The position numbers and the translations under genes were made by a program. The notes beneath the pieces were generated by a model. That model saw nothing but the letters and a program-made list of their open reading frames with translations. It was not told the origin of the DNA and searched no databases. This document shows, in pieces, positions 1-60,207 of a stretch of DNA of 60,207 nucleotides (positions within the stretch are counted from its first letter, which is position 1; every line of letters starts with the position of its first letter). The stretch spans positions 1-60,207 of the forward strand of contig JAFWQT010000070.1 of the NCBI GenBank assembly GCA_017508965.1, in the 5' to 3' direction. Origin of the DNA: Prevotella sp. Its GTDB lineage: Bacteria; Bacteroidota; Bacteroidia; Bacteroidales; Bacteroidaceae.

Positions 1-38
1 GCCTGAATGAGTTTATGCAAACTTTTATGAACATCTAG
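1..38 (+). CDS. 3' end of an upstream gene (partial)
   Basis: An open frame runs from the window edge to a TAG at 36-38 and ends in LNEFMQTFMNI. It stops three bases before the thrC start, so it is probably the last gene before thrC in the same operon. In Bacteroidetes the gene in this place is usually a cofactor-independent phosphoglycerate mutase-like protein (homoserine kinase role) following thrA. That identity rests on known gene order only; eleven residues are too few to recognise a family. Confidence 0.4.
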   Translation, partial: LNEFMQTFMNI

Positions 39-41
39 AAT

Positions 42-1346
42 ATGATATACTACAGCACCAATAAAAAGGCACCTGTGGCTACGCTCGAGAAGGCGGTAGT
101 GAAGGGACTGGCCGAGGACCGCGGACTCTATATGCCCGAGCAAATCAGGCAGCTGCCCAAGGAATTCTTCGATGGCATCCAGGACATGTCGTTCCAGGAA
201 TTGTCGTACCAGGTGGCCGATGCCTTCTTCGGCGAGGATGTGGATGCCGAAAGCCTGAAGCGCATTGTCTACGACACGCTCTCCTTCGACTGTCCCGTGA
301 AGAAAGTCACCGACAACATATATTCGCTGGAACTTTTCCACGGCCCCACGCTTGCCTTCAAGGACGTAGGCGCCCGGTTCATGGCCCGTCTGCTACAATA
401 TTTCATCAAGAAAGAGGGCGAGACGAAAGAGGTGAACGTGCTGGTGGCCACCAGCGGCGACACGGGTTCGGCCGTTGCCAACGGATTCCTGGGCGTGGAG
501 GGCATCCACGTGTATGTGCTCTATCCCAAGGGAAAGGTGTCGCCCATTCAGGAGTGCCAGTTCACCACACTCGGCAAGAACATCACCGCCATCGAGGTGG
601 ACGGCGTGTTCGACGATTGCCAGGCGCTGGTGAAGAGTGCCTTCATGGACGAGGAGCTGAACAACCACATGAAGCTGACCTCGGCCAACTCCATCAACGT
701 GGCCCGCTTCCTGCCCCAGTCGTTCTATTATTTCAATGCCTATGCCCGCATGAAGGCCCTGGGACTGGCCGACAACCTGGTGATGTGCGTGCCCTCGGGC
801 AATTTCGGCAACATCTGCTCGGCCCTCTTCGGCCGCAAGATGGGACTTCCCGTGAAGCGCTTCATTGCCGCCAACAATGCCAACGACATCTTCTACAACT
901 ACCTTCAGACCGGTAAATACGAGCCGAAGGCAAGCATTCAGACGCTGGCCAACGCAATGGACGTGGGCGACCCGTCGAACTTTGCGCGCATCTACGACCT
1001 TCATAACGGCAGCCACGAGGCCATCACCGAGTATATCAGCGGCGCCACCTACAAGGACGAGCAAATCAGGGCCACGATGCAACAATGCTATAACGAGACG
1101 GGCTACACGCTCGACCCTCACGGAGCATGCGGCTATCAGGCGCTGAAGGACTTGCTAAAGGACGGCGAAGTGGGCGTGTTTTGCGAGACGGCCCATCCCG
1201 CGAAGTTCAAGGAGAAGGTGGACGAGATTATCGGCATCGACGTGGAGATTCCCGAGCGCCTGGCCGACTTCATGAAGGGCACCAAGCAGAGCGTTCCACT
1301 GGGCAAAGACTTCGCCGGCTTCAAGAAATTCCTGATGGAACAATAA
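42..1346 (+). CDS. thrC: threonine synthase
   Basis: Converts O-phosphohomoserine to threonine with PLP, the last step of threonine synthesis in the cytoplasm. At 434 residues it has the usual family length. The PLP lysine is K107 in HGPTLAFKDVG, and the phosphate-binding loop ATSGDTGSAVANGF lies near residues 135-148. A serine/glycine-rich second substrate loop (PSGNFGN) follows near residue 251. The start at 42 sits three bases after the previous stop, indicating translational coupling in a thr operon. A strong terminator begins 54 bases after the stop. Nothing is missing from the catalytic core. Confidence 0.95.
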   Translation: MIYYSTNKKAPVATLEKAVVKGLAEDRGLYMPEQIRQLPKEFFDGIQDMSFQELSYQVADAFFGEDVDAESLKRIVYDTLSFDCPVKKVTDNIYSLELFHGPTLAFKDVGARFMARLLQYFIKKEGETKEVNVLVATSGDTGSAVANGFLGVEGIHVYVLYPKGKVSPIQECQFTTLGKNITAIEVDGVFDDCQALVKSAFMDEELNNHMKLTSANSINVARFLPQSFYYFNAYARMKALGLADNLVMCVPSGNFGNICSALFGRKMGLPVKRFIAANNANDIFYNYLQTGKYEPKASIQTLANAMDVGDPSNFARIYDLHNGSHEAITEYISGATYKDEQIRATMQQCYNETGYTLDPHGACGYQALKDLLKDGEVGVFCETAHPAKFKEKVDEIIGIDVEIPERLADFMKGTKQSVPLGKDFAGFKKFLMEQ

Positions 1347-1399
1347 TACCGACCCCACCCCTGCCCTCTCCCTCAAGAGCTACGACTTAACATTATTTA

Positions 1400-1445
1400 A
1401 ATAAAAATATCGGTGTGTTTTGAACAACGTACCGATATTTTTATT
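1400..1445 (+). terminator. thrC terminator
   Basis: A perfect 15-bp inverted repeat (arms 1400-1414 and 1431-1445, 16-nt loop) centres on ATATCGGT/ACCGATAT and ends in a T run. It follows thrC. The right arm runs into the -7 box of the next promoter, so the two signals overlap. Confidence 0.8.
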
Positions 1446-1452
1446 AATTTTG
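1419..1452 (+). promoter_or_regulatory. sigma factor gene promoter
   Basis: TTTG at 1419-1422 and TAATTTTG at 1445-1452 match the Bacteroidetes -33/-7 consensus with a 22-nt spacer. The -33 box lies in the loop of the thrC terminator hairpin. The predicted transcript has a leader of about 70 nt before the sigma factor start. Confidence 0.6.
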
Positions 1453-1525
1453 CAACGCTTTTAGTACTAAAATTTAGATATTAGCTTGATAGTCAAGCGG
1501 TTAAGAAGATTCGAAGGATTTCAAG

Positions 1526-2398
1526 ATGAGACAATTAAAGATTCAAAAAAGTATTACCAACCGATCTAGTGAGGCGTTGGACAAATATCTCGTGGAGATA
1601 GGTCGCGCACCGCTGATTTCGATTGATGAAGAGATTGAACTGGCACAGAAAATCAAAAAAGGTGGACGCGAGGGCGAAAGAGCCAAGGATAAACTCGTTA
1701 CCGCCAATCTCCGTTTTGTGGTTTCTGTTGCCAAGCAATACCAGCACCAGGGACTTACGCTTACAGACCTGATTGACGAGGGTAACATTGGTCTGATTAA
1801 GGCCGCCCAGAAGTTTGACGAGACTCGCGGATTCAAATTCATTTCCTATGCCGTATGGTGGATTCGCCAGAGCATTCTGCAGGCCATCGCCGAGCAGAGC
1901 CGTATTGTGCGCCTCCCCCTGAACCAGGTGGGCTCGTTGAACAAGATTAATCACGAAATCAATAAATTCGAGCAGGAGAACCAGCGTCATCCTTCGGTGA
2001 CTGAGTTGTCGGAGCTCACCAAAATCGATGAAGAGAAAATAGGCCAGAGCCTGGCCGCCGACGGTCATCATGTAAGTATCGACGCCCCCTTCCAGGATGG
2101 CGAAGACAACTGCATGCTCGACGTGATGCCTTCGGGCGATGACTCGCGTACCGACCGCAAGGTTGACCATGAGAGCATGGCTCAGGAGCTGAACTCCGTT
2201 CTCTCTAAAGTGCTCAAGGACCGCGAGATAACCATCATCCGTGAATGCTTTGGTATAGGGTGCCACGAGAAGGGACTCGAGGAAATCGGTGACCAGCTGG
2301 GACTCACCCGCGAGCGTGTGCGCCAGATTCGCGAGAAGAGCATCGCCAAGCTTCGTGATAGCGGAAACGCCAAAATCCTGATGAAATATCTGGGATAA
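1526..2398 (+). CDS. rpoD: primary sigma factor (sigma-70 family, Bacteroidetes type)
   Basis: Directs RNA polymerase to housekeeping promoters. The 290-residue protein starts almost directly at region 1.2 (SEALDKYLVEIGRAPLIS) and lacks the long N-terminal region 1.1 of proteobacterial RpoD, as is known for the Bacteroidetes primary sigma factor. Region 2 is seen in NLRFVVSVAKQY, DLIDEGNIGLIKA and FKFISYAVWWIRQSI. Region 3 starts at RLPLNQVGSLNKI. Region 4 ends with the helix-turn-helix LGLTRERVRQIREKSIAKL. It recognises TTTG/TAnnTTTG promoters, which are plentiful in this window. It stands alone between two terminators. Confidence 0.93.
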   Translation: MRQLKIQKSITNRSSEALDKYLVEIGRAPLISIDEEIELAQKIKKGGREGERAKDKLVTANLRFVVSVAKQYQHQGLTLTDLIDEGNIGLIKAAQKFDETRGFKFISYAVWWIRQSILQAIAEQSRIVRLPLNQVGSLNKINHEINKFEQENQRHPSVTELSELTKIDEEKIGQSLAADGHHVSIDAPFQDGEDNCMLDVMPSGDDSRTDRKVDHESMAQELNSVLSKVLKDREITIIRECFGIGCHEKGLEEIGDQLGLTRERVRQIREKSIAKLRDSGNAKILMKYLG

Positions 2399-2415
2399 AC
2401 GAAATAGATGTAAAG

Positions 2416-2455
2416 AAAAATCCGTTTGTGAGTAAAAAACAAACGGATTTTTTTT
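2416..2455 (+). terminator. sigma factor gene terminator
   Basis: A perfect 13-bp inverted repeat (AAAAATCCGTTTG at 2416-2428, its complement at 2440-2452) with an 11-nt loop runs into eight T residues. It lies 18 bases after the sigma factor stop. Confidence 0.88.
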
Positions 2456-2484
2456 GTTTTGCTCCCCGACTTTTCGTATCTTTG
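2453..2484 (+). promoter_or_regulatory. promoter of the DUF5686 gene, leaderless type
   Basis: TTTG (2453-2456), 20 nt, TATCTTTG (2477-2484). The -33 TTTG is made of the last T residues and following G of the preceding terminator. Only six bases separate the -7 box from the ATG at 2491, so the transcript should begin at or next to the start codon. Confidence 0.7.
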
Positions 2485-2490
2485 TGCCCG

Positions 2491-4521
2491 ATGCGGAAAC
2501 TTTTATCTGTCATTCTACTAAATTTGCTCTTCATCTCAGGGCTTCAGGCACGATCCAGGATGGATTCCGTGCTCATAAACCGTATCTACAACTATTTCCA
2601 TACCATCGACACCACCGCCCTTCCAAAAGAGAACAGCTTCTATAGGCGCTTCTATATCAAGACCGACCAGCGCAACGTGTTGCTACTGGCGGTCCCGGCC
2701 GTCTACTGGCTGGCCAAAGGCGACCAGAGGGAATTCGTAGGCGAGACCTGGACAAAGGTAAAGAAAGACAGCACCGCAATGAACGTGCTCAGGCAGGTGT
2801 TCGTGAGCACCACCCACGGATACCGCTCCACGCCGTCGAACATGCTCGACTATCTGAGGCCGGAGATTTATAATGTGTATCTCACTTCCAACGGAATACT
2901 CTCACCCTTCCATCGCCTGAATGCCCCTTACTACCGGTATAAGGTGACGAGCCTTTCAACGCACAATGCCGAGATTTCGTTCCGTCCACGCGTATACAAC
3001 ACCAAGCTGGTGAGCGGCAACGCCATCGTTGACCCCAAGACCGGACGAATCATCAGTTTCACGATGTTCGGCGAGTTCGACCTGCTGAAGATTACGATGA
3101 GTGCCACGATGGGCGAGAAAGGAGCTCTCTCCATCTATCCCGAATTCCTGAACGCCCAACTCAGGTTCAAATTGTTGGGCAACCGCTTCAATATCAATTA
3201 CTTCACGGACTACATGCTTCCGCAGACGCTCCCCGACTCTATCGTCGACAGCCACGACCGGGCGCTCATCGACTCGTTGCGCCCCGACAAGCTTCCCGAG
3301 CATTTCGAGCGGCTCTATCACGAGAAAGACTCCATCGATAGCATAGGAAGAATCAACCGGGATACCGTCACGGTAAAGAAGAGGAATATCATCAAGGACA
3401 TCCTCTGGTATAGTTTTGCCGACCACCTTCTGAACAGCACCCGTATGGATGTGGGCAAGACCGACGAAGGCTACGTAAAAATCGACCCCCTGCTCAATCC
3501 CCTCTATTTCGGCTACAACAACTCGAAGGGATTCACCTATAAAGTGAAGGTACGCATGGTCTACAATTTCAACGACAACAATGAAATGGCGGTCAACTTC
3601 AGGGGCGGCTATACTTTCAAGGAGAAGCAGTTCTATTTCAGGCTTCCCATACGCTGGACGTTCAACAAGCGGCGCAACGCCTATACCGAGCTGATGATAG
3701 GTAACGGTAACCGCATATCGAGCGCCTCCGTGCGGGAGCGGATTCAGGAACTGAATACCGATAGCATCAACTGGGAAGAGCTGAACCTGGATTATTTCAA
3801 GGACACCCATATACAAGGAATTTTCCACTACGACCTGAGCAAGCATTTCTCCGTTCACGCCGGTTTCATCTTCCACCGGAGGACACCAGTCGACTATCAA
3901 AGCTTCATCATGACCAATAGCCAGACCGACTTCCGTTCCTTCGCCCCGCTCATCGAAGTGCAATGGCGCCCCTGGGGATGGACGGGAGCGGCCGTTACCG
4001 CCAACTATGAGCGAGGCATTAAGGGCATTGCCCGGGCCGATATGGAATACGAGCGAATAGAGCTGGACGCTTCGTGGAAGAAACAACTCAACCCGCTCCG
4101 GTTGATATCGCTCCGGTTGGGAAGCGGATTCTATACCAACAGGGCGAAGACCGCCTACTTCCTGGACTATTCAAACTTCAACCGCGAGAACGTGCCCGGA
4201 GGTTGGAACGACGACTGGTCGGGCGACTTCCAGTTGCTTAACAACCACCTATACAACTCCTCGCGCTACTACATCCGGTCGAACGTCACCTACGAGAGTC
4301 CGATGCTCATTACCTATCGCATCCCGTTCTTCGGAAGATACATCGAGTCCGAGCGAATCTACGTCAACGCGCTACGCTCCACCCAGGTGAATCCCTATAT
4401 GGAATACGGCTACGGCTTCACATGCCGGCTCTTCTCGATGGGCGTATTCGTGGCCACCAACAACTGGAAATATAGCGGCATCGGCTTCCAATTCGGTTTC
4501 GAACTGTTCTCACGCTGGTAA
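2491..4521 (+). CDS. DUF5686-family outer membrane protein
   Basis: A large Bacteroidetes-specific protein predicted to sit in the outer membrane; its job is not known. I place the start at 2491 (676 residues) because MRKLLSVILLNLLFISGLQA is a good signal peptide directly after the promoter. The upstream in-frame GTG at 2428 would translate through the terminator and promoter. Beta-strand-rich stretches with alternating aromatic residues run from about residue 340 to the end. The motif NNHLYNSSRYYIRSNVTYE near the C-terminus is typical of DUF5686. The last residue is an aromatic W, as expected of an outer-membrane barrel. Nothing looks broken. Confidence 0.75.
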   Translation: MRKLLSVILLNLLFISGLQARSRMDSVLINRIYNYFHTIDTTALPKENSFYRRFYIKTDQRNVLLLAVPAVYWLAKGDQREFVGETWTKVKKDSTAMNVLRQVFVSTTHGYRSTPSNMLDYLRPEIYNVYLTSNGILSPFHRLNAPYYRYKVTSLSTHNAEISFRPRVYNTKLVSGNAIVDPKTGRIISFTMFGEFDLLKITMSATMGEKGALSIYPEFLNAQLRFKLLGNRFNINYFTDYMLPQTLPDSIVDSHDRALIDSLRPDKLPEHFERLYHEKDSIDSIGRINRDTVTVKKRNIIKDILWYSFADHLLNSTRMDVGKTDEGYVKIDPLLNPLYFGYNNSKGFTYKVKVRMVYNFNDNNEMAVNFRGGYTFKEKQFYFRLPIRWTFNKRRNAYTELMIGNGNRISSASVRERIQELNTDSINWEELNLDYFKDTHIQGIFHYDLSKHFSVHAGFIFHRRTPVDYQSFIMTNSQTDFRSFAPLIEVQWRPWGWTGAAVTANYERGIKGIARADMEYERIELDASWKKQLNPLRLISLRLGSGFYTNRAKTAYFLDYSNFNRENVPGGWNDDWSGDFQLLNNHLYNSSRYYIRSNVTYESPMLITYRIPFFGRYIESERIYVNALRSTQVNPYMEYGYGFTCRLFSMGVFVATNNWKYSGIGFQFGFELFSRW

Positions 4522-4546
4522 TCATCAAAAAAAACAAAAACACATC

Positions 4547-7500
4547 ATGCAACATCAGCTTACCGTCTACAAGGCGTCGGCCGGTTCCGGTAAAACCTTC
4601 CGGCTGGCCATAGAATACATAAAACTACTCATCGACGACCCAACGGCCTACAAGAACATTCTGGCCGTCACCTTCACCAACAAGGCCACCGAGGAGATGA
4701 AGAGCCGAATCCTGAGCCAGCTCTATGGCTTGTGGAAAGGACTGCCCGACTCAGGCGATTACCTGGAGAAAATCGTCGAAGAGACCGGGAAACCGCAAGA
4801 ACTGATTGCACGAAAGGCCGGCGAGGCGCTCACCAATATCATTCACGACTATCACGGCTTTTGCGTGGAGACCATCGACTCGTTCTTCCAGAGCGTGCTC
4901 CGCAACCTGGCCCGCGAACTGGACCTGACGGCCAACCTTCGCGTTAGTCTTAACGACGACCAGGTGGAGGCCCAGGCCGTAGACGAGCTTATCGACGAAC
5001 TCTCACGCACGAGCCTGATGCTCCAATGGATTATCGACTACATCAACGAGAACATCGACAACGACAAGGGATGGAACGTGATCAAGCAAATCAAGTCGTT
5101 CGGCCAGACCATTTTCAAGGATTTCTACAAAGACGAGCAAGACAAACTCACGGAGGTTTTCAACGACGAGACCTTCTTCAAGCGCTATACGGGCAAGCTC
5201 AGGCAACTCAAGAAGAACGCCCAGGAAACGATGCTTCAATATGCCGAGACCTTCAACGACCTGCTCGCCGAAAACGGGTTGAGCGTGGACTCGCTTAGCA
5301 ACAAGGGCCGCGGCATAGCCAGCTATTTCAAGAAGATTACCGGCAACGACTGGAGTGCCGACAAATGCCGTAACAAGACCTTAGAGAACCACTTGGCCGA
5401 CGCCACCAAATGGTCGTCGAAGACCAATCCCGACTATGCCCGGGTGGTGGACCTGGCATCCACCACGCTCATCCCCCTGCTCGAAGACACCGAACGGGCC
5501 CGAAGCCTGCAATGGAAAATCTACGTGAGTGCCGACCTCACCCTTCATCATCTCAACCAGCTCAGGTTGCTCGGTTCCATCCAGCAACGCGTGAGTGCCA
5601 TCAACGGCGAGGCCGGCCGATTCTTGTTGAGCGATACCCAACACTTTCTCCACCAGTTCATGGACGGCTCCGACTCGCCTTTCATCTTCGAGAAAATGGG
5701 CGTCAGGCTGAAGCATATCATGATTGACGAGTTCCAGGATACGAGTACCGTGCAATGGAACAACTTCAAGGTGTTGCTCGAGGAGACCATGAGTCACGAC
5801 ACCAACCTCATCGTGGGCGACGTGAAGCAGAGCATCTATCGTTGGCGAAGCGGCGACTGGCGGCTATTGAACAACATTCAGGACGAGTTCAGCAACGAGC
5901 AACTCTACATAGACAACATGGACACCAACTTCCGCTCGGCCAAGAACATCATCGACTTCAACAACAATTTCTTCATCGAGGCGGCAGAAATAGAGTATCA
6001 AAGGGTGCTGGCCGTCAATCCCGACGAGGCCGAACAACTCAAGCGGGCCTATGCCGACGTTAAGCAAGAGACACCCAAAGGCAAAAAAGACGAAGGACTG
6101 GTCAGGATAACCCTTCTGCCATCGGCCGATTACGACGACAACACCATCGAGACGGTTATCAATACCGTACGCGAACTGAAGTCGGAGGGTATCGCCGAGC
6201 ACGACATTTGCATCCTGGTGCGCTCCAATCGATATATTCCGGTCATAGCCGACGCATTCATGCGCAAGATGCCCGAGGTGAACATCGTGAGCGACGAAGC
6301 TTTCCGTCTTGATGCCTCATTGGCCGTCAACACGCTCATACTGGCCTTCCGCTCGCTCGTCACGCCCTCCGAACCGCTCATCGAGGCCAACCTACGCAAG
6401 GCTTATAAGCGCATCAACGGTACCGACGACCTGGAGCTTCCGCTCAGCCCGAAGCTGCTTTCCATGACGCTCACCGACATGGCCGAAGAGGTGTTCAGCA
6501 TTTTCCACCTCAAGAAGCTCGATGCCGAGAGCGCCTACATCTGCACGTTCTACGACCAGCTTTCGAAATTCCTGCTCGAAGCTGGCACCGACCTCGACGC
6601 CTTCCTCACCGAGTGGGACGACAATATCAACAAGAAGACCATCCAGAGCGACCACATCGACGGCATACGCATGATCAGCATCCATAAGTCGAAGGGACTG
6701 GAGTTTGCCAACGTCATCATCCCCTATTGCGACTGGCGTATCGAGATGAACAACACCATCTGGTGCTATCCCGACGAAGAGCCTTTCGACGAGCTGCCCA
6801 TCGTTCCCGTCAACTATAGCAAAAAAATGCACGAGAGCATCTATGCCGACGACTATGCCCACGAGCACCTTCAGAATTGCGTCGACAACCTGAACCTGCT
6901 CTATGTGGCCTTCACCCGTGCCCGCAACAATCTTTTCGTCATCGGGCGTCGCGATAGTAGCAACTCGCGAAGCCGCCTCGTGCAAGACGTGTTGGCCAAA
7001 TGGGATGTCGGCGAAGAACTCCAGTCGCTTCCCATCAATTACGAATACGGACAACTGCTGAAGAAGGACGCCAAACACGAGGAAGCCACCCATAACAAGT
7101 TCCTCATTCCAGAACAGGCGTTCGTGGTCGGAGTGGAGAGTCACAAGAATGCCGTCACCTTCAGGCAAAGCAACCAGAGCCTCGACTTCGTACACCCAGA
7201 AGAGGAATCGACCGATCAGTCGCGCTATATCAAGATGGGTAACGTGCTCCACAACCTCTTCTCCACCATCAGCACTACGGCCGACATCCCGAGGGCACTT
7301 CGCCGGCTTGAGTCGGAGGGAATACTCTACGACGAGGATGTATCGGCCGAAAAGCTCTCCGCCATGCTTGCCAGGCGCTTCGAGAATCCGCAGGTGGCCT
7401 CGTGGTTCGCGCCCGGATGGACGCTATTCAACGAGTGCTCCATCATCAGCGTCACACCCGGGGGAGAAGTCCGTAAGCTTCGCCCCGACCGCGTGATGAC

Positions 7501-7666
7501 CGACGGCCGGCAGATGATTGTAGTCGACTTCAAGTTCGGCCGACGAAACCAAGAATACAACGTTCAGGTGAAGCAATATATGGACCTGCTCTGCCAGATG
7601 GGCCACACCAACGTCAAAGGCTACCTTTGGTATGTGTATAACAATCAAATTGAAGAAGTAAGATGA
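4547..7666 (+). CDS. addA: AddA/RecB-like UvrD-family helicase-nuclease
   Basis: Helicase-nuclease subunit for double-strand break repair, acting with the next gene. The 1039-residue protein shows all superfamily 1 motifs: Walker A SAGSGKT (11-17), Ia VTFTNKATEEMKSRI, Walker B IDEFQDTS (about 393-400), III VGDVKQSIYRWRSGD, V MISIHKSKGLEFANV and VI LLYVAFTRARNNL (about 784). A C-terminal nuclease domain has VVDFKFG near residue 993 followed by QVKQYMDLL, matching the RecB/AddA nuclease motif. It overlaps the next gene by four bases (ATGA). An AddAB system is known in Bacteroides, so the assignment rests on motifs plus pairing. Confidence 0.85.
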   Translation: MQHQLTVYKASAGSGKTFRLAIEYIKLLIDDPTAYKNILAVTFTNKATEEMKSRILSQLYGLWKGLPDSGDYLEKIVEETGKPQELIARKAGEALTNIIHDYHGFCVETIDSFFQSVLRNLARELDLTANLRVSLNDDQVEAQAVDELIDELSRTSLMLQWIIDYINENIDNDKGWNVIKQIKSFGQTIFKDFYKDEQDKLTEVFNDETFFKRYTGKLRQLKKNAQETMLQYAETFNDLLAENGLSVDSLSNKGRGIASYFKKITGNDWSADKCRNKTLENHLADATKWSSKTNPDYARVVDLASTTLIPLLEDTERARSLQWKIYVSADLTLHHLNQLRLLGSIQQRVSAINGEAGRFLLSDTQHFLHQFMDGSDSPFIFEKMGVRLKHIMIDEFQDTSTVQWNNFKVLLEETMSHDTNLIVGDVKQSIYRWRSGDWRLLNNIQDEFSNEQLYIDNMDTNFRSAKNIIDFNNNFFIEAAEIEYQRVLAVNPDEAEQLKRAYADVKQETPKGKKDEGLVRITLLPSADYDDNTIETVINTVRELKSEGIAEHDICILVRSNRYIPVIADAFMRKMPEVNIVSDEAFRLDASLAVNTLILAFRSLVTPSEPLIEANLRKAYKRINGTDDLELPLSPKLLSMTLTDMAEEVFSIFHLKKLDAESAYICTFYDQLSKFLLEAGTDLDAFLTEWDDNINKKTIQSDHIDGIRMISIHKSKGLEFANVIIPYCDWRIEMNNTIWCYPDEEPFDELPIVPVNYSKKMHESIYADDYAHEHLQNCVDNLNLLYVAFTRARNNLFVIGRRDSSNSRSRLVQDVLAKWDVGEELQSLPINYEYGQLLKKDAKHEEATHNKFLIPEQAFVVGVESHKNAVTFRQSNQSLDFVHPEEESTDQSRYIKMGNVLHNLFSTISTTADIPRALRRLESEGILYDEDVSAEKLSAMLARRFENPQVASWFAPGWTLFNECSIISVTPGGEVRKLRPDRVMTDGRQMIVVDFKFGRRNQEYNVQVKQYMDLLCQMGHTNVKGYLWYVYNNQIEEVR

Positions 7667-10413
7667 AGACTTTTCTCGAACATGTAGCCGCCGACATCAT
7701 CCGTCGCTATGGCACCCAGCTCAACCGCATCGCCGTCGTCTTCCCCAACAAGCGCGCATCGCTTTTCCTCGACGATGCCCTTGCCCGCATTGCCGGCAAA
7801 CCCATCTGGAGTCCGGCCTATATCACCATCAGCGACCTCTTCCGCCAAAACTCGCCCCTTTCCATCGGCGACCCCATCCGGCTTGTCTGCCTCCTGTTCC
7901 AGACCTTCAAGCGCATCACCGACCCTGCCAACACCAGCGACGAGACACTCGACCACTTCTATAGCTGGGGACAATTGCTCATCAGCGACTTCGACGACAT
8001 CGACAAGAATATGGCTTCGGCCCGCGACGTGTTCCGCAACCTGAAGGACATCCACGAACTGGACGATCTCTCCTATCTGAGTCCCGAGCAGATAAGCCTG
8101 CTCCGACGTTTCTTCGATAACTTCTCGGCCGAGCAGAACTCACGCCTGAAAGAGCGCTTCCTGAACCTCTGGACGCACTTCAACGACATCTACGACCAAT
8201 TCCGCCAATGCCTGCGCGAAAAGGAGATTGCCTACGAAGGCATGCTCTATCGCGACGTTGCCGAAAGAGACGACCCCGACTTCGACTACGACCTCTATCT
8301 CTTCGTGGGCTTCAACATGATGCAGAAGGTGGAAACCACGCTCTGCCGCAAGCTCAAGCAACAAGGCAAGGCCCGTTTCTACTGGGACTTCGACACCTAC
8401 TACATGCAACCCACGAACGAAGCCGGACACTACCTCCGCCAACTCCGGCAGATGTTTCCCAACGAGCTCGACGAAAGCGATGCCGACATCTTCAGCAATT
8501 TCACCGATGCCGGCAAGCAGCTCACCTTCGTCAGCGCTCCTACCGAGAACATTCAGGCACGCTATGTGAGCGACTGGCTGAAGCAGGGCAACCGCATTGC
8601 CGACGGACGCCAGACGGCCATCATTCTTTGCGACGAGCATCTGCTGCCCACCGTCATCCATTGTCTGCCCGACGAGGTAGAGAGCGTGAACGTCACCACC
8701 GGCTATCCGCTCTCCGACACACTCGTGGCCTCGTTTGTCATGCAGGTGTCGCAATACAAGTCGGCCACCCGTCCCACCAATTACATGTGGAGGCATATCC
8801 GCCGCCACCCCTACTTCCGCTTCATCGGTTCTGACGACTTCAGCCAGCCCACCACCACGAACCTCGAGTTCATCGTCTGGCTCCAGCAGCTCGTCAAGCG
8901 CGTAGCCGTCGGCCAAAGTGCCGAGAACGAGGCCGACCAAATGCAGAACGAGTCGTTGTTCCGCATGTACACCCTGCTCAACCGCCTCCGCACCATCATC
9001 GAGAGCGGCGAGATGGAGGCCGACCGCCACATCCTGCTCCAACTCATCCAGCAGCTCATCGGCGCCACCTCCATCCCGTTCCACGGAGAGCCCGCCGTTG
9101 GCCTTCAGGTAATGGGCGTACTCGAGTCGCGCAATCTCGATTTCAAGCATGTCTTGCTGCTCTCGTGCAACGAAGGCAATCTGCCCAAGGGCATCAACGA
9201 CTCCTCGTTCATCCCCTACTCCATCCGCAAGGCCTACGAGCTGACCACCGTCGACAACAAGGTGGCCATCTTCTCCTACTATTTCCACTCGCTATTGCAA
9301 CGCGCCGAGGATGTCACCATCTGTTACAACAACTCAACCGAGGACGGGCAGACCGGCGAAATGTCGCGCTTCATGCTCCAGCTGCTCATCGAGTGGCCTC
9401 ACACCATAGGACGCATCTCGCTAAAGTCGGGACAAAAGCAATTGCTCCTGCAACCCAAGACGGTCGAGAAGGATGAGGGCATCATGCAGACGCTCAACGC
9501 CTTCACCAGACTCTCACCATCGGCCATCAACCGCTATCTGCGATGCCCCCTTATGTTCTATTTCGCCTACGTGCTCGGATTGCAGGAACCCGTCGAGACC
9601 GACGAGGGCGAGATAGACGACCGCATCTTCGGAAATATCTTCCACAAGGCCGCCCAGCTTATCTACGACAGCCTCGGAAACAACATCCGCGAGGATATGC
9701 TCGACCAACTGCTCAGCCATCCCGAACAACTGGAAATATTCGTCGACAAGGCTCTCCACGAGGAACTTCCCGAACTGAAGCCCAACCAGCTCACAGGCCT
9801 GCAAATCATCAAGCGCGAAGTCATCCTTCGATACCTGAAGCGCCTGCTTACCATCGACCGCCAACTGGCTCCCTTCTCTATTATCGGCAACGAGAAGAAA
9901 GTATATGCCGACTTCTCGTTCACCACCACCCAGGGACGGCGCACCATCAGCATCGGAGGAAGCATCGACCGACTAGACCAGGTCAGCGGCGAGGACGACG
10001 GTCAGCCTGCGCTCCGCGTCATCGACTATAAGACGGGCCATGCTCCCTCGAAAGAGATAAAGGAAATATCCGAGATCTTCGACCCCGCCAGCATCCGCGA
10101 CAAGCACGGGCACTACTACCTTCAGACGATGATCTACTCCTACATCGTCAGCAACGACGCCCGCGTGAATCCCCGCCGGCTACCCGTGCGTCCAGGTCTG
10201 CTCTATATTCAGAAAGTGCAGCAAGAAGGCTACGACCCCGTTCTGAAGATAGACAAAAAGAAAATCAGCGACATACAGCAGTATGCCACCGACCTAAACG
10301 AAAGCCTCAGCGGACTGGTTTCCGAAATATTCGAGCCCACACGTCCGTTCATTCCAACTGCCGACAGGAAGCATTGTCTCGTCTGCCCCTATCGTCAGCT
10401 GTGCGGACTCTGA
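7663..10413 (+). CDS. addB: AddB-like nuclease with iron-sulfur cysteines
   Basis: Partner subunit of the AddAB-type break-repair enzyme (916 residues). The C-terminal PD-(D/E)XK nuclease is seen in RVIDYKTGHA. Cysteines C628 (RCPLMFYF) and C905, C908, C914 form one distant Cys plus C-x2-C-x5-C, the pattern of the iron-sulfur staple of AddB. The N-terminal half is helicase-like but has no Walker A motif, unlike Bacillus AddB. The start overlaps the addA stop as ATGA, indicating translational coupling. It converges on cdd five bases later with no obvious terminator. Confidence 0.85.
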   Translation: MKTFLEHVAADIIRRYGTQLNRIAVVFPNKRASLFLDDALARIAGKPIWSPAYITISDLFRQNSPLSIGDPIRLVCLLFQTFKRITDPANTSDETLDHFYSWGQLLISDFDDIDKNMASARDVFRNLKDIHELDDLSYLSPEQISLLRRFFDNFSAEQNSRLKERFLNLWTHFNDIYDQFRQCLREKEIAYEGMLYRDVAERDDPDFDYDLYLFVGFNMMQKVETTLCRKLKQQGKARFYWDFDTYYMQPTNEAGHYLRQLRQMFPNELDESDADIFSNFTDAGKQLTFVSAPTENIQARYVSDWLKQGNRIADGRQTAIILCDEHLLPTVIHCLPDEVESVNVTTGYPLSDTLVASFVMQVSQYKSATRPTNYMWRHIRRHPYFRFIGSDDFSQPTTTNLEFIVWLQQLVKRVAVGQSAENEADQMQNESLFRMYTLLNRLRTIIESGEMEADRHILLQLIQQLIGATSIPFHGEPAVGLQVMGVLESRNLDFKHVLLLSCNEGNLPKGINDSSFIPYSIRKAYELTTVDNKVAIFSYYFHSLLQRAEDVTICYNNSTEDGQTGEMSRFMLQLLIEWPHTIGRISLKSGQKQLLLQPKTVEKDEGIMQTLNAFTRLSPSAINRYLRCPLMFYFAYVLGLQEPVETDEGEIDDRIFGNIFHKAAQLIYDSLGNNIREDMLDQLLSHPEQLEIFVDKALHEELPELKPNQLTGLQIIKREVILRYLKRLLTIDRQLAPFSIIGNEKKVYADFSFTTTQGRRTISIGGSIDRLDQVSGEDDGQPALRVIDYKTGHAPSKEIKEISEIFDPASIRDKHGHYYLQTMIYSYIVSNDARVNPRRLPVRPGLLYIQKVQQEGYDPVLKIDKKKISDIQQYATDLNESLSGLVSEIFEPTRPFIPTADRKHCLVCPYRQLCGL

Positions 10414-10418
10414 CGCGC

Positions 10419-10898
10419 TCAACGCATGTTGCTGTCCACGAAATGGAGCGGCAGGAGCGACTTCACCGAGGGAATCACATAGACACCTTCCGTGCCGTAG
10501 AGCAATATGCGCACATCCTGCTTATAGCGGTCTTCCATCTCCAGTATCACCTGCCGGCAGGCGCCACAGGGCGAAACCGGCTGGGCCGTCAGTCCGTTCT
10601 CGTTGCGGGCGGCAATGGCCAATGCCGTGATAGCCTCTTCGGGAAACATCGACTGGGCGGCAAACACCGCAGAGCGCTCGGCACACAACCCTGAGGGGAA
10701 AGCCGCATTCTCCTGATTGGCGCCAATCACCTCGCGTCCGTCGGCCAGCCGCAGGCAGGCTCCCACATGGAAATTCGAATAGGGAGCATACGAATTCTGC
10801 GTTGCCCCGATGGCCTTCTCCACCAGTTGCCGGTCGTCATCTGCCAGTTCCTCCAACTGGCAAAATTGCATTCTGAAATTCAGTTCTATATCTTTCAT
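10419..10898 (-). CDS. cdd: cytidine deaminase
   Basis: Deaminates cytidine and deoxycytidine to uridine forms for pyrimidine salvage. The 159-residue protein has the zinc site C72-A-E74 (LCAERSAVFA) and C111-G-A-C114 (SPCGACRQV), which are the ligands and catalytic Glu of the family. The tetrameric homologues are about 130 residues, so this is slightly longer at the N-terminus. It stands alone, convergent with addB. Confidence 0.92.
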   Translation of the reverse strand: MKDIELNFRMQFCQLEELADDDRQLVEKAIGATQNSYAPYSNFHVGACLRLADGREVIGANQENAAFPSGLCAERSAVFAAQSMFPEEAITALAIAARNENGLTAQPVSPCGACRQVILEMEDRYKQDVRILLYGTEGVYVIPSVKSLLPLHFVDSNMR

Positions 10899-11010
10899 AG
10901 ATTATAATGTGTTAGGAGTTATGGAGAGCGATTCCAGGATTATTTGGTAATCATAGCTCTACATTGCTTTCCCTTCGGTCAGCGACCGTTGGTTCTACAC
11001 TAAAGATTCT

Positions 11011-12450
11011 TCACTCTTCACTTAAGAATTCAAAGCACCCCACGTCGGGCTTCTCGCCGCGCTTGTTGCCGTCGCGGTCATTATCGGCGGGATAGGCGGG
11101 ATTGCCTTTGTCGATGGCGGTCGATTTGGCGCTCAGCCTGAAGTCGTAGTGCTGTGTGTCAACGTTCACCAGTTTGAAGTGCTTCTCGCCCTGAACCGAT
11201 GCCGTGTCTTCCACATCCTCAAACACCACGTCCTTCATGCGCACTTCATCGTCCACCTTCGGCGTGCGTAGGATGCACGTCTCGAACAGGTAGTCGAACG
11301 CTTCTTCCTCGCCCTCCGTTGAGCCCATCACAACATCCTCGGCATAGCCCGTCACGATGCTGTTCGTGCAACTCAGCTTGAGGGGCATCGTTGTTGTGGA
11401 ACGGAAGTTCAGCGCCGGACCGCGGTTGCCGTCGAACGGATAGAACTGGGCCAACGTGCAGAAGTTCATCGCCACGTTGCCGCCCGTCATGTCCACGCAT
11501 GCCTTCAGCGTGTTCGTGAACTGGCAGTTCTCGGCCGTCACGCGGCAGTTGCTCATTCCGAGTCCCGTTCCCTGGCAGTTGTGTACGGTCATGTTCTTCA
11601 GCGTCAGCTTCTGCTTGTTCACATCTGCCGAGTCGCAAACTATTCCGTCGAACGAGCTGTGCAGGTCGGTAAACGACATTACGTTGTCGTACGACGGCTC
11701 ATAGAACCTTACACCCGCCCAGAGGCCGCTCATCAGGTCGTAGGGCAGATAGTCGAACATCCAGTCCAGCCGGTCGCCCCTCAGCGTCACCTCGTTGCCC
11801 GGCTCGCCCAGGCATTGCAGCCGTCCGTAGACGTCAATGCCAGCCCCATGGTGGAAGTAGAGTGTGGTGCCGGCCGCCAGAGTCAGCGTGGCCCCAGTCT
11901 CAACCGTCAGTTTGCCATACACGACAATCGGCTTCTCGCCCGTCAGCATGGTGTCCTTGGCGATGTGCAGATCGGTATATTTCGTGGCATCCCACGACCA
12001 AGCGTTCAGGTTCACCTTCTGTTCCCTACCGCTTTCCAGCAAGAACACCAGGTTATCCTCCACCAGCTGTGGCGTTTGCTTTCCGTTGCCCGGCGAAGTC
12101 AGTTCCACGAACACCCGCAGACTGTCGCCCTTCCTTATTTCAACCCCACTGGTCTGGTAGCCCGCGTCACGGCTCAGATACACGCCGTCCACATTCACCC
12201 TGAATCCGCTCTGGTTGCCCCGTTCCAGTCGTACGCTTGTGCATCGCAGACCTTTACCGTTGTCATTATGCACCCAGAAACTCTTCGTGATAGAGGGCAC
12301 AGCCGAGAACAGCGTATCCATTTTCAATGTGTCTGCCGTAAACCACAATCTATCCGATTGCGACACGCTGAACGACTCGTCGTCTTCACATCCGGCGAAC
12401 ACCAGCAGAGCCACTACCCATAGCAGGAGCGAAAATCTCATTCTGTCCAT
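11011..12450 (-). CDS. lipoprotein with right-handed beta-helix repeats
   Basis: A predicted cell-surface or periplasmic lipoprotein of 479 residues. The N-terminus has a hydrophobic stretch and the lipobox LVFAGC (Cys21). M4 at 12441 is an equally good start. After an N-terminal domain, residues from about 170 to 380 contain short repeated beta-helix coils (LTVETGATLTLAAGTTLYF is the first). The C-terminus has STAIDKGNPAYPADNDRDG and PDVGCFEF, the ending usual in Bacteroidetes proteins with a choice-of-anchor Q domain. Binding to a polysaccharide is possible, but no catalytic residues can be named. Confidence 0.7.
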   Translation of the reverse strand: MDRMRFSLLLWVVALLVFAGCEDDESFSVSQSDRLWFTADTLKMDTLFSAVPSITKSFWVHNDNGKGLRCTSVRLERGNQSGFRVNVDGVYLSRDAGYQTSGVEIRKGDSLRVFVELTSPGNGKQTPQLVEDNLVFLLESGREQKVNLNAWSWDATKYTDLHIAKDTMLTGEKPIVVYGKLTVETGATLTLAAGTTLYFHHGAGIDVYGRLQCLGEPGNEVTLRGDRLDWMFDYLPYDLMSGLWAGVRFYEPSYDNVMSFTDLHSSFDGIVCDSADVNKQKLTLKNMTVHNCQGTGLGMSNCRVTAENCQFTNTLKACVDMTGGNVAMNFCTLAQFYPFDGNRGPALNFRSTTTMPLKLSCTNSIVTGYAEDVVMGSTEGEEEAFDYLFETCILRTPKVDDEVRMKDVVFEDVEDTASVQGEKHFKLVNVDTQHYDFRLSAKSTAIDKGNPAYPADNDRDGNKRGEKPDVGCFEFLSEE

Positions 12451-12496
12451 TATTACTATAACGAATTTTCTCGGAAAATATTGTGGTCAGGCGCTT

Positions 12497-12682
12497 ATGG
12501 GCCTTTAGAGGAAGAGTTAGCTATCCAGACCAAGCGTTCCAGTTCCAGTTGTTCCAGTTAAAAACAAGGTATGCATTCTTTCTTGTATTATATATAATTA
12601 ATTAATTTATAGGTAGTTATATATAAATACAGAAAATTGGCATCTCAAAAAATCAATTGGAACAACTGGAACAATTGGAACG
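12497..12682 (+). repeat. AT-rich hairpin element, copy A
   Basis: The flank ATGGGCCTTTAGAGGAAGAG (12497-12516) is followed by an inverted repeat built of GTTCCA reiterations. The arms are 12535-12559 and 12655-12682; they pair throughout with one G-T wobble and a small internal loop, around a 95-bp AT-rich centre. Copy B near 31.2 kb has the same flank and layout but different arm sequence. It lies just upstream of the beta-helix lipoprotein gene and reads away from it. Confidence 0.7.
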
Positions 12683-12730
12683 GATGGGATTTCGCTCATT
12701 CAGATTTATTCTAAAAGTGTGCTTCTGATA

Positions 12731-12862
12731 GGCGGAAAACAAAGTTCCATTGGATGGAAAAGAGACTTTAAATGGACGGAAACCAGAGTTCCATTGGGTG
12801 GAAATTAGACTTTAATTGGAAGGTAACCAGACTTTAATTGAATGGTAATTAGACTTTAAATG
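12731..12862 (+). repeat. 22-bp tandem repeat array A (6 units)
   Basis: Six contiguous units of exactly 22 bp. Each opens with a gnnGGnAA-like stretch; four end in AGACTTTAAATG or AGACTTTAATTG, and two (the first and third) end in the variant AGTTCCATTG. No open frame runs through it. Together with hairpin copy A it fills the gap 12451-12893. Confidence 0.9.
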
Positions 12863-12893
12863 TGTTGCCAAGAAAACATAAAAAATAAGGCAA

Positions 12894-12923
12894 TAAAAAA
12901 TTGATTGTCTCACGACAATCAAT
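12894..12923 (-). terminator. terminator for DUF3256 gene or small RNA
   Basis: A perfect 10-bp stem (12900-12909 with 12914-12923, loop TCAC) is followed on the minus strand by six T residues. Confidence 0.8.
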
Positions 12924-12961
12924 CTTTTATTAACCTTAATAATCTAATACCATGAAAAACA
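12894..12961 (-). ncRNA. candidate small RNA 1
   Basis: Predicted minus-strand transcript of about 68 nt. The promoter is GTTG (12998-12995), 20 nt, TAAATTTG (12974-12967), and it ends at the hairpin terminator at 12900-12923. The RNA contains the complement of ACCTTAATAATCTAATACC (12933-12951) and of the ATG that follows it on the plus strand. The opposite strand therefore looks like a leader and start codon, with a stop after six codons. No coding capacity is seen. Confidence 0.4.
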
Positions 12962-12966
12962 CGTTG

Positions 12967-12998
12967 CAAATTTAGACATTATTTTTATTATATGCAAC
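12967..12998 (-). promoter_or_regulatory. minus-strand promoter for candidate small RNA 1
   Basis: A -7 box TAAATTTG (12974-12967) preceded at 20 nt by GTTG, one base off the TTTG consensus. The DUF3256 gene ends just upstream, so this promoter does not serve a protein gene. Confidence 0.45.
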
Positions 12999-13024
12999 TC
13001 TCATGGGTTACAGAAGAGCAGAAT

Positions 13025-13690
13025 TTAATATTTATTAAACCTTCCGCCCTCCCATTTATATTTTCTTTGCACTAAAATTGCACTCAGCTGCTGCTTTTCT
13101 TCAGCAGTGGCCACAGGAATGGACAGACTGAAGGTGATTTCTGGATGGACAGGCGACAACGAGGCGCTGACCATTACTGGGTCAATGAGTTTCTTGAGTT
13201 CCTGAAACCGGCTCTCGCTCATGGTGTCGGGCCGCTCTGTGAAGGCATCGAGCAGCGCAGAGGCTTCGGCATCGGTGCCCTGCATCACTCCTACCCCACT
13301 AAGCCCGAAGTCGCTGGCAATGGGCTGCCACGAAGTGCTGAAGAAGCTGACGAAACTCTCGGAAGCAGGTGCGCTGAAAGTGCGTACCATGCAGACCACG
13401 GAGTCGGCCTGGGCAGGCAGCAGTTTCAGCTGGATGGCAGACGACTCGGAGAGGTGCACGCGGGTGTAGTCGGCAGTAAGGGTGTCCATCGTGCTCTGGC
13501 CGTTCATGCGGTTCTTCACCTCGGCCTTGACGCCCATGTCGACAAAGTCGAGCAGTTCGGTTCGCAGGTTACGGTCGAGGCAGGTGCAGAGCGAGTCGGG
13601 CATTGACAGCCACAAGTCGCGCATGGAAAGCTGCGCCCCGGCAAGTGCCGGAACGCAGAGTGCTATGAGGATGAATGCTAATTTCTTCAA
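13025..13690 (-). CDS. DUF3256 family secreted protein
   Basis: A 221-residue Bacteroidetes-specific protein of unknown function. It has a signal peptide (MKKLAFILIALCVPALAGA-Q) and then the family opening LSMRDLWLSMPDSL, followed by NLRTELLDFVDMG. Two halves of similar beta-rich character follow. It is the last gene of a minus-strand run starting at bamD, 33 bases after paaK, so it may be co-transcribed. A terminator at 12900-12923 follows. Confidence 0.75.
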   Translation of the reverse strand: MKKLAFILIALCVPALAGAQLSMRDLWLSMPDSLCTCLDRNLRTELLDFVDMGVKAEVKNRMNGQSTMDTLTADYTRVHLSESSAIQLKLLPAQADSVVCMVRTFSAPASESFVSFFSTSWQPIASDFGLSGVGVMQGTDAEASALLDAFTERPDTMSESRFQELKKLIDPVMVSASLSPVHPEITFSLSIPVATAEEKQQLSAILVQRKYKWEGGRFNKY

Positions 13691-13723
13691 AATGGTTGTT
13701 CGTTAACAAAGAGATAACGTGGA

Positions 13724-15061
13724 TTAGCCGCGGCCCTCGCGCAAATCCTTCACGCGCACGGCCTTTCCCTCGCTGACGGGGAGCGAACCTTTCTTGACGA
13801 GGCGCACACGGGGAGTGAGCAGAATCTCGTCTTTCAGCGCGCGCTGGATGTCCTTGGTCATCTTCTCGAGTTCGGGGATGATGTCGGTAGCGATGTCGTC
13901 GAGCTCCACCTCAACGGTACAGATGTCGTTGTCGTTCTCGGTTGAGAGAGTGATGAGGTAGTTGCTGCCGAGTCCCGGATATTGCACGAGTATCTTCTCG
14001 ATCTGCATGGGGAACACGTTGACGCCCTTGATGATGAACATATCGTCGGTACGGCCCTTGATGCGGTCGATACGGCGATGGGTGCGGCCACATGGGCACT
14101 CGCCGGTAAGGATGCGGGTGAGGTCGCGCGTGCGATAGCGCAGGATAGGCATCATGTCGCGGTCGAGGGTGGTGAGCACCATCTCGCCCATCTCGCCGTC
14201 GGGCACGGGCTCAAGGGTGTCGGGATCAACTATTTCGATGATGTAGTTGTCTTCCCAGAGGTGCATGCCATTCTGATACTTGCACTCGAAGGCCACGCCC
14301 GGACCGTTCATCTCGGTCATACCGAACGAGTTGTAGGCCTTGACGCCCAGCAGACGCTCAATACGGCGGCGCTGCTCTTCGGTGTGCGGCTCGGCGCCGA
14401 TGAAGAGGGTGCGCAGATGGGTGCTGCGGGGGTCGATGCCTTCCTCCTGGAACACCTCGGCCAAACGGATAGCGTATGACGGGATGGCATGAAGGCAAGT
14501 GGTGCCGAAGTCGCGGATGAACATAATCTGTCGCTTGGAGTTACCGGCTGCGGCTGGGATGGTGGTGGCACCAAGGCGCTCGGCTCCGTACTGGAAGCCC
14601 AGTCCGCCGGTGAACATGCCGTAGCCGCTTGAGTTCTGGAAGAAGTCGGAATTGCGGCAGCCCACCATATACATATTACGGGCAATCATGTTGGCCCATG
14701 AGTCGATGTCGTGTCTGGAATAGGTGACAACGGTTGGATTGCCGGTCGTACCGCTGGTAGAATGCAGGCGGATGGCATCGTCGAGGTTGCCGCCAACGAG
14801 TCCGAAGGGATAGTTCTCGCGCAGGTCAGCCTTGGTGGTGAACGGTAACTTACGGATGTCGCTGACACTATTGAAATCGTCGGGGGTGAGTCCGAGCTCG
14901 CCGAGCCGCTTCTTGTAGAACGGGCTCTTAAGGGCAATCTCTACTGACTTCTTGAGCTTGGCTACCTGAAGTTTCTCAAGCTCTTCACGCGGCATGGTCT
15001 CGAGTTCCGGCTGCCAGTATTCGCCGTGCTCGGCGCCGGTGGGATAAAACTCGTTGTTCAT
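13724..15061 (-). CDS. paaK: phenylacetate-CoA ligase
   Basis: Activates aryl acids such as phenylacetate to their CoA thioesters using ATP, in the cytoplasm. The 445-residue protein has the AMP-binding P-loop HSTSGTTGNPTVV, a NSFGMTEMNGPG adenylate-binding motif, a YRTRDLTRI hinge region and a C-terminal GRTDDMFIIKGVNVFP lysine region typical of PaaK. No paa ring-oxygenase genes are nearby. In anaerobic gut Bacteroidales the enzyme more likely works with indolepyruvate-type oxidoreductases in amino acid metabolism; that is inference. Confidence 0.9.
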   Translation of the reverse strand: MNNEFYPTGAEHGEYWQPELETMPREELEKLQVAKLKKSVEIALKSPFYKKRLGELGLTPDDFNSVSDIRKLPFTTKADLRENYPFGLVGGNLDDAIRLHSTSGTTGNPTVVTYSRHDIDSWANMIARNMYMVGCRNSDFFQNSSGYGMFTGGLGFQYGAERLGATTIPAAAGNSKRQIMFIRDFGTTCLHAIPSYAIRLAEVFQEEGIDPRSTHLRTLFIGAEPHTEEQRRRIERLLGVKAYNSFGMTEMNGPGVAFECKYQNGMHLWEDNYIIEIVDPDTLEPVPDGEMGEMVLTTLDRDMMPILRYRTRDLTRILTGECPCGRTHRRIDRIKGRTDDMFIIKGVNVFPMQIEKILVQYPGLGSNYLITLSTENDNDICTVEVELDDIATDIIPELEKMTKDIQRALKDEILLTPRVRLVKKGSLPVSEGKAVRVKDLREGRG

Positions 15062-15118
15062 TTCTGGTTGTAAGTTTTCTTATTGTAATGAGTTAATAAT
15101 CTTTGATGTGATGAAGCA

Positions 15119-15574
15119 TCAGCGGATACGGTCCATAGAACGCACCAGCCGCTCGTCGGCCATGATTCCCTGGCGGGCCATGAAATAGAGCACTATGGCC
15201 ACAGCAGGCAATGCCAGGGGCAGCTCGGGAGTGAGCGTGAAGGTGGCTCGCTCGCCGGTAAACACCAGCCAGGCAAACAACAGGTACCACACCACCAGCA
15301 GGAAGATGCAGAAGGCGCAGAGGGCTGCCTGGCGGCGGCGGTTCTTGTAAAGGAAGATGTCGAAGAATCCGATGGCTGCCGAGAGCAGAAGTACTGCAAA
15401 GAGCGGCCATGCGGAAAAGTCGCGGGCGCCGTTGCCGTCGGCAATCCAAAGATTGAGCACCTGCGAGGGTGCGCCCATTCCTGAAGGCAGGAGGGTGGCC
15501 ACGGGCAGGCTAAGGCAGCATACGCTGACGATGACGGCAAGGATGAGGAACAGGGTTTGCTTGCGCTGTATCAT
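15119..15574 (-). CDS. DUF4293 family membrane protein
   Basis: A 151-residue inner-membrane protein with four predicted transmembrane helices, beginning MIQRKQTLFLILAVIV, the opening usual for DUF4293. Function unknown. Its start overlaps the stop of the omega subunit gene by ATGA, so the two are translationally coupled. The bamD-omega-DUF4293 neighbourhood is frequent in Bacteroidales. Confidence 0.8.
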   Translation of the reverse strand: MIQRKQTLFLILAVIVSVCCLSLPVATLLPSGMGAPSQVLNLWIADGNGARDFSAWPLFAVLLLSAAIGFFDIFLYKNRRRQAALCAFCIFLLVVWYLLFAWLVFTGERATFTLTPELPLALPAVAIVLYFMARQGIMADERLVRSMDRIR

Positions 15575-15906
15575 GCCTCGTCGATTTTATCCTTTGAGGG
15601 ATCTCTGAAATACACCTGGTTGTCGATGAATTCCTCGGTAGCGAGAAGCGTGGGCTTTGGCAGCTTCTCGTAATAGCGTGAGATTTCTATCTGTTCACGG
15701 TTTTCGAACACCTCCTCGAGCGAATCGTTATAGGAAGCAAACTCGGCCAGCTTCTTGCTGAGGTCTTGCTTGATCTCGATGGAAATCTGATTGGCACGCT
15801 TGCCGATGATGGCCACGCTCTCGTAGATGTTGCCGGTTTCCTTGCAGAGGTCCATAATGTTCCGGGTTACTGTGTTGTTGGGTGCTTTTGACTTTTTGTA
15901 ATCCAT
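15571..15906 (-). CDS. rpoZ: RNA polymerase omega subunit (Rpb6-like)
   Basis: Small subunit that helps fold and hold the beta-prime subunit of RNA polymerase. The 111-residue protein matches the Bacteroidetes omega type: TGNIYESVAIIGKRANQIS is the conserved core, followed by LSKKLAEFASYNDSLEEV. The gene lies 44 bases after bamD and overlaps DUF4293 by four bases, consistent with one operon. Confidence 0.87.
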   Translation of the reverse strand: MDYKKSKAPNNTVTRNIMDLCKETGNIYESVAIIGKRANQISIEIKQDLSKKLAEFASYNDSLEEVFENREQIEISRYYEKLPKPTLLATEEFIDNQVYFRDPSKDKIDEA

Positions 15907-15950
15907 AATTTTTATTTCTGTTAAATGGTTTTCCTTTTTTTGAATTGAAA

Positions 15951-16790
15951 TCAGTTGTTCTCCTGGTTACTGCCAGTATATTTCTTGCAGACGGCAATGT
16001 ACTTCTCGGCCAGTTTCACGTTCTTCGAGTCAGGATATTCGTTGACGAAGCCGTAGCACTCGTCCTCGGCATCCTGAAAGCGCTCCAGCTGGCGCGAAGC
16101 CACCGAGTTGCGGGCCAGTTCGTACTTGCTCTTCATGATGAGCAGGGCGAAATCTTCGCGCATGGTGGTGTAGGGATAGTCCTTCAGCGCATTCTGGGCT
16201 GTAACGATACACGACTCGTAGTTGCTCTCCTCGTTTGAATTGATGTTGCCGAAATAGCCGCCCAGGTCGAAGTAAAGCTGAGCGTTATAGAGTTCCTTCT
16301 TGACGAGCTTGTCCTGAAGTTCGAATAGGCGGTCCTGGGCCTGCGACTTCATCTTGGCATCAGGATACAGGTCGAGATATTCCTGAAAGGCGGCGATGGC
16401 CTTGATGGTCTGCGTCTGGTCGAGACGGGGCTCGGGGGTACTCATATAGAGACTTTGGCCGATGTAATAGTTGGCGTCCTCGGCATAGTAGCCCTTGGGA
16501 TACGAGGTGCAATACTTCTTAAAGGCAGCCGAGGCCGACTCGTAGTCGAGGTTGCAATACTGGGCCATAGCGAGCATATAGAGGCTCTCCTGAGCATTGT
16601 CGGTACCTTTTTGGAAGGATATCAGGTCGTTAAGAAGTGTGATGGCGTGGTTGTATTTCCCTGTTGCGAAATACTCCTTGGCATACTCATACTTCATGGG
16701 CATATCGGTTGACTTCAACACATGGTTGAACTGATTGGCGCAACTGCTGAAAAACAGGGTTGCGGCTATCATGACAAGCGCTTTCTTCAT
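15951..16790 (-). CDS. bamD: outer membrane assembly lipoprotein BamD
   Basis: Lipoprotein component of the BAM machine that inserts beta-barrel proteins into the outer membrane. The 279-residue protein has a lipobox (LFFSSC, Cys17) and TPR-type repeats: YEYAKEYFATGKYNHAITLL, then SLYMLAMAQYCNLDYESA and others. Length matches the family. It is the first gene of the minus-strand run and has a consensus promoter upstream. Confidence 0.9.
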   Translation of the reverse strand: MKKALVMIAATLFFSSCANQFNHVLKSTDMPMKYEYAKEYFATGKYNHAITLLNDLISFQKGTDNAQESLYMLAMAQYCNLDYESASAAFKKYCTSYPKGYYAEDANYYIGQSLYMSTPEPRLDQTQTIKAIAAFQEYLDLYPDAKMKSQAQDRLFELQDKLVKKELYNAQLYFDLGGYFGNINSNEESNYESCIVTAQNALKDYPYTTMREDFALLIMKSKYELARNSVASRQLERFQDAEDECYGFVNEYPDSKNVKLAEKYIAVCKKYTGSNQENN

Positions 16791-16812
16791 TGTCGTATTC
16801 TAAAAAACGTTG

Positions 16813-16843
16813 CAAAATTACACATAATTCCATGAATAGCAAA
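16813..16843 (-). promoter_or_regulatory. bamD promoter
   Basis: TTTG (16843-16840), 19 nt, TAATTTTG (16820-16813) on the minus strand, about 22 bases before the bamD start codon. Confidence 0.8.
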
Positions 16844-16989
16844 ATGAATACGCGCATATTTAAGAAAAATTTCTATTTTTTGGTCGTTTGATGGTTTAAA
16901 GGATTAGGTCAGGATTACTCGCCCATAAGATTTTTTCACTTTCTGCAAAATAATTACATGCTCAGCCCTCATAAAATCAAAATTATTTG

Positions 16990-16997
16990 TATCTTTG
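16990..16997 (+). promoter_or_regulatory. uvrB -7 promoter box, leaderless type
   Basis: TATCTTTG ends five bases before the ATG at 17003, so the transcript should start at or beside the start codon. No exact TTTG is seen at the -33 position. Confidence 0.55.
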
Positions 16998-17002
16998 CAT
17001 TT

Positions 17003-19048
17003 ATGAATTTCAAACTGACATCCGAATACCAGCCTACGGGCGACCAGCCGGAAGCCATCAGACAGCTTACGGAGGGCGTGGAAAGAGGCGACAGAGCGCA
17101 GGTGCTGCTCGGCGTAACCGGCTCGGGAAAGACGTTTACCGTGGCCAACGTGATTGCCAACGTGAACAAGCCGACGCTGATACTGAGCCACAACAAGACG
17201 CTCGCCGCCCAGCTCTACGAGGAGATGAAGGGATTCTTTCCGGAGAATGCCGTGGAATACTACGTGAGCTACTACGACTACTACCAGCCGGAGGCTTATA
17301 TGCCGGCTACCGACCTATATATAGAGAAAGACCTGGCCATTAACGATGAGATTGACCGCCTAAGACTGAGTGCCGTTTCTTCGCTTCTTTCGGGAAGAAA
17401 GGACGTGGTGGTGGTCAGTTCTGTTTCGTGCATCTACGGTATGGGAGGACCTACGGCCATGTCGTCGAGCGTGATCAACATCAAGCAAGGAATGAAACTG
17501 GAAAGGAACCAGTTTCTTAGAAGGCTTGTGGATGCGCTCTACGTAAGGAACGACATCGACCTGAAGCGCGGCAATTTCCGCGTCCGAGGTGAGACGGTCG
17601 ACATCTTCATAGCCTATAGCGACAACGTGCTCAGGGTGAACTGGTGGGACGACGAGATTGACACCATCGAAGAGGTGGACTCCGTCAGTTTCCAACGGCT
17701 CGGCCAATTCGAGGAATACCAGATTTATCCGGCCAATCTTTTCGTCACTTCGAAGGAGCAGACTGAGATTGCCATCCGCAACATTCAGGACGATTTAACA
17801 AAGCAAATTGATTTCTTCAACGAAACGGGCGATACGGCTAAGGCTCAGCGCATTAAGGAACGCGTGGAATACGACATGGAGATGATTAAGGAACTGGGTC
17901 ATTGTAGCGGAATAGAGAACTATTCGAGATACTTCGACGGCCGCGAAGCAGGCCAGCGTCCCTACTGTCTGCTCGATTTCTTTCCCGAGGATTTCCTGTT
18001 GGTGGTCGATGAGAGTCATGTGAGCGTTCCACAGATTTCGGCCATGTATGGCGGCGACCGGGCCCGCAAGACGAATCTGGTGGAATACGGATTCCGTCTG
18101 CCGGCCGCCTTCGACAACCGTCCGCTGAAGTTCGAGGAGTTTGAACAGCTGGTGCCGCAGACCATCTACGTCAGCGCCACGCCTGCCGACTATGAACTGG
18201 CCCAGGCCGAGGGTGTGGTGGTAGAGCAGGTAATTCGTCCGACAGGACTGCTCGATCCCGTGATTGAAATCCGTCCGACGGAGAATCAGATTGACGACCT
18301 TATTGACGAAATAACCACCCGTTGCCACCGCAACGAGCGAGTGTTGGTAACCACGCTTACGAAGCGTATGGCTGAGGAACTTACGGAATATTTGTTAAAC
18401 AATAACATTAAGGCCAACTATATCCATAGCGATGTGGCAACGCTAGACCGTGTGAAGATTATGGCCGACCTCAGAGCCGGAGCCTTCGACGTGCTGGTGG
18501 GCGTGAACCTTTTGCGCGAAGGACTCGACTTGCCGGAGGTGTCGCTGGTGGCCATCCTGGATGCCGACAAAGAAGGTTTTCTGCGCTCTCATCGTTCGCT
18601 TACTCAGACCGCCGGAAGAGCAGCCCGAAACGTGAACGGAAAGGTGCTGATGTATGCCGACACCATCACCCAGAGCATGCAGCTCACCATCGACGAGACT
18701 GCCCGCCGCAGGGCCAAGCAGCTGCGCTACAACGAGGAGCATCACATCACGCCGAAACAGATTGTGAAAGCACTCAACACGCAGGGACTCTCGGCCAGGG
18801 GAAATGCCGAGAAGGAACCGCAGACGACGGCAGCAGGCACCACCTACAAGCCGTATATCGAGCCCGACCCCATGCACGCCGCCGCCGACCCCATCGTGAT
18901 GCGCATGAGCAGGGAGCAGTTGCGCAAGAGCATAGAGAACACCACGGCGCTGATGAAGGAGGCCTCGAAAAGGATGGATTACATACAGGCCGCGCAATAT
19001 CGCGACGAAATCATCCGACTCACCGAACTGCTCGAAAAAGAAGGGTAA
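17003..19048 (+). CDS. uvrB: excinuclease ABC subunit B
   Basis: Damage-verifying DNA helicase subunit of nucleotide excision repair. The start is placed at 17003 (681 residues) because MNFKLTSEYQPTGDQPEAI is the usual N-terminus; the 15 codons upstream in frame cover the promoter. It has Walker A GVTGSGKT, the beta-hairpin region YYDYYQPEAYMP, Walker B VVDESHV, helicase motifs including LREGLDLPEVSLV and AGRAARN, and a C-terminal UVR domain binding UvrC (MDYIQAAQYRDEIIRL). Complete. Confidence 0.96.
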   Translation: MNFKLTSEYQPTGDQPEAIRQLTEGVERGDRAQVLLGVTGSGKTFTVANVIANVNKPTLILSHNKTLAAQLYEEMKGFFPENAVEYYVSYYDYYQPEAYMPATDLYIEKDLAINDEIDRLRLSAVSSLLSGRKDVVVVSSVSCIYGMGGPTAMSSSVINIKQGMKLERNQFLRRLVDALYVRNDIDLKRGNFRVRGETVDIFIAYSDNVLRVNWWDDEIDTIEEVDSVSFQRLGQFEEYQIYPANLFVTSKEQTEIAIRNIQDDLTKQIDFFNETGDTAKAQRIKERVEYDMEMIKELGHCSGIENYSRYFDGREAGQRPYCLLDFFPEDFLLVVDESHVSVPQISAMYGGDRARKTNLVEYGFRLPAAFDNRPLKFEEFEQLVPQTIYVSATPADYELAQAEGVVVEQVIRPTGLLDPVIEIRPTENQIDDLIDEITTRCHRNERVLVTTLTKRMAEELTEYLLNNNIKANYIHSDVATLDRVKIMADLRAGAFDVLVGVNLLREGLDLPEVSLVAILDADKEGFLRSHRSLTQTAGRAARNVNGKVLMYADTITQSMQLTIDETARRRAKQLRYNEEHHITPKQIVKALNTQGLSARGNAEKEPQTTAAGTTYKPYIEPDPMHAAADPIVMRMSREQLRKSIENTTALMKEASKRMDYIQAAQYRDEIIRLTELLEKEG

Positions 19049-19094
19049 AGAGAAAATTAAGTTAATAAGCAATAATTTTGAACGCGTCTTTCCC

Positions 19095-19122
19095 TTTGTT
19101 CGTAGAAAAATGACTACCTTTG
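19095..19122 (+). promoter_or_regulatory. promoter of the DUF4468 operon
   Basis: TACCTTTG at 19115-19122 is 20 bases before the ATG at 19143. TTTG at 19095-19098 lies 16 nt upstream, a short spacer. Confidence 0.55.
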
Positions 19123-19142
19123 CACAACTAATAAGGAACAAT

Positions 19143-19781
19143 ATGAAAAAGATTGCAGTTTTAATAATGTTCATCATGCCGCTGACGGCGTTTGCCCAGA
19201 ACGTTTGGGAAAAGCCGAAAGACACGGCCACAGAATCTGTCAAGGAGCAGGAGAAGCCGGCAGAAAATCCCAACGCCAAATATCTTCGTGGAGCCGTGCC
19301 GCTCGTTGACGGGAAAGTGCAATGGGTACTCGACGTGGACGTGCCGGGAAAGTCGGCCCAGGAAATATATGACATTATGTTCAAGTGTCTTGATGACCTC
19401 ACCAAGAGCGAAGACCAGCTGGAAGGCAGCTGCATCGCACTTGTGAACAAGCAGGAACACACCATCGTGGCATCGGTCAGGGAATGGCTGACGTTCACCA
19501 GCAACTTTGTTTCTCTCGACCGCGCCAAGTTCCAATACACGCTCATCGCCCAATGTACCGACGGCCACATGAAGATGACGATGGACAGGATAACCTATCG
19601 TTACGAAGAGAAGGCCAACAAAGGCACCTACTATTCTGCCGAGGAATGGATTACCGACGATAATGCGGTAAACAAGAAGAACACCAGGCTCTATCCCGGC
19701 ACGGCCAAGTTCCGCCGGAAGACCATCGACCGCAAGGACATGCTCTTCGAGACCATCAAGAATATGTTAAATAGCAAATAG
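19143..19781 (+). CDS. DUF4468 domain protein, secreted
   Basis: A 212-residue exported protein of unknown function. The start at 19143 begins a clear signal peptide (MKKIAVLIMFIMPLTAFA-Q); the longer frame from 19110 includes the promoter. The DUF4468 domain (TBP-like fold, phylum-specific) covers roughly residues 50-150, with KVQWVLDVDVPGKSAQEIYD at its start and MKMTMDRITYRYEE at its end. First gene of a three-gene operon with a small membrane protein and a porin. Confidence 0.75.
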   Translation: MKKIAVLIMFIMPLTAFAQNVWEKPKDTATESVKEQEKPAENPNAKYLRGAVPLVDGKVQWVLDVDVPGKSAQEIYDIMFKCLDDLTKSEDQLEGSCIALVNKQEHTIVASVREWLTFTSNFVSLDRAKFQYTLIAQCTDGHMKMTMDRITYRYEEKANKGTYYSAEEWITDDNAVNKKNTRLYPGTAKFRRKTIDRKDMLFETIKNMLNSK

Positions 19782-19790
19782 GAATTGGTT

Positions 19791-20006
19791 TTGGAAAACA
19801 ATAATATCGTTCACCGTCAGCGCGGAGAAAATCAGAGAGAAGACAGATTCGCAATGCTGCGACAAGTGCTCAACCTGCTGTTCATGGTGGGTGCTGTGGC
19901 AGGCCTTGCCGTCTATTTCACGAAGAGCACCCAAGTAGGAACCTACATCATACTGTTCTCGATGGTGCTGAAAATCGTAGAGTGCGTATTACGGCTGCTG
20001 AAATGA
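19791..20006 (+). CDS. small membrane protein of unknown function
   Basis: About 71 residues with two hydrophobic segments (LNLLFMVGAVAGLAVYF and GTYIILFSMVLKIVECVL). The start is uncertain: TTG at 19791 gives MENNNIVH, TTG at 19785 adds two residues, and the first ATG is at 19854. I prefer 19791 because the residues after it are polar and resemble a cytoplasmic head. The stop overlaps the porin start as ATGA, so expression is coupled. No family recognised. Confidence 0.6.
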   Translation: MENNNIVHRQRGENQREDRFAMLRQVLNLLFMVGAVAGLAVYFTKSTQVGTYIILFSMVLKIVECVLRLLK

Positions 20007-22342
20007 AAAAACTGCTCTTCATATTAGTTTTCGTCGGGTTGCACGGACTGCTCTATGGGCAGGATTTCAACCAGATAACACCCGACGGCGACATCACCAC
20101 CAATAATAAGACAAAGAAAGACTCGCTCGGCTCAAAGAACGAAGCGCCGAGAGGTTTTTGGGCCTGGACCGTGGACAAGCGCTTCGGCGACCGGACCAAG
20201 ACAGAACCCGATACCCTTCAACACATGTATATGAACTCTATCTTCACCGAAGGGAAATACGGGCAGTTCAACACGCTCGGCAACCTGGGCTCGCCACGAC
20301 TGAACCGAATCTTTGCCGACCGCCAGGAGCCTCAGCAGTTCATGTTCACCCAGCCCTACGACTTCTTCATTACCGAAGTCGACCAATACCGGTTTATCAA
20401 CACCCTCTCCCCCATCACCAACATCACCTTCCAGGAATGCGGTGACAAGAACAACGGAGAAGACCATTTCAAGGCCAAGTTCGCCATCAACGCCGGAAAG
20501 CGGATAAGCGCGGGCTTCAACTTCAACTATATCTACGGCCGCGGCTACTATCAGAACCAAAGCACGGCCCACTTTAACTATACCATGTACGGAGCCTACC
20601 TGGGCGACCGCTACGAGGCTCAGCTGCTGATGTCGACCAACCACCAGAAGACGGCCGAGAACGGCGGTATCAGGAGCGACGAATACATCACCCATCCGGA
20701 ACAGTTCACCGACAATTTCGAGACCTACGAAATTCCGACTTATCTCACCCAGAACTGGAACCGCATGGACCATCACCACATCTTCTTTACGCATCGCTAC
20801 AACATCGGATTCAACCGCAAGGTACCCATGACGCCCGAGGAAATCAAGGCCAAGAAGTTTGCAATGGAAAGTGCCAAGGAGAAAGCCGAGCGGGATGCCA
20901 TTGAGAAAGCCCGAAGAAAAGCCCTGAAGAACGGCGAGGACTTCGACGAGGAAGAGTTCCTGAAGGAACGCAATAAACAGAAGAAGCTGACCGGCCGTCC
21001 CGACGACGCAAAGATTGCGGGAGAAGAGCCGAAAGACGTCAAGATCGAGGAGGGTGAACGTATCAAAGTCGACGGGGCTGCCGCTGCCGACAGTCTGTTG
21101 GCCATCAGCAAGAAAGAGAAAGAAGATACCGCCTGGTTCAAAAACGAGTATGTGCCCGTGACGAGCATCATCCACACCATGAACTGGGACTATGCCCATC
21201 GCATCTTCCAGGCCTACCAGACGCCGCAGGATTTCTATAAGAAAAGAAACAACTACTATGATTCGGAACTGCATGGCGACTCCATCTACGACTTGACCAG
21301 GCATTTCAGCATCAAGAACCATTTCGCGCTCAGCATGCTCGAGGGCTTCAACAAGTGGGCCAAAGCCGGAATCAAGGCTTTTGCCTCTCACGAGCTAAGA
21401 CATTTCGCGCTGCCCGACTCCGCAAAGCACGAGACATCGTACAACGAGCAGAGCATCAGCATCGGCGGACAGTTGGTGAAGACCCAGGGACACACCCTGC
21501 ACTATAATGTCATCGGCGAGACATACCTTATTGGAGAAGATGCCGGACAGCTGAAACTGGATGCCAACGTGGATGTCAACATCCCGTTCTGGGGCGACAC
21601 GGTCAGGATTGAAGGCAAAGGCTACTTCCATAAGTTGCACCCCACTTTCTACCAACGCCACTTCCATTCGCAGCACGTCTGGTGGGACAATTCCAACCTG
21701 GAGAAAGAGACAAGGACCAGGATTGAAGGCCTAGCCTCGTTCCCCAAGACGCGGACGAAGTTTCGCGTGGCTGCCGACAATCTGAAGAACTACATCTATT
21801 TTGCCCAATCGTATAATACCGAGATAACAGAAGGCTCGTCGAACAACATACAGACGGGCCACCAGGTAAGCCTCAGGCAAGAAACCGAGAACATAACACT
21901 GCTGACGCTACAGCTACAGCAGGACTTCACCCTGGGCCCGCTCAACTGGGAAAACCAGATTACCTACCAGAAATGCAGCAACACGAACGTGCTGCCCGTG
22001 CCAGAGCTGAACATCTACAGCAACCTCTACCTGAAGTTCAAGGTTGCCGTGCTGAACATAAATCTCGGGGCCGACGTGAGGTATTTCACGAAATACTACG
22101 TTCCCGACTACAGTCCGCTTATCGGACAATACGCGGTTCAGGACAATGGCGAGAACAACATGGAACTGGGCAACTATCCGTGGGTGAACGTGTATGCAAA
22201 CATGAAACTGAAGCAGGCCCGCTTCTACGTGATGATGAGCCACGTGAACTACAGCAGTGGTGCCAACTGCTTCATGGTTCCGCACTATCCGACGAACCAG
22301 ATGGTGCTCCGTTTCGGCGTTTCATGGAATTTCTTTAATTAA
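20003..22342 (+). CDS. putative outer membrane porin (Bacteroidetes type)
   Basis: A 779-residue outer-membrane beta-barrel of the Bacteroidetes putative porin family. The start at 20003 follows from the ATGA overlap and the signal peptide MKKLLFILVFVGLHGLLYG-Q. Barrel-like stretches flank a charged, Lys/Glu-rich insertion at about residues 275-375, which looks like an exposed or periplasmic loop. The C-terminus ends FGVSWNFFN with a terminal aromatic pattern. Last gene of the operon. Confidence 0.75.
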   Translation: MKKLLFILVFVGLHGLLYGQDFNQITPDGDITTNNKTKKDSLGSKNEAPRGFWAWTVDKRFGDRTKTEPDTLQHMYMNSIFTEGKYGQFNTLGNLGSPRLNRIFADRQEPQQFMFTQPYDFFITEVDQYRFINTLSPITNITFQECGDKNNGEDHFKAKFAINAGKRISAGFNFNYIYGRGYYQNQSTAHFNYTMYGAYLGDRYEAQLLMSTNHQKTAENGGIRSDEYITHPEQFTDNFETYEIPTYLTQNWNRMDHHHIFFTHRYNIGFNRKVPMTPEEIKAKKFAMESAKEKAERDAIEKARRKALKNGEDFDEEEFLKERNKQKKLTGRPDDAKIAGEEPKDVKIEEGERIKVDGAAAADSLLAISKKEKEDTAWFKNEYVPVTSIIHTMNWDYAHRIFQAYQTPQDFYKKRNNYYDSELHGDSIYDLTRHFSIKNHFALSMLEGFNKWAKAGIKAFASHELRHFALPDSAKHETSYNEQSISIGGQLVKTQGHTLHYNVIGETYLIGEDAGQLKLDANVDVNIPFWGDTVRIEGKGYFHKLHPTFYQRHFHSQHVWWDNSNLEKETRTRIEGLASFPKTRTKFRVAADNLKNYIYFAQSYNTEITEGSSNNIQTGHQVSLRQETENITLLTLQLQQDFTLGPLNWENQITYQKCSNTNVLPVPELNIYSNLYLKFKVAVLNINLGADVRYFTKYYVPDYSPLIGQYAVQDNGENNMELGNYPWVNVYANMKLKQARFYVMMSHVNYSSGANCFMVPHYPTNQMVLRFGVSWNFFN

Positions 22343-22368
22343 TGTGTGATATTTTAAAATAAAATCAT

Positions 22369-22376
22369 TAATTTTG
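22369..22376 (+). promoter_or_regulatory. aminotransferase -7 promoter box
   Basis: TAATTTTG, 60 bases before the ATG at 22437. No good TTTG at the -33 position. Confidence 0.45.
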
Positions 22377-22436
22377 CACCCAAATTTCAATTAAGGGAAG
22401 TGTAACAATCACAAAATAGCAAATAATTCAATAAAA

Positions 22437-23636
22437 ATGCCTCAAATATCTGTTCGCGGACTTGAAATGCCCGAAAGCCCCATTAGAAAACTCGCACCTC
22501 TGGCAGCAGCTGCCAAGAAGCGCGGCATAAAGGTGTACCATCTCAACATCGGCCAGCCCGACCTGCCTACACCTAAAGTGGCGCTCGACGCTATCAAGAA
22601 CGTTGACAGGAAAATACTGGAATACTCGCCTTCGCAGGGATATCTGAGCTATCGCGAGAAACTGGTCGACTATTACAAGAAATACGACATCAACGTAACA
22701 GCCGACGACATTATCATCACCTGCGGCGGTTCCGAGGCCGTGCTCTTTGCCTTCATGTCGTGTCTGAACCCCGGCGACGAGATTATCGTTCCGGAGCCTG
22801 CCTATGCCAACTATATGGCATTTGCCATCTCGGCCGGAGCAAAGATTCGTACCATCGCCACCACCATCGAGGAGGGATTCTCGCTGCCTAAGGTGGAAAA
22901 GTTCGAGGAACTCATCAACGACCGCACAAGAGCCATCCTCATTTGCAACCCCAACAACCCTACAGGCTATCTTTACACCCGTCGCGAAATGAACCAGATT
23001 CGCGACCTGGTGAAGAAATACGACCTATATCTGTTTTCCGACGAGGTCTATCGCGAATACATCTACACGGGTTCGCCCTACATCTCGGCCTGCCACCTGG
23101 AAGGCATCGAGCAGAATGTGGTGCTTATCGACTCGGTTTCGAAACGCTATTCCGAATGCGGAATACGTATCGGTGCCCTGATCACCAAGAACAAAGACAT
23201 CCGGCAGGCCGTGATGAAGTTCTGCCAGGCCCGCCTTTCACCCCCACTCATCGGACAGATTGTGGCCGAAGCCTCGCTCGACACCCCCGAGGAATATCTG
23301 CGCGACGTCTATGACGAGTATGTCGAGCGCCGAAAATGTCTGATTGACGGACTGAACCGCATCCCCGGCGTCTATTCGCCCATCCCAATGGGAGCATTCT
23401 ATACCGTGGCCAAGCTGCCCGTTGACAGCTCGGAGAACTTCTGCCGCTGGTGCCTCGAGAAATTCGACTACGAGGGCGAGACGGTCATGATGGCTCCCGC
23501 AAGCGGATTCTACACCACTCCCGGAGCGGGCATCAACGAAGTTCGTATTGCCTATGTGCTTAAGAAAGAAGACCTCACCCGCGCACTCTTCATCCTAAAG
23601 AAAGCCCTTGAAGCCTATCCGGGACACACAGAATGA
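22437..23636 (+). CDS. class I/II PLP-dependent aminotransferase
   Basis: A 399-residue fold-type I aminotransferase; related enzymes transfer amino groups between aspartate, aromatic amino acids or alanine and 2-oxo acids. The PLP lysine is K236 in DSVSKRYSECGIRIG. NPNNPTG binds the cofactor and NEVRIAYVL carries the substrate-carboxylate arginine. Substrate cannot be told from sequence. It overlaps the next gene by four bases (ATGA), an unexpected coupling with a transporter permease. Confidence 0.88.
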   Translation: MPQISVRGLEMPESPIRKLAPLAAAAKKRGIKVYHLNIGQPDLPTPKVALDAIKNVDRKILEYSPSQGYLSYREKLVDYYKKYDINVTADDIIITCGGSEAVLFAFMSCLNPGDEIIVPEPAYANYMAFAISAGAKIRTIATTIEEGFSLPKVEKFEELINDRTRAILICNPNNPTGYLYTRREMNQIRDLVKKYDLYLFSDEVYREYIYTGSPYISACHLEGIEQNVVLIDSVSKRYSECGIRIGALITKNKDIRQAVMKFCQARLSPPLIGQIVAEASLDTPEEYLRDVYDEYVERRKCLIDGLNRIPGVYSPIPMGAFYTVAKLPVDSSENFCRWCLEKFDYEGETVMMAPASGFYTTPGAGINEVRIAYVLKKEDLTRALFILKKALEAYPGHTE

Positions 23637-24880
23637 ACTTCCCTCTTTTCATAGCCCGACGAATCTACAGCAACCAGGACGACAAGCACAAGGTGAGTCG
23701 TCCGGCTATTCTTATTGCCATTCTCGGAGTTGCAATAGGACTGGCCGTGATGATTGTGAGCGTTTGCGTGATACTGGGCTTCAAGCACACCATCCGCGAC
23801 AAGGTTATCGGCTTCGGAAGCCATATCACCGTGGGCCGTTACTCTACCGTATACGGCGGAGATCTGCTCCCGATTGTCATCAACGACTCTTTGCTGAAAG
23901 CTTTCCGGGCCACGCCGGGCGTAGCGCATGTGCAAAAGTACACGATGGCGCAGGGCATCCTGAAGACCGACGCCGACTTTATGGGCGTCATGCTAAAGGG
24001 CGTGGGCGAAGACTACGACACCACTTTCATCCACAAGAACCTGATTGAGGGAGTGCTCCCCAAATTCAGCAGCAAGGAGGGCAAGCAGCAGATAGTAGTC
24101 TCGAAGACGATGGCCGACAAGCTGAACCTGCATGCCGGCGACCGCATCTTTGCCTATTTCCTGGGCGATAACAACATCCGCACCAGGCGCTTCACGATAA
24201 CCGGCATCTACCTGTCGAACCTGAAGAAATTCGACGAGGTGCTCTGCTTCACGGACTTCCATACCGCCCAGAAGCTGAACGGATATGACGACGATATGGC
24301 CACGGGCGCGGAAATCACGGTCAAGGACTTCTCGGAACTTGACCTTGTGGCCGACGAATTCATCGACAACATCAACCGCAAGCAAGACCGCGAGGGCAAT
24401 GTGTATGCCTCGCTCACCATCAAGGAAAGCTATTCGCAGATATTCTCGTGGCTCGACCTGCTCGACCTCAACGTATGGATAATTCTTGTGCTGATGATAT
24501 GCGTGGCAGGCTTCACCATGATCAGCGGACTGCTCATCATCATCCTTGAGCGCACCAGCATGATTGGAATACTGAAGGCCCTGGGCGCACGCAACAAAAC
24601 GATACGCCACACATTCCTCTGGTTTGCCGTATTCATCATAGGCCGGGGAATGCTTTGGGGCAACATCATCGGTATCGGAATCGTACTCCTGCAGCATTTC
24701 ACGGGCATCGTCAAACTAGACCCCGCCACCTATTATGTATCTACGGCCCCGGTCGAGCTGAACATCCCGCTCATCATACTAATTAATGTATGTACCTTGA
24801 TAATAAGCGTGTTCGTGCTGATTGCCCCGAGCTACCTGATATCAAGGATTCATCCGGCAAAATCGATGCGTTACGAATAA
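23633..24880 (+). CDS. LolC/E-type ABC transporter permease
   Basis: A 415-residue inner-membrane permease of the FtsX/MacB fold. It has one N-terminal helix (AILIAILGVAIGLAVMIVSV), a large periplasmic domain, and three C-terminal helices starting near residue 280 (VWIILVLMICVAGFTMISGL). The length and the LKALGARNKTIRHTFLW cytoplasmic loop fit lipoprotein-releasing LolC/E. No ATPase is adjacent, so LolD must be elsewhere. A terminator follows directly. Confidence 0.8.
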   Translation: MNFPLFIARRIYSNQDDKHKVSRPAILIAILGVAIGLAVMIVSVCVILGFKHTIRDKVIGFGSHITVGRYSTVYGGDLLPIVINDSLLKAFRATPGVAHVQKYTMAQGILKTDADFMGVMLKGVGEDYDTTFIHKNLIEGVLPKFSSKEGKQQIVVSKTMADKLNLHAGDRIFAYFLGDNNIRTRRFTITGIYLSNLKKFDEVLCFTDFHTAQKLNGYDDDMATGAEITVKDFSELDLVADEFIDNINRKQDREGNVYASLTIKESYSQIFSWLDLLDLNVWIILVLMICVAGFTMISGLLIIILERTSMIGILKALGARNKTIRHTFLWFAVFIIGRGMLWGNIIGIGIVLLQHFTGIVKLDPATYYVSTAPVELNIPLIILINVCTLIISVFVLIAPSYLISRIHPAKSMRYE

Positions 24881-24885
24881 AATGA

Positions 24886-24917
24886 ATGTGCAACTTAAAA
24901 AATTGCACATTTTTTTT
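24886..24917 (+). terminator. permease gene terminator
   Basis: ATGTGCAA (24886-24893) and TTGCACAT (24903-24910) form an 8-bp stem followed by a run of eight T. It starts five bases after the stop codon. Confidence 0.82.
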
Positions 24918-24946
24918 GCAATTGTGCAGAAAATAGTTTACCTTTG
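24915..24946 (+). promoter_or_regulatory. acyl-CoA ligase 1 promoter
   Basis: TTTG (24915-24918), 20 nt, TACCTTTG (24939-24946). The -33 box is formed by the end of the T run of the preceding terminator. Confidence 0.8.
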
Positions 24947-24976
24947 CACAAAATTTGAAACTTTGTGCAAAATTGT

Positions 24977-26635
24977 ATGCAAGAAACACCATCGTTCAAT
25001 AGTTATATTGAGCAGTCGATTATAAAAAACTGGGACCTGGATGCCCTGACAGACTACAAAGGAATCACATTGCAATATAAGGATGTTGCACGCAAAATAG
25101 AGAAAATCCACATCATCTTCGAGCATTCGGGGGTGAAGAAAGGAGATAAAATAGCCATTTGCGGTCGCAACTCAGCACATTGGGCAGTGTCTTTCTTAGC
25201 AACGCTCACCTATGGAGCCGTTGCTGTTCCGATACTCCACGAATTCAACGCCGAACAGATTCACAACATCGTCAACCACTCTGAGGCCAAACTCCTTTTT
25301 GTAGGCGACGTGGTTGCCACGATGATCAACCCCGACGAAATGCCCGACCTTGAAGGCATCGTCTTTATCCCCGACTTTTCGCTAGTCATTTCCCGCACCA
25401 CCGAACTGGAATATGCCCGTGAGCACCTGAACGAACTCTACGGACATAAGTATCCCAAGTATTTCAGGCCCGAACACGTACATTATTATAAAGACAGCTC
25501 TGAAGAGCTGGCACTCATCAACTACACCTCGGGCACCACGGGATTCTCGAAGGGCGTGATGCTGCCCTACCGCGCACTTTGGGGCAACCTCGACATCTGC
25601 TTCGACAAACTGGGCGACTATGCCAAGCGCTCCGACAATCTGCTGAGCATCCTGCCGATGGCCCACATGTATGGAATGGCAATGGAGTTCATCTTTGCCT
25701 TCTGCAACGGATGCCACCTGTTTTTCCTCACCCGCCTTCCCTCGCCTGCCATCATCGCGCAGGCTTTCCAGGACGTCAAGCCCCGCCTCATCATTTCCGT
25801 GCCATTGGTCATCGAGAAAATCATCCGCAAGCGGGTGTTCCCGAAGATTCAGAGCAATGCCGTAAGACTGCTGCTCAACATGCCCGTGGTGTCGAAGAAA
25901 GTGAAGCAGACCATCATGAAGCAAGTGATAGAAGCCTTCGGAGGCAACCTGCAGACGGTCATCGTGGGAGGTGCCGCCCTGAACCAGGAAATCGAGCAGT
26001 TCCTTGTGAGCATCGGATTCCCCATCACCTGCGGCTACGGCACCACCGAATGCGCCCCGCTCATCTCCTACTCCGACTATAAGGACTTCATCCCTACGGC
26101 CGTAGGCGTTCCCGTGGCACGAATGGAAGTGAAGATACTGAGCAGCGACCCGCAGCACCAGCTCGGGGAAATCGTCACCCGCGGCACGAACCTCATGCTC
26201 GGCTACTACAAGAATCCCGAGGCCACCCGGAATGCCATCGACCCGGAAGGATGGTACCACACAGGCGACCTGGGACTGCAAGGCCCCCGCGGGCACATCT
26301 TCATCAAGGGCCGAATCAAGAACATGCTGCTGAGCGCCAACGGACAGAACATCTATCCCGAGGAAATCGAGGATAAGCTCAACTCTATGACGATGGTCAG
26401 CGAGTCGATTATCGTACAGCGCGAGCAGAAGCTCGTTGCCCTTATCCATCCCGACTTTGAAGAGTCGGCCAATCTGGGATTCAATGCCGACGACCTGAAC
26501 AGCATCATGACCGAGAACCTGAAGCAAGTCAACCTCCAGCTGCCGGCCTATTGCAAGATTGGATCGTTCGAGATTGTCGAGGAAGAATTTGCCAAGACCC
26601 CCAAGAAGAGCATCAAGCGCTACTTGTACAAGTAA
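24977..26635 (+). CDS. long-chain fatty acid-CoA ligase-like enzyme 1
   Basis: An AMP-forming enzyme of 552 residues that activates fatty acids, probably as CoA thioesters. The ATG at 24977 is chosen over the GTG at 24965 because METPSFN-like N-termini are shared with its paralogue next door. The AMP-binding loop is YTSGTTGFSKGVM. Further motifs are YGTTECAPLIS (adenine binding), WYHTGDLG and the C-terminal lysine in TPKKSIKRYLYK. It aligns without large gaps to the next gene, so the pair arose by tandem duplication. Confidence 0.88.
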   Translation: MQETPSFNSYIEQSIIKNWDLDALTDYKGITLQYKDVARKIEKIHIIFEHSGVKKGDKIAICGRNSAHWAVSFLATLTYGAVAVPILHEFNAEQIHNIVNHSEAKLLFVGDVVATMINPDEMPDLEGIVFIPDFSLVISRTTELEYAREHLNELYGHKYPKYFRPEHVHYYKDSSEELALINYTSGTTGFSKGVMLPYRALWGNLDICFDKLGDYAKRSDNLLSILPMAHMYGMAMEFIFAFCNGCHLFFLTRLPSPAIIAQAFQDVKPRLIISVPLVIEKIIRKRVFPKIQSNAVRLLLNMPVVSKKVKQTIMKQVIEAFGGNLQTVIVGGAALNQEIEQFLVSIGFPITCGYGTTECAPLISYSDYKDFIPTAVGVPVARMEVKILSSDPQHQLGEIVTRGTNLMLGYYKNPEATRNAIDPEGWYHTGDLGLQGPRGHIFIKGRIKNMLLSANGQNIYPEEIEDKLNSMTMVSESIIVQREQKLVALIHPDFEESANLGFNADDLNSIMTENLKQVNLQLPAYCKIGSFEIVEEEFAKTPKKSIKRYLYK

Positions 26636-26685
26636 GTCATTGCATATATTCAATTAAGAAAAATAACTAACGAAATAGAAGACAC

Positions 26686-28347
26686 ATGGAAGTACCAAGT
26701 TTCAATGAACTCATACAGCAGAGCATCATCAAGAACTGGAACCGTGACGCGCTGACTGACTATAAAGGCAGTACTCTGCAATATCACGATGTGGCACGCA
26801 AGATAGAGAAGCTCCACATCATGTTCGAGAACTCCGGAGTAGTGCAGGGTGACAAGATTGCACTCTGCGGCCGCAATAGTGCCAACTGGGCTACCGCCTT
26901 TCTTGCCGTGCTCACGTACGGGGCCGTTGCCGTGCCCATTCTCCATGAGTTTATGCCCGACCAGGTGCATAACATCGTAAACCACTCCGAGGCCAAGCTC
27001 CTCTTTGTGGGCGATATCGTGGCCACCACCATCGACCCGACGAAGATGATGGGGCTCGAGGGAATCATCTATATTCCCGACTATTCGCTCGTGGTGTCGC
27101 GTACCGACAAGCTCACCTACGCCCGCGAGCACCTGAACGAGCTCTACGGCCGCAAGTTCCCGAAGTACTTCCGCAAGGAACACGTGAACTACTATATCGA
27201 GAAGAGCCCCGAAGAGCTGGCCATGATCAACTACACATCGGGCACCACAGGTTTCTCGAAAGGCGTGATGGTTCCCTATCGTGCACTCTGGAGCAACTAC
27301 GACTTCGCGATGGAAGTGCTCGGCAACAAAGTCATCAAGGAGGGCGACAACACGCTCAGCATCCTGCCGATGGCCCACATGTACGGAATGGCCTTCGAGT
27401 TCATCTTCGAATTCCTGCACGGCTGCCACATCTTCTATCTCACCCGCGTTCCCTCGCCGGCCATCATAGCGCAGGCCTTCCAAGACGTCAGACCCGCCAT
27501 CGTGATTGCCGTGCCGCTGGTCATCGAGAAGATTATCCGCAAGAAAGTATTCCCCAAGATACAGAACAACCGCATGCGCCTGTTGCTCAACATGCCCGTC
27601 ATCTCGAAGAAGGTGAAGGAGAAGATTTGCGAGCAGGTGGTAGCCGCCTTCGGAGGCAATTTCTTCGAGGTCATCATCGGCGGAGCAGCCTTCAACCAGG
27701 AGGTTGAGCAGTTCCTGCACAGCATCGACTTCCCCTACACCGTGGGCTACGGAGCCACCGAGACGGCCCCCATCATCTGCTATCAGGACTGGCGCACGTT
27801 CGTTCCCGGCAGTTGCGGAAAGGCTGCCCTCCACATGGAAGTGAAAATCAACAGCCGCGACCCGGAGAACATTCCGGGCGAGATTCTTGCGCGCGGACTG
27901 AACGTCATGCTCGGCTACTACAAGAATCCTGAGGCCACGGCCGAGACCATCGACTCGGAAGGATGGTACCACACAGGCGACCTGGGCACGATGGACCGCT
28001 ACGGAAACGTGTTCATCAAGGGCCGTTCGAAGAACATGCTGCTGGGCGCCAACGGCCAGAACATCTATCCCGAGGAAATTGAGGACAAGCTCAACTCGAT
28101 GGCCCTGGTTACGGAGAGCGTCGTGGTGCAGCGCAACGAGAAACTGGTGGCGCTCATCCATCCCGACTACGACGAAGCCAAGTCGATGGCCTTCAGCAAT
28201 AGCGACATCCTGAACGTGATGGAGCAGAACCGCCAGAGCCTCAACCAGACGCTGCCCGCCTATTGCAAGATTACGGCCGTAGAGCTGCACGAGGAAGAAT
28301 TCGAGAAGACACCCAAAAAGAGTATCAAGCGCTTCCTGTACACATAA
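26686..28347 (+). CDS. long-chain fatty acid-CoA ligase-like enzyme 2
   Basis: Paralogue of the preceding gene, 553 residues. It shares the AMP-binding loop YTSGTTGFSKGVM, YGATETAPIIC, WYHTGDLG and the ending TPKKSIKRFLYT. Differences cluster in the middle (residues about 215-230 and 350-390), where substrate pockets often differ, and the adenine motif has GAT in place of GTT. It lies 50 bases downstream with no terminator between, so both are likely on one transcript, possibly reaching the TonB receptor gene 49 bases further on. Confidence 0.88.
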   Translation: MEVPSFNELIQQSIIKNWNRDALTDYKGSTLQYHDVARKIEKLHIMFENSGVVQGDKIALCGRNSANWATAFLAVLTYGAVAVPILHEFMPDQVHNIVNHSEAKLLFVGDIVATTIDPTKMMGLEGIIYIPDYSLVVSRTDKLTYAREHLNELYGRKFPKYFRKEHVNYYIEKSPEELAMINYTSGTTGFSKGVMVPYRALWSNYDFAMEVLGNKVIKEGDNTLSILPMAHMYGMAFEFIFEFLHGCHIFYLTRVPSPAIIAQAFQDVRPAIVIAVPLVIEKIIRKKVFPKIQNNRMRLLLNMPVISKKVKEKICEQVVAAFGGNFFEVIIGGAAFNQEVEQFLHSIDFPYTVGYGATETAPIICYQDWRTFVPGSCGKAALHMEVKINSRDPENIPGEILARGLNVMLGYYKNPEATAETIDSEGWYHTGDLGTMDRYGNVFIKGRSKNMLLGANGQNIYPEEIEDKLNSMALVTESVVVQRNEKLVALIHPDYDEAKSMAFSNSDILNVMEQNRQSLNQTLPAYCKITAVELHEEEFEKTPKKSIKRFLYT

Positions 28348-28396
28348 TCCAGAAAAGCAATGCAATTTATCGCGAAAAACAGCGTTATTAAAAGGT

Positions 28397-30772
28397 ATGA
28401 GAATTAAATTGCTGTTTCTCACGATATTACTGACAAGCACCCTGAGAATGAGTGCCCAGAGCTTCACGCTCCAAGGTAAGGTCACCGACGAACAGATGAA
28501 CCCCGTGGAACTGGCCACCGTGAGCGTGCTCTCGCAGGGCAAGATAGCTATGACCAACCTGAAGGGAGAATTCGAGATGACGCTCCGTTCGGAGGATTCC
28601 GTCGTGGTGAAATTCTCGATGGTGGGCTATAAGACCAAGACGCGCGTGCTTCGCCGCCCGAAAGGGAAACAGACCCTGCTCATACAACTCTTCGACGACA
28701 ACCAGCTGGCCGAGGTGACTGTTACCGAAAAGCAGCGCCAGACCACGGGAACCGAACAGCTCAGCATCGAGAACGTCAAGCAGGCGCCCTCCATCACGGG
28801 CAACGCCGTCGAAGAAATGATTCAGGCTCAGGCCGGCGTGAGCACCCATTCCGAACTTTCTTCGCAGTATAACGTGCGCGGAGGCTCGTTCGACGAGAAC
28901 TCCGTATATATAAATAATGTGGAAGTCTACCGCCCGTTCCTCGTCCGCAGCGGTCAGCAGGAAGGCCTGTCCATCATCAATGCCGACATGGTGGAGCGCG
29001 TGGGATTCTCTACAGGCGGATTCGAAGCCAAATACGGCGACAAGATGTCGTCGGCACTCGACATCCAATACAAAAAGCCACGCAAGTTCGAAGCCACCCT
29101 GCAGGCCTCGCTTCTGGGCGCATCTGCCTATGTGGGATTCGCCACAAAGAAATTCTCGTGGAGCAACGGACTGCGCTACAAGACCAACAAATACCTGCTT
29201 AACTCGCTCGAGACCAAGGGCGAATACACCCCTAACTTCCTCGACTACCAGACGTATCTCACCTACGAGCCCAACAAGCGGTGGACGATGAAAGTGATGG
29301 GCGACATCTCGGTGAACCACTACAACTTCACACCCTCGAACCGCGAGACCACCTTCGGCACGCTGACCGACGTGAAATCGTTCAAGGTTTACTTCGACGG
29401 CTGGGAGAAAGACGTCTTCCGCACCTATTTCGGAACGGCATCGCTGACGCGCCATTTCGGCGAGAAAACCAACGTGTCGCTCATTGCCTCGGCCTTCTCG
29501 ACCAACGAGCAGGAGCGCTACGACATACAGGGACAGTATTGGCTCAACCAGACGGAAACCTCAGAGAACCTGGGCGTGGGCTCCTACATGGAGCATGCCC
29601 GCAACTACCTGAAGGGCCATGTGGAGAGCTTCAAGCTGATGGTGGAGCACAAGACCAAGAAGCACCGCATAGAGGCCGGATTCACCTACAAGATGGAGCA
29701 CGTGACCGAGATGCTGAAAGAATACGAGATGCGCGACTCGAGCGGCTACTCCATCCCACATACCGGACACGACCTGAACATGATATACACCCTGAGGGCC
29801 AGCAACAAGCTGGATGCCCACCGCACGGAGGCATACCTGCAGGACACGTATAAATGGACCAACGCGGCCCAGACGGCCTTCTACACGTTCAACTACGGCG
29901 TCAGGTTCAGCCATTGGAGCTTCAACCGCGAGAGCATCTGCAGCCCGCGCCTCTCGCTGGCCATCGTCCCGGCCTACAACAACGACGTCACCTGGCGCTT
30001 TGCCACGGGACTCTACTATCAGGCGCCGTTCTTCAAGGAACTACGCGACACCACCACCATCGACGGCACCACCTATGCCACGCTCAACAACAAGGTGAAG
30101 AGCCAGCGAAGCATACACTTCATCGTGGCCTACGACCACCGCTTCAAGATGATGCAGCGGCCCTTCAAGTTCACGGCCGAGGCCTACTACAAGATGCTCA
30201 GCAACCTGGTGCCCTATACCGTGAGCAACGTGAAAGTGGTGTACGATGCCTCGCAACAGGTGAGCGGACACGCCATGGGACTCGACCTGAAGCTCTACGG
30301 CGAGTTCGTGCCCGGAAGCGATTCGTGGCTCACCTTCTCGGTGATGGACACACGCATGAAGATTAACGGCAACAGCATACCCCTGCCTACCGACCAGCGC
30401 TACTCCGTGAACCTGTTCTTCACCGACTTCTTCCCCGGAACCGACAGGTGGAAAATGGCGCTCAAACTGGCATTTGCCGACGGTCTGCCCTTCGGCGCTC
30501 CCCATCGCAGCCTCGACGACACGCCCTACCGCATGCCGGCCTACAAGCGCGTCGACATAGGCATGAGCTACCGGTTGCTGAACAACGAGAAGCAGGAGAA
30601 GAAGAAGAGCATCTTCCGCAACATCTGGCTCGGCGTTGACGGACTCAACCTGTTCGGCATCAACAACGTGAACTCGTACTATTGGATTACCGACGTAACC
30701 AACCAGCAATATGCCGTTCCCAACTATCTCACAGGCCGTCAGATTAACGCAAAAGTCACATTCGAGTTCTGA
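28397..30772 (+). CDS. TonB-dependent outer membrane receptor
   Basis: A 791-residue receptor that imports a ligand across the outer membrane using TonB energy. A signal peptide (MRIKLLFLTILLTSTLRMSA-Q) is followed by a carboxypeptidase-regulatory-like domain (about 25-110, LQGKVTDEQMNPVELATVSV), the plug (YNVRGGSFDENSVYINNVEV) and a long beta-barrel. It lacks a SusD partner, so it is not a typical polysaccharide locus. Its position behind two acyl-CoA ligases hints at a lipid-like or carboxylate ligand; that is inference. Confidence 0.85.
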   Translation: MRIKLLFLTILLTSTLRMSAQSFTLQGKVTDEQMNPVELATVSVLSQGKIAMTNLKGEFEMTLRSEDSVVVKFSMVGYKTKTRVLRRPKGKQTLLIQLFDDNQLAEVTVTEKQRQTTGTEQLSIENVKQAPSITGNAVEEMIQAQAGVSTHSELSSQYNVRGGSFDENSVYINNVEVYRPFLVRSGQQEGLSIINADMVERVGFSTGGFEAKYGDKMSSALDIQYKKPRKFEATLQASLLGASAYVGFATKKFSWSNGLRYKTNKYLLNSLETKGEYTPNFLDYQTYLTYEPNKRWTMKVMGDISVNHYNFTPSNRETTFGTLTDVKSFKVYFDGWEKDVFRTYFGTASLTRHFGEKTNVSLIASAFSTNEQERYDIQGQYWLNQTETSENLGVGSYMEHARNYLKGHVESFKLMVEHKTKKHRIEAGFTYKMEHVTEMLKEYEMRDSSGYSIPHTGHDLNMIYTLRASNKLDAHRTEAYLQDTYKWTNAAQTAFYTFNYGVRFSHWSFNRESICSPRLSLAIVPAYNNDVTWRFATGLYYQAPFFKELRDTTTIDGTTYATLNNKVKSQRSIHFIVAYDHRFKMMQRPFKFTAEAYYKMLSNLVPYTVSNVKVVYDASQQVSGHAMGLDLKLYGEFVPGSDSWLTFSVMDTRMKINGNSIPLPTDQRYSVNLFFTDFFPGTDRWKMALKLAFADGLPFGAPHRSLDDTPYRMPAYKRVDIGMSYRLLNNEKQEKKKSIFRNIWLGVDGLNLFGINNVNSYYWITDVTNQQYAVPNYLTGRQINAKVTFEF

Positions 30773-30797
30773 TTTTTGCAAATTTAGCGTCTCATTC

Positions 30798-30907
30798 TGG
30801 TGCAAATAGGCTTTAAATGGGTTCCATTTAGACTTTAAATGGGTTCGTTTTAGCCTTTAAATGAAACTCATCCAGACTTTAAATGAAACGCAATTAGACT
30901 TTAAATG
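30798..30907 (+). repeat. 22-bp tandem repeat array B (5 units)
   Basis: Five contiguous 22-bp units, each ending CTTTAAATG; three have the full AGACTTTAAATG core. Same period and core as the array at 12731-12862. It lies 25 bases after the TonB receptor stop, with no reading frame through it. Confidence 0.9.
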
Positions 30908-31085
30908 CAACCTTTCTGCCCATCAAAAGCGTCTCAAAGGGCATTTTTGCCCGCTTTTTGAGCCTTTTTCGGGGTGCATTTTGCCGTTATTTGAGCCTAA
31001 AAAAGGAAAGAGATGCCTTGGAGTGGAAATCTAACTCGTTGATTATCAGAACTTTAATTAATAAATTAACGTTTGTTAAGTCTCA

Positions 31086-31287
31086 AGTCTCAGCGTCTCA
31101 GTTTAAAAAAAGGTACTCCCCAACTCTTCTTTTTTTATTATACATATTATATATATTATTGATTATTAATAAGTTACAAAGCTTTAGAGAGGAGAATACG
31201 ATGTGGATAGTGACCTTTTTTTAAACTGAGACGCTGAGACTGAGACGCTCTGCCCCCTACCCTCAGCCTCATCTCTACAAGGCCCAT
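31086..31287 (-). repeat. AT-rich hairpin element, copy B
   Basis: A perfect 29-bp inverted repeat (31086-31114 and 31213-31241) made of GTCTCA-type reiterations followed by TTTAAAAAAAGGT, around a 98-bp AT-rich centre. On the minus strand it is preceded by ATGGGCCTTGTAGAGATGAG (31287-31268), nearly the same as the flank of copy A at 12497-12516. The rest of 30908-31085 and 31288-31373 shows nothing I can name. Confidence 0.75.
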
Positions 31288-31373
31288 TCAAGTATGCGTA
31301 ATCCTAAATAAGTTAAAGGAAACTTAATGCTCTAAAAACGGGCGGAATCTGACTAAATAAAAAGAGGAAAACA

Positions 31374-31405
31374 TTTGGCAAAGCCACAAATTTTTATTAC
31401 CTTTG
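31374..31405 (+). promoter_or_regulatory. promoter of the methylmalonyl-CoA operon
   Basis: TTTG (31374-31377), 20 nt, TACCTTTG (31398-31405), about 30 bases before the ATG at 31435. A full consensus match. Confidence 0.85.
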
Positions 31406-31434
31406 CAGCATTATTCATTTAATATTCAACCAAT

Positions 31435-31845
31435 ATGAAGATTTCACACATTGAACATTTGGGCATTGCTGTCCAGAGCATCGAGGAGAGTCTGCCGTTC
31501 TTCGAGAACGTGCTCGGCTTGAAGTGTTACAACATTGAAGTGGTGGAAGACCAGAAAGTGAAGACAGCCTTCCTGAAGTGTGGCGAGGTGAAGCTTGAGC
31601 TGCTTGAGCCCACATCACCCGAAAGCACCATCCAGAAATGGCTCGACAAAGGTAACCACGGTGTTCATCACGTGGCCTTCTGCATCGAAGACGGCGTGGC
31701 CAACGCACTTGCCGAATGCGACGGCCTGGGCGTTCGCCTGATCGACAAGGCACCCCGCAAGGGAGCCGAGCAGCTGAACATTGCCTTCCTGCACCCGAAA
31801 TCTACTTGTGGAATTCTTACCGAGCTCTGCGAGCATCCCGAGTAA
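31435..31845 (+). CDS. mce: methylmalonyl-CoA epimerase
   Basis: Interconverts the (R) and (S) forms of methylmalonyl-CoA in the cytoplasm. The 136-residue protein is a single VOC/glyoxalase-type domain pair. Its metal ligands are expected at H8 (SHIEHLGIAV), a mid-protein residue, H81 (HHVAFCIED region) and the Glu in GILTELCEHPE. It heads an operon with carboxyltransferase and biotin carrier genes, which fixes its role in the succinate-to-propionate route. Confidence 0.93.
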   Translation: MKISHIEHLGIAVQSIEESLPFFENVLGLKCYNIEVVEDQKVKTAFLKCGEVKLELLEPTSPESTIQKWLDKGNHGVHHVAFCIEDGVANALAECDGLGVRLIDKAPRKGAEQLNIAFLHPKSTCGILTELCEHPE

Positions 31846-31882
31846 ACAGTCAATAAGTTTTAATCCAGTATATTAACTAAAG

Positions 31883-33448
31883 ATGTCAAAACAATTAGAG
31901 AAGATTAAGGAGCTGATTGCCAAGCGCGAGAAGGCTCGTCTGGGTGGCGGCGAGAAAGCCATCGAGAAACAGCACGCACGCGGCAAATACACTGCACGCG
32001 AGCGTATCGACATGCTGCTCGACGAGGGTAGCTTCGAGGAAGTAGACATGTTCAAGCTCCACCGCTGCACCAACTTCGGCATGGAGAAGAAGCAATATCT
32101 GGGCGACGGCGTGGTGGCCGGTAGCGGCACCATCGACGGACGCCTGGTTTATGTGTTTGCACAGGACTTCACCGTCAACGGCGGTTCGCTCTCAGAGACG
32201 ATGGCCCAGAAGATTTGCAAGGTGATGGACCTCGGTATGAAGATGGGTGCTCCCGTCATCGGCATCAACGACTCGGGCGGTGCCCGTATCCAGGAAGGCA
32301 TCAACGCGCTGGCAGGCTATGCCGAGATTTTCGAGCGTAACATTCTGGCCAGCGGTGTGATTCCGCAGATTTCAGGTATCTTCGGCCCCTGCGCCGGCGG
32401 TGCTGTATACTCACCTGCCCTCACCGACTTCACTCTGATGATGGAGAACACCTCCTATATGTTCCTCACAGGCCCGAAGGTGGTGAAGAGCGTAACCGGC
32501 GAAGACGTCGACCAGGAGAGCCTGGGCGGAGCAAGCGTACACTCAACGAAGAGCGGTGTGACCCACTTCACGGCCAAGACCGAGGAAGAGGGCATCCAGA
32601 TGATCAAGACGCTGCTCAGCTATATCCCGCAGAACAACATGGAAGAGGCTCCGCGCCGCGAATGCACCGACCCCATCAACCGCATGGAGGATTCGCTCAA
32701 CGAAATCCTGCCCGACGATCCCAACAAGGCATACGATATGTATAAGGTGATCACAGCCGTCACCGACGACGGAGAGTTCTTCGAGGTGCAGCCCAAGTTC
32801 GCCAAGAACATCATCGTGGGCTTTGCCCGCTTCAACGGCCAGAGCGTCGGCATCGTGGCCAACCAGCCTTCGTGCTATGCTGGTGTGCTCGACGTGAATG
32901 CTTCGCGCAAGGGTGCCCGTTTCGTGCGCTTCTGCGATGCCTTCAACATTCCTATCGTCAGCCTTGTCGACGTTCCCGGATTCCTGCCCGGCACGGGTCA
33001 GGAGTACAACGCCGTCATCCTGCACGGCGCCCAGCTGCTCTATGCCTACGGCGAGGCCACTGTGCCCAAGATTACGGTCACCCTGCGCAAGTCGTATGGC
33101 GGTAGCCACATCGTGATGGGATGCAAGCAGCTCCACACCGACGTGAACTACGCATGGCCCAACGCCGAGATTGCCGTGATGGGTGCCTCGGGTGCCGTGG
33201 CTGTGCTCTGCGCCAAGGAAGCCAAGGCCAAGAAGGAGGCCGGCGAAGATGTCAAGGCATTCCTCGCCGAGAAGGAAGACGAATACAGCGAGCTCTTTGC
33301 CAATCCGTATCAGGCAGCCAAGTATGGCTACATCGACGACGTGATTGAGCCGCGCAACACTCGTTTCCGCATCTGCCGCGCACTGGCCCAGCTCCAGACA
33401 AAGCGCGACTCGCTGCCCGCCAAGAAGCATGGCAACATCCCCATGTAA
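31883..33448 (+). CDS. mmdA: methylmalonyl-CoA decarboxylase / propionyl-CoA carboxylase carboxyltransferase subunit
   Basis: Transfers the carboxyl group between (S)-methylmalonyl-CoA and biotin. The 521-residue length is usual for the alpha subunit. It has two crotonase-like halves, seen in [18 protein letters not shown] with the oxyanion loop [15 protein letters not shown], and [17 protein letters not shown] with [20 protein letters not shown]. Either direction is chemically possible. With no sodium-pump beta subunit in this operon, whether it is a decarboxylase or a soluble carboxylase cannot be settled here. Confidence 0.92.
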
Positions 33449-33543
33449 GCGAAGTTTATAAGTCACTTGGGTTTTTGAGTTTATGGCCGATGCCGTAAGC
33501 TTGAAAACTCAAGAACTTGAACAAACTTAAACAACTAATTATT

Positions 33544-33693
33544 ATGAACAACGAAGTATATGCTGCCATCGCTTTGGCGCTCCACGAGTTCCAGGGCAAC
33601 AATGTACACGACAAGGAGACGGGCATCATTACCATCAAGAGTCACCAGACGCAATGGGATTCGCATATTCTGACAATGACTCCGCATCCTTAA
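33544..33693 (+). CDS. 49-residue protein, OadG/MmdD-like C-terminal segment
   Basis: A short frame between mmdA and the biotin carrier, 49 residues, starting MNNEVYAAIALALHEFQ and ending HILTMTPHP. The sequence resembles the soluble tail of Bacteroidetes OadG/MmdD-type small subunits (a helix with AAIALAL.EF followed by HD.E.GIITI). The N-terminal transmembrane helix that normally anchors such a subunit is absent. Fifteen bases before the ATG the DNA is A-rich, usual for start sites in this phylum. Probably a real gene, since position and frame are intact. Confidence 0.65.
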   Translation: MNNEVYAAIALALHEFQGNNVHDKETGIITIKSHQTQWDSHILTMTPHP

Positions 33694-33732
33694 CACAATT
33701 GTGACCAACCTTTAAAGCAAATCTGAAAGTAT

Positions 33733-34158
33733 ATGAAAGAATACAAATATACCATCAATGGCAACAAGTACGAAGTAGCCATTGGAGACATCGAGGAGAA
33801 CATCGTGACCGTCACGGTAAATGGTGAAGAGTACAAGGTAGAGATGGAGAAGGAGCCCGAACCCGAGAAGAAGAAGGTGGTGGTGAAGCCCGCTGCCGCA
33901 CAGGCCTCAGCTCCCGCATCCGATGCTCCCGCGAAAGTGAATGTCAACAATGCCGTGAAGGCTCCGCTGCCGGGCGTGGTGACCGAAGTGAAGGTTGCCG
34001 TAGGCGACGAAGTGAAGGCCGGCGACACCGTTGTCGTGCTCGAAGCCATGAAGATGGCCAACAACCTTGAAGCCGAGAACGACGGCAAGGTGACCGCCGT
34101 GCTGGTGAAAGAAGGCGACAGCGTGATGGAAGACACGCCGCTCGTGGTAATAGAATAA
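33733..34158 (+). CDS. biotin carboxyl carrier protein
   Basis: Carries the biotin that shuttles carboxyl groups for the methylmalonyl-CoA enzyme. The 141-residue protein has a basic N-terminal domain (to about 45), an Ala/Pro-rich flexible linker (about 50-70), and a biotinyl domain with EAMKMANN, biotinylated on K107. The P-L-P-G-V turn at 78-82 starts the domain. It ends the operon, followed by a strong terminator. Confidence 0.92.
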   Translation: MKEYKYTINGNKYEVAIGDIEENIVTVTVNGEEYKVEMEKEPEPEKKKVVVKPAAAQASAPASDAPAKVNVNNAVKAPLPGVVTEVKVAVGDEVKAGDTVVVLEAMKMANNLEAENDGKVTAVLVKEGDSVMEDTPLVVIE

Positions 34159-34165
34159 CAAAAAG

Positions 34166-34192
34166 GCCCGCTCTTTTGAAGCGGGCTTTTTT
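34166..34192 (+). terminator. terminator of the methylmalonyl-CoA operon
   Basis: GCCCGCT (34166-34172) pairs with AGCGGGC (34180-34186), loop of seven, followed by six T. It lies between this operon and the convergent panD. Confidence 0.88.
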
Positions 34193-34214
34193 ATTTGTCT
34201 TTTCTTACGTTGTC

Positions 34215-34559
34215 CTACAGCTTGTTGCCTGGCTTTGGGAAGACCACTTTCGGCTTGAAAGTCTTGGCCTCTTCGAAATCCATCAGGGCATAAGAGATAA
34301 TAATGACCGTGTCGCCAACCACACACTTGCGGGCGGCAGCACCATTGAGGCAGATGCACCCCGAGCCGCGCTCACCTTTTATAATATAGGTCTCCAGCCG
34401 CTCCCCATTATTGTTGTTCACAACCTGAACCTTCTCGCCGGCTATCAGTCCGGCAGCGTCCATCAGGTCTTCGTCGATGGTTATGCTGCCCATGTAGCGC
34501 AGATTGGCCTCGGTAATCGTTGCACAATGAAGTTTCGACTTCAGCACTTCTATCATCAT
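34215..34559 (-). CDS. panD: aspartate 1-decarboxylase
   Basis: Makes beta-alanine from aspartate for pantothenate synthesis. The 114-residue precursor self-cleaves between G24 and S25 (RYMGSITID) to create the catalytic pyruvoyl group. The K9 region ([12 protein letters not shown]) and NGAAAR are also conserved. It lies 30 bases after panC on the same strand, a pantothenate operon. Confidence 0.95.
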
Positions 34560-34589
34560 CTTTCTTACAGGATTTGGTGATTTGTGAAT

Positions 34590-35441
34590 TTACGACTTAT
34601 ACTTAATATGATCAATCAGGCGAATGGGAGTCTTTCCGCAATATACCGTGATGCATCCCACCACGTAGGGAGAGTCGTCCCAGTTCTCTACATCGAGCAG
34701 CGTGTTGCCGTCTACGATAGAGAAATATTCCACTTCGAGACCGCTCACGGCATTGATCTTGCTGACCACCATCTCGTGGGTCTCCTTCAGCGTGTGGCTC
34801 TTTGAATAGTCAACGCTCTCTTTCAGCACTTCATATATCTTAGGAGCGATGGCCCGCTCGTCGGCCGCCAGCAGCGTGTTGCGCGACGATTTGGCCAGTC
34901 CGTCCTTCTCTCGTATAATCGGGCACTCCACAATCTGCACGCCAAGCCCCAGACTCTTCACCATTGCCTTGATGACGGCAATCTGCTGCCAGTCCTTCTC
35001 GCCGAAATAGGCGCGTGTGGGGCGGGTGATGTAGAACAGGCGGCTCACCACCTGGCAAACGCCGTTGAAATGGCCGGGGCGCTTGGCGCCTTCCATCACG
35101 GTCGTCACAGGAGGATATTCAAAGTGGCGCGTGTCGGGAATGGGATACATCTCTTCAACGGAAGGAGCAAACACATAGTCGGCCCCCACCTTCTCCAGCA
35201 GCTGGCAGTCGGCCTCCAGCGTGCGCGGATATCGTTCCAAGTCTCCCTGATCGTTAAATTGCGTTGGGTTAAGGAAAACACTTACAACGGTAACGCCGTT
35301 TTCCTTTACACTTCGCTCCACAAGCGAAGCGTGTCCTTCATGTAATGCCCCCATCGTGGGCACCAGTCCAATCTCTTTACCTTCCTTTCGAACTTGGAAA
35401 AGCTCGTTCTGAAGTTCAACAATTGTTTGAAAAACTTTCAT
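34590..35441 (-). CDS. panC: pantothenate synthetase
   Basis: Joins pantoate and beta-alanine with ATP. The 283-residue protein has the nucleotidyltransferase motif [13 protein letters not shown], the FLNPTQFN substrate loop, GEKDWQQ and the SSRNTLL KMSKS-like motif. The length fits the family. It is divergently arranged with the starch-synthase-like gene, with about 160 bases between starts. Confidence 0.95.
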
Positions 35442-35574
35442 TTCTGTCTATATGATTCTGTAAATCGTGTGCAAAGTAACAAAGAATTTGTGAAATATGC
35501 AAAGAATATTTTTAAAATATGACAATTATCATCTTAATAAAACAAAAAGGCATCTCTTTTTCGGATTTTTTTTG

Positions 35575-35582
35575 TACCTTTG
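35575..35582 (+). promoter_or_regulatory. -7 promoter box of the starch-synthase-like gene
   Basis: TACCTTTG, 19 bases before the ATG at 35602. No exact TTTG at the -33 position. Confidence 0.6.
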
Positions 35583-35601
35583 CACATCAAAACTTAATCA
35601 C

Positions 35602-36420
35602 ATGGCCGCAAAGAAAATATTATTCATCAATCAGGAAATAACTCCGTACGTACCCGATAGTGAACTGTCGCTGCTCGGCAGGAAACTGCCACAGGCTATT
35701 CAAGAGAAAGGATACGAAATCCGCACGTTCATGCCCAAGTGGGGCATCATCAATGAGCGTCGCGGACAACTGCATGAGGTTATACGCCTGTCGAGAATGA
35801 TGCTTATTATCGACGAGACCGACCATCCGCTCATTATCAAGGTGGCATCCATTCCGCAGACACGCATCCAGGTGTACTTCATCGACAACGACGACTACTT
35901 CACCAAGCGCCAGATGGAGGTCGACGAGAACGGCAATGAATATGCCGACAATGGTGAGCGCGCCGTGTTCTTCGCACGTGGCGTGCTGGAGACCGTGAAG
36001 AAGCTCCGCTGGACGCCCGACATCATCCATTGCCAGGGCTGGATGAGCGCCATCATCCCCCTGTATGTGAAGACGGCCTACCACGACGAGCCTTCGTTTG
36101 CCAACACCAAGGTCATCACTTCGCTGTTCAGCAAGCAGCTGAAGAGCGAGCTGGGCGAAGGCTTCAAGAAAGGCGTTGAGTACAAAGACGCCAAGATGGA
36201 ATTATTCGGAAAGTATAATGAAAAGTTCGATTTTACTGAACTTGGCAAATTAGCAATCGACTATAGTGACGGAATTGTGGAGGCAGGAGCCGAGGTGAAT
36301 CCCGAGTTGCTGAAGTATGCAACCGACAACCAGAAGCCTCTGCTGAGCTATCCCGGAGAAGACAACTTCGGCGAGGCCTACAACCAGTTCTACCAGCAGA
36401 TTCTGGGTGATGCCGAATAG
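35602..36420 (+). CDS. glycogen/starch synthase-like protein (N-terminal domain only)
   Basis: A 272-residue protein matching the N-terminal glycosyltransferase-5 domain (KKILFINQEITPYVPDSELS; WTPDIIHCQGWMSAIIPLYV). The C-terminal nucleotide-sugar domain of full synthases (about 480 residues) is absent, so glycosyl transfer is doubtful. The start at 35602 is chosen because the 35 codons upstream cover the promoter. Such short versions are typical next to panC in Bacteroidales, so this is likely a conserved family rather than a recent truncation. Function unknown. Confidence 0.8.
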   Translation: MAAKKILFINQEITPYVPDSELSLLGRKLPQAIQEKGYEIRTFMPKWGIINERRGQLHEVIRLSRMMLIIDETDHPLIIKVASIPQTRIQVYFIDNDDYFTKRQMEVDENGNEYADNGERAVFFARGVLETVKKLRWTPDIIHCQGWMSAIIPLYVKTAYHDEPSFANTKVITSLFSKQLKSELGEGFKKGVEYKDAKMELFGKYNEKFDFTELGKLAIDYSDGIVEAGAEVNPELLKYATDNQKPLLSYPGEDNFGEAYNQFYQQILGDAE

Positions 36421-36463
36421 CCCCGTGCAACCGTCATTTTTTAGAAAAATCATCAAAAAGGAA

Positions 36464-37879
36464 ATGAAACTGAAAAGTATTGCAGCCCTGGTGCTGCTCC
36501 TCTCTATGGTGTTTATCGCTTGTAGCGACAATACCGATACCATCGGACAATCACTCACGGATAACCTGGACCATGTGCAGATATCGACTGACACGTTTAC
36601 CGTCTCTACCAAGTCTATCGAGGCTGGTCCCGTCATTTCAAAGACCACAAACGGACTGATAGGAAGAATCAAAGACCCCGAGACGGGCGCCTATGTCACG
36701 GGTAACATGATGACCCAGCTGCATGTCCAGGAAGGTTTCAAGCTGGTCTCCAAGGACTCGCTCCTCAAGGCTTCTACCGACGGACAGATACATGCCGACT
36801 CGTGCGAAATGAGATTCTATTTCACAAGCTTCCTGGGCGACTCGCTGGCCACCATGAAGGCCACGCTCTACGAACTTGAAAAGCCCGTGGAAGAAGGCAA
36901 GGTGTATTATTCCGACTTCGACCCTATCGAGAAAGGCTACATCCGTACCGCAGCAGGTGCCGTGAAGAAGCAGAAAACCTATTCGCTGCACGATGCCTCG
37001 AAGAATCTTACCGCCTATATCGGCATTAAGATAAACGACCCCTATACCGACAAGAACGGCGTCACTTACGATAACTACGGAACCTACGTGCTCCGTACAT
37101 ATTTCGACCATCCCGAGTATTTCAAGAACGCGCAGAAGTTCATCTACAACGTCTGCCCGGGATTCTATCTGAAGACCGAGTCGGGCATTGGCAGCATGGC
37201 CAACGTGAAATTCACCGAGCTGAACATCTTCTGCCACGTGAAGCGAAACGACAGCACCATAGTACACAACATCCCCATCTCGGGTACCGAGGAAGTACTG
37301 CAGATGACAAAGGTGGAGAACGACAACGAGGCCATCAAGAACCTGGTGAGCGACAACACGTGCACCTACCTGAAGACGCCCGCCGGCATCTTTACCGAGA
37401 TGACGATACCCGTAGAGAAAATCATGGCCAATCATGTCAACGACACGCTCAACACGGCAAAAATCATCCTTACACGCATCAACAACACGGTAAAGAACAA
37501 CAACCAGATGAAGACGCCCACCTCCGTGCTGATGATTCACAAGGACAGCATCGACTCGTTCTTCAACAGCAACAAGATTCCTAACAACAAGGATTCGTAT
37601 ATTGCCACGATGACCGGCAACAACTACATCTTCAACAACATCTCGAACCTGATTCGCCTGATGTTCAATCAGAAGATGAACGGCAAGGCCTCTGCCAACT
37701 GGGACAAGGTGGTGCTCATCCCCGTGACCGCCTCTACGCTTACGTCCAACAACACCACGACCATCATCAAGGTCAGCCACGACATGTCGCTCACAAGCAC
37801 CAAGCTGGTTGGCGGAAGCGAGAATCCGCATGCCGACCTGAAGCTGAGCGTCATCTACAGTAAGTTCTCCGACCAATAG
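36464..37879 (+). CDS. DUF4270 lipoprotein
   Basis: A 471-residue lipoprotein of a Bacteroidetes-specific family of unknown function. The start at 36464 gives a clear lipoprotein signal (MKLKSIAALVLLLSMVFIAC, Cys20); the earlier in-frame ATG at 36407 lies in the preceding gene. The family opening TIGQSL and DTFTVSTKSIEAGPVISKTT follow. It lies 43 bases downstream of the starch-synthase-like gene, and a 40-codon gene follows after eight bases. Confidence 0.75.
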   Translation: MKLKSIAALVLLLSMVFIACSDNTDTIGQSLTDNLDHVQISTDTFTVSTKSIEAGPVISKTTNGLIGRIKDPETGAYVTGNMMTQLHVQEGFKLVSKDSLLKASTDGQIHADSCEMRFYFTSFLGDSLATMKATLYELEKPVEEGKVYYSDFDPIEKGYIRTAAGAVKKQKTYSLHDASKNLTAYIGIKINDPYTDKNGVTYDNYGTYVLRTYFDHPEYFKNAQKFIYNVCPGFYLKTESGIGSMANVKFTELNIFCHVKRNDSTIVHNIPISGTEEVLQMTKVENDNEAIKNLVSDNTCTYLKTPAGIFTEMTIPVEKIMANHVNDTLNTAKIILTRINNTVKNNNQMKTPTSVLMIHKDSIDSFFNSNKIPNNKDSYIATMTGNNYIFNNISNLIRLMFNQKMNGKASANWDKVVLIPVTASTLTSNNTTTIIKVSHDMSLTSTKLVGGSENPHADLKLSVIYSKFSDQ

Positions 37880-37887
37880 CGAATATT

Positions 37888-38010
37888 ATGGCCGACGGTT
37901 ATCTGGAATCTCACCAGCAGGAATACGAGAAGCGTAAGGCAGCATGGCTTCAGAAGAAGAAGCATGTTGTGAAACGGAACATACAGCGCCCCGACGATGA
38001 ATCACTTTAA
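37888..38010 (+). CDS. 40-residue charged protein
   Basis: A 40-residue frame, starting MADGYLESHQQEYEKRKAAW, highly charged and predicted helical, with a basic stretch (QKKKHVVKRN). Bacteroidales genomes often have short proteins beginning MADxYLE that databases call dehydrogenase without basis. It starts eight bases after DUF4270, and its stop codon lies in the loop of the following terminator hairpin. Confidence 0.55.
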   Translation: MADGYLESHQQEYEKRKAAWLQKKKHVVKRNIQRPDDESL

Positions 38011-38027
38011 TCGTCGGGCGTTTTTTT
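37990..38027 (+). terminator. terminator overlapping the end of the 40-residue gene
   Basis: CCCGACGAT (37990-37998) pairs with ATCGTCGGG (38010-38018), loop of eleven, followed by seven T. The left arm is within coding sequence. Confidence 0.87.
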
Positions 38028-38081
38028 GTAATGCATGGCTCCCCTACCCTTCATGGGAGTGAGAAAGAAAAATGAGGGCAT

Positions 38082-38172
38082 AAAAAAATGCCTGGCACTT
38101 CACAGCGCGAGACATTTAATCTCAATAGGTATTAGCCTTTTTTAAGGTAAAAAGATTGTATTCAGGATAACG
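38082..38172 (-). ncRNA. candidate small RNA 2
   Basis: Predicted minus-strand RNA of about 90 nt between maf and the convergent 40-residue gene. It starts from a consensus promoter and ends at a hairpin: an 8-bp stem (38117-38110 with 38093-38086) and a 4-bp inner stem separated by a C-C mismatch, then a T run (38088-38082). It contains ACCTTAA (38148-38142) and CTAATACC (38135-38128), both complementary to candidate small RNA 1. No open frame. Confidence 0.55.
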
Positions 38173-38176
38173 GGTG

Positions 38177-38208
38177 CAAAGGTACTCACTTTTTACATCA
38201 CACCCAAA
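38177..38208 (-). promoter_or_regulatory. promoter of candidate small RNA 2
   Basis: TTTG (38208-38205), exactly 20 nt, TACCTTTG (38184-38177) on the minus strand. No protein gene lies downstream, so it calls for a non-coding transcript. Confidence 0.75.
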
Positions 38209-38270
38209 TAAGTATTGATGTTTTATAACATATTTCAGTTAAAAGCGTTAAAATATTCAAACAAACCCCG

Positions 38271-38858
38271 TCAGAAGTCTTGCATTTCCATGTAAATGCG
38301 CTGAACGGGAAGTCCCATCACATTAAAATAGCTGCCGTTCAGGGCCGTCACCCCGATGTGCCCTATCCATTCCTGGATGCCATAGGCTCCCGCCTTGTCG
38401 AGCGGATGGTAGTGCGACACATAATAGTCGATTTCCTGCTCGGTAAACTGCTTGAAGGTAACGCCGGTAGTTACGGCAAACACGCGTTGCTTGTCAAGCG
38501 AGGTGAGGCAAACGCCCGTGATGACCTGGTGCGTCTTTCCGCTCAACTTATGCAGAATCCGGCGGGCATCATCGTCATCAACCGGCTTCCCGAGTATCTC
38601 GTCGTCGAGCACAACAACTGTATCGGCCGTGATGACCATCGTGTCGTCATCAATCATGCCCAGATAGGCATCGGCTTTTGCCTTCGAAATATACTGGGGA
38701 ACCTCAACGACCGGCAAATCCTCGGGATAGCTTTCGTCGATGCCGGGGATGACCTTTACCTCAAAACTGATGTCAAGCCCCGCAAGCAGTTCACGCCGGC
38801 GGGGACTATTCGAAGCGAGAATGATTTTCTTTGCTTTCATAATCTTCGTCTGTTTCAT
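38271..38858 (-). CDS. maf: Maf-like nucleotide pyrophosphatase
   Basis: Hydrolyses non-canonical or dTTP/UTP nucleotides to monophosphates. The core is ILASNSPRRRELLAGL, with ESYPEDLP and ITADTVVVLDDEILGKP. The start at 38858 (195 residues) overlaps the kdsC stop as TGATG; M7 at 38840 (MKAKKIILAS) is an alternative that fits the typical family length. It is the last gene of the maf-kdsC-DUF2520-nitroreductase minus-strand cluster. Confidence 0.9.
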   Translation of the reverse strand: MKQTKIMKAKKIILASNSPRRRELLAGLDISFEVKVIPGIDESYPEDLPVVEVPQYISKAKADAYLGMIDDDTMVITADTVVVLDDEILGKPVDDDDARRILHKLSGKTHQVITGVCLTSLDKQRVFAVTTGVTFKQFTEQEIDYYVSHYHPLDKAGAYGIQEWIGHIGVTALNGSYFNVMGLPVQRIYMEMQDF

Positions 38859-39397
38859 CACCAACCGAAGGCCTTTGCATCGGCCATCCATTTGCCCTGC
38901 GCCTTCAGCACCTGTTCGATGACATCACGCGCACATCCGTATCCGCCGTTCTTCTGACTGATATAGACGCTGATGTCCTTGATTTCGGCACAGGCATCGG
39001 CCGGACAGCAGGGGCATCCCACTTGCTGCATCACGGGCAGGTCGGGGATGTCGTCGCCCATATAGATGATTTCATCGTCGCTCAGCGAATATTTGGCCTT
39101 GAACTTTTCGTAGGCCTTCGTCTTCACGGCAGCCCCCATGAAAATGTCTTCCATGCCCAGCCGCTCGTAGCGAAGCCTGACGCTCTGGGTGGTTCCACCC
39201 GTGATGAGCGCTATCCTCACGCCCAGTTTCATGGCCAGCTGAATGGCGTAGCCGTCCTTGATATTCACAGTTCGCATAGGCTGTCCGTCGTCGCTGTCCA
39301 TAGGGTTCACGGCCGGCAGGGGAATCGTCTCGGCCGAGAGCACTCCATCCACGTCGAAGACAATAGCCTTTATCTTTTTCAAATCATAGTTTATCAT
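38858..39397 (-). CDS. kdsC: KDO 8-phosphate phosphatase (HAD family)
   Basis: Removes phosphate from KDO-8-phosphate in lipopolysaccharide core synthesis. The 179-residue protein has HAD motif I FDVDGVLS (V in place of the second-position T seen in others), motif II LITGGTT, and motif [17 protein letters not shown], as in the C0-type KdsC tetramers. It overlaps the upstream gene by 14 bases and maf by one base. Confidence 0.85.
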
Positions 39398-40148
39398 GTA
39401 TACTCTTGCTTAGAAGTTCGTAAATTTGTCTTGTTTTTTCATCATCAATCATAGTCATCTGGCGCTCTATTACATTCTGGTCATAGCGTACGGCCGGTCC
39501 CGTCTGGGCATCGTGCGGATGGAGCTGGTGAACCTTCCTTGCGGTTTCATCTATGAGCGGCAGCATCACCTTGAACGGGATGCCCTGCTGCTCGAGCACA
39601 CAGGCCGACAGATGGTAGCAATGGTTCACAAAGTTGCAGGCAAATACAGCCGCCAGATGAAGGTAGCGGCGCTTGTCTGACGACAACTCATACACGTTGT
39701 CGCTAACACCCTTCGACAACCGCTTTACCACCTCCAAAGCCTTTTCATCGTTCGCTTCAACGAAAACTGGTATTTCCTTGAAATCCACGCTTTTGACCTT
39801 CGTGAAAGTCTGCATTGGATAAAGCACCCCGTAATGACGGGCAAAACCCTCGAAGAGCGACATGGGCATCGAGCCTGCCGTATGCAGGAACACGGCTTCG
39901 GGATGCCGGCTGGTCAGGACCGGGACAAGCGTCTCAAGCGCAGAATCCTTCACGGCAATGATGAACACGTCGGCATCGGCCACAGCCGTCAGGTCGGTTG
40001 TAGAATCAACGCCCAACATCTCGGACAAAGCCTTTGCCGAAGCCTCGGTTCTGCTCCACACCTGTCTGATGCAAACATCATCCACAGCCGCCAGCGCCGG
40101 TGCGAGATTTGTCATCAAATTTCCTGCACCTATCAGGGTAACGTTCAT
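39384..40148 (-). CDS. Rossmann/DUF2520 oxidoreductase-like protein
   Basis: A 254-residue protein with an N-terminal NAD(P)-binding fold ([19 protein letters not shown]) and a C-terminal all-helical DUF2520 domain. It resembles pyrroline-carboxylate or ketopantoate reductases in layout; substrate unknown. M at 40151 is an equal start; the longer frame would run into the nitroreductase gene. It lies 17 bases after that gene and overlaps kdsC by 14 bases, so these are one operon. Confidence 0.8.
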
Positions 40149-40165
40149 CATATCCCGCGAGCTTT

Positions 40166-40693
40166 TCAGAACTTGCCTACATGTACGTTTTCCCACTTCA
40201 GCCGGTCCTCGTTCTGGGGCTTGCGCTCGTCGGCCTTATGGCCGAATCCGACGACGCATAGGCAGCTGAGATTCTCGGGAATGTCCAGAATGCCGCGAAT
40301 CACAGTATCGGCACTTGTACCGTCGCTCAGTCCGCGACCCCTCATCTGCGCCCAGCACGAGCCCAGTCCCAGGTCTTCGGCCTGATACTGCATCGAGATG
40401 GCGGCAATAGAACCGTCCTCAATCCAGCAGTCGTTCTTCACGGGGTCGCCCAGAACCACGACCACCAGCTTGGCCTCTTTCAGGAACTGACTGCCCATGT
40501 CCTTGGCATCCGCCAGTTTCTCTATGTCAGCAGGGTCGTCGCATACCACGAACTGCCATCCGCGCTGGCTTTTCGACGTGGGCGACATAAGTGCTGCCCT
40601 GAGTATCAACTGAACGTCTTCGGCCGAAATTTCCTCATCGGTAAACTTCCTGTGCGAACGGCGTAATCTCACCAAATCTTTGAAATCTTTCAT
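40166..40693 (-). CDS. nitroreductase family flavoprotein
   Basis: A 175-residue FMN-dependent oxidoreductase. The FMN contacts RRSHRKFTDEEI, the PTSKSQRGWQFVV loop and LGLGSCWAQMRGRG are visible. The start at 40693 (MKDFKDLVRLRRS) is chosen by family pattern over the longer frame. First gene of the cluster ending in maf. Natural substrate unknown. Confidence 0.87.
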   Translation of the reverse strand: MKDFKDLVRLRRSHRKFTDEEISAEDVQLILRAALMSPTSKSQRGWQFVVCDDPADIEKLADAKDMGSQFLKEAKLVVVVLGDPVKNDCWIEDGSIAAISMQYQAEDLGLGSCWAQMRGRGLSDGTSADTVIRGILDIPENLSCLCVVGFGHKADERKPQNEDRLKWENVHVGKF

Positions 40694-40726
40694 ACTATTT
40701 CTTGCTGTTTTGTTCAAATTGTTTAG

Positions 40727-40759
40727 CAAAGGTAAGAAATTTCACTAAAAAAGTGCAAA
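40727..40759 (-). promoter_or_regulatory. promoter of the nitroreductase-maf cluster
   Basis: TTTG (40759-40756), 21 nt, TACCTTTG (40734-40727) on the minus strand, 33 bases before the nitroreductase start. Confidence 0.8.
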
Positions 40760-40798
40760 GAAATTGCACATTTTAAAAAGATTTATTATTTTCGCGGG

Positions 40799-41767
40799 GT
40801 GATCAAGGTCCGCATCATCACCCGTAGCGAAGAATTGCCCCCCATGACGTGCAGCAATTTCTTCCACAGTCCCGAGCTCTTCCGCATCTGCGAAATGACT
40901 TCGGGCCTCACCCCTTTCATGGCCGTTGCCGAAGAGAACGGCACCATCGTGGCCCACATGCTGGGCACACTCCGCCGCCGAGGTTCGCTGGTGCCCCCCT
41001 ATCTGTTCACCCAGGGCCGCATCTACGGAGAGGGAGAATACGCTCCGGGCGTGAACAAGGAGGAAGTCTTCTTCATGATGTTTTCCCGTATCACGAAAAG
41101 CATGAGGCGCAAGCGCTGCCTCTACATCGAGCTGAGCGACCTCTCGCAGAAAATGTTCGGCTACAAGCACCTCCGCCAGCTCAGTTTCTTCCCCGTCCAT
41201 TGGATGGAAGTGCACAACTCGCTCCACTCCATGCCGCCCGAGAAAAGGCTCGACGAGAAGATGAAGGCCCGCATAGCCCACGCCAAGGAGCAGGGCGTGG
41301 AGTTCAAGGAAGTGGCCGACTATGACGAGTTCCGCGCCTTCTACCGCATGCTGCATAGGTTCCTGACGCTCAAAGTGAGGCGCTATCTCCCGCCCGAGCG
41401 CATGTTCTGGGAGATGGGACAAAGCCAGAACTGCCGGCTGTTCGTTACGCGCTGGCACAACAAGGTCATCGGCGGATGCGCCTGCATCTGTTCGGGTCCG
41501 AACATCTACCTATGGTACCTGGCCTCGAAACGCAAGAGCCACCCCACCCTTCAGCCCGCCACGGCCACCGTATGGGGAGCCATCAGCCACGCCTACGAGC
41601 ACAAATTCCGCCACATATTCTTCATGGACGTCGGACTGCCGTTCAAGAAAAGCAAATACCGCGACTTCATCCTGAGCTACGGAGGCAAGGAAGTGAGCGC
41701 CTACCGCTGGTTCTATTTCACCTTCCCCCCGCTCAACCGGATACTCACGTGGATATATAAGGAGTGA
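40799..41767 (+). CDS. GNAT/FemAB-like acyltransferase
   Basis: A 322-residue protein with a double acyl-transferase fold; the C-terminal half contains the conserved VIGGCACICSGPNIYLWYL strand-loop-strand and KYRDFILSYGGKEVSAYRWF. Such proteins attach acyl or amino-acyl groups to sugars or cell-wall parts, but no substrate can be named. The start is a GTG at 40799; the first ATG at 40844 would remove the first beta strand. Divergent from the nitroreductase cluster. Confidence 0.65.
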   Translation: MIKVRIITRSEELPPMTCSNFFHSPELFRICEMTSGLTPFMAVAEENGTIVAHMLGTLRRRGSLVPPYLFTQGRIYGEGEYAPGVNKEEVFFMMFSRITKSMRRKRCLYIELSDLSQKMFGYKHLRQLSFFPVHWMEVHNSLHSMPPEKRLDEKMKARIAHAKEQGVEFKEVADYDEFRAFYRMLHRFLTLKVRRYLPPERMFWEMGQSQNCRLFVTRWHNKVIGGCACICSGPNIYLWYLASKRKSHPTLQPATATVWGAISHAYEHKFRHIFFMDVGLPFKKSKYRDFILSYGGKEVSAYRWFYFTFPPLNRILTWIYKE

Positions 41768-41842
41768 CCGGAAAACCGCCCCATTTTTGCAGTTTTTCAT
41801 TAGATTAACAATCTAAAATCGTATTCTGCTCCTTATTTTTCG

Positions 41843-41850
41843 TACCTTTG
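41843..41850 (+). promoter_or_regulatory. rlmN -7 promoter box, leaderless type
   Basis: TACCTTTG ends four bases before the ATG at 41855. If transcription starts at the usual distance the mRNA begins at the start codon. M5 at 41867 is an alternative start with a 12-base leader. Confidence 0.55.
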
Positions 41851-41854
41851 CACC

Positions 41855-42940
41855 ATGAATGAGAAAATGCCATTGTTAGGATTGCGCCTCGACGAGCTCA
41901 AGGAAGTAGCCAGTTCCCTGAGAATGCCGGCCTTCACAGGAGCGCAGATGGCCAAATGGATCTACGGCCAGCGCGTCAGGAGCATCGACGAGATGACAAA
42001 CATTTCGAAGGCCAACCGCGAAAAGCTGGCCGAAAAATTCGTCATCGGCTGTATGCAGCCCATAGACAGCCAGCATTCGGCCGACGGCACGATAAAATAC
42101 CTGTTCCCCGTCAGCACAATCAACAAAGGCAACGGCAAAGGAAAACTCTTCGTTGAGACGGTCTACATCCCCGACGGCAACCGGGCCACGCTCTGCGTCT
42201 CGTGCCAGGTGGGGTGCAAGATGAACTGCCTGTTCTGCCAGACGGGCAAGCAGGGATTCGAGGGTAACCTGACGGTTGCCGACATTCTGAACCAGGTGTA
42301 TTCACTACCTGAAGCCGACAAGCTGACGAACATCGTCTTCATGGGACAAGGCGAGCCGATGGACAACCTGGATGCCGTGCTCGCATCTACCGAAATACTC
42401 ACCGCACCCTACGGCTGGGCATGGAGCCCCAAGCGGATTACCGTGAGTTCCGTGGGCATAAAGAGCAAGCTGAAACGGTTTCTCGAGGAAAGCGAATGCC
42501 ACATGGCCATCAGCCTGCACTCGCCCTACCCCGACCAGCGCTCACAGCTGATGCCTGCCGAGCGCGCCATGAGCATCAAGGAAATCATCGAGCTGCTGAG
42601 CAAATACGACTTCACCCACCAGCGCCGCATCTCGTTCGAGTATATCGTGTTCGGCGGCACCAACGACACCCTCGCCCACGCCCAGGCCATTGTCGACCTG
42701 CTGCAACCGCTCGACAAAGCCGTTGGCGGGAAATGGGACAGCCAATGCCGGGTGAACCTCATCCGTTTCCACCAGATTCCCGACGTTCCCCTGAAGGGAG
42801 CCGACGAAAAACGGATGGAGCAGATGCGCGACTACCTGAACAAGCACGGCATCACGACAACCATCAGGGCCTCGCGCGGACAAGACATCTATGCAGCGTG
42901 CGGACTGTTGTCGACCGACCGGAAAAAGCTGAACCAGTAG
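41855..42940 (+). CDS. rlmN: 23S rRNA (adenine-2503-C2)-methyltransferase
   Basis: Radical SAM enzyme methylating A2503 of 23S rRNA and A37 of some tRNAs. The 361-residue protein has the cluster-binding C121-x3-C125-x2-C128 (CKMNCLFC), FMGQGEPMDN for SAM binding, and the C-terminal catalytic cysteine in RGQDIYAACGLLS. Complete. The following gene starts at the next base after the stop, so they form an operon with the pdxA homologue. Confidence 0.95.
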   Translation: MNEKMPLLGLRLDELKEVASSLRMPAFTGAQMAKWIYGQRVRSIDEMTNISKANREKLAEKFVIGCMQPIDSQHSADGTIKYLFPVSTINKGNGKGKLFVETVYIPDGNRATLCVSCQVGCKMNCLFCQTGKQGFEGNLTVADILNQVYSLPEADKLTNIVFMGQGEPMDNLDAVLASTEILTAPYGWAWSPKRITVSSVGIKSKLKRFLEESECHMAISLHSPYPDQRSQLMPAERAMSIKEIIELLSKYDFTHQRRISFEYIVFGGTNDTLAHAQAIVDLLQPLDKAVGGKWDSQCRVNLIRFHQIPDVPLKGADEKRMEQMRDYLNKHGITTTIRASRGQDIYAACGLLSTDRKKLNQ

Positions 42941-43525
42941 ATGAAGAGAAATAGGTTAAGAATCATCGGACTGACGGTGGTGCTGATTGCCCTGACAGCT
43001 TTCTATCTGCACAAGCCGGAGCCCCAGGAACCGACCGCGAAAGCCGGCGCAAGCTCGAGGTTTCTCTCGTCGATTCACTACCAGATGGACATCCCCGCCG
43101 AAATGAACACGACAAAAGAGGGACACGACTTCACCTGGATTACCGACAACGGCACCGGCATCATGCGCAACATCTGCCTCTACAGCTATCCTGCCGAGCG
43201 GCTCGACTCATCGGTCGTCATATCCAGGCGCGATAGCGTGATGCGGCTGAACATACCCGGCGAGACCGACGGCATGTATGTGGAAACCGACAGCCGGATG
43301 CCCGTCAGACATACACTCACTCCCGAGGGACGGCTCCGCACCGAAGGCATCTGGGAGATGAAGGGCGACATGATGGGCGGACCGTTCGTCTGCCACAGCA
43401 TCTACGACCCGCAGAACCGCCGGGTCATCGTGACCGAGGCTTTCCTCTTCGCCCCCGACCGCGACAAAGCCACCGCCATGAAGCGGCTCGAGGAAATACT
43501 CTTCACCCTCCGCCCCGCCGACTGA
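42941..43525 (+). CDS. DUF4837-like membrane-anchored protein
   Basis: A 194-residue protein with an N-terminal membrane anchor or signal (IIGLTVVLIALTAFYL) and a beta-rich domain. YQMDIPAEMNTTKEGHDFTWI and NGTGIMRNICLYSYPAE resemble DUF4837, a Bacteroidetes family usually found between rlmN and pdxA and usually longer (over 300 residues). No lipobox cysteine is seen here. The assignment is from memory of that motif and gene order. It starts at the base after the rlmN stop. Confidence 0.55.
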   Translation: MKRNRLRIIGLTVVLIALTAFYLHKPEPQEPTAKAGASSRFLSSIHYQMDIPAEMNTTKEGHDFTWITDNGTGIMRNICLYSYPAERLDSSVVISRRDSVMRLNIPGETDGMYVETDSRMPVRHTLTPEGRLRTEGIWEMKGDMMGGPFVCHSIYDPQNRRVIVTEAFLFAPDRDKATAMKRLEEILFTLRPAD

Positions 43526-43562
43526 CAAATAGGAATGTAAACATTTTTATAACACACAAAAT

Positions 43563-44603
43563 ATGAATGAGCAAATGATTCACGTTGCTATCACGCACGG
43601 AGATACCAATGGTATCGGATACGAACTGATTTTTAAAACCTTCGAAGCCAGCGAGATGCTCGAGCTGTGCACTCCCGTGGTGTACGGGTCGCCCAAGGTG
43701 GCTGCCTTCCATCGCAACATGCTCGGCCTGCAGACGCCCTACACCATCATCCACAAAGCCGAGGATGCCAAGGACGGACGACTGAACCTGCTGGCCGTCA
43801 TCGAAGAAGAGACAAAAGTCGACTTCGGCATCGCTAATGCCGAATCAAGGTCGGCTGCAGCCAAGGCCATGACCAAGGCCGCCGAGGATGCCGCCAACGG
43901 ACTCTTCGACGTGCTGGTTGCCGGTCCATCGGCCGAAGCCGCTCCGGCTGCCCCCCTGCCCATGTTGGTCAACGACCAGCTGCGCATAGCGATGGCCACG
44001 GCCGGACTCCCGCTCAAGGAAGTTCCCAAAGTCATCACCAAAGAGCTTATCGAGCAGAAGGCATTATTGCTGCACCAGACGCTCCGGCGCGACTTCCGCA
44101 TCTCGAAACCACGCATCGCCATACTGGCCCTTAACACCAGTCCGGGCGAGGAAGAGGAGCAAATCCTGAAACCGGCCATCGAGGCCCTGGGCGAACAGCG
44201 GGTAAACGCCTTCGGGCCCTACCCTGCCGACACGTTCTTCGGCGAGGGCAACTTCAACGCCTTCGATGCCGTGCTGGCACTCTACGACAACCAGGCGCTG
44301 GCCCCGTTCAAGACACTCGACTTTGGCGAGGGCGTGAGCTTTGCCGCCGGTCAGGACCTGGTGCAGACGGCCCCGCTCGCTTCCGACGCCTTCAGGAATG
44401 CCGGCAAGAACCTGTCAGACGAGTGCTCCATGCGGCATGCCGTCTATCTGGCCATCGACATTTTCCGCAACCGCCAGAACTACGACGAGCCGCTGAAGAA
44501 CCCGCTCAAGAAACTCTACCACGAGAAGCGCGACGAGAGCGAAAAGGTGCGCTTCAACATCCCCAAGGCCAAGGACAGCGCCGAGAAAGAAAAGAAACAA
44601 TAG
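43563..44603 (+). CDS. pdxA: PdxA homologue lacking the metal-binding histidines
   Basis: PdxA oxidises 4-phosphohydroxythreonine in the DXP-dependent vitamin B6 route, using a divalent metal held by three histidines. The fold is clear over 346 residues: ITHGDTNGIGYELIFKTF, CTPVVYGSPKVAAFHR, FGPYPADTFFG, FDAVLALY and APFKTLDF. All three histidine sites are gone: the PGHTE segment is deleted around residues 120-135, YHDQ has become YDNQ (241-244), and SPxHGTA has become APLASDA (270-276). LNPHAG has become LNTSPG. The frame is intact and in the normal gene neighbourhood, so it is probably expressed but not a classical PdxA. Confidence 0.82.
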   Translation: MNEQMIHVAITHGDTNGIGYELIFKTFEASEMLELCTPVVYGSPKVAAFHRNMLGLQTPYTIIHKAEDAKDGRLNLLAVIEEETKVDFGIANAESRSAAAKAMTKAAEDAANGLFDVLVAGPSAEAAPAAPLPMLVNDQLRIAMATAGLPLKEVPKVITKELIEQKALLLHQTLRRDFRISKPRIAILALNTSPGEEEEQILKPAIEALGEQRVNAFGPYPADTFFGEGNFNAFDAVLALYDNQALAPFKTLDFGEGVSFAAGQDLVQTAPLASDAFRNAGKNLSDECSMRHAVYLAIDIFRNRQNYDEPLKNPLKKLYHEKRDESEKVRFNIPKAKDSAEKEKKQ

Positions 44604-44690
44604 AACATAGCGGCAGCACCGCGCGGCCTACTTTTCATTAAAATCAGTAAAAAAATCTGCCAAAATTGCAGCATTCTGAAAAAATATGCG

Positions 44691-44698
44691 TAATTTTG
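44691..44698 (+). promoter_or_regulatory. -7 promoter box of the sigma-54 activator gene
   Basis: TAATTTTG ends ten bases before the ATG at 44709. No good -33 box. Confidence 0.5.
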
Positions 44699-44708
44699 TC
44701 ACCCAATT

Positions 44709-45941
44709 ATGAACACGAACGAATTGCAGAGGATAAAGCAGCGCTACAACATCGTGGGAAACTGCGACGCGCTGAACCATGCGCTGGATGTCGCCCTTCA
44801 GGTGGCACCCACCGACCTCAGCGTGCTCATCGTAGGCGAGAGCGGCGTGGGTAAGGAAATCATACCCCGCCTGATTCACGACAATTCGCCCCGCCGGCGC
44901 GAGAAATACTTCGCCATCAACTGCGGCTCCATCCCTGAGGGAACCATCGACAGCGAGCTCTTCGGACACGAGAAAGGCTCGTTTACCGGAGCCATCGGCG
45001 AGAGCGAAGGCTACTTCGGCGTGGCCAACAAGGGCACCATCTTCCTAGACGAAGTGGGCGAGCTGCCCATGGCCACACAGGCCCGACTGCTGCGCGTGCT
45101 CGAAACCGGCGAATACATCCGCGTGGGCGGCACCAAGGTGATGAAGACCGACGTGCGCATCGTGGCCGCCACCAACGTGAACATACAGAAGGCCATCAGC
45201 GAGAACCGGTTCCGCGAAGACCTCTACTACCGTCTGAACACCATACCCATCCAGATGCCCTCGCTACGCGACCGAGGCAACGACATCATCCTGCTCTTCA
45301 AGCTCTTTGCCCTGCAGATGGCCGAGAAATACAGGCTGCCCAAAATCACCCTGACCGAAGACGCCAAGCAGGTGCTGCTGAAATACAAATGGCCCGGCAA
45401 CGTGCGCCAGCTGAAGAACATCACCGAGCAGATGTCGGTACTCTCCGAACAACGCGAAATCACGGCACAGGACCTGCGCCACTTCATCCCCGAAGACCCC
45501 GAGAGCACCATGCTCGCCACCATCAACAGCGGCAGCAGCGAGCACTCCTACGAGAATGAGCGCGAGATGCTGTTCAAGGTCATCTACGACACCCGCAACA
45601 GCCTGGCCGACATGCGCCGCGAGATATCAGCCCTGCGCAAGCAGCTCGACGATGCCAACGAGCTGAACAGCAACATACTGGCCCGCACCACGCCCACGCA
45701 GCAGATACCCACCGTATTTGGCGACGGCAACAACCCGGCCATCACTCCGCCCACGGGCATACAGGATGCAGTAGCCGAGGAAATCAAGGAACCCGAGACG
45801 CTCAACCTGGAGAACCTGGGGCGCCAGATGATAGAGAAAGCACTCGAGCGCAACGGCGGCAACCGCAAGAAGGCCGCCCAGGAACTCGGCATATCCGACC
45901 GCACCCTCTACCGCAGGATTAAGCAGTACGGATTAGAGTAG
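44709..45941 (+). CDS. sigma-54-dependent transcriptional activator without receiver domain
   Basis: An AAA+ enhancer-binding protein of 410 residues that would open sigma-54 promoters. The AAA+ domain starts within 25 residues of the N-terminus: Walker A VGESGVGKE, sigma-54 contact loop GSFTGA, Walker B GTIFLDEVGEL and arginine-finger region. A linker with a possible coiled coil (about 285-320) leads to a Fis-type helix-turn-helix (NRKKAAQELGISDRTLYRRI). There is no N-terminal receiver or sensor domain. In Bacteroidales this gene commonly precedes lptE and secG, as here. Confidence 0.88.
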   Translation: MNTNELQRIKQRYNIVGNCDALNHALDVALQVAPTDLSVLIVGESGVGKEIIPRLIHDNSPRRREKYFAINCGSIPEGTIDSELFGHEKGSFTGAIGESEGYFGVANKGTIFLDEVGELPMATQARLLRVLETGEYIRVGGTKVMKTDVRIVAATNVNIQKAISENRFREDLYYRLNTIPIQMPSLRDRGNDIILLFKLFALQMAEKYRLPKITLTEDAKQVLLKYKWPGNVRQLKNITEQMSVLSEQREITAQDLRHFIPEDPESTMLATINSGSSEHSYENEREMLFKVIYDTRNSLADMRREISALRKQLDDANELNSNILARTTPTQQIPTVFGDGNNPAITPPTGIQDAVAEEIKEPETLNLENLGRQMIEKALERNGGNRKKAAQELGISDRTLYRRIKQYGLE

Positions 45942-45967
45942 TATAAATATTAAGGTGAAACCGAGAA

Positions 45968-46519
45968 ATGAAAATGCTGAAAAAATACCTGAACCCGAAA
46001 ACCGCCAGCCAGGCAGCCCTGCGCTTCGTGGCACTTTTCGCGTTCGCCATTCTCGCCGCCGGATGCTCCGTGAGCTACACCTTCAACGGCTCCAGCATCG
46101 ACTACACCAAGACCAAGACCATCCAGATAGCCGACTTCCCCATCCGCGCCAGCTATGTGTGGGGTCCCATGGCAGCTATCTTCAACGGTGAGCTGAAAGA
46201 CAAGTTCGTCAACCACACCAAGCTGCAGCTCGTCAAGCGAAACGGCGACCTGAAGATTGAAGGACAGATCACCCAGTATCAGCAGCGCAACAAGTCGGTA
46301 TCGGCCGAAGGCACATCAGCCCTCATCGAGCTCACCATGACCGTCAACGTGATGTTCACCAACAACGTGAACCACGAGGAAGACTTCGAGCGCCAGTTCA
46401 CGTCATCCAAGACCTACGACTCAAAGCTCAGCCTCAGTTCCGTGCAAGACGACCTCGTCACACAGATGACGGAAGACATCGTCGACCAGATATTCAACGC
46501 CACCGTGGCCAACTGGTAA
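45968..46519 (+). CDS. lptE: LptE-like outer membrane lipoprotein
   Basis: Plug-like partner of LptD in lipopolysaccharide insertion. The 183-residue protein has a lipobox (ILAAGC, Cys36) after a long charged N-region. The body SYTFNGSSIDYTKTKTIQIA and the repeated beta strands with DLKIEGQITQY fit the Bacteroidetes LptE family. M3 at 45974 is an alternative start. It lies 26 bases after the sigma-54 activator. Confidence 0.8.
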   Translation: MKMLKKYLNPKTASQAALRFVALFAFAILAAGCSVSYTFNGSSIDYTKTKTIQIADFPIRASYVWGPMAAIFNGELKDKFVNHTKLQLVKRNGDLKIEGQITQYQQRNKSVSAEGTSALIELTMTVNVMFTNNVNHEEDFERQFTSSKTYDSKLSLSSVQDDLVTQMTEDIVDQIFNATVANW

Positions 46520-46548
46520 TCAGCAACCGCCCGCATCAGAAAAAGAAT

Positions 46549-47304
46549 ATGGATTTACAGAACCTGATAAAACATCCCGAGATGATGGACAAGGAAACGC
46601 TCTACGAACTGCGTTCCCTGCTGGCACTGTATCCCTATTTCCAGACAGCCCGCCTGCTGATGCTGCAAAACCTCTACCTACTGCACGACCCCACCTTCGA
46701 CGAAGAACTGCGCCGAGCAGCCATCTACATCACCGACCGCAAAGTGGTGTTCAACCTCGTCGAGGCAGCCCACTACCGCCTCAGCAGCATCAACCAGTCC
46801 GCCCAGGGCACCAAACAGGCTCCCGCCACCGTCGGACAAGACTCGCGCACGGCCACCCTCATCAACCAGTTCCTCGACAATATCCCCGTTGAGAAAGAAG
46901 AGCGCAAAGGCAAGCGCAAGCCCACCCCCAGCGATGCCGCCGTTGACTATGTTTCGTATCTCATCGAGACCGAAGGCGAGGCATTCAAGGACGAAGACCA
47001 GCCCCAGATGAGAGGACAGAATTTGATAGATAATTTCATAAACAAAGAAGGCGGAAATTTCGATCTGAAAGACGTCCCCGAGTTCCTTCCGCAACTCGAA
47101 GAAAACGAAAAATCAGACGAAAACGGAGGCGAAGAAGGCTATTTTACCGAAACTTTGGCACGAATTTACATAAAACAAGGCCGATATTCAAAGGCTTTGG
47201 AAATAATTAAGCGTTTAAATTTGAATTATCCAAAAAAAAATGCTTACTTTGCAGACCAAATTCGATTTTTAGAGAAATTGATTATAAACAATAATAAAAA
47301 ATAA
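46549..47304 (+). CDS. conserved soluble protein with TPR-like ends
   Basis: A 251-residue protein, mostly helical, with no signal peptide. The N-terminal part (MDKETLYELRSLLALYPYFQ) and the C-terminal part (ARIYIKQGRYSKALEIIKRL) look like single TPR hairpins, separated by an acidic, low-complexity middle. No function known; Bacteroidales homologues lie between lptE and secG. The last 165 bases are clearly more AT-rich than the rest of the gene. Confidence 0.65.
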   Translation: MDLQNLIKHPEMMDKETLYELRSLLALYPYFQTARLLMLQNLYLLHDPTFDEELRRAAIYITDRKVVFNLVEAAHYRLSSINQSAQGTKQAPATVGQDSRTATLINQFLDNIPVEKEERKGKRKPTPSDAAVDYVSYLIETEGEAFKDEDQPQMRGQNLIDNFINKEGGNFDLKDVPEFLPQLEENEKSDENGGEEGYFTETLARIYIKQGRYSKALEIIKRLNLNYPKKNAYFADQIRFLEKLIINNNKK

Positions 47305-47312
47305 GTAAAGAA

Positions 47313-47753
47313 ATGTACACATTTTTCGTAATTTTAATCGTACTTGCAGCACTGCTCATGATTGGCATCGTGCTCATCCAGGAATCTAAGGGTGGCGGTC
47401 TGTCATCCAACTTCTCATCTTCCAATGCCATCATGGGTGTAAGGAAGACCACCGACTTCGTAGAAAAGGCCACATGGGGACTCGCCATCGCTATGGTAGT
47501 GCTGAGCGTGCTCTGCGCCTATGTTGCTCCCACCGCTGCCACCGAGCAGAGCGTGCTCGAGAATGCAGCCACCGAGCAGCAGCAGACCAACCCCAACACC
47601 CTGCCCGGTTTCGGTGCAAGCCAGAATGCTGACCAGGCCGCACCTGCAGCAGCCGAAGGAGCAAAGAGCGCAGCTCCCGCCGAAAAGGCTCCCGCAGCCG
47701 AGGCACCAGCCGCACCTGCAGCTCCCGCAGCCCCGAATGCCCCGGCAAAATAA
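47313..47753 (+). CDS. secG: preprotein translocase subunit SecG
   Basis: Small membrane subunit of the SecYEG channel. The two transmembrane helices (FFVILIVLAALLMIGIVLIQ and WGLAIAMVVLSVLCAYV) flank the conserved loop ESKGGGLSSNFSSSNAIMG. After about residue 75 comes an extended Ala/Pro/Glu-rich tail of some 70 residues, typical of Bacteroidetes SecG. It lies eight bases after the previous stop. Confidence 0.9.
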   Translation: MYTFFVILIVLAALLMIGIVLIQESKGGGLSSNFSSSNAIMGVRKTTDFVEKATWGLAIAMVVLSVLCAYVAPTAATEQSVLENAATEQQQTNPNTLPGFGASQNADQAAPAAAEGAKSAAPAEKAPAAEAPAAPAAPAAPNAPAK

Positions 47754-47782
47754 CTATTCGGTAAAATTAATAGAAAAAAATC

Positions 47783-47824
47783 ACGGCAATTATTTGGCAG
47801 TCTCAAATAATTGCCGTACCTTTG
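47783..47824 (+). promoter_or_regulatory. tRNA-His promoter spanned by an inverted repeat
   Basis: TTTG (47793-47796), 20 nt, TACCTTTG (47817-47824). A perfect 14-bp inverted repeat (47783-47796 and 47804-47817, loop of seven) ends exactly on the -33 box and the first base of the -7 box. The hairpin could also be the secG terminator; a T run follows it only on the minus strand. Confidence 0.75.
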
Positions 47825-47842
47825 CAACCGCAAAACCGACAT

Positions 47843-47917
47843 GGTGCCCGTAGTTCAGTTGGTTAGAGCGTCAGATTGTGGTTCTGAATGTCGACGGTTC
47901 GAGTCCGTCCGGGCACC
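47843..47917 (+). tRNA. tRNA-His (GTG)
   Basis: A full cloverleaf: acceptor GTGCCCG/CGGGCAC with the extra G-1 at 47843 opposite the discriminator C at 47917, a hallmark of tRNA-His. The D loop is AGTTGGTTAGA, the anticodon loop carries GTG, and the T arm is TTCGAGTCC. No CCA is encoded. Confidence 0.95.
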
Positions 47918-47922
47918 CTCCC

Positions 47923-47958
47923 AAATCTCTGTAAGTCAACACTTACGGAGATTTTTGT
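47923..47958 (+). terminator. tRNA-His terminator
   Basis: AAATCTCTGTAAGT (47923-47936) pairs with ACTTACGGAGATTT (47941-47954) with one T-G pair and a 4-nt loop, followed by T residues. Confidence 0.87.
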
Positions 47959-48113
47959 TTTCAGGTCGATGCGAACAATTACACGTTGGACGAAATTATC
48001 GATAATGATTACACGCCCTCAAAGCTGGCGTGCCTGACCGTGATAATAGTACTTTTCTTCATAAACTATCCTAATATTGAGGGCAAAACTATATGTTTTA
48101 TCCTGAAAATGAC

Positions 48114-48121
48114 TATCTTTG
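48114..48121 (+). promoter_or_regulatory. -7 promoter box of the methyltransferase gene
   Basis: TATCTTTG, 59 bases before the ATG at 48181. No TTTG at the right distance. The gap 47959-48113 shows nothing else I can support. Confidence 0.4.
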
Positions 48122-48180
48122 CCTTGCTTTTGATACGTTATGTGAAAAAAACATACCGGCTATTACATTACAAGAAGCCT

Positions 48181-48894
48181 ATGAATAGCAAGAAGGATGC
48201 GATGGGCAGAGCCATTGCCGACTACTGGAAAAACAAGAAGACAGACAGGCTCAGGGTGTTCTCCCCGATGTTCGAGGAGGACGAGATACCCTTGACCACA
48301 CTTTTCCGAACATACGAGAATATGCCGGAGATTGAACGTAAGGCACTCGACATGGCAACCGGCAGGACACTCGATGTCGGGGCCGCCTCTGGTTGTCATT
48401 CACTTGTACTTCAGAAGAAAGGCATCGACGTAACTGCCATAGACATTTCCCCATTAGCTGTTGAGACGATGAAGAATCGTGGAGTCCAGAAGGTCATCGA
48501 ACAGGACTTCTTCACACTAGCGGGGCAACAGTACGACACCATCCTCATGCTGATGAACGGCATTGGGATAGTCGGAACCTTGGAACGTCTGCCAAAGTTC
48601 TTTCAGCGACTCGACAAGATATTAGCCCCAGGCGGTCAGGTGCTGTGTGACTCATCAGACATCAGCTATGTGTTCGAGGATGAAAACGGCATGATGGATA
48701 TTCCGGACGAAATGGATTATTACGGCGAGCAGAGTTTCCGAATGCAGTATAAGGACACCATAGGCGAACCCTTCGACTGGCTCTACATCGATGCAGACAC
48801 CCTGAAAGAGCATGCAGCGAAGAACGACTATAATGTAGAGGTTGTTGCTGAAGGTAAGCATTACGATTACTTAGCAAGAATAACAAAATTATAA
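48181..48894 (+). CDS. class I SAM-dependent methyltransferase
   Basis: A 237-residue methyltransferase. The SAM-binding motif I is TLDVGAASGCHSLVL (Gly-rich), followed by the acidic residue in VTAIDISP and motif IV QYDTILMLMNGIGIVG. The start at 48181 (MNSKKDAMGRAIADYW) is preferred to the longer frame from 47986, whose first 65 residues would cover the promoter. Substrate unknown. Composition is more AT-rich than the neighbours upstream. Confidence 0.8.
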   Translation: MNSKKDAMGRAIADYWKNKKTDRLRVFSPMFEEDEIPLTTLFRTYENMPEIERKALDMATGRTLDVGAASGCHSLVLQKKGIDVTAIDISPLAVETMKNRGVQKVIEQDFFTLAGQQYDTILMLMNGIGIVGTLERLPKFFQRLDKILAPGGQVLCDSSDISYVFEDENGMMDIPDEMDYYGEQSFRMQYKDTIGEPFDWLYIDADTLKEHAAKNDYNVEVVAEGKHYDYLARITKL

Positions 48895-49121
48895 AGTCAT
48901 CACCCAACAATCAATACAATTATCATTGCCACCCAATCACGGCTTTACTATATAATATTAAGGAAGAGGGAGATGATGCCGGTATTGATCAGATCAGCGA
49001 ACATGGCACCGATGGTTACACCCAGCTTACTTGCCAAGGTTTTGCCAAACTGCGTTTTCTTTTATCATAAGCGGAACATTGCTTGGCAGTTTCCACATTT
49101 TTTTGTTCCTTTGCATCCGTA

Positions 49122-50018
49122 ATGAATCAGACAATACTCACCATAACAGGTAGCGACGGTACCGGCATCTCGGGTGTGCAGGCCGACATCCGGCTCATCC
49201 ATGAGCTGGGGGGCATGGCAGCATCGGTTATCACCTCTATCACCGTGCAGAACACCCTGGGCATTCAAGAGTTCCACGACCTGCCGGCATCGGTGGTACG
49301 CCAGCAGGTGGAGGCCATCGTCAACGACCTTCAGCCGCAAATCGTCAAGATTGGACTGTTGCGACGCATCGATGTGGTGGAGGCACTGGCCGATGTGCTG
49401 CGCCGCTACAAACCGCGACACATCATCTATGCGCCCGTGCTCAACTCTACCAAGGGCGAGCAGCTGGTCAGCCAGAAGGTGTACGAGACCATCCAGCGCG
49501 AGCTGATACCCCTGTGCACCATCGTGCTGGCTCCTTCCGACCTTCCCATCGGTCCTCGCCGCCACGGTCACGCCAACCAGCTGGGGTCGGCCCTGGCCTA
49601 TTATCTGAGTCTCGAAGAAGAGGTGGGCAATGCCATGCGCCACGCACAGGCCTATCTGAAACAGCTGCCTGCCGACTACGCCGACGGCAACAGCCGGAGC
49701 GAAGAACTCTACAACCAGTTTCTTGATGCCGTAGAGCACTATTTCAACCGCTATGCCGACGTGGCTTTCTATGCAGAGCAACTCAACGTCAGCCCCCGCT
49801 ATCTGGGACAGGTCACCCGCCGTATCGCCGACCGTTCGCCCAAGGCCATCATCGATGAGCGCATCACTACCGAAATCGCCTCGCTCCTGTCATCTACCAA
49901 CCGTCCCCTGAAGGACATTGCCCAGCGCCTCGGCTTCTCATCGCAGGCTCATCTGTCGCGATTCTTCAAAAAACAGAGAGGCTTCTCTCCTAGCGAATAC
50001 AAACACAACAGAAAATAA
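49122..50018 (+). CDS. AraC-family regulator with an N-terminal ThiD/PdxK-like domain
   Basis: A 298-residue fusion placed directly before pdxST. Residues 1 to about 180 match the ThiD/pyridoxine kinase fold ([36 protein letters not shown]). The region that binds ATP in real kinases (PNLPEAE to VKGGH) is missing, and the catalytic GTGC/D motif reads GHAN (149-152). Residues about 195-296 form two AraC helix-turn-helix units ([40 protein letters not shown]). The reading is that a dead kinase domain senses a B6 or related vitamer and controls pdxST; this is inference. The stop is only seven bases before pdxS. Confidence 0.8.
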
Positions 50019-50025
50019 TCAAGCA

Positions 50026-50898
50026 ATGAACGAAAGACAAAACCTAAACCGCCAGTTGGCTCAGATGCTGAAGGGCGGTGTTATCATGGACGTGACAACT
50101 CCCGAACAGGCCCGTATTGCCGAAGAGGCAGGTGCCTGTGCAGTAATGGCTCTTGAGCGCATCCCAGCCGACATACGTGCAGCTGGCGGCGTCTCGCGCA
50201 TGAGCGACCCCAAGATGATACGCGGCATACAAGAGGCCGTCACCATTCCCGTCATGGCAAAATGCCGCATCGGACACATTGCCGAAGCACAGATACTGCA
50301 GGCTATCGAAATAGACTACATCGACGAGAGCGAGGTGCTGTCGCCTGCCGACAATATCTACCACATCGACAAGACCAAGTTCGACGTGCCCTTCGTATGC
50401 GGTGCCAAAAACCTGGGAGAGGCCTTGCGACGCATTGCCGAAGGCGCCACCATGATCCGCACCAAAGGCGAGCCAGGCACAGGCGATGTGGTGCAGGCCG
50501 TGAGCCACATGCGACTGATGCAGAGCGAGATACGCCGCCTGGTATCGATGAGCGAAGACGAGCTGTACGAAGCAGCCAAGCAGTTGCAGGCACCATACGA
50601 GCTGGTGCGATATGTCCACGAGAACGGCAAACTGCCCGTGGTGAACTTTGCAGCCGGTGGTGTGGCAACCCCTGCCGATGCAGCGCTGATGATGCAACTT
50701 GGTGCCGAAGGCGTGTTTGTGGGCAGCGGCATTTTCAAGAGCGGAAACCCAGCCAAGCGTGCCGCAGCCATTGTACAGGCAGTCACCAACTACAGCGACG
50801 CCAAACTGCTGGCAGAACTCAGCGAAGACCTTGGCGAGGCCATGGTAGGTATTAACGAGCAGGAAATTGAACTCTTAATGGCCGAACGCGGAAAATGA
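50026..50898 (+). CDS. pdxS: pyridoxal 5'-phosphate synthase, synthase subunit
   Basis: Makes PLP from ribose 5-phosphate, glyceraldehyde 3-phosphate and ammonia supplied by PdxT (DXP-independent route). The 290-residue TIM barrel has the opening [19 protein letters not shown], with the first catalytic lysine at K11-20 region and VMAKCRIGH plus DYIDESEVL, and the second lysine in [13 protein letters not shown]. The start at 50026 is chosen because the preceding gene ends at 50018. It overlaps pdxT by four bases. Confidence 0.95.
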
Positions 50899-51497
50899 GA
50901 ATTGCAGTTTTAGCCCTGCAGGGGGCATTCATCGAGCACGAACAGGTGCTGCAACGCCTTGGAGCCGAGACATTTCAAGTGAGGCAGCTCAGAGATTGGC
51001 AGCAGCCGAAAGACGGACTGATTCTTCCGGGTGGCGAGAGCACGGTACAGATGCGCCTGCTCTCAAAACTGGGACTGCTCGAACCCATCCGTCAGGCTGT
51101 CGCCAGCGGTCTGCCAGTTTTTGGCACCTGTGCCGGCATGATTCTGCTTTCCGAGGACCATCTGGGCACAATGGACATACGGGTGCGCCGTAACGCATAC
51201 GGCCGTCAGTTAGGCAGTTTCTTCACCACGGGCAGCGTAGAGGGCATAGGCAACGACGTGCCCATGACGTTCATCCGCGCACCCTATATCGAGACCGTAT
51301 TGTCGCCCCGATGCAAGGCCATCGCCACCGTCGACGGGCATATAGTTGCGGCACGCCAGGGGAACCAGCTGGCCACATCTTTCCATCCAGAACTTGGCGA
51401 CCAGCAAAACATGCCTGATATGTTTGCGGGCTCAGGTCAGCCTACCGACGACTACAGGTTCCACCGCTACTTCCTCGACATGATTCATCCGTCCTGA
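50895..51497 (+). CDS. pdxT: pyridoxal 5'-phosphate synthase, glutaminase subunit
   Basis: Glutaminase that feeds ammonia to PdxS. The 200-residue class I amidotransferase has LPGGEST, the nucleophile cysteine in FGTCAGMIL, and the His-Glu pair in SFHPELG. The start overlaps the pdxS stop as ATGA, so the subunits are made in step. A terminator follows. Confidence 0.95.
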
Positions 51498-51535
51498 GAC
51501 CGTTTTAGGAATAATCCGAATATTAGCAACGAAAG

Positions 51536-51567
51536 AAGTGCACCGCCTATGGTGCACTTTCTGTTTT
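51536..51567 (+). terminator. pdxST terminator
   Basis: AAGTGCACC (51536-51544) pairs with GGTGCACTT (51551-51559), loop of six, followed by a T-rich run. Confidence 0.85.
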
Positions 51568-51667
51568 TCAACACAGAGGTACAGAGGTTAAGACAAAAAT
51601 CTGACACCAATCATTCTACTCCCCCCTATCCACTCCCCTCCTCAGAAAGGAAAAGACCCTCCCCCTG

Positions 51668-51804
51668 CCCCTCCATAAATGGAGGGGAGCAGATAGCAAT
51701 GAAGCTACAAAAAAATACCCCTCCTTAGAAAGGAGGGGCAAGGGGTGGTTGATGAATGTGGAGCAAGGGGTGGTTGATGAATGTGGAGCAAGGGGTGGTT
51801 GATT
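51668..51804. repeat. GC-rich palindromes and 25-bp direct repeats
   Basis: Two palindromes, CCCCTCCAT/ATGGAGGGG (51668-51687) and CCCCTCCTT/AAGGAGGGG (51718-51738), are followed by two and a half copies of a 25-bp direct repeat (units at 51738, 51763 and 51788) that reach the stop codon of the leucine-rich repeat gene. On the minus strand the second palindrome is followed by TATTTTTTT and can act as that gene's terminator. Nothing else is seen in 51568-51667. Confidence 0.75.
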
Positions 51805-53212
51805 ACATTTTCACTTTCACGCTCCTGCCTCCCACTTTCACAATAACAATCTCTCCCCGCTGGATGTTGGTGGCTACGGTAGCCTGACCATCCTTCACGT
51901 TTGCAGAGCCCAGAGCCTTGCCGTCAGCTGTATAAACAGCCACGGCCTGTCCCTCCTGCTCACTCTTCACAGTTATCACCCCTCCATTGGCCGAAATCAG
52001 CACAGGGATGCTCTCCGCAACGGCCTTGGCCGAAGTGGGAGTCTCAGGAGTAGTTTCCGTAAAGATGGCATCCGTCCATACCAAAGTGGCCGTAGCGACA
52101 TCAGAATCCTCATAGCCCGACTTGGTTGCATACACGCTGATTTCGTAGGTGGCAGAGAGGCTGACCTTTGCATCATAGCCTTTTTTAATATCTGTATCTT
52201 TAATCTCGTAAACATACTCCACCCCTTCTGTTTCGCAACTGAATGTCAATTCTTTATCAGCATAACTAATGGTAGGTGTAGCGCATTTCTTCTCTTCAGG
52301 TTGCGTACTACTGCCAGGCTCTCCTTCTTCGATAAACAGGAATTTATTCCATCTATTTGTGGATTTGTATTTTTCTATTGTTCCTTTTGGCACATAAAGC
52401 ATGACGTTATAAAACACATCTTCAGGGAAGCAGTCATAAGTTATTGAACAAGGATTCTCCATTTTAGAAATCACCGAGGTAAGGCCGGTGCAATTAGAGA
52501 AAGCTCTCTCTCCAATGGAAGTCACGGAATTGGGGATGGTTATGGAGGTAAGGCTGCTGCACCCTTGGAAAGCATAGTTTCCGATGCTCGTCACGGAATT
52601 GGGGATGGTCACAGAGGTTAGGGCGCTGCAACCTGAGAAAGCCCAGTCCCCAATGCTCGTCACGGAATTGGGGATGGTCACGGAGGTCAGGCTGCAGCAA
52701 AGAGAGAAAGCAGAGCCTCCGATGGTTGTCACGGAATTGGGGATGGTCACAGAGGTTAGGTCGCTGCAATTATAGAAAGCATAGTCACAGATGGTAATCA
52801 CAGAATTTCCGATGGTCACGGAGGTAAGGCCGGTGCAATTAAAGAAAGCTCTCTCTCCGATGGAAGTCACGGAATTGGGGATGGTAACGGAGGTCAGCCC
52901 GCTGCAATTATAGAAAGCCCAGAATCCGATGGTGGTCACGGAATTGGGGATGGTAACGGAGGTCAGCCCGCTGCACCATTCGAAAGCTCTCTCTCCGATG
53001 GAAATCACCTTCCTAGTGCGAGACATGTAGGTTACTTCCTCGGGGATGTTGACGACTCCTGAATAATTGCCGTTGGATACAACCAACTCTGTACCGTTGT
53101 TTATGTAGTTATAATAGATGGTGACACCATCCGCATTCTCTACTGCAATGTCATATGCGCTAGCCAACAAAGGCAGCGCCATCAATAATGTGGATAAGAA
53201 AAGTTTCTTCAT
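51803..53212 (-). CDS. BspA-like leucine-rich repeat protein
   Basis: A 469-residue secreted or surface protein. After a signal peptide (MKKLFLSTLLMALPLLASA) come eight or nine BspA-type repeats of 23 residues (LTSVTIPNSVTSIG with an AF..C core) over about residues 60-260. A domain with chitobiase-like strands follows (YEIKDTDIKKGYDAKVSLSA), then a C-terminal region ending GEIVIVKVGGRSVKVKM that resembles a type IX secretion sorting tail. BspA proteins bind host or bacterial surfaces. The repeats are nearly identical in DNA, so copy number may vary between strains. Confidence 0.82.
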   Translation of the reverse strand: MKKLFLSTLLMALPLLASAYDIAVENADGVTIYYNYINNGTELVVSNGNYSGVVNIPEEVTYMSRTRKVISIGERAFEWCSGLTSVTIPNSVTTIGFWAFYNCSGLTSVTIPNSVTSIGERAFFNCTGLTSVTIGNSVITICDYAFYNCSDLTSVTIPNSVTTIGGSAFSLCCSLTSVTIPNSVTSIGDWAFSGCSALTSVTIPNSVTSIGNYAFQGCSSLTSITIPNSVTSIGERAFSNCTGLTSVISKMENPCSITYDCFPEDVFYNVMLYVPKGTIEKYKSTNRWNKFLFIEEGEPGSSTQPEEKKCATPTISYADKELTFSCETEGVEYVYEIKDTDIKKGYDAKVSLSATYEISVYATKSGYEDSDVATATLVWTDAIFTETTPETPTSAKAVAESIPVLISANGGVITVKSEQEGQAVAVYTADGKALGSANVKDGQATVATNIQRGEIVIVKVGGRSVKVKM

Positions 53213-53289
53213 ATCATGTTCGTTTTACGGTTTATATTGTATTTCCTTTTAGTGTTTTCAAAAAAACGTGGACTAATTACTTCGTCTAC

Positions 53290-53406
53290 GTTATCTGAGG
53301 TATCGCCAAACACCATCGCCACTTAAACGAGTAATAGCCCACGCCAGCCCGCGTGAACCATTTACTTTCGTCTTGTGGCTTGAAATTTTGGCGATTTTCA
53401 GATAAC
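53290..53406. repeat. long imperfect hairpin region
   Basis: GTTATCTGA and ATCGCCAAA (53290-53310) pair with TTTGGCGAT and TCAGATAAC (53387-53406). Inside, GCCAC/GTGGC and CACGC/GCGTG continue the hairpin, so about 117 nt could fold into one long stem. No T run follows on either strand. It lies between the leucine-rich repeat gene and the nucleotidyltransferase gene. The rest of 53213-53505 shows nothing. Confidence 0.6.
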
Positions 53407-53505
53407 AAGAACAAAAAGCAAACGCTTCTTCCTTATGTCCTTATGTAGTCACTATGTCATACGCATTGCGGTTTTATGGGTTCAACATTTATTGTTCGGG
53501 TTCAT

Positions 53506-53805
53506 TCAATTAGTTCTCTCATATATCAGTTGTTTATCACGGTTGGCGGATTCAACGGCAAAGGGCAACAGACAACCTTCTTCAATGAGGTCGACCTTGC
53601 GGCCGGTGCTCTTTTCCAGTTCTCCCATCATGTGGGATATGGTGAGCAGCGAAATGCGCGCGTCCTTGTCATACTCCACCAGTATGTCCACATCGCTTTC
53701 CGGTGTCTCCTCTCCCCGGGCAAACGAGCCAAAGAGCCATGCCTTCAACACGGGCTGCGTCTTGAAGTAATCGGCTATCTGCTGTTTAATCAACTCTGTG
53801 CTCAT
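53506..53805 (-). CDS. minimal nucleotidyltransferase (MNT type), no HEPN partner
   Basis: A 99-residue nucleotidyltransferase-fold protein with GSFARGEETPESDVDILVE (GSxARG and SDxDxLV, residues 26-43), the active-site signature. In HEPN-MNT systems such proteins AMPylate and silence a HEPN RNase antitoxin-style. No HEPN gene lies on either side. The start at 53805 (MSTELIKQQI) is preferred; the ATG at 53817 is possible. It is divergent from the unknown gene to the right. Confidence 0.8.
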   Translation of the reverse strand: MSTELIKQQIADYFKTQPVLKAWLFGSFARGEETPESDVDILVEYDKDARISLLTISHMMGELEKSTGRKVDLIEEGCLLPFAVESANRDKQLIYERTN

Positions 53806-53923
53806 ATATTCTCCCATTATGGTTTTCGATGGCAAAGATAAACAAATTTTCGGAATTCAAACACTTTCAACCTACGAAATTGATAAAGTATATCTACATT
53901 TGCATTATTATTGTGATGATTGC

Positions 53924-53954
53924 TTTGTTTTGTTTTGGATTTTTTGTAAATTTG
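53924..53954 (+). promoter_or_regulatory. promoter of the AT-rich unknown gene
   Basis: TTTG (53924-53927), 19 nt, TAAATTTG (53947-53954). It lies within the longer reading frame and decides the start of the gene at 53973. Confidence 0.72.
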
Positions 53955-53972
53955 TGGGCAAATATCTTATTT

Positions 53973-55154
53973 ATGACCTTTAGAGATAAAATAGCCCCTA
54001 CAAGGGATGGTTTTCAGGAGTTGTGGGATTCTTATCAAGACCCCACAATGGAGATGCTGATGGCTGGTATTCAGAGTAAACGAACAACAAAAGAGCAGAT
54101 ATTGACTCTTACTGGTAATCTACGAAATAGCCACACTTTGCTTGACAAAGAACTCTTACGCCTAGGTGATTTTTCCAAAGACTACAATAGTAAATGGGCG
54201 ACGAAAAAGACATATACTTATGGAACTGCGGAAGAACTTCAGGCCAAGTCGCAAAGTCAGTTGAAGCTTTGGAGAAAAATGCTTAAGATAACTACGCCAC
54301 GTTGCCCGAAACACACTCCCGACGCTACTCAACCAAGCATTTACAAAGCATCTTATCTGACCCACCAACCGTATGAACTTGACATGTGGGGACCAGCCTC
54401 ATATGGAACGCTAATATATGACTTGTTTGATGAAATGAATGTGCTTATCGATCATCTTGAGGATGGTAAGCAGCTATGCAAGGGCGTCATGCAACAAGAA
54501 CAAGAGATTGACAAAAACCCGGAATGGAAAGAGGAACTTCACGACAAACAATTCCAACAGATAGCGGAACAAAATCAAGACGTTATTGAAAAACGTTACA
54601 ATGAAGGAATATTAGACACGGACAATCGGATTTACAAGGAAATGGTATCGGCGACCAGCAAACTTGAATTTAAAAGCAAAGGCTTTCACAAATACCATGA
54701 ACGGGAATGTGTTGACTATGTGGTTACAGTGTCTACATTAAAACTTCAGAAGAATGAAATCACGCCCGTAGAGCATCAATTATTTGGTGATAACTTCGGA
54801 GAAATAAAGTTGTTGCACTTTGTCATCGAGCATCTTGATGATTTGTTAAAGATTAAGGAAGGTAAGTTTAATAAGGATGCTACCGTTGAGTTAATAAAGT
54901 TTTTTGCCCCAAAGGAAAGCACAAAAAGGCATGAAGACTCTGAACGTATTTTGTTCGAACATATTAAAGAGAATTATAAAGGGAGTAACAAATGGTATTG
55001 TTGGTCATCTGTATTCACGCTTAGCAAGACCGTCAAACAATCTGTAAAAGAGAAAATAACCTACTCCACACGGTTTGAGCGGGTATTAAACAGATATTTA
55101 GTTGAGCATGGGCTGAAGAGAGAAGATATTGCCGGAGAAAGCACTGAAAATTGA
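53973..55154 (+). CDS. unknown AT-rich accessory gene
   Basis: I do not recognise the family. The frame is open from 53829, but a consensus promoter at 53924-53954 makes the ATG at 53973 (MTFRDKIAPTRDGF, 393 residues) the likely start; the apparent membrane helix further upstream is then translated promoter DNA. The protein is polar, rich in Lys and Glu and mostly helical, with no signal peptide. The C-terminal half has a His-rich stretch (KGFHKYHERECVDY). Base composition is markedly lower in GC than the neighbours, suggesting transfer. A terminator follows. Confidence 0.6.
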   Translation: MTFRDKIAPTRDGFQELWDSYQDPTMEMLMAGIQSKRTTKEQILTLTGNLRNSHTLLDKELLRLGDFSKDYNSKWATKKTYTYGTAEELQAKSQSQLKLWRKMLKITTPRCPKHTPDATQPSIYKASYLTHQPYELDMWGPASYGTLIYDLFDEMNVLIDHLEDGKQLCKGVMQQEQEIDKNPEWKEELHDKQFQQIAEQNQDVIEKRYNEGILDTDNRIYKEMVSATSKLEFKSKGFHKYHERECVDYVVTVSTLKLQKNEITPVEHQLFGDNFGEIKLLHFVIEHLDDLLKIKEGKFNKDATVELIKFFAPKESTKRHEDSERILFEHIKENYKGSNKWYCWSSVFTLSKTVKQSVKEKITYSTRFERVLNRYLVEHGLKREDIAGESTEN

Positions 55155-55180
55155 ACGGCAACTTTTTTTAACATGCACTT

Positions 55181-55217
55181 AATGAATGGACACGAAGGGA
55201 GTCCATTCATTTTTTTA
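55181..55217 (+). terminator. terminator of the AT-rich gene
   Basis: AATGAATGGAC (55181-55191) pairs with GTCCATTCATT (55201-55211), loop of nine, followed by T residues to 55217. Confidence 0.85.
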
Positions 55218-55433
55218 TTCCTATATTTGCCAAAAAGTCTTGTAAAAATGAATGGAAATGAAAATTGACTTCAACTATACTCATCCTCCATTCAAAACCG
55301 ATAAATTCCATTCAAAAAAATGAAAAGCTACCATTCAATTTTGTACTAACAACAAATGAGCCCATTCTTAGGTTTCAGCACTTGCCCTTGACCACTAATC
55401 TGATATGGTTTATCTTTGTATAAAATTCCATTC
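55181..55433. repeat. cluster of CCATTCA repeats (iteron-like)
   Basis: CCATTC occurs at 55203, 55288, 55308, 55331 and 55428, and its complement GAATGG at 55184 and 55250: seven copies in 250 bp, two of them within the terminator stem. Several read TCCATTCAAAA. They lie directly before the D5 primase-helicase gene, where replication origins or repressor sites would be expected. Confidence 0.5.
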
Positions 55434-55579
55434 AGGGAGCTCCGCTGCGAACCTTTGTTGTAGGAAGGCATAGCACGGATAAAACAGAGCGCAGGCTCCC
55501 GATGACTGGCTTGGTAAAGTTGTCCGGCTTAAGAGTCAGTCACGCGCGATGGACAACATAACTCTTAATTCCTACATAT
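55387..55579 (+). promoter_or_regulatory. promoter and structured leader of the D5 primase-helicase gene
   Basis: CTTG (55387), 20 nt, TATCTTTG (55411-55418) predicts a 155-nt leader. It holds five pairable segment pairs: GGGAGC/GCTCCC (55435, 55495), with CTGCG/CGCAG inside; TGTAGGAA/TTCCTACA (55459, 55569); GACTG/CAGTC (55504, 55537); GTTGTCC/GGACAAC (55519, 55551); TTAAGAGT/ACTCTTAA (55529, 55561). Several cross one another, so pseudoknots or switching are possible. The ribosome-binding area 55561-55576 is fully paired in two of them. Confidence 0.55.
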
Positions 55580-57109
55580 ATGAAAAAGGATAAAGAGAAC
55601 GTGTTTGATAACGCCCATCAGAATGACGGGCAAGTGAATAACAATCCGGCTGACGGAATGGATGCCCTGAAAGCAGACATGAACCGCAACATCGAGGAGA
55701 TGACTGAGCGGAGCGGAAAACGCGAGATGGAGATTGACCGCATTGTGCTCAGCGTGATGGCGGAGCGGTGTCAGGACCTCTCGAAGGATATTCTTCAGAT
55801 AAAGGCTTCGAAAAAGTCTTCACGCAAGGATATCATCGGCATCGTGGCACGCGAGATAGTACGCGTGGCCGACGGGAATCTGGCGGTGTTCCACTATAGC
55901 CAGCGAATGAAGGCTGAGCAGACGGTGCACCTCTTCACGGGGACCCACTGGACGCAACTGGACCAGCAGATCTACTACGACTTCGTGAACGACTGCGGCA
56001 CCAAGACAGGCCTCACGGAGAATGAACTCTACGACCCTGGCTTTATGGGCGAACTCTACCACTGGGTAGGCTTTCAGGTGGCGCATAGTTGTCCTGTGAC
56101 TTTTGGCAATGATTCGGCAATGATTAACTTGAAGAACGGCACGCTCGAGGTGCACCGGGATGCAGAAGTGAAATTGCACCCGCATCGCCGCGAGGACTAC
56201 ATCTTCTATTGCCTGCCGTATTGTTATGACCCGCAGGCTGCATGTCCGCTGTGGGAGGCATTTCTTGACCAGATGTTGCCCGACAAGGACACGCAACAGG
56301 TACTCGGCGAATATTTGGGCTACTGTTTCACCACCGACCTGCATCCCGAAAAGATGCTGGTGTTGCTGGGGCGAGGCAGTAACGGCAAGTCGGTGGTGCT
56401 CAACGTGACGGAGGCGCTGCTGGGTCGCGAGAATGTTTCGTATGAATCCTTGGACAACCTGACAAACGACGATGAAAAACGCCTCCAGATTGAAAACAAA
56501 CTGGCGAACATCAGTTTCGAATCAGGCCGTGAACTCGATGCGGCCCTGCTGAAGAAACTCGTCAGCGGTGAGCCCGTCTCGGTGCGACAGCTCTATGTAG
56601 GAACGCGCACCATCCGTAAATACGCCAAACTGCTGACGGCTTTCAACACGCTGCCTGCAGCAGAGGCCACCCACGGGTTCTATCGGCGTTTCATCATCAT
56701 GCCCTTCCGGGTGACCATCTCTGAGGCTGAAGCAGATACAGAACTTTCTGAAAAACTCTGCGCTGAACTGCCGGGCATCCTTAACTGGGTGCTGCAAGCG
56801 CTGAAAGGTCTTCTCGAGCGTGGTACATTCAGCATTTCCGATGAATGCCTACACGAACTGGAGAACTACAAGCTGCTGAGCGACAACGTGCGTATGTTCG
56901 CCCAGGAACGTTGCCAGAAGGACGCATCCGTTTTTGTCAGCGGCAAGGACCTCTATAGCAGCTATCGTGGTTTCTGCGCTGACGACGGCCTCAACGCCCT
57001 GGGCAAGCGCAAGTTTTTCGATCGAATGGAGAGCCTGGGCTTTGAGAAGGAACCTTATAATGGTGTCATATTTTTCCACCTTATACTTGACAACAATGCA
57101 ACATTTTGA
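55580..57109 (+). CDS. D5-type primase-helicase (phage/plasmid P4 family)
   Basis: A 509-residue superfamily 3 helicase with a D5_N-type region, as found in phage and mobile-element replication. Walker A is GRGSNGKS (264-271), after the D5_N segment LGEYLGYCFTTDLHPEKMLV. The B' motif region is NISFESGRELDAALLKKLVSGEP, and motif C is KLLTAFNTLP. The first 60 residues are charged and helical. A separate CHC2/Toprim gene overlaps its 3' end by 14 bases and probably supplies primase activity. No integrase or mobilisation gene is seen. Confidence 0.82.
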   Translation: MKKDKENVFDNAHQNDGQVNNNPADGMDALKADMNRNIEEMTERSGKREMEIDRIVLSVMAERCQDLSKDILQIKASKKSSRKDIIGIVAREIVRVADGNLAVFHYSQRMKAEQTVHLFTGTHWTQLDQQIYYDFVNDCGTKTGLTENELYDPGFMGELYHWVGFQVAHSCPVTFGNDSAMINLKNGTLEVHRDAEVKLHPHRREDYIFYCLPYCYDPQAACPLWEAFLDQMLPDKDTQQVLGEYLGYCFTTDLHPEKMLVLLGRGSNGKSVVLNVTEALLGRENVSYESLDNLTNDDEKRLQIENKLANISFESGRELDAALLKKLVSGEPVSVRQLYVGTRTIRKYAKLLTAFNTLPAAEATHGFYRRFIIMPFRVTISEAEADTELSEKLCAELPGILNWVLQALKGLLERGTFSISDECLHELENYKLLSDNVRMFAQERCQKDASVFVSGKDLYSSYRGFCADDGLNALGKRKFFDRMESLGFEKEPYNGVIFFHLILDNNATF

Positions 57110-58130
57110 TTTGAATCGGTTGAGGGCTGTTTCCATCAGCCGTGTGGCCGAGGCCTACGGACGAGTGGTGAAGAAGGGCTGCCGCATGGTTGCCATCTGC
57201 CCCTGGCACGATGACCACCACCCATCGCTGACACTCTACGAGAACGCCCTCGAAAATCGCTGCCACTGCTTTGCCTGCGGACAAGGCGGATCGGTCATCG
57301 ACTTCGTGATGGCAAGCGAGAAATGTGATTTCGCCGAGGCTTGCCGCATAGTGGCCGGAATAGGGGGCGTCTTTCCCGATGAACCTATCGCAGGCAGTTG
57401 GAAAGTGCCAAAAACCATCCAACCGAAGCCCGAGCCCAAGCCTGTGGCGTATAGTTACATTCCTGATGAATGGCTCGAACAGCGCGTTTCGGCAGGCAGC
57501 TCACTATGCCGTTGCCTCAACCAACTGTTTAATTCGTGTCTGGTGGACTACCTTGTCAAGGATTACCGGCTGGGGTGTTATGAGACGAAGACGGCTGTCG
57601 ACTGCGTGCTCTTTCCAAACATCGACACGCAGGGGCGTATCTGCAACATCAAGGTGCAACATTACGAGACTGACATCCGTTCACCCCGCTTTGCCCATGG
57701 CGACCGTAACATTTGCTTCTGGCTGGGCCACAGGCTGGCAAGCGAAGGCGTGGTAAGACACGATGCCGAGTTCGACAATCAGTGCCTCTTCGGTTCACAC
57801 CTGTTGCCCCGCTATCCGCAAGTTGACGTAATGCTCGTGGAGAGTCCCAAGAATGCAGTGGTGGGCGCAGCAGCCTGTCCGCAGTATGTGTGGGTGGCAA
57901 CTGGTAGCAAGAGCCTGCTCAACCGCCGAGCACTCCAGGTGCTTCGCGGGCGCCGGGTGATGGTCTACCCTGACCGCGATGCTATCGGGGAATGGACTGA
58001 GAAACTTCAGGGTATGCGAGACTTGTTCGATTATAGGATATCTGGTTTTTGCGAGTCTTTTGCTCCCGAAGGAGAGGCGAAGTTCGACATTGCCGATTTC
58101 ATTATCTCCGAGCGTCTGAAGTTACAATAA
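57096..58130 (+). CDS. CHC2 zinc finger / Toprim primase-like protein
   Basis: A 344-residue protein like the N-terminal part of DnaG. The zinc ribbon is C35-x2-H38 and C58-x2-C61 (CPWHDDHHPSL; CHCFACGQGGSVIDF). The C-terminal half has a Toprim-like domain (VDVMLVESPKNAVVGAA; RVMVYPDRDAIGEW). The start at 57096 matches family N-termini and overlaps the D5 gene. Together the two genes look like a split primase-helicase module of a mobile element. Confidence 0.8.
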   Translation: MQHFDLNRLRAVSISRVAEAYGRVVKKGCRMVAICPWHDDHHPSLTLYENALENRCHCFACGQGGSVIDFVMASEKCDFAEACRIVAGIGGVFPDEPIAGSWKVPKTIQPKPEPKPVAYSYIPDEWLEQRVSAGSSLCRCLNQLFNSCLVDYLVKDYRLGCYETKTAVDCVLFPNIDTQGRICNIKVQHYETDIRSPRFAHGDRNICFWLGHRLASEGVVRHDAEFDNQCLFGSHLLPRYPQVDVMLVESPKNAVVGAAACPQYVWVATGSKSLLNRRALQVLRGRRVMVYPDRDAIGEWTEKLQGMRDLFDYRISGFCESFAPEGEAKFDIADFIISERLKLQ

Positions 58131-58151
58131 GGTTTTTTTCAGGTTTTCAAG

Positions 58152-58199
58152 GCATCTCTCTGTTTACGCAATTAATTGAGTATCAGCGAGATGCTTTTC
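58152..58199 (+). terminator. terminator after the CHC2/Toprim gene
   Basis: GCATCTC (58152-58158) pairs with GAGATGC (58188-58194) around a 29-nt loop, followed by TTTT. Confidence 0.5.
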
Positions 58200-58200
58200 A

Positions 58201-58360
58201 TTTTTAAGGTTTTTACTCTTTTTCACAGAAAACTTTTTTAAAAAAGAAAAGAAAATAAAAAGTTTTTGCTGAAATTAGGCAAAAACCTTAAATTTAGGTG
58301 TTATCATTCTGATATACAAATAGTTACATGAATCGTACAAGCATTCAAAAACCTTAAAAA
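58201..58360. repeat. AAAAACCTTAAA repeats in an AT-rich gap
   Basis: The motif AAAAACCTTAAA occurs at 58281-58292 and 58347-58358, with its complement at 58203-58214. The rest of this gap is A/T-rich and I see nothing else. These could be protein-binding sites or remains of element DNA. Confidence 0.35.
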
Positions 58361-58388
58361 AACCTATATTGGAGTATTTGATGAAGAA

Positions 58389-58420
58389 ACAAAAAGCCCC
58401 TCCCGCATGGGAGGGGCTGA
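58389..58420 (-). terminator. HU gene terminator made of a GC-rich palindrome
   Basis: GCCCCTCCC (58396-58404) and GGGAGGGGC (58409-58417), loop of four, are followed on the minus strand by five T (58395-58391). It lies 19 bases after the HU stop. It belongs to the same palindrome family seen at 51668, 51718, 59147 and 59691. Confidence 0.8.
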
Positions 58421-58435
58421 GGGGAGATGTTGGGG

Positions 58436-58873
58436 TTAAGGCTCTTGCTCTTTCTTAGCCACCAACCCACTGATGTTGCTGAGGGTGGCCCCTACGAGCA
58501 TCTTCTTGGAGCGCTTACGGGTGCTGGGGTCAGTCTGCGTCTCCGGCTGGAAGATGATACGCACTCCACGCACATGCTCGGCGGTAGAATAGTCCTCCTC
58601 GGAGTCGGCACCGCGCGAACTGATGCCCACCTTGAAGGCTCCGAAGCCATCAATCTTCACACGCTGTGAGCTCAGCAGGGCATCGGTAATTACCTCCACC
58701 ATTTCAGTCAGCACAGCCTTGGCATCACTCTTCTTGGCCGTAGAGTTGCGCTGGATACGCTCAGCGATGTAGTCCAGGTCGATGGTCTCTGTTACCACCG
58801 GACGAGCATACCACTTGTTGAATGCCTTAGGCATCTCCTCGTTCTTGTTCTGAATCAACTTGTAGAAAATCAT
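58436..58873 (-). CDS. HU family DNA-binding protein
   Basis: A 145-residue HU/IHF-fold protein of the Bacteroidetes histone-like type. The N-terminus MIFYKLIQNKNE and KWYARPVVTETIDLDYIAE match this group. The DNA-binding arm region is SSQRVKIDGFGAFKVGI, with a longer loop and a basic C-terminal tail (RKRSKKMLVGA). Such genes are often near mobile element and VirE/DUF4248 genes in Bacteroidales, as here. Confidence 0.85.
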   Translation of the reverse strand: MIFYKLIQNKNEEMPKAFNKWYARPVVTETIDLDYIAERIQRNSTAKKSDAKAVLTEMVEVITDALLSSQRVKIDGFGAFKVGISSRGADSEEDYSTAEHVRGVRIIFQPETQTDPSTRKRSKKMLVGATLSNISGLVAKKEQEP

Positions 58874-58924
58874 AACACACTAAATTTAAAAGGTTAATAA
58901 AAAAGTTCCAGAGGTTCCCCAAAG

Positions 58925-59169
58925 TCCTCCCTCGGGAGGATTTAGGAGGGGTTCCTTTTACGCTACAAAGATACGAAATCCCACCGCCCATTTTCCCGTT
59001 CCGTCCGCTTATGCCCGAATGCTTCCCATTATAGTCCGTTAAATGTCTAGCCAAGGAACTCCCCGCCCCTGAAGGGGAGGGGTTAGGGGTGGGGAGTGTA
59101 ATATCTGACATCTGCCTGATTTTCTGAATACTGACCCCACCCCTTGCCCCTCCCCTACGATGGGAGGGG
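58925..59169. repeat. three GC-rich palindromes and HU promoter
   Basis: TCCTCCC/GGGAGGA (58925-58940), CCCCgCCCCT/AGGGGaGGGG (59061-59082) and CCCCTCCC/GGGAGGGG (59147-59169) belong to one palindrome family, with tails such as TTAGGGGTGGGG. A minus-strand -7 box TATCTTTG (58973-58966) gives HU a leader of about 88 nt containing the first palindrome. Nothing else is seen in this gap up to the array at 59181. Confidence 0.65.
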
Positions 59170-59180
59170 AGCTGCTGCGC

Positions 59181-59280
59181 AATCAGACTCTGATTGGAAG
59201 TGAATTAAAGTCTAATTGCCCGCGAATTAAAGTCTGATTGAACGTGAATTATAGTCTGATTGAACGTGAATTATAGTCTG
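59181..59280 (-). repeat. 22-bp tandem repeat array C (4.5 units)
   Basis: Four 22-bp units starting at 59181, 59203, 59225 and 59247 plus a half unit at 59269. The core AATTAAAGTCT is the reverse complement of AGACTTTAATT of arrays A and B, so the array lies on the minus strand relative to them. It lies between the divergent HU and DUF4248 genes. Confidence 0.85.
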
Positions 59281-59344
59281 AATAAATTATAATAATTATA
59301 TGAATTTCTGTCCGTAAAAACTTGCGTAATTCGCTGATTTTTAG

Positions 59345-59352
59345 TATCTTTG
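59345..59352 (+). promoter_or_regulatory. DUF4248 -7 promoter box, leaderless type
   Basis: TATCTTTG ends four bases before the ATG at 59357, so the mRNA should start at the start codon. Confidence 0.55.
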
Positions 59353-59356
59353 TTCT

Positions 59357-59572
59357 ATGGAAACGACAAAGAAAGAATACGGTCGCACAGAGCTTGCCCA
59401 GCTCTACTGCCCTACCCTTACACCCGATGCTGCCTGGCGAAAACTGAAGCGGTGGATCGGGTTGAACAGCGACCTCACAAGGGAACTGACGGAACTGGGG
59501 TACACGGCCAGACAACGTACTTTTACTCCGAGGATGGTCAGTAGGATTTTCTTTTGGTTAGGAGAACCTTGA
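59357..59572 (+). CDS. DUF4248 family protein
   Basis: A 71-residue protein of a Bacteroidales family that looks like a small winged-helix or excisionase-like DNA-binding protein: YGRTELAQLYCPTLTPDAAW followed by LKRWIGLNSDLT and RTFTPRMVSRIFFWLGEP. The family is typically found by VirE/primase and HU genes of integrated elements. Its exact role is unknown. Confidence 0.75.
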   Translation: METTKKEYGRTELAQLYCPTLTPDAAWRKLKRWIGLNSDLTRELTELGYTARQRTFTPRMVSRIFFWLGEP

Positions 59573-59629
59573 GAGAGTAGAATTTGCCGATTGAGCAAGA
59601 GCAGAGCCAAGCCTACTACTCTTTACATG

Positions 59630-59706
59630 ATACACCCCTGAGAGTTTTTTGGACTTTCAGGGGTGTATAGTGTTCGGGGGAGTCAATAAGCCTCCCCTCG
59701 GGGAGG
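59630..59706. repeat. 12-bp inverted repeat and GC-rich palindrome before guaA 3' end
   Basis: ATACACCCCTGA (59630-59641) and TCAGGGGTGTAT (59657-59668) form a perfect 12-bp stem with a 15-nt loop and no T run. CCTCCCC/GGGGAGG (59691-59706) is another member of the GC-rich palindrome family, just downstream of guaA. Confidence 0.65.
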
Positions 59707-59716
59707 TTGGTGGGGG

Positions 59717-60207
59717 TTACTCCCACTCAATCGTTCCGGTGGGCTTCGGAGTGAGGTCGTAGAGGACGCGGTTCACGCCGGGAACCTCGGTCACGATGCG
59801 CTGGGTGATGTGGTGCAGCACGACGTAGGGAATCTCCTCGATGGTGGCGGTCATGGCATCGCGCGTGTTCACGGCACGGATGATGACGGGCCAGTCCCAG
59901 CTGCGCTTGTTGTCGCGCACGCCAGTCGACTTGTAGTCGGGCACGATGGTGAAATACTGCCACACCTTGCCTGCCAGGCCGTTCTTGGCAAACTCTTCGC
60001 GCAGGATGGCGTCTGACTCGCGCAGGGCTTCCAGACGGTCGCGGGTGATGGCACCTGTGCAGCGGACTCCCAGACCGGGACCGGGGAAGGGCTGACGGAA
60101 GACCATCGTGTCGGGCAGACCGAGCTGCTTGCCAACTACGCGCACCTCGTCCTTGAAGAGCAGCTTGATGGGCTCAACGAGTTCGAACTGCAGGTCTTCG
60201 GGCAGAC
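59717..60207 (-). CDS. guaA: GMP synthase, C-terminal part (partial)
   Basis: Glutamine-hydrolysing GMP synthase converts XMP to GMP. The window holds the last 163 codons, running off the right edge. The dimerisation domain is clear: FRQPFPGPGLGVR, FTIVPDYKSTGVRDNKR, VIIRAVNTRDAMTATIEEIP and the conserved end PKPTGTIEWE. The frame continues without a stop to base 60207, so the ATG at 60145 is internal. Confidence 0.95.
   Translation of the reverse strand, partial: LPEDLQFELVEPIKLLFKDEVRVVGKQLGLPDTMVFRQPFPGPGLGVRCTGAITRDRLEALRESDAILREEFAKNGLAGKVWQYFTIVPDYKSTGVRDNKRSWDWPVIIRAVNTRDAMTATIEEIPYVVLHHITQRIVTEVPGVNRVLYDLTPKPTGTIEWE

Follow-up and report, generated by a model that had tools for sequence, protein, structure and literature searches.

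What are the two long AT-rich hairpins in one contig of a Prevotella genome, and why do they share a flank while their arms differ? The DNA analysed, referred to here as the window, is a stretch of 60,207 nucleotides from a 2.8-Mb assembly with an estimated completeness of 71%. The sequence-only reading saw in the hairpins one composite element, with a stem kept by compensatory base changes. The comparison with related genomes presented below bears out the composite element and points to another origin for the stem: the arms are sets of short repeats (iterons), and the two copies are remains of a cassette with up to three genes, named gene1, gene2 and gene3.

The two hairpins and their family

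Copy B lies on the minus strand. Its arms (31086-31114 and 31213-31241) are 29 bp long and perfectly complementary across a 98-nt loop, and form the top-scoring inverted pair in the window when loops of up to 250 nt are considered. It begins with a left flank, ATGGGCCTTGTAGAG (31273..31287), recognised from the flank pattern and by comparison with gene1 as a relic of the 3' end of that gene. The 5' arm, with GTCTCA iterons and then CAGTTTAAAAAAAGGT, occupies 31213..31249, and is followed by the AT-rich centre (31115..31212) and by the 3' arm, in which one more outer GTCTCA adjoins the 29 complementary bases (31080..31114). Beyond this arm lie a possible relic of the gene2 start (31025..31049, minus strand; CTGATAATCAACGAGTTAGATTTCC against ..ATATCAATGAGTTACGATATTT.., compared by eye with L045 and other loci) and, from a repeat search, a 22-bp array on the gene2 side (30789..30921, plus strand).

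Copy A lies on the plus strand, and its left flank, ATGGGCCTTTAGAG (12497..12510), is again a relic of the gene1 3' end (..GLVE), one base shorter than GGCCTTGTAG. Three GTTCCA iterons (GTTCCAGTTCCAGTTGTTCCAGTT) make up the left arm (12536..12559), and three reverse-complement iterons (TGGAAC) the right arm (12658..12681), with pairing interrupted by one 3-nt insertion. The AT-rich centre between them (12560..12657) has a palindrome-like core, TATATAATTAATTAATTTATAGGTAGTTATATA. On the gene2 side is a 22-bp array (12719..12884, plus strand) which by eye resembles the array after gene3 in the two cassettes of the same genome.

Both hairpins are real, in that none of 200 dinucleotide shuffles gave as good an RNA fold (z of -9.0 for A and -7.0 for B). 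The flank ATGGGCCTT..TAGAG is common to the two, as had been noted, and the pattern ATGGGCCTTN(0-3)AGAG occurs in the window's genome solely at A and B. The inner motif is present at A, and at B in both arms. By eye, the arms of A are three TTCCAG units and those of B three TCTCAG units, so the claim that the arms differ holds for the units; the difference is smaller than claimed, since an outer GCG and an inner CAGTT are common to both.

Exact matches to the flank, which had been proposed as a marker in relatives, proved a poor guide. The flank was found in 16 of 149 genomes of relatives against 22 of 149 for the reversed pattern, and within the genus in 16 of 90 genomes against 9 of 90 for the reversed control, the controls being counted by eye. 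With no overall excess over the reversed pattern and no hairpins at the flank loci, this search was rejected as a test of the family. A hairpin model run on the 16 flank loci outside the window and on six loci with the inner motif gave nothing better than E 0.57.

The family became visible once the arms were allowed to vary in the search. Three spaced copies of GTTCCA were found in 6 of 120 genomes of the genus, and three spaced copies of GTCTCA in 20 of 150. Some of these matches were other direct repeats (the GTCTCA matches to direct-repeat arrays with no hairpin were left out of family counts), and several were hairpins with the layout of A and B. Several of the hairpins found directly precede genes of one protein family, gene2. 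Of 77 loci examined, 23 hairpins with one arm layout were then used to build a covariance model. It scores A with 113.9 bits (E 6.2e-18) and B, on the minus strand, with 47.9 bits (E 2.6e-6). The search of related genomes with such a model, as the sequence-only reading had suggested, found the family in 72 of the 200 genomes searched within the genus (strict filters, with 15 candidates scored per genome). A and B almost certainly belong to one hairpin family, and the composite element can be upheld on this ground and on that of the flank, discussed below.

Other repeats were met in the course of these searches. Direct 10-bp repeats of the GTCTCACTGT type occur in L043, L048, L054, L055 and L058, and in L054 they precede a small gene that by eye resembles an excisionase-type HTH protein. 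Iteron hairpins of a second kind, which by eye have a longer central AT palindrome, are found in L041, L046, L050, L064 and L218; those of L041 and L050 are near HU-HIG genes. The window itself holds a tandem repeat with a 69-bp period (52402-53077, 7 register copies) within an ORF at 51803-53212, adjoined by a 25-bp repeat in 3 copies (51730-51804). A match to the Rfam family FopS, small RNAs of Bacteroidetes, lies just past the array of copy A (12891-12962, minus strand, E 1.3e-9).

The cassette and its probable recognition code

A profile made from an alignment of three gene2 proteins was used to scan genome contigs, which gave 165 relatives, and the best 80 of the 165 were kept. Named relatives come from Prevotella, Segatella and other Bacteroidales. 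Complete cassettes have the order: a small gene1, left iterons, an AT-rich centre, inverted right iterons, gene2 and usually gene3. The centre is mostly about 95-118 nt long with a conserved core between the arms, and in most loci some 25-45 nt separate the right arm from gene2. Among the 80 gene2 loci, gene1 falls into clusters of 55, 8 and 3 loci. The sequence GGCCTNNTAG, the counterpart of the A/B flank, stands before the hairpin at 51 of the 77 cassette loci, with no occurrence in 412 kb of outer flanks. It is in frame as GL(V/I/L) near the end of gene1 in 42 of the 46 loci with a called gene1, and the flank shared by A and B is the 3' end of gene1. In four loci (L079, L084, L086 and L117) GGCCTNNTAG is not in the reading frame of the gene called upstream, so the constraint may be partly at the DNA level.

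Gene2 encodes a DUF3987-like protein of about 435 aa that aligns with the C-terminal half of longer ORFs. One of three such ORFs tested carries BT4734-like_N and DUF3987 domains (PF08800, PF13148), and the other two match no Pfam family. Compared with these long proteins, gene2 is a free-standing half with a hairpin in front and usually a separate primase behind. Gene2 alone (L028 and L039) had no match at cut-off in Pfam, NCBIfam or PHROGs, transposase families included, and its best PDB profile match, a kinase regulatory subunit (E 0.014), was taken as chance. Gene3 follows gene2 in 76 of the 80 loci (gene2 being the query, and contig ends included) and encodes a CHC2 zinc-finger primase (E 1.1e-16 for the one member tested). 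Part of the loci hold further genes downstream, namely DUF4248 (18 loci), HU-HIG genes (clusters of 19 and 11) and an M15 peptidase gene (9 loci, three on the opposite strand), with counts limited by contig ends and domain names taken from the members tested. A second hairpin, CTCCGCGACCT..GGTCGCAGAG, lies within coding sequence at the start of gene3 (L070:2854-2892, and the same place elsewhere), with a covariation score of 0.155 against 0.084 shuffled in 35 of 55 distinct loci.

Each arm is a set of iterons with the unit NNNNCA[G/A]TT, and the two sets are inverted relative to each other. The four leading bases vary among loci and mostly agree between the two arms of one locus. This comparison covered 76 of the 80 loci (L069, L076, L113 and L126 were left out, three for contig-end cuts and one for an insert), and 74 had a callable unit in both arms. 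The same dominant unit was found in both arms at 65 of the 74, where 11.1 were expected and 2000 shuffles gave a maximum of 21. A left arm finds its best partner in the right arm of its own locus in just 22 of 76 cases, because many loci share a unit.

The varying iteron bases track two residues of the gene2 protein. Among 70 proteins, two adjacent residues in a C-terminal QLxxW motif predict the iteron bases N1 and N4. For N1, R goes with G (42), Y with C (9) and N, S or A with A (13); for N4, K goes with C (33), Q with A (16) and V, N or L with T (14). In leave-one-out prediction N1 was right in 64 of 68 cases and N4 in 65 of 70, against commonest-base baselines of 0.64 and 0.49, and the two columns are the best of 226 variable columns in gene2. 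Between nearest-neighbour pairs with a differing base the residue also differs in 26 of 26 (N1) and 23 of 28 (N4), and between those with the same base it is the same in 38 of 44 (N1) and 37 of 42 (N4). Because the residue switches with the base among nearest relatives, shared ancestry is not the explanation.

The code was also applied to 22 further loci, of which 13 are 99-100% identical to a training protein and hence not independent. Among the other nine, L207 and L039 had uncallable units and L210 duplicates the locus L028, which leaves six distinct loci of <91% identity; N4 was right in 6/6 and N1 in 5/5, while L202 has K at the N1 residue, outside the assigned code. Even allowing K for G and H for T, the code is broken in 8 of the 70 loci, among them L128, with units like those of B. 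Gene1 was considered as the reader of the iterons and rejected, as no column stands out (highest z 4.2 against 24). We infer that gene2 reads the iterons, and the protein very probably binds its own set, through a C-terminal DNA-binding domain that is probably a winged helix, as far as the sequences can tell. Four RTTCNAA units also lie upstream of a long BT4734-like_N/DUF3987 gene (L244:559-595), the product of which has a C-terminal QLRKW, consistent with the R,K code; no hairpin was seen at L244.

In several close pairs of loci the hairpin and gene2 have high DNA identity (85-97%) next to an unrelated gene1 or a gene3 of 65-75%. Among the 28 most similar pairs listed, examples of this pattern are L111/L116, L070/L081, L072/L081 and L129/L131; it fits the exchange of a putative cognate pair in one piece. 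In other close pairs, such as L094/L113, L070/L074 and L119/L148, identity continues through gene3, so exchange of hairpin and gene2 as a unit is not general.

Solo copies and the 22-bp arrays

Neither A nor B has a neighbouring gene2 or gene3, and many copies of the family lack a complete gene2. When 30 model sites were fetched, one per genome, nine were complete cassettes, 17 had solely an N-terminal or decayed fragment of gene2, and four had no gene2 (one of them cut by a contig end). Among the matches listed, at least 23 gene2 fragments are N-terminal (L047 also has a C-terminal piece) and one is C-terminal only. Internal deletions can be recognised in L047, which joins gene2 163 to 365, and in L170, which joins gene2 99 to gene3 37. 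The window's genome itself holds two cassettes on the short contigs C67 and C68, with gene2 at full length and gene1 cut by the contig start, together with a fragment copy on C116 and solo copies at A, B and on C31. Judged by what complete cassettes contain, A and B are solo relics that apparently lost gene2 and gene3, with the iteron site and the array beyond it remaining. At L174:1510-3150 two truncated copies stand in tandem and in the same direction, with different iterons (GTTTCA and ATCACA types).

An empty-site comparison was made for B. Among the mce loci of 29 relatives, 15 keep the preceding receptor gene and none holds the B hairpin. With the same gene order found in 15 relatives that lack this hairpin, B is most simply explained as gained. 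The empty site asked for by the earlier reading was found; no target duplication could be defined. One of the 15, L218, has a different iteron hairpin in the same tonB-mce gap as copy B.

The repeated order of flank, hairpin and 22-bp array described earlier was found as stated, with the array on the side opposite the flank in both copies. Within 800 bp of 34 solo sites, which include A and B, the copies that prompted the test, arrays of 21-23 bp were found next to 15 on the gene2 side and next to one on the gene1 side; two of the 15 come from the group L194, L197, L204 and L212, which have no gene2 and for which the side was taken from the model strand, poorly defined by the palindrome. Farther out from the solo sites such arrays occur once in 43 kb, and in complete cassettes they peak just past gene3 (14 of 58). 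An earlier array control was weak, as its loci appear to be mostly coding. The idea that 22-bp arrays are exclusive to the hairpin element was rejected: no hairpin was present in the 2.2-3.0 kb of sequence retrieved around each of four further AGACTTTAAATG arrays from the window's genome. Since arrays also occur without hairpins, they may be a neighbour or target of the element rather than part of it. A third 22-bp array is found in the window at 59178-59309 with no hairpin of the A/B family; it is adjoined by a separate hairpin at 59073-59156, the arms of which are G-rich and C-rich.

Function of the iteron site

Two features expected of an iteron-type replication origin are seen in these loci: several copies of one short sequence, here the repeated NNNNCA units of each arm, and an AT-rich stretch beside the iterons, here the centre between the arms, which is the predicted site of unwinding. 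Gene2 would bind both of its own iteron sets by the C-terminal domain and open the AT-rich centre, and together with the gene3 primase it would start replication of the integrated element. At A and B, gene2 and gene3 would since have been lost, leaving the iteron site and array. We lean slightly towards the iteron site being a replication origin, and find it reasonably likely that A and B are solo relics of such an origin with gene2 as its initiator. Profile searches of collections of viral contigs, plasmids and phages found no gene2 relative, so no free replicating form was seen.

The main rival is an operator, with gene2 repressing or activating its own operon through two iteron sets around a promoter and no replication involved. 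The short distance between right arm and gene2 would suit this, and the residue-base code points to binding and not to its purpose. Against it are the kinship of gene2 with DUF3987 proteins that have a BT4734-like N-terminus, the CHC2 primase gene that usually follows gene2, and the many copies in which the site is kept with no complete gene2. We regard an operator as unlikely.

It is also rather unlikely, in our estimation, that the site is a transposon-like end moved by gene2, with A and B as non-autonomous, MITE-like derivatives. In its favour are the solo copies scattered in the genus, with their preponderance of N-terminal gene2 fragments, the empty site for B and the array retained on the far side. 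By eye, the outer ends GCCTTgTAGA and TCTAAAAAGC look inverted. This reading is opposed by the lack of a transposase family match for gene2 in the databases searched, and by complete copies that code for a DUF3987-like protein and a CHC2 primase. Relatives are too divergent at B for a target duplication to be defined, and fragment copies retain pieces of gene1 outside the hairpin.

A folded RNA (a small RNA, attenuator or terminator) under compensatory change would account for the strong folds of A and B and for the covariation of the arms. The arms do change together, as the sequence-only reading proposed: the alignment of 23 hairpins gives a covariation score of 0.230, compared with 0.101 after shuffling, and 58 doubly changed cells against 26.9, and none of 500 shuffles was as high in either. 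The high score is explained by all units of a locus being alike. Doubly changed pairs (8 against 8.2 shuffled) and pair types (20 against 19.2) show no excess in the same 23 hairpins, and 14 of the 23 are unpaired at one stem column. In 61 distinct hairpins mismatches affect 0.6 to 4.8% of cells at the four varying positions and none at the invariant CA, but 64 of 163 at the purine that follows CA (A.C 36, G.T 25 and A.A 3). As A.C is a wobble on the opposite strand, neither strand is favoured by mismatches alone. With wobble allowed, 39 of the 163 purine cells are still unpairable on one strand, as are 28 of the 163 on the other; the rate at other unit positions is 0 to 5%. This frequent failure of the purine to pair on either strand fits protein sites better than a stem. 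Moreover, the covarying bases are those predicted by gene2 residues, similarity extends to the direct repeats of a single arm, though a stem would not require it, and there is no Rfam family at A or B, a scan of the window giving only FopS and a tRNA elsewhere. An RNA element is therefore very improbable. Concerted change in all repeated units of both arms, in step with two protein residues, would be expected of iterons to which a co-evolving protein binds. The hairpin form would arise because one binding site is present in two inverted sets, rather than because a folded strand was selected, and preservation of the hairpin by compensating base changes is probably the wrong reading. Least credible of all is an invertible promoter flipped by a recombinase between the repeats of B, which are perfect and of suitable size around 98 bp, since the arms are iterons that differ between loci with the neighbouring gene2, those of A are interrupted, and inspection of the loop by eye showed no promoter.

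In iteron origins, the binding specificity of the initiator and the repeats must match, and in geminivirus Rep a few residues change together with the iteron sequence. Geminivirus Rep is an unrelated protein in an unrelated host, and in gene2 each of two adjacent residues corresponds to a single base. A close parallel is with iteron-type plasmid origins and their Rep initiators, which likewise have short repeated protein sites by an AT-rich stretch next to the initiator gene. The present loci differ from such origins (for example PMC4081077) in having two inverted iteron sets around the AT-rich centre, a DUF3987-like protein with a separate CHC2 primase, and copies in genome contigs, with none found in plasmid or phage collections. 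Among elements of the Bacteroidales, the BrickBuilt MITE of Porphyromonas gingivalis is also intergenic and has tandem arrays, of 23 bp, with a leader and tail that have small inverted ends; the available excerpt of that account mentions neither iteron arms nor a linked DUF3987-like gene, and here 22-bp arrays are found without a hairpin as well (PMC4596501). No earlier account of the gene2 cassette was found in the open-licence literature searched.

A more speculative proposal, which we consider improbable, is that the pair of gene2 and iterons may serve as a private identity tag. The joint switching of two residues and two bases would keep elements in one genome from cross-reacting, and solo sites retained after the loss of gene2 would be decoys that capture the initiator of an element with the same tag (a built-in incompatibility or immunity). 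In the window's genome, the unit of A (GTTCCA) is that of the contig 67 cassette, the gene2 of which has residues R,K, and the C116 fragment has the unit ATTCCA of contig 68 (N,K). The units of B (GTCTCA) and of the C31 solo copy (GTTTCA) match neither full-length gene2 found in the 71%-complete assembly.

The iteron cassette accounts for AT-rich hairpins of a kind that is scattered through Prevotella-like genomes. It is widespread in the Bacteroidales and carries a readable protein-DNA code, in which two neighbouring residues correspond to two bases and which has been varied naturally many times. This code allows direct tests of how the specificities of initiator and iterons change jointly.
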